Below the pieces are notes generated by a model. The model saw nothing but the letters and a program-made list of their open reading frames with translations, was not told the DNA's origin and ran no database searches. From NCBI GenBank assembly GCA_029560815.1, contig JAKQKF010000189.1:1-12659 (forward strand): DNA of 12,659 nucleotides, in the 5' to 3' direction. The translations under genes were made by a program, and so were the position numbers. This DNA comes from a bacterium (lineage in GTDB: Bacteria > KSB1 > UBA2214). Position 1 is the stretch's first letter. The number at the start of each line of letters is the position of its first letter. This document shows positions 1 through 12,659 of the stretch, piece after piece.

Positions 1-2565
1 GGAATTGATCAGCGAGCGGTTGAGCTCGGTGAAGACCGTATAGGTGTTGACGTCGCCGCGGCCGCAGAGCGGGAAGCGGCCGCTGTTGCGCACCAGCATG
101 CTCTCGCCTTCGGCCTTGTGCCGGTCCTCGGCAAAGGCACGGTAGAGCGCCGGATCGCTCTGCTGCAGGGCCTCGATCATGCGTCGGCGCTGCGCAGCGT
201 TGGCTGCGCCGGCGATGCCGGGATGCCGCTCGGCGAACCATTCCTTTTCCTGCAGCTTGATCCGTTCCCACGGCGGGTTGCCGAGCACGACATCGAACCC
301 TCCTGCGCTGCCGCCAGAGGCAAAAACCTCTGGAAAAGCCAGGTGCCAGTGAAAAAAACCGTACTGGCGCCGTAGCCGCTCCACCTCCTCGTACATCCAG
401 GTAGGGATGCTTCCGGGCTCCGCCTCGATAGTGCGAAAGACCTCGTTGGTGATCGCATAAGGAAACTCGCGAATCTTCTTCCAGACAAAGGCGGCGCACC
501 AAAGATCGGCGAGCAGGCGGCCGAAGAGAAAGGCGGGCGAGTTGATGATCTCCTGGTAGCGCTGCGATTTGTTGCGGTAGCCGGCCAAGGTTTCGTCACT
601 GACGCGGTCCATGGCCTTCATGGCGCCGGCGAAATCGCCCAGCCGCTGCCAGGGCGCGGTTGCCGCGTAAAAGAGATCCTGCTGGCTGGTCTCGCGTTCG
701 CTCTTGTTGAGCCGCTTCGCTGCCGTGCAGACTGTTTTGTCGTCGCCATCGAGGGCTGCAAAGGCCTCATCGGGAATGCCGGCGGCCATCAGCTCAGGCG
801 TGGTACCCAAAAGCGAATTGCCGCGCTGAATGTGGTGGTCGAGAAAGGAGAGCGGCTTGCCCGGTTCGAGGGCCTCGAGCCAGAGGCCGACCTTGCAGAG
901 CTCCACTGCCATTTCGTTGATGTCGACGCCATAGATGCAGTGGCCGATGACCCGGCGCAAGGCGGCGCGCAGGGCCTCGGGCGCAGGCTCGCTCTCGCCG
1001 GTGACGGCGGCGGCGAGGCAGTGGGCGATGCGATGCGCCGCGGCGATGAGAAAGTGGCCGCTGCCGCAGGCGGGATCGCAGATTTTAAGGGCGAGGATGG
1101 CCGCTTCCGGATCGGGCTGCCGGGCTGCGGCATCGAGCACTGGATCCAGGGCCGAATCGAGCAGCTCGTGGATGAGGCTGGAGGGGGTGTAATAGCTGCC
1201 GGTGGACTTGCGCTCGTGGCCGCCGGCGGTGTGCAGACTGAAATCGCCGCTCTCGAGGTTGAGTTGGGGATGCAGCTCGAGCAGGGACTCGTAGACGCTG
1301 CCCAGCTCCTCGGCGCCGAGGTTGCGGTAATCGACCTGACGGCGGCTGCGGCCGTCGCTGATGACCGCGAGGTGACGGATGGCCTCGAGAAAATCGCGGT
1401 TGGCTATCTGCGCCCCGTCCAGATCGGGCGCCGCCTGCGCAGAGAAGAGGAAGGAGCCGAGCGCGGGCAGGGCCAGCTCGGGCGAGCCGCCTTCATCGCC
1501 CAGCTTACGCAGCACGATCATCAAGCCCTGGTAGAGATCGGCATGCTTGCTCCCGCGGCGGCGGGCGGCAAGACGACGCAGGCGCCGGGTGGAATAGTAT
1601 TCATAGTAGCGCCGTTTGGCCTCATCCACAGCCTCGGGCAGGAGCAGCAGCCGGCGCTCCTCGGCGACGAAGAGAAAGATCAGACGGTAGACCAGACGCA
1701 GAAGCTGGCGGTAAAAGTCCTGCTTGTCGAGTTCCGCCGCAAAGAGCCTCTGCCGCAGGGTCTTGTTGCCCGGGTGGCGGAGAAAGCCGCTGCCGAGGGT
1801 GGCGATGGCCGCCTCGACACCACTGCGCAGCTGGTCGAGGGCACGGGTGCCCTGCTCCTGCGCCGCCCGGGACCAGCGCTCCAGCCAGCAGTTTTCCGGG
1901 CGCGCGGCCTCCACCCTCGACTGGTGGCAAAGGAGCCAGAGCAGGACAAAATCGGCATAGACCTCGCCGCGCATCATCGCCTCGAGATCAAACTCGACCC
2001 AGGCCTGGCGGGTGAGGCTGACGTTGTCGCGGAGGATGCGCAACCGGCGGCCGTTGGAGAGCAGGGCCCAGAGCCGGTCCTCGGCGCGGTTGAGCAGCTC
2101 CTGAATCATGCTGTGCGGCGAGCTGCGGCTGGCGCCGGCAACACCGGCGGTGCGCCGGTCGAGGTCAATCCCCCAGCCGACTAGATGAATGGGCAGGATC
2201 TGCCAGGCGTGGGAGACCGCATAGCTTTTGCCCTCGATCTCGATGGCGCGGGCCGGGGCCAGACGCCCGTAGCCGAGCTCGCGGAAGAGGTGCAGCAGCC
2301 ATTTCTCGCGGGTGAGGGAGGTGGCGGCATCGCTTTCCGGCAGCGCGCCGAGATGCTCCTGAAAGGCCGCCCAGGCGCCGGTAAGACGGTTCCAGGAGCG
2401 GCTGGTCACCTCGTTGATCTTTTCGCCCTCGATGAGATGATAGGCATCGGGGGTGAGCCCCTCCAATCCGGGATCGCCGGCAGCGATGCGCTGGAGCAGG
2501 TCTGGCGGCAGGATGGCCCCTTCGATGTGGATGGTGGTGAACAGGTCGCGGCTGCGGGTTTGCAT
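1..2565 (-). CDS. Eco57I/PglX-like adenine-specific DNA methyltransferase, DISARM DrmMI-like (3' part missing)
   Basis: This gene probably makes N6-methyladenine marks that label host DNA as self in a DISARM-like system. Reading the minus strand from ATG at 2565 gives 855 open codons that continue past the left edge, so the C-terminal part (rest of the catalytic region and target recognition) is missing. Visible motifs are GSYYTPSSLIHELLD (residues 456-470, motif X region), the SAM-binding motif I DPACGSGHF (497-505), YGVDINEMAVELCK (545-558, the acidic SAM-ribose strand), and catalytic motif IV NPPW (763-766) after FDVVLG. The helical N-terminal ~450 residues resemble the leader of Eco57I/PglX-type enzymes. 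An in-frame TAA at 2575-2577 means 2565 is the first possible start. Its ribosome site is weak (only GGA, five bases upstream), so it may be translationally coupled to the short ORF ending 17 bases upstream. A BREX PglX is possible by family, but no BREX partner is present and the helicase neighbours favour DISARM. Confidence 0.88.
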   Translation of the reverse strand, partial: MQTRSRDLFTTIHIEGAILPPDLLQRIAAGDPGLEGLTPDAYHLIEGEKINEVTSRSWNRLTGAWAAFQEHLGALPESDAATSLTREKWLLHLFRELGYGRLAPARAIEIEGKSYAVSHAWQILPIHLVGWGIDLDRRTAGVAGASRSSPHSMIQELLNRAEDRLWALLSNGRRLRILRDNVSLTRQAWVEFDLEAMMRGEVYADFVLLWLLCHQSRVEAARPENCWLERWSRAAQEQGTRALDQLRSGVEAAIATLGSGFLRHPGNKTLRQRLFAAELDKQDFYRQLLRLVYRLIFLFVAEERRLLLLPEAVDEAKRRYYEYYSTRRLRRLAARRRGSKHADLYQGLMIVLRKLGDEGGSPELALPALGSFLFSAQAAPDLDGAQIANRDFLEAIRHLAVISDGRSRRQVDYRNLGAEELGSVYESLLELHPQLNLESGDFSLHTAGGHERKSTGSYYTPSSLIHELLDSALDPVLDAAARQPDPEAAILALKICDPACGSGHFLIAAAHRIAHCLAAAVTGESEPAPEALRAALRRVIGHCIYGVDINEMAVELCKVGLWLEALEPGKPLSFLDHHIQRGNSLLGTTPELMAAGIPDEAFAALDGDDKTVCTAAKRLNKSERETSQQDLFYAATAPWQRLGDFAGAMKAMDRVSDETLAGYRNKSQRYQEIINSPAFLFGRLLADLWCAAFVWKKIREFPYAITNEVFRTIEAEPGSIPTWMYEEVERLRRQYGFFHWHLAFPEVFASGGSAGGFDVVLGNPPWERIKLQEKEWFAERHPGIAGAANAAQRRRMIEALQQSDPALYRAFAEDRHKAEGESMLVRNSGRFPLCGRGDVNTYTVFTELNRSLINS

Positions 2566-2582
2566 AACAGTCCGTTATTGAG

Positions 2583-2774
2583 TTAAATTCGCAGGCCAAT
2601 GCCGCGTAAAATATAATCGACGCGTTCAGCCGCATCAGGAAAAAGGAGCGGGGGTACCGAGCCGCCTACAATGACCATATCATCCCGAAAGGCGCCGAGG
2701 ATGTGAATCAGCTCGATTAATACGGAGCGGCTGGCCGCCACTTCTCTTTCGCCATAGTCTAATTTGCTGACCAT
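2583..2774 (-). pseudogene. Truncated AbiEii-type nucleotidyltransferase (toxin remnant)
   Basis: This 63-codon frame overlaps the end of the AbiEi-like gene by 16 bases, the usual position for the toxin of an AbiE pair. Residues 19-49 (an LIELIHILGAFRD helix, then MVIVGGSVPPLLFP) resemble the start of AbiEii/AbiGii-like nucleotidyltransferases, where VGG-x-x-P-x-L-L precedes the G-S-x-x-D-x-D metal-binding motif. Here the sequence goes from PDAAE straight to RVDYILRGIGLRI and a TAA stop, with no DxD motif; intact relatives are, from memory, about 250-300 residues. The catalytic core is therefore gone and the product cannot be an active nucleotidyltransferase. The tail could be the original C-terminus fused by an in-frame internal deletion, but that is inferred. 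Family assignment rests on a short stretch plus gene context. Confidence 0.6.
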
Positions 2775-3814
2775 AGCGGCTCCAGAATCTTGTCGAAGAG
2801 AAATTGCGCCGCCTCTTCTCCACGGCCTTTATAACTGTGAAGGTCGAGATAGAGCTGCACGGGAGAAACTATCACCAGCCCATCTACATTTTGCAGGCCA
2901 TAAAAAACGCCTTGATCATAGGGCGTCAGCAGCGTCACATTGGCCCCGCTGTCCACCGGTTTCAATAAAAGTTCGCTGCTTATCAATGTCACATCTTTCT
3001 CGACATAGGCGAAGAGCTGCTTTATACGGGTGTAGGGGGCCACTCGCGCTGCGCCGGTGAAAAACGCTATTGCATAGTTCAGGTTTCTGTTGCTGCAAAC
3101 ATTTGCCAGTGCTTGTTCGATCCTGCTATCCAGGCTGTAGAATTGGCTAATGTAATTTTTTTGATAGGTGTAATTCCCTTTCCAGTCCTCAAGTAATTCG
3201 CGCCAGGCGATTAGTTGCATGCCATCGCGGCCATCCCTGACCCATTCAAGTTTGAGCAAATGCTGCTTAACTTTGAAAACCAGACCGAGGCTTACGCCGG
3301 CCTCCCTTGCCAGTGAATCTGTTTTCCACGACCGGCCGGGATTTGCCAACAGAACGCGCAGAATCCGTTCCGCCTTGGGATAGTATAACGATTTTAATAA
3401 TTTATTCTCCGGACGAAGATCAGATTTGCCCGTTCGTTCGATGTAGATGTTCTGAAAACTGAGCCAGCAATTTCCGGAAAAATCGAGGTAGCCTATGCCG
3501 GCCTCGCGGCACAATGCCGCGGATTTTTCGAACAGAGCGGGAGCGACGATCAGACCATAGGCATGGTCCATATGTTGCAGCCGTTCATGCATTTTTGAGA
3601 TGGACTGGCGTACATAACGCGGCTCGCCATTTCCCAGCACTTCGACGAGTAAATGGATGTTCTTGCCGGAAACGCTGAGCGTCACCCGATAGTCTTCAGC
3701 GCTTTGCTGATCCTGAGCCGCAGGTTGAATATCCACGCTGTTAATAAGCGGAATCGCCAACAGGTTTTTCTGCAACAGCTCCTGGATCCGCCGATCTTCT
3801 TTATTGGCTTCCAT
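2759..3814 (-). CDS. AbiEi-like type IV antitoxin / winged-helix transcriptional regulator
   Basis: This 351-residue protein resembles the AbiEi-family antitoxin that autorepresses AbiE type IV toxin-antitoxin operons. The N-terminal domain (about 40-128) has the pattern LLVEVLGNGEPRYVRQ, then YGLIVAP, then GIGYLDFSGNCWLSF and YIER, which recalls a restriction-endonuclease-like fold; L60 sits where a catalytic lysine would be expected, so it looks inactive. A winged helix follows (about 146-205) with the helix-turn-helix in SWKTDSLAREAGVSLGLVFKVKQHL. The C-terminal region ends in SPVQLYLDLHSYKGRGEEAA (317-336), characteristic of the AbiEi C-terminal domain. The ATG at 3814 has a GGAG ribosome site seven bases upstream. 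It is preceded by its own promoter and a nested palindrome, which fits autoregulation. Its base composition is less GC-rich than the adjacent helicase and methylase genes, suggesting separate acquisition. The toxin partner downstream is only a fragment. Confidence 0.75.
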   Translation of the reverse strand: MEANKEDRRIQELLQKNLLAIPLINSVDIQPAAQDQQSAEDYRVTLSVSGKNIHLLVEVLGNGEPRYVRQSISKMHERLQHMDHAYGLIVAPALFEKSAALCREAGIGYLDFSGNCWLSFQNIYIERTGKSDLRPENKLLKSLYYPKAERILRVLLANPGRSWKTDSLAREAGVSLGLVFKVKQHLLKLEWVRDGRDGMQLIAWRELLEDWKGNYTYQKNYISQFYSLDSRIEQALANVCSNRNLNYAIAFFTGAARVAPYTRIKQLFAYVEKDVTLISSELLLKPVDSGANVTLLTPYDQGVFYGLQNVDGLVIVSPVQLYLDLHSYKGRGEEAAQFLFDKILEPLWSAN

Positions 3815-3821
3815 TTTTATG

Positions 3822-3825
3822 CTCC
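3822..3825 (-). promoter_or_regulatory. Ribosome binding site of the AbiEi-like gene
   Basis: On the minus strand GGAG lies seven bases before ATG at 3814. This good Shine-Dalgarno match supports the chosen start. Confidence 0.65.
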
Positions 3826-3847
3826 AGAGAAGGATTCTTCCTTCCTG

Positions 3848-3876
3848 AATATAGGCCGAAAATGAGTGTGAAGCAA
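3848..3876 (-). promoter_or_regulatory. Sigma70-like promoter for the AbiEi-like gene and probably the methylase
   Basis: On the minus strand a -35-like TTGCTT (3871-3876) is separated by exactly 17 bases from a -10-like TATATT (3848-3853, five of six to consensus). Transcription would start near 3841, giving a leader of about 26 bases to the ATG at 3814. The -35 lies beside the outer half-site of the palindrome at 3880-3937, so a bound protein would touch it. A second -10-like TATATT (3889-3894) lies inside the operator, with TTTTCA (3913-3918) as a possible -35 at 18 bases. Either promoter would transcribe the antitoxin, toxin remnant and methylase independently of the helicases. Confidence 0.5.
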
Positions 3877-3879
3877 GCG

Positions 3880-3937
3880 ATTTTCACTAATATAGCCATT
3901 TTCACCGTACGGTGAAAATAACTTAAATAGTGAAAAT
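3880..3937. promoter_or_regulatory. Nested palindromic operator with four ATTTTCAC half-sites
   Basis: The core at 3898-3919 is a perfect 22-base palindrome: ATTTTCACC, a central GTAC, then GGTGAAAAT. An outer pair, ATTTTCACTA (3880-3889) and TAGTGAAAAT (3928-3937), is also perfectly inverted and shares the same centre, between 3908 and 3909. Corresponding half-sites are 18 bases apart on each side. This symmetry is unlikely by chance in 177 bases. It lies upstream of and partly overlapping candidate promoters of the AbiEi-like gene. AbiEi proteins are known to bind inverted repeats and repress their own operon cooperatively, so this is the likely operator for the winged-helix protein encoded next to it. 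Confidence 0.7.
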
Positions 3938-3969
3938 GACTGAACCACAAGGATGACTGGAACACAAAG
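3936..3969. repeat. Two tandem 17-base direct repeats
   Basis: ATGACTGAACCACAAGG (3936-3952) is followed without a gap by ATGACTGGAACACAAAG (3953-3969), with 14 of 17 bases identical. They lie between the nested palindrome and the end of the SNF2 helicase gene. They could be a binding-site duplication or a replication-slippage scar. Confidence 0.45.
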
Positions 3970-3981
3970 TGAACCTTTGTG
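3963..3981 (-). other. Small perfect stem-loop just after the SNF2 helicase stop codon
   Basis: CACAAAG and CTTTGTG form a perfect seven-base stem around a five-base loop, eleven bases downstream of the SNF2 helicase stop. It has only three G-C pairs and no T-run follows on the minus strand, so it is not a canonical intrinsic terminator. It might protect the 3' end of the helicase message or slightly attenuate read-through into the AbiEi-like gene. Confidence 0.3.
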
Positions 3982-3991
3982 CTCTTTGCAA

Positions 3992-6811
3992 CTAAACCGG
4001 CAAATAGAGATAAATGCCCAGCACATCCGGCGGGAGGACCGGCTCGACGCGGACCTGCATCCCCTTGATCCGGGCCGCTGTGCGAACGCGGTTGTGGGCG
4101 GTTAAAAGATCCTGGCTGCGCAATGCGGCCTGCTCCGCCAGGCGGGCCTGAACAGGTTCAAACAGCGCCAGAATCTGGCTGATCTGCTGGCGTGCCTGCT
4201 CAGGCGGGACATTCGCTTCCGGCTGAGCCTCCAGCAGAGCCTCTACTGCTTCGCGGTCTAGCCAACCAGCCTCCTGCGGCGCGCCGGTAAAGCCGAGCAG
4301 CTGCGCCTCCTCCGCCAGCAGGGTCTTCTCGCGGCCATCGCGATGGGTTATCAAATGGTAGCGGCAGCGGGCCAGTATCAGGGTGGTGCGCCGCTGCACG
4401 CGGCCGGTGCGGATTACCCCGCAACGCCGGGCCACACCTTTCTCCAGTGGATCGAGGGCAGTATCAAGCACATACCCGGCCAGGCTTTCGACAAAGGGAT
4501 GGGAGCGATTGAGATAGCGCACACCCTCAGGCACCGGCAGATTGAAAGCGGCCTTGAAGCGGGTCTCGCTGATCAAGTCGCGCAGTCCGGCCGGGACTTC
4601 GCGCAGATCCAAGTGCAGCACCCCATCGCCGGAGAGGACGCCGCCGAGGGCACGGACCGCCGTGCGGGTGAATCCGGCCACCTCGCTCGTGCTGCCGATA
4701 GCCGCCCGCACCTGCTGCAGCTCCTCATGCACCTCCTCGACCTTGATGGTGTGCTGGGCAAAGAGGGAACGCGAAACCTGTTCGCGTTTGTAAAGCTCGT
4801 CATACTGCCGGGCGATGGTGTCGCGCTGCGGTTTGAGATATTCCTCAAAGCCGGGCAGCAGCAGCTGATCGCCGGCGTTGGGACCGGCGCGCAGCAGCAG
4901 CCCCTCAAAGATGGCCTCGATAAGCTGATCGGTTTGCGCCGGTACGGGGATGGAGATGCCGAGGGCATTGCGGATCTGGCGATGCTTGCGCAGCAGCACA
5001 TCGAGGACGATGCCGTCGATCTGGTTGTCGATGCCGTAATAGGTGATCACCCGGATCTTTTCGCGTGGCTGCCCGAAGCGGTCGACCCGGCCTTCGCGCT
5101 GCTCATGACGGGTCGGGTTCCAGGAGAGATCGTAGTGCATCACCGCATCGAAATGCTCCTGGAGGTTGATGCCCTCGCTGAGGGCGTCGGTGCAGACCAG
5201 GATGTGCTTTTCCGCAGAGGCGAGCTGCTCGATGCGGGTCTCGCGCTCCGCCGGTGGAATGTCGCCGGTGATGGCCGCGATCTCGACCTCCTTGGGCAGG
5301 GCGCTGCGCAGGGCATCGGCGAGATAGTGCACCGTGGGGATGAAGCGGCAAAAGATGATGGGATGGTAGCCGTCGGCCAGGGTCTGTTTGATCAGGTGCA
5401 CGGCGCCCTGCAGCTTGGCATCGTCCGCCCCCTGCAGGCTCTCGGCGGTGCGTGCCATGCGCAGCAGGCGTTCGCGGTTTTTGCGTTCGTCGTTGGCCAA
5501 CTCGCCAATATCGCTGCCGGGAGTGGCATCGATGGTGGTGGCGGCCTCCTCGACGACGAGATCGAGTACGGTGCGGCGGCCGATTGCATCCGCCTCTTCG
5601 GCGGTTTCGGTGTCGGCTGCCGCGGCGCGGTTACGCAGTGTGGCGGCTGCCGCCGCCGGACTGGAGGCGAGCGCGCGCAGCAGGGCCAGGGCCGACCACC
5701 AGGCGACGCGCTGACGGAAGGTCATTTGCCCGGGCTCGGCGACAGTCTCGCGGGCATAGCTGATCACCTGGTTGAAGAAACGGCGGTAGGGTTCCGAGAG
5801 CTTGTAGACCGGTTCGGGTTCGAGCAGCACCCGCTCGGGGAAGCGGGTCTCCTCACCCATAAAGGCCTTGATATGGCCGCGCTGGCGCTGGACAAAATGG
5901 TGCGCCAGCCTGCGACGATGGCTTTCGTTTTCCGGGCCGGCCAGATTCTCCGGCAAGGCGCGGAACTCTTCGTCCAGCAGGGCCAGCAGAGAGCGAAAGG
6001 CATCCTCCTTGCCGCTATGCGGCGTGGCAGTGACCAGGAGGAGATGGCGCGAGGGATCCCGGCTGATGCCCTGGATGAGCTGATGGCGCTGGTGCTGACC
6101 GCGGTTGCGCTCGCCGGCAAAGGCGCAGGTGTGGGCCTCATCGACGATGACGAACTCGGGGCAGGTGCGCAGAAAATCGTCGCGGCGGCGGTCGGATTTG
6201 ATGAAATCGGTCGAGACCACGACAAAGGGATAGTGCTCAAAAAGGGATTCACCCGGCCGGCACTCCCTCTCCAGCCGGCCCGCCGTATGGGTCAGCACCA
6301 GTTCGGCGGAGATATGAAATTTCTCATCCAGCTCGCTCTGCCACTGTTCGGCCAGCTGCGGCGGGCAGAGCACGGCGATGCGTTCGATCTCGCCGCGGTC
6401 GAGCAGCTCGCGGGCGATGAGGCAGGCCTCGATGGTCTTGCCGATACCGACATCGTCGGCGATAAGCAGGCGCACGGGATCGAGTCGAAGGGCCATGAGC
6501 AGAGGTGTGAGCTGATAAGGCCGGGGCTCGACGGCAATTTTGCCGAAAGAGCGGAAGGGACCGGCGCTGGAGCGAAAGCCGATGCGCAGGGCGTCGCGGA
6601 GCAGATGGCAGGAGCGGTAATCGCCAAGTTGCCCCGGATCGGGGAGATCGAAGCGGGCGGAGCAGACTTTTTCCAGGGCAGTGAGAATGCCGGTGATCTC
6701 GTCCTCGGCGCCGCCGAGGGGCCGCACCATAAGCAGTTCCTCATTCGAACCGGGCAGGACCACCCATTCACGGCCGCGCGCATGGACCAGAGAGCCGACA
6801 GCGTAACTCAT
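3992..6811 (-). CDS. SNF2/HepA-family helicase, DISARM DrmD-like
   Basis: This 939-residue cytoplasmic superfamily 2 ATPase of the SNF2/RapA type is expected to translocate on DNA. Motifs in order: RPYQ (97-100, Q-motif region), Walker A DDVGIGKT (119-126), LCPPQLAEQW (148-157, Ia), Walker B DEAH (224-227), TATPHSGK (261-268, III), GYHPIIFCRFIPTVHYLADAL (481-501, start of the second RecA lobe, given by position: key residues F487, C488, F490), TDALSEGINLQ (541-551, V) and QREGRVDRFGQ (571-581, VI). The C-terminal third (about 640-939) is helical, has no motif I recognise, and may be an interaction or DNA-handling region. Its ATG overlaps the upstream helicase stop as ATGA (6808-6811), so the two should be made together. 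A 1.0-kb-scale methylase gene follows after the AbiE-like cassette, matching the drmD/drmMI pairing of class 1 DISARM. A generic SNF2 helicase from another defence system is the main alternative. Confidence 0.88.
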   Translation of the reverse strand: MSYAVGSLVHARGREWVVLPGSNEELLMVRPLGGAEDEITGILTALEKVCSARFDLPDPGQLGDYRSCHLLRDALRIGFRSSAGPFRSFGKIAVEPRPYQLTPLLMALRLDPVRLLIADDVGIGKTIEACLIARELLDRGEIERIAVLCPPQLAEQWQSELDEKFHISAELVLTHTAGRLERECRPGESLFEHYPFVVVSTDFIKSDRRRDDFLRTCPEFVIVDEAHTCAFAGERNRGQHQRHQLIQGISRDPSRHLLLVTATPHSGKEDAFRSLLALLDEEFRALPENLAGPENESHRRRLAHHFVQRQRGHIKAFMGEETRFPERVLLEPEPVYKLSEPYRRFFNQVISYARETVAEPGQMTFRQRVAWWSALALLRALASSPAAAAATLRNRAAAADTETAEEADAIGRRTVLDLVVEEAATTIDATPGSDIGELANDERKNRERLLRMARTAESLQGADDAKLQGAVHLIKQTLADGYHPIIFCRFIPTVHYLADALRSALPKEVEIAAITGDIPPAERETRIEQLASAEKHILVCTDALSEGINLQEHFDAVMHYDLSWNPTRHEQREGRVDRFGQPREKIRVITYYGIDNQIDGIVLDVLLRKHRQIRNALGISIPVPAQTDQLIEAIFEGLLLRAGPNAGDQLLLPGFEEYLKPQRDTIARQYDELYKREQVSRSLFAQHTIKVEEVHEELQQVRAAIGSTSEVAGFTRTAVRALGGVLSGDGVLHLDLREVPAGLRDLISETRFKAAFNLPVPEGVRYLNRSHPFVESLAGYVLDTALDPLEKGVARRCGVIRTGRVQRRTTLILARCRYHLITHRDGREKTLLAEEAQLLGFTGAPQEAGWLDREAVEALLEAQPEANVPPEQARQQISQILALFEPVQARLAEQAALRSQDLLTAHNRVRTAARIKGMQVRVEPVLPPDVLGIYLYLPV

Positions 6812-9800
6812 GCCGGGCTCCCGAAAATCCAGGGGTACTGCGCTACTATCGCCCGCCAGTCTTCATCCCGTTCGAAACGGACCACGGTGATGCCGCGGTC
6901 GGCCAGGGCCGCCTCCTGCTCGCGGTCGCGCTGCCGGCGCTCCGGAAAGAGGTGATGCGGGCCGTCGATGTAGACGGCGGCATACTGCTCCTGGTAAAAG
7001 AAATCGGGGCGGGTGCGGCATTCCGCGATCAGATACTGAGCGTGGGAGGGCAGCCGCAGGTTGAGCTCCTCGAGAAGGTGCAGCCATTTGCGTTCGAGAT
7101 CCGAGCCGGACAGGCGTTCCAGATTACGCAGGTGCTCTTCGCGGCTGACAGATCGGGGCGAAAGCCGCACCACGGCGCCAGTGAGTGCCATAAGTAGATC
7201 GCGGATTTTTTTGCGGTCGAGCAGGGGATGGTCGGGCTGATTGCCGTAGCTCATCAGGCAGTCGTAGCAGGCCGCCTCGCAGTTTTCCCTGGCGCGCGGG
7301 GCCTTGAGCAGATCATCGCCGCTGGCGGGTTCGTAATGGCATACTTCCAGAGCCCGCCGGGCGATCGATGCGAATGCCCCGGGATCGGTGAGCAGGCGGC
7401 GCAGCACGCCGGCGCCGCCCTCGGCCGCCTCGTAGAGCAGGATGAATTTGCGCTGATCCCTATTGGGCAGGGGCTCAACCGCCAGTTCCTGGTCTTCGAG
7501 CTGGTATTCGACCTGAATGGCCGATTTCAGGGCCGCCTGCAGCGAGGCCATCTGGCCGGTGTCGAGTTCCCCGGTGAACTCGATGATCAGGCTGTTGCGG
7601 CGGTCCTCGACGTAGGGACGCACCCGCTGCCGCCGGCTGGATAGCTCCTCCTCATCATCCTCGGCGTTGTTCTCGCTCTTTTCCCAATAGCCTTTTTCGA
7701 TATCGAGCAGAAAACCCGACTGGGCGCGGTTTTTGCGCCGCTTCCAGCCCAGATTGATACGCCAGATGGTGGCGGTATGCCCGTATTTCAGCCGGGCCAG
7801 TGGCGCATCGCCGGCGACGATTTCGCCCTGGATGAAGGCCGGACGGCCCTCCTGCTCGTGAAAGCGCACGGCGGTCAGCAGTTCATACCCCAGGCGCATC
7901 CGCTCCTCTTCATCGGAGGTGATACGGTCGCGCCGACGGGTGGAAACGTTCTGCAGGCGCAGAAGCGACTCGAGTGGCAGGTCGAGGGGGTTGTGGCAGT
8001 TTTCGCACAGATCGGGACCGACACCACTTTGCGCAGGGTGGAGGTAGCCACAGTGCTCGCAAAGCTTGGCGGCGGCGGTTTCCAGCTCATCGCCTTGCAT
8101 GGTGAGGAGCACGCGGTTTATGTCATAGCGCGAGCCCTCGTGATAGATAAAGGCGCGTGGGCCGAATTCCGAGATGGCGAGGAAGCGGGGCCGGGAGAGA
8201 AATTCGTCGCGCTGCTTGAGACGGCGGCCGGGCACATAGGCTGAAAGGGGAAGACGCGGAAAGCTGTAGCCCGGCAAGAATCCCTCGCTGGCGAAATAGC
8301 GATAGATGTAGAAATCGGATTGGACTACATTTTCAATTTCGGTGAGGAGCTTGAGCTGCGATTCGGCCTCACGACGCAGGCGTTCGGCGCGGTTGCGCTC
8401 CGCCTGTGGCCGGGTGGCATCACGGATGACCTTGTCCTGTGCTTTGGCCTGGGCCAGCGCGGTGCGATAGAGTTCACGCCAGCGGGTGCAAGCCTTTTCG
8501 AAATCCTCGAGGCAATGGCTGAGCACCTCCTCCAGCCAGAGAGGATGGAACCAGTCTGTTTGCACAAGTTCGGAGTGGATGCCGGCGAGGATTGGCTCCG
8601 CCTTGTGACGGGCGCGTTCCACAGCGGGGGCCGAGGAGAGATCGGCGAGGACATCGCTCATCAGGACGAGCGAGGGTTCCGGGCCGCTGAGGTCGAGGAT
8701 ATCCTTGAGAGAACTGCCCAGGCGGGGCCGGGCCTCTGCGAGCCAGAGGGCATGGATATGAGCCTTGATGAGGTCCTCATTGGCCAGGTCAAGGCGCGGC
8801 GGTGCGACCTGGCCGGAGACCATCAGCTCGGGCCGCTTGAAAAAATACTGGTCGTGCGGGCTGCCGGTGGTGCAGTAGGTAAAGACGACGGCGGGTTGAC
8901 CGCTGCGGCCGGCGCGTCCGCTGCGCTGGGCGTAATTGGCCGGCGTCGGCGGCACATTGCGCATATTGACCACATTGAGCTCGTCGATGTCCACGCCCAG
9001 TTCCATGGTCGGCGAGCAATAGAGGACAGGCAGCCGGGCGGTCTTGAAACGCTGCTCGCGTTCCTCCCGCAGTTCATTGGGGACCTGTGCGGTATGTTCC
9101 CGCGCTTCAAAGCCGGCGGTCCGGGAGGCGGTCTCGCGGTAGTAGTGGAGAAAATAGGGATTGGTGCGGCTGCCTGCGGCGGGAAGATGGGGGACACGGA
9201 TGGGATCGTGAAAGGCCCTGCGGCCGTCCCCCGCGTGCCAGGTCATGGCCGCGGCGGCAAGCTGGTAGCCCGGGCAGGCGGGATCGCCGGCGTCGACCGC
9301 GATCACCAGACCGGCCTCGGCCAGGAGGGCGAGGAGATCACGGATGAGCTGCTCGGTTTCATCCACGGTCAGCTTCCCTTTAAAGCTGCGGAAGGTGTCG
9401 GGACGGCGGAGGTAGATGCCGAAGCCGCTGCGGCCGGAGAGATAAATCTCGCCCCAGGCTTTGGCGCCGCCGCTGGAGCGCGGAAAGAGCAGGGCGCCCC
9501 GTTCCATCTTTTCGTCCTCATCAAGCGCCCAGGGAGCGACCAGATACTGGTTGTTCTGCTGCTGGATGCGCTCCTGATATCCGGCATCGAGATAGTCCAC
9601 CTTGATGGCAAGCTCGCGGCGCATATAATCGAGCAGCACCTTCATCACCCGGCGGCGCTCGTCCACCGAGGCGGAGGCGAGGACGGGATGCCACTCCTGC
9701 CAGAGGTCGTCGGCCTGTGAGAGTTCTTCCAAAGAGGTATAATGGATTTCGAGCAGGCCGCACTGCTCCAGGTTAGGCGAGGTGATGCGCCAGCCGCGCA

Positions 9801-11964
9801 GCAGATCGCGGTAGAGGCGGTAGCCGAGGACGTTGCGGAAGGCCCTTTCAGCATTCTCCTTTTCGGCAAAGCGGGCGCCCGGCGTGACCGCCCAGGCGAC
9901 TGGTAGCAAGTCAAGGGCGGCAAAAACCGCCTGGGTCAGTTCATCGTGGCGCAGACCCGGGCCGCCGGCATTGGCAGCGGCGCGGTAGAGGGCAGCGCGC
10001 AGCACGCCGATCTCGATGAAATCATTGAAATGGCCCGCCTGCAGCGAGGCATCCTGGCGGTTGTCGGTAAAGCTGAGCAGCTTGCGTGCTTTTTGGGGAA
10101 GCTCATGGTCCTTCTGCAGATAATGGATAGTGGACATACTCAGGATGGTGGTAGCGGTGCTACGGCCTTCCGAGGAGAGGGTGGTCAGCTTGGCAAATTC
10201 GCTTTTCTGGCGGCTGCCATAGGCCACCCCGCAATGGAGGCAGAAGGAAAAGGGGCGCTGGATAAAGTAAAAGACCATCCCCTGCTCGTCATATTGACCC
10301 CTGCTGTTCAGTGGCAGACGCAGAGGGAGTTTCGGGCTGCGATCCTTGCGCACCTCCGGCACGCCGCTGCGCATCTCCAGCCACTCTTCCGGTACGCGCG
10401 CGAGCAGATCCTCCCGGCCTTCGCTCCAGGGATTCTCCGTGCTGTAATAGAGGAATCCCGCCTGCTGATCTTCGTCAAGGGGCTGGTCGTTTAACCCGCG
10501 CGGCGTGACGACAGGGCCCTCGTTGGTTTTGGCAAGAAAGACTGTAAAATATTCCTGGCCGCATTCGCGGCAAAAGGCGAGGGGCAGCAGGATTTTTGCA
10601 CGGTCTCCGGGCACGAACTGCTGGCCGTAGAGGGTGATCTTGCGCTCCTGTTCGGGTTCGAGCGAGGCGTAGACTGTGTCGCCACGGCTGATGAACTGGT
10701 GGAGGCGGAAAACGAAGGGAGGGGTGGAGCTGCCCGGCAGGGGCGTGCTGCGGTTGCCCGCCAGCAAGGCTTCACGGATGATGTTGACACAGTGATCGGC
10801 CGGGGCGCCGGTCAGCTGCGCCAGGCTTTGAGCGGCACCCTCCTTCCCGCCGATGGCACAGGGCTGAGCACGGAGCAGCCGGCCGCTCTCCGGGTCGGTG
10901 GTCACTCCGAAGCAGGATTCGAGCCAGGAGACAATTGGCTGCTGGATAAACCCGGCGCCTTCTGCCGGGAGGGCGGCTTGGGTTTCCACTTGTTGGATCA
11001 GGGCGCTTCGCGCCGGATCCTGCCTGAAATCGATCTCCGGCGTCAATCTTTTTAGAGTTTCGCCGATGACATCTTCCGGCCTGACCTCAGTGCCAAAGAG
11101 CTGACTGGCGACCCGGGCGACTTCCTGCCGCTGTTCCTGAAAGGTACCCGCACCGGCAAGGGTGGCCGAAGTTCCGATGCACTGCATCTGGTAAGCGGCC
11201 AGGCTTTCGCGAACACGCCGGACGAGCAGGCTGACATCGGCGCCCTGGCGGCCGCGGTAGGAGTGGAGTTCATCGAGAACGAGAAACTGCAGATTTCGGG
11301 CCGAGCGTACGAGTTCGCGCTCTTCGGGGCGGGTAAGGATCAGCTCGAGCATCACATAATTGGTGAGCAGGATATCGGGAGGATTCTGGATGATGGCCTT
11401 GCGCTGCTCTTCCTTTTCCTGCCCGGTATATTTGGCGAAACGGAGGGGATAGCGATCGCTGGGGAAGCCATAGTGGATGAATTTCTCCAGTTCGCCATAC
11501 TGGCTGTTGGCGAGGGCGTTCATCGGGTAGATGATGATTGCCTTGATGCCCTTACCCGGGCCGTTTTGCAAAACCGCATTGACGATGGGGATGATATAAG
11601 CCAGACTCTTGCCCGAACCGGTGCCGGTGGTGAGGACATAAGAGAGGCCGGTCTGGGCCGTATGGATGGCATCGGTTTGATGACGGTGCAGGCGCAAAGG
11701 CTGGCCCAAATCCTGCGGATCGCTCTTGCGGCGGAAAATGGTTTTGCATAGGGGGTGGAGGATACCCTGGTTTGCAAGCTCATCGATCCAGGCGCCGGGT
11801 TCAAAGGCAGGATTGAGCTGGATCAGGGCTTCGGGCCAGAGTTCGCCGTTATCGAGGATTTCATGGACATAGGAGTGGATGCGCGGATCGTTGATCTGAA
11901 TGAAACTCTCAACGTAATCGCGGTAATCCCGGATCAGCTGTTTGCGAAAGTTAAAGACATCCAT
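6808..11964 (-). CDS. Giant DEAD/DEAH helicase with DUF1998 region and C-terminal nuclease-like domain (DrmA-DrmB-like fusion)
   Basis: This 1718-residue protein probably unwinds or translocates on DNA and may cut it. Helicase lobe 1 contains RLHRHQTDAI (91-100), Walker A TGTGSGKS (113-120), YPMNALANSQ (146-155), TNYVMLE (201-207), Walker B DELH (231-234) and GTSATLA (264-270). Lobe 2 has CSPTMELGVDIDELNVVN (983-1000) and NYAQRSGRAGRSGQ (1010-1023). Between the lobes is an unusually long insert with two CxxC pairs (C465/C468 and C575/C578). A second CxxC set is at C1302/C1305 and C1320/C1323. The DUF1998-type region (about 1500-1580) has YEAAEGGAGVLRRLL and clustered cysteines C1562, C1566, C1569. 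Residues 1615-1705 resemble a Vsr/DUF559 nuclease: E1624, RPDF with D1653, YIDGPHH with D1667, then D1680 and G-I-T-V-V-R-F. MrfA-type helicases with DUF1998 are usually far shorter. ATG at 11964 has AAAGG seven bases upstream. Confidence 0.88.
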   Translation of the reverse strand: MDVFNFRKQLIRDYRDYVESFIQINDPRIHSYVHEILDNGELWPEALIQLNPAFEPGAWIDELANQGILHPLCKTIFRRKSDPQDLGQPLRLHRHQTDAIHTAQTGLSYVLTTGTGSGKSLAYIIPIVNAVLQNGPGKGIKAIIIYPMNALANSQYGELEKFIHYGFPSDRYPLRFAKYTGQEKEEQRKAIIQNPPDILLTNYVMLELILTRPEERELVRSARNLQFLVLDELHSYRGRQGADVSLLVRRVRESLAAYQMQCIGTSATLAGAGTFQEQRQEVARVASQLFGTEVRPEDVIGETLKRLTPEIDFRQDPARSALIQQVETQAALPAEGAGFIQQPIVSWLESCFGVTTDPESGRLLRAQPCAIGGKEGAAQSLAQLTGAPADHCVNIIREALLAGNRSTPLPGSSTPPFVFRLHQFISRGDTVYASLEPEQERKITLYGQQFVPGDRAKILLPLAFCRECGQEYFTVFLAKTNEGPVVTPRGLNDQPLDEDQQAGFLYYSTENPWSEGREDLLARVPEEWLEMRSGVPEVRKDRSPKLPLRLPLNSRGQYDEQGMVFYFIQRPFSFCLHCGVAYGSRQKSEFAKLTTLSSEGRSTATTILSMSTIHYLQKDHELPQKARKLLSFTDNRQDASLQAGHFNDFIEIGVLRAALYRAAANAGGPGLRHDELTQAVFAALDLLPVAWAVTPGARFAEKENAERAFRNVLGYRLYRDLLRGWRITSPNLEQCGLLEIHYTSLEELSQADDLWQEWHPVLASASVDERRRVMKVLLDYMRRELAIKVDYLDAGYQERIQQQNNQYLVAPWALDEDEKMERGALLFPRSSGGAKAWGEIYLSGRSGFGIYLRRPDTFRSFKGKLTVDETEQLIRDLLALLAEAGLVIAVDAGDPACPGYQLAAAAMTWHAGDGRRAFHDPIRVPHLPAAGSRTNPYFLHYYRETASRTAGFEAREHTAQVPNELREEREQRFKTARLPVLYCSPTMELGVDIDELNVVNMRNVPPTPANYAQRSGRAGRSGQPAVVFTYCTTGSPHDQYFFKRPELMVSGQVAPPRLDLANEDLIKAHIHALWLAEARPRLGSSLKDILDLSGPEPSLVLMSDVLADLSSAPAVERARHKAEPILAGIHSELVQTDWFHPLWLEEVLSHCLEDFEKACTRWRELYRTALAQAKAQDKVIRDATRPQAERNRAERLRREAESQLKLLTEIENVVQSDFYIYRYFASEGFLPGYSFPRLPLSAYVPGRRLKQRDEFLSRPRFLAISEFGPRAFIYHEGSRYDINRVLLTMQGDELETAAAKLCEHCGYLHPAQSGVGPDLCENCHNPLDLPLESLLRLQNVSTRRRDRITSDEEERMRLGYELLTAVRFHEQEGRPAFIQGEIVAGDAPLARLKYGHTATIWRINLGWKRRKNRAQSGFLLDIEKGYWEKSENNAEDDEEELSSRRQRVRPYVEDRRNSLIIEFTGELDTGQMASLQAALKSAIQVEYQLEDQELAVEPLPNRDQRKFILLYEAAEGGAGVLRRLLTDPGAFASIARRALEVCHYEPASGDDLLKAPRARENCEAACYDCLMSYGNQPDHPLLDRKKIRDLLMALTGAVVRLSPRSVSREEHLRNLERLSGSDLERKWLHLLEELNLRLPSHAQYLIAECRTRPDFFYQEQYAAVYIDGPHHLFPERRQRDREQEAALADRGITVVRFERDEDWRAIVAQYPWIFGSPA

Positions 11965-11971
11965 GAGCGAG

Positions 11972-11976
11972 CCTTT
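11972..11976 (-). promoter_or_regulatory. Ribosome binding site of the giant helicase
   Basis: AAAGG on the minus strand lies seven bases before ATG at 11964 and supports that start. Confidence 0.5.
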
Positions 11977-12086
11977 GCCTGGAGAAATTCACTTTCTGCG
12001 CAAGAAGTTTCAATGGGATCGCTATGGTGAATCGGAGAGGATATTTGGAAGGCCCCGGAAACCCGTCACCAAGTTGCTTGATGTCT

Positions 12087-12114
12087 AATTTAGCAAGTTA
12101 TTGGTCAAAGTCAA
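12087..12114 (-). promoter_or_regulatory. Candidate promoter of the helicase operon
   Basis: On the minus strand TTGACT (12109-12114, five of six to the -35 consensus) is followed after 16 bases by TAAATT (12087-12092, four of six to the -10). A start near 12080 would leave a leader of about 115 bases before the helicase ATG at 11964. The -10 is only moderate, so the exact site is uncertain. Confidence 0.35.
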
Positions 12115-12180
12115 GAGGAACAGCACCAAAGTGTGAATTTGTACTGGCTTGAAAAAGGTGGAGGACTGATCAGGAATTCG

Positions 12181-12209
12181 TTGCCTCATAATTATTGTAA
12201 CCATATCAT
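12181..12209 (+). promoter_or_regulatory. Sigma70-like promoter of the SRPBCC gene
   Basis: TTGCCT (12181-12186) and TATCAT (12204-12209, five of six to the -10 consensus) are separated by 17 bases in an AT-rich stretch. A start near 12216 would give a leader of about 135 bases to the ATG at 12352. Confidence 0.5.
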
Positions 12210-12230
12210 ACTACATGGATTGATGAGGCA
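12182..12230. repeat. Inverted repeat TGCCTCAT / ATGAGGCA flanking the plus-strand promoter
   Basis: Perfect eight-base arms lie at 12182-12189 and 12223-12230, separated by 33 bases. The left arm overlaps the -35 element and the right arm lies just past the predicted start site. This placement suggests a regulator that bridges or flanks the promoter, although eight-base arms could occur by chance. Confidence 0.4.
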
Positions 12231-12243
12231 TCCGGTTTTCCCC

Positions 12244-12265
12244 TGTGAAATCCCGAACCTTCACA
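12244..12265. repeat. Short inverted repeat TGTGAA / TTCACA
   Basis: Six-base arms at 12244-12249 and 12260-12265 are separated by 10 bases, in the leader of the SRPBCC gene. The arms look like CRP half-sites, but the gap is too wide for a standard CRP site. Confidence 0.2.
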
Positions 12266-12351
12266 TGACTGCGCTGAATCTCCGGGAATGAGATCCCGCC
12301 GGCGGGTGTTACTGCAGCAAAGAAATCACTGCCTAAAACCCGTGAGGCTTT

Positions 12352-12659
12352 ATGATCCATTACCTTTATCGCGAACAGGTCGTCAGCGCCTCCCTGGAGG
12401 AGGTCTGGGACTTTTTTTCCACCCCCCGCAATCTCAATGCCCTCACCCCGGATGAGCTCTCCTTCCGCATCATCGGCGAGCCCGCCGGATCGATGTACGA
12501 GGAGCAGGTCATTGAATACCGGGTCAGCTTCATGAAAGGGATCTGGTCGAAATGGTTGACCGAAATCACCCACGTATCCGAGAAACGTTTTTTTGTCGAT
12601 GAGCAGCGCGTCGGGCCCTACAAGCTCTGGCATCACGAGCACCATTTTTTGGTGGAGGG
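12352..12659 (+). CDS. SRPBCC-family protein, START/Bet v 1-like fold (3' part missing)
   Basis: The frame begins at ATG 12352 and is still open at the right edge after 102 codons. It starts MIHYLYREQVVSASLEEVWD and continues FFSTPRNLNALTP, the typical N-terminal strand, helix and proline-containing loop of SRPBCC ligand-binding proteins; a later segment around residues 50-100 (IEYRVSFMKGIWSKWLTEI, then KLWHHEHHF) fits the following beta strands. The family binds hydrophobic ligands in a cavity; no substrate can be predicted here. An in-frame TGA at 12343-12345 fixes the start, and GTGAGG lies four bases upstream. It points away from the defence operon and shows no functional link to it, so it is probably flanking chromosomal sequence. 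Confidence 0.8.
   Translation, partial: MIHYLYREQVVSASLEEVWDFFSTPRNLNALTPDELSFRIIGEPAGSMYEEQVIEYRVSFMKGIWSKWLTEITHVSEKRFFVDEQRVGPYKLWHHEHHFLVE

Follow-up and report, generated by a model that had tools for sequence, protein, structure and literature searches.

The operon on this stretch of bacterial DNA raises two questions: which defense system it represents, and what an AbiE-like cassette is doing between its genes. A preliminary description of the locus had proposed a DISARM-like operon of unusual architecture. The window, meaning the whole stretch of DNA analyzed, is 12,659 nucleotides long, and all coordinates below refer to it.

Gene content of the window

Five open reading frames (ORFs) follow one another on the minus strand. 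The first encodes a YprA-family helicase (ArmC-like; 1718 amino acids [aa]; positions 6808 to 11964), with a DUF1998/MZB domain on the same chain, and was identified by Pfam, motifs, and sequence identity. It is followed by ORFs for a BrxHII/RapA-like SNF2 helicase (ArmA-like; 939 aa; positions 3992 to 6811; PADLOC, Pfam, and identity), an AbiEi-family protein (PF09952; 351 aa; positions 2759 to 3814; Pfam AbiEi_2), a stub of an AbiEii toxin (63 aa; positions 2583 to 2774; match to the AbiEii N terminus), and a PglX-like adenine methylase (ArmB-like; positions 1 to 2565; PADLOC, Pfam, identity, and motifs), which crosses the left edge of the window and is visible for its N-terminal 855 aa. The start of the SNF2 gene shares 4 bases with the stop of the YprA-type gene, and the methylase starts 17 nucleotides (nt) past the stop codon of the stub. 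ORF prediction, Pfam, and motif searches agree with the preliminary description that a DEAD/DEAH-DUF1998 helicase, an SNF2 helicase, and an Eco57I-type methylase lie in one orientation. No tRNA was found in the window. On the plus strand, a divergent SRPBCC-family gene (positions 12352 to 12659) is cut at the window edge, and its best named relatives (79%) were MAGs.

DEAD, Helicase_C, and MZB/DUF1998 domains were all annotated by Pfam in the 1718-aa chain, with the MZB/DUF1998 zinc-binding domain at residues 1475 to 1570 (positions 7255 to 7542, minus strand; 42.5 bits, cutoff of 24.2), which bears out the proposal that DrmA-like and DrmB-like parts share one chain. Pattern searches recovered the helicase motifs GTGSGKS, DELH, and QRSGRAGR, and the CxxC pairs at residues 465/468 and 575/578 were invariant in 32 aligned rows. 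The C-terminal ~100 residues (about residues 1620 to 1718; positions 6811 to 7107, minus strand) are predicted to form a Vsr-like PD-(D/E)xK nuclease fold, in which E1624, D1654, D1667, H1671, and D1680 are invariant. The preliminary description had seen no separate DrmC, and no DrmC phospholipase D gene was found among the window's five frames, up to the left window edge where the search ends; a nuclease is not absent, given this Vsr-like C-terminal stretch of the giant protein.

The 939-aa protein contains SNF2-rel_dom and Helicase_C domains (Pfam) and the motifs DEAH and QREGRVDR (pattern search). Its Walker A motif was missed by the pattern G.G.GKT, and by eye the frame reads DDVGIGKT at that place. 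The methylase frame matched Eco57I and N6_Mtase (Pfam) and contains the motifs GSYYTP, DPACGSGHF, and NPPW (pattern search).

Placement among DISARM-related systems

A scan of species genomes with the 32-helicase alignment yielded at least 585 candidates encoding a relative, and the best 80 loci were compared. The three genes were found together in the order of the window and on one strand in 53 of these 80; the set is not a chance association. Among the other 27 loci, 20 end ≤2.6 kb from the helicase. The pair is divergent in one (L026), neither partner gene was found by tblastn within 6 to 10 kb in two (L052 and L061) or within 2.8 kb in a third (L029), an SNF2 gene is present with no methylase match in 6.6 kb in L043, and only the SNF2 gene was found within 3 to 4 kb in L007 and L019. 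The same order occurs on plasmids of Deinococcus, Nocardioides, Roseomonas, and Sphingobium, and the order is reversed in Nostoc and Haloquadratum.

Two side observations concern these relatives. Five loci (L019, L025, L031, L045, and L079) have a UvrD-type helicase gene between the YprA and SNF2 genes (called by Pfam for L019, with the other four alike by eye and the N terminus RelE-like by eye); a UvrD-type ArmD gene is given as a Type II feature of ARMADA in the preprint introduced below (PMC12458937). In 4 of the 59 methylase hits spanning the site, an extra 161 to 275 aa, free of stops, lie between motif X and motif I (L012:12362-12844, L013:11699-12271, L023:10031-10855, and L070:8651-9151). 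The +1 frame of these inserts encodes a four-helix-bundle protein of the 23S rRNA-intervening-sequence type (IVP; PF05635, E values of 1.5e-34 to 6.8e-39), and the inserts have the look of a mobile IVP element, nested at a single site in ARMADA methylases and open in both frames. The window methylase is without such an insert; a phage methylase with a hidden-frame insert (ShiLan) provides a precedent (PMC11855218).

ARMADA, which combines the same three genes as the window, was defined in a preprint by Bell et al. in 2025 (PMC12458937). As given there, the general order of Type I is YprA helicase, BrxHII-like helicase, and PglX-like methylase, with the gene order reversed in many cyanobacteria and archaea, and the Type I YprA protein carries a Vsr-type nuclease at its C terminus; a BrxA-like domain behind RecA1 also counts among the Type I features. 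The experiments noted there are on Type II. The window contains a one-chain YprA-DUF1998 protein with a predicted C-terminal Vsr-type nuclease, a BrxHII/RapA-like helicase, and a PglX-like methylase, the last judged on its N-terminal part, with the C-terminal part lying beyond the window. The three genes are in the Type I order, interrupted by the AbiE cassette. The architecture that had been taken for unusual is, by the published definition, the normal layout of ARMADA Type I (PMC12458937).

The best PADLOC models were DruE3 for the giant helicase (2.1e-108), DpdE for the SNF2 helicase (1.8e-249), and DrmMI for the methylase (1.3e-73). These are defense families, and a placement of the proteins in housekeeping families therefore fails; together with the conserved gene order, the defense-family profiles uphold the view of a multigene defense operon related to DISARM class 1. 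PADLOC-DB 2.0.0 thus scatters its best models for a single ARMADA Type I operon over Druantia, Dpd, and DISARM. Curated NCBIfam cutoffs were reached by none of the families listed for the window proteins (DrmA, 21.7 bits against 950; DrmD, 324.7 bits against 610).

Comparison with a plasmid that carries both systems separated DISARM from ARMADA Type I. On Nocardioides plasmid pNOCA01 (L002/L111), typed as conjugative, annotated drmA, drmB, and drmD genes adjoin an ARMADA Type I operon. The window proteins were 46 to 49% identical to the ARMADA copies over nearly all of their visible length, and 25%, 39%, and 29% identical to the DISARM copies over only 98, 104, and 353 columns. The SNF2 helicase matched the ARMADA copy at 49% over 960 columns versus 39% over 104 columns for DrmD, of which only 526 residues were compared, and the methylase matched the ARMADA copy at 49% over 869 columns versus 29% over 353 columns for the DISARM copy.

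Among 15 same-order Type I rows, 14 were 44 to 60% identical to the window helicase over its full length, and the fifteenth, from Sphingobium (L104), was 38% identical, with a match that reaches residue 1585 only. Identity was 40% to the Nostoc protein, 31% to a Thermus row with a Type II-like order, 30% over 868 columns to the Haloquadratum protein, and 22 to 36% over parts of the E. coli ArmC, Gemmobacter ArmC, and DruE proteins; the DrmA match covered 98 columns only. In a 23-row helicase tree, which has long outgroup branches, drew program warnings, contains one DrmA row, and is without the preprint's own Type I reference, the window fell within a 17-row Type I group (support of 89/85, not starred) and, inside it, a six-row set (95/92). 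The reversed-order Haloquadratum row (L109) fell outside the Type I group, with Thermus (L105).

Two assignments were tried and rejected. For DISARM class 1, DrmA and DrmB are not separate genes here, and DrmA and DrmD fall below their curated cutoffs. For Druantia, no Dru partner was found among the window genes, the left flank lying outside the window, and identity to DruE III was 22.6% over 730 columns.

The original reading of a true DISARM class 1 operon, with DrmA and DrmB fused and DrmC located past the left edge, draws on the matches of the SNF2 helicase and the methylase to the DrmD and DrmMI profiles. Against it stand the missed DrmA and DrmD cutoffs, the ARMADA Type I identity of the best full-length relatives even on a plasmid that also carries DISARM, and the nuclease fused to the giant protein instead; we regard the DISARM reading as extremely improbable. 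Because the family hits, the order shared by 53 of 80 loci, the identities, the tree, the Vsr-like fold, and the published definition coincide, membership of the locus in ARMADA Type I, as a relative of DISARM, is well supported.

The AbiE cassette and its upstream palindrome

The unusual part of the operon is an AbiE cassette with a gutted toxin between the helicase and methylase genes. The earlier statement that an AbiE-like cassette splits the operon holds as to its position between the SNF2 and methylase genes, but the toxin-antitoxin pair is incomplete, its toxin being reduced to a stub of 63 aa. The AbiEi protein matched AbiEi_2 at 45.8 bits (cutoff of 21) and contains a winged helix. 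G+C content was 0.50 in the AbiEi gene and 0.38 in the gap ahead of it, compared with 0.62 to 0.66 in the operon genes. Proteins of the PF09952 "AbiEi" family look three-domained, with a PD-(D/E)xK-like domain, a winged helix, and a C-terminal nucleotidyltransferase-like domain. The ExK lysine of the nuclease-like domain, present in 43 of 52 rows, is lost in the window, which has L there as do two other rows, and this domain of the window AbiEi is probably inactive.

On the four plasmids examined first, AbiEi is followed by an AbiEii-type protein of 285 to 290 aa with overlapping ends, and full AbiEii toxin frames of 274 to 291 aa were found in plasmid, viral, and genome relatives. The stub corresponds to the first ~50 residues of such toxins (46.9% identity over 49 aa to the L092 toxin). 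It retains motif I (GG), whereas the DxD of motif II and everything after it are gone, leaving the protein without the AbiEii set of motifs I to IV. Since mutations in each of these motifs abolished toxicity in a studied AbiEii, though not at every residue (PMC3985639), the stub should by analogy be inactive. AbiEii frames are also shortened or broken behind AbiEi in three other loci (L113, L136, and L140), so toxin loss is not unique to the window; no AbiEii frame was seen behind the AbiEi of L163. In L161, a 196-aa frame behind AbiEi (positions 857 to 1447, minus strand) looks by eye like a different nucleotidyltransferase and not the usual AbiEii.

A palindromic stretch lies upstream of the AbiEi gene. 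Four ATTTTCAC half-sites in two inverted pairs occupy positions 3880 to 3937 (minus strand), the inner pair forming a perfect 22-bp palindrome (positions 3898 to 3919). These are the only four exact sites in the whole window, a number reached in 0 of 200 shuffles, and the stretch folds as a hairpin (z = -8.9). A sigma-70-like promoter match (TTTTCA or TTCACC / TATATT; positions 3889 to 3918, minus strand) overlaps it, at 9 of 12 consensus positions only and in a scan that gave 4 promoter matches versus 1.9 expected.

Conservation was assessed by counting the core TTTCA-N8/9-TGAAA within ≤260 nt upstream of AbiEi genes, with loci classed as nearer when ≥34% identical to their best match among six family members. 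In a first set, which helped to choose the pattern and from which 1 of 47 loci (L133) was dropped after its gene was not found by tblastn, the core occurred in 11 of 17 nearer loci (0.0 expected from shuffles) and 0 of 29 more distant ones (0.04 expected), and the other 174,630 bases of those loci gave a single match. In a later set of 37 loci, 8 of the 16 nearer ones and 2 of the 21 more distant ones had the core (0.02 expected per group), with a single match in 130,223 other bases. The core was lacking in 6 of the 17 and 8 of the 16 nearer loci, some of which are partial genes or contig ends, and 3 of 1,000 shuffles of the window's own 177-nt gap produce the short core by itself. One relative (L162) has 18 bases identical to the window's core together with a 283-aa toxin frame. 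In AbiE systems that have been studied, AbiEi binds inverted repeats and represses its own promoter without help from the toxin, for which no extra repression was detected (PMC3985639, PMC7319586). Positions 3880 to 3937 are a probable AbiEi operator.

We favor, at a probability of roughly 0.55, an ARMADA Type I operon in which an inserted AbiE cassette has left an AbiEi autorepressor whose promoter feeds the methylase. In this reading, the cassette was inserted at the SNF2-methylase junction and its toxin lost the catalytic core, whereas the AbiEi frame is full length and the probable operator ahead of it is intact. Because the methylase lies directly behind AbiEi and the stub, in the toxin's place, AbiEi most likely represses a promoter feeding AbiEi itself and the methylase: it would bind positions 3880 to 3937, over the weak promoter match, and repress its own gene, the stub, and the cotranscribed methylase, giving the operon an autoregulated internal methylase supply. 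Judging from its family, the methylase would mark host DNA as self. Phage DNA that is unmarked or replicating would be attacked directly by the BrxHII-like helicase and by the YprA protein, whose helicase core would load on exposed 3' single strands, a behavior demonstrated for its relative DruE, and whose fused Vsr-like domain would do the cutting. By analogy with the ARMADA Type II experiments and DruE biochemistry, the window copy would protect against phages without abortive suicide.

A further step, tentative and in our view possible but not probable, is that a toxin-antitoxin cassette has been domesticated as a switch of the defense operon. The toxin-free AbiEi, acting from its own operator, would then time or limit the ARMADA methylase as controller proteins do in restriction-modification systems, though its origin would be separate. 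Against cotranscription of the methylase, 5 terminator-like sites lie between positions 2500 and 4100, where 2.0 are expected, and AbiEi and the stub contain three of these on the coding strand; the one in the stub (positions 2637 to 2618) folds no better than shuffles (z = -0.53). The methylase could also be fed by read-through from the main promoter.

The gap between the SNF2 and methylase genes has a median of 19 nt and exceeds 200 nt in 9 of the 53 measurable loci among the best 80. A Pfam scan of the inserts other than those of L012, L013, and L021 found two PIN genes (L048), a nucleotidyltransferase (L030), Fic (L047), an AAA_21 ATPase (L028), REase-ARP (L042), and a PDDEXK_3 protein (L057). 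An HMM search that included the window protein as a positive control found an AbiEi gene in 0 of the best 80 loci; as no second ARMADA locus with AbiEi was found among them, nothing points to selection for the arrangement. The operon could be an ordinary ARMADA Type I with a decaying passenger, a neutral AbiE cassette at a tolerant junction that has lost its toxin and is losing AbiEi. Such decay accords with the variety of the scanned inserts and the lost ExK lysine, and the stub may be its ordinary product, as broken toxin frames recur in L113, L136, and L140. Yet AbiEi is a full-length open frame with database relatives at 99, 88, and 81% identity, and the palindrome is perfect; we consider a mere passenger rather unlikely.

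The orphan AbiEi might instead neutralize AbiEii toxins of phages or plasmids, as a second protective layer of the operon. In one AbiEi that has been studied, the C-terminal domain is enough for antitoxicity (PMC3985639), and plasmids do carry AbiE cassettes of the window AbiEi's family (matches in 79 of 72,556 records). Such a role would not need the operator to be kept in exact form, and the window AbiEi is only 30 to 34% identical to 20 plasmid AbiEi proteins among the matches listed; we consider it an improbable explanation beside that of an autorepressor feeding the methylase.

Comparison with known systems

ARMADA Type I is a known system, although its description dates only from 2025. 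An AbiEi cassette within such an operon is a new variation: none was found in print by a literature search at the level of titles and abstract openings, the main text of the ARMADA preprint (PMC12458937) has no occurrence of "AbiE," and nothing on ARMADA regulation was noted in the parts of the preprint consulted. If AbiEi does control the methylase, the locus would offer a testable route from selfish toxin-antitoxin pairs to immunity regulators. The palindrome reported here for the AbiEi family makes a concrete prediction that can be checked.

The window shares with published Type I operons a YprA-DUF1998-Vsr helicase followed by a BrxHII-like helicase and a PglX-like methylase (PMC12458937), and it differs in what separates the second gene from the third, namely the AbiEi cassette with its gutted toxin and the palindrome. 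ARMADA Type II of E. coli (L110, positions 12209 to 28453; genes assigned by order and the preprint's description) has the same three kinds of protein, but in the order BrxHII-methylase-YprA and with a UvrD-type helicase, and the window YprA matches its counterpart at 23% over 765 columns. DISARM class 1, as on Nocardioides pNOCA01 (L111), has related helicases and a methylase, but its DrmA and DrmB are separate and the matches are short and weak. Druantia III DruE (L110, positions 5671 to 11985, assigned by order) likewise has YprA and DUF1998 on one chain, but with PLD nucleases (PMC12458937) and a DruH partner. With AbiE type IV toxin-antitoxin systems, the window shares AbiEi, upstream inverted repeats, and an overlapping next gene, but its toxin is only 63 aa long and a methylase lies behind it. 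Both general features have precedents, a toxin-antitoxin system embedded in a restriction system in the RptR island (PMC12255303) and repressors of defense islands in BrxR (PMC9122601). BrxR and RptR are likewise regulators that control defense genes at palindromic or repeated sites, but they belong to other protein families (BrxR is a WYL protein), whereas the candidate regulator in the window comes from an inserted cassette.
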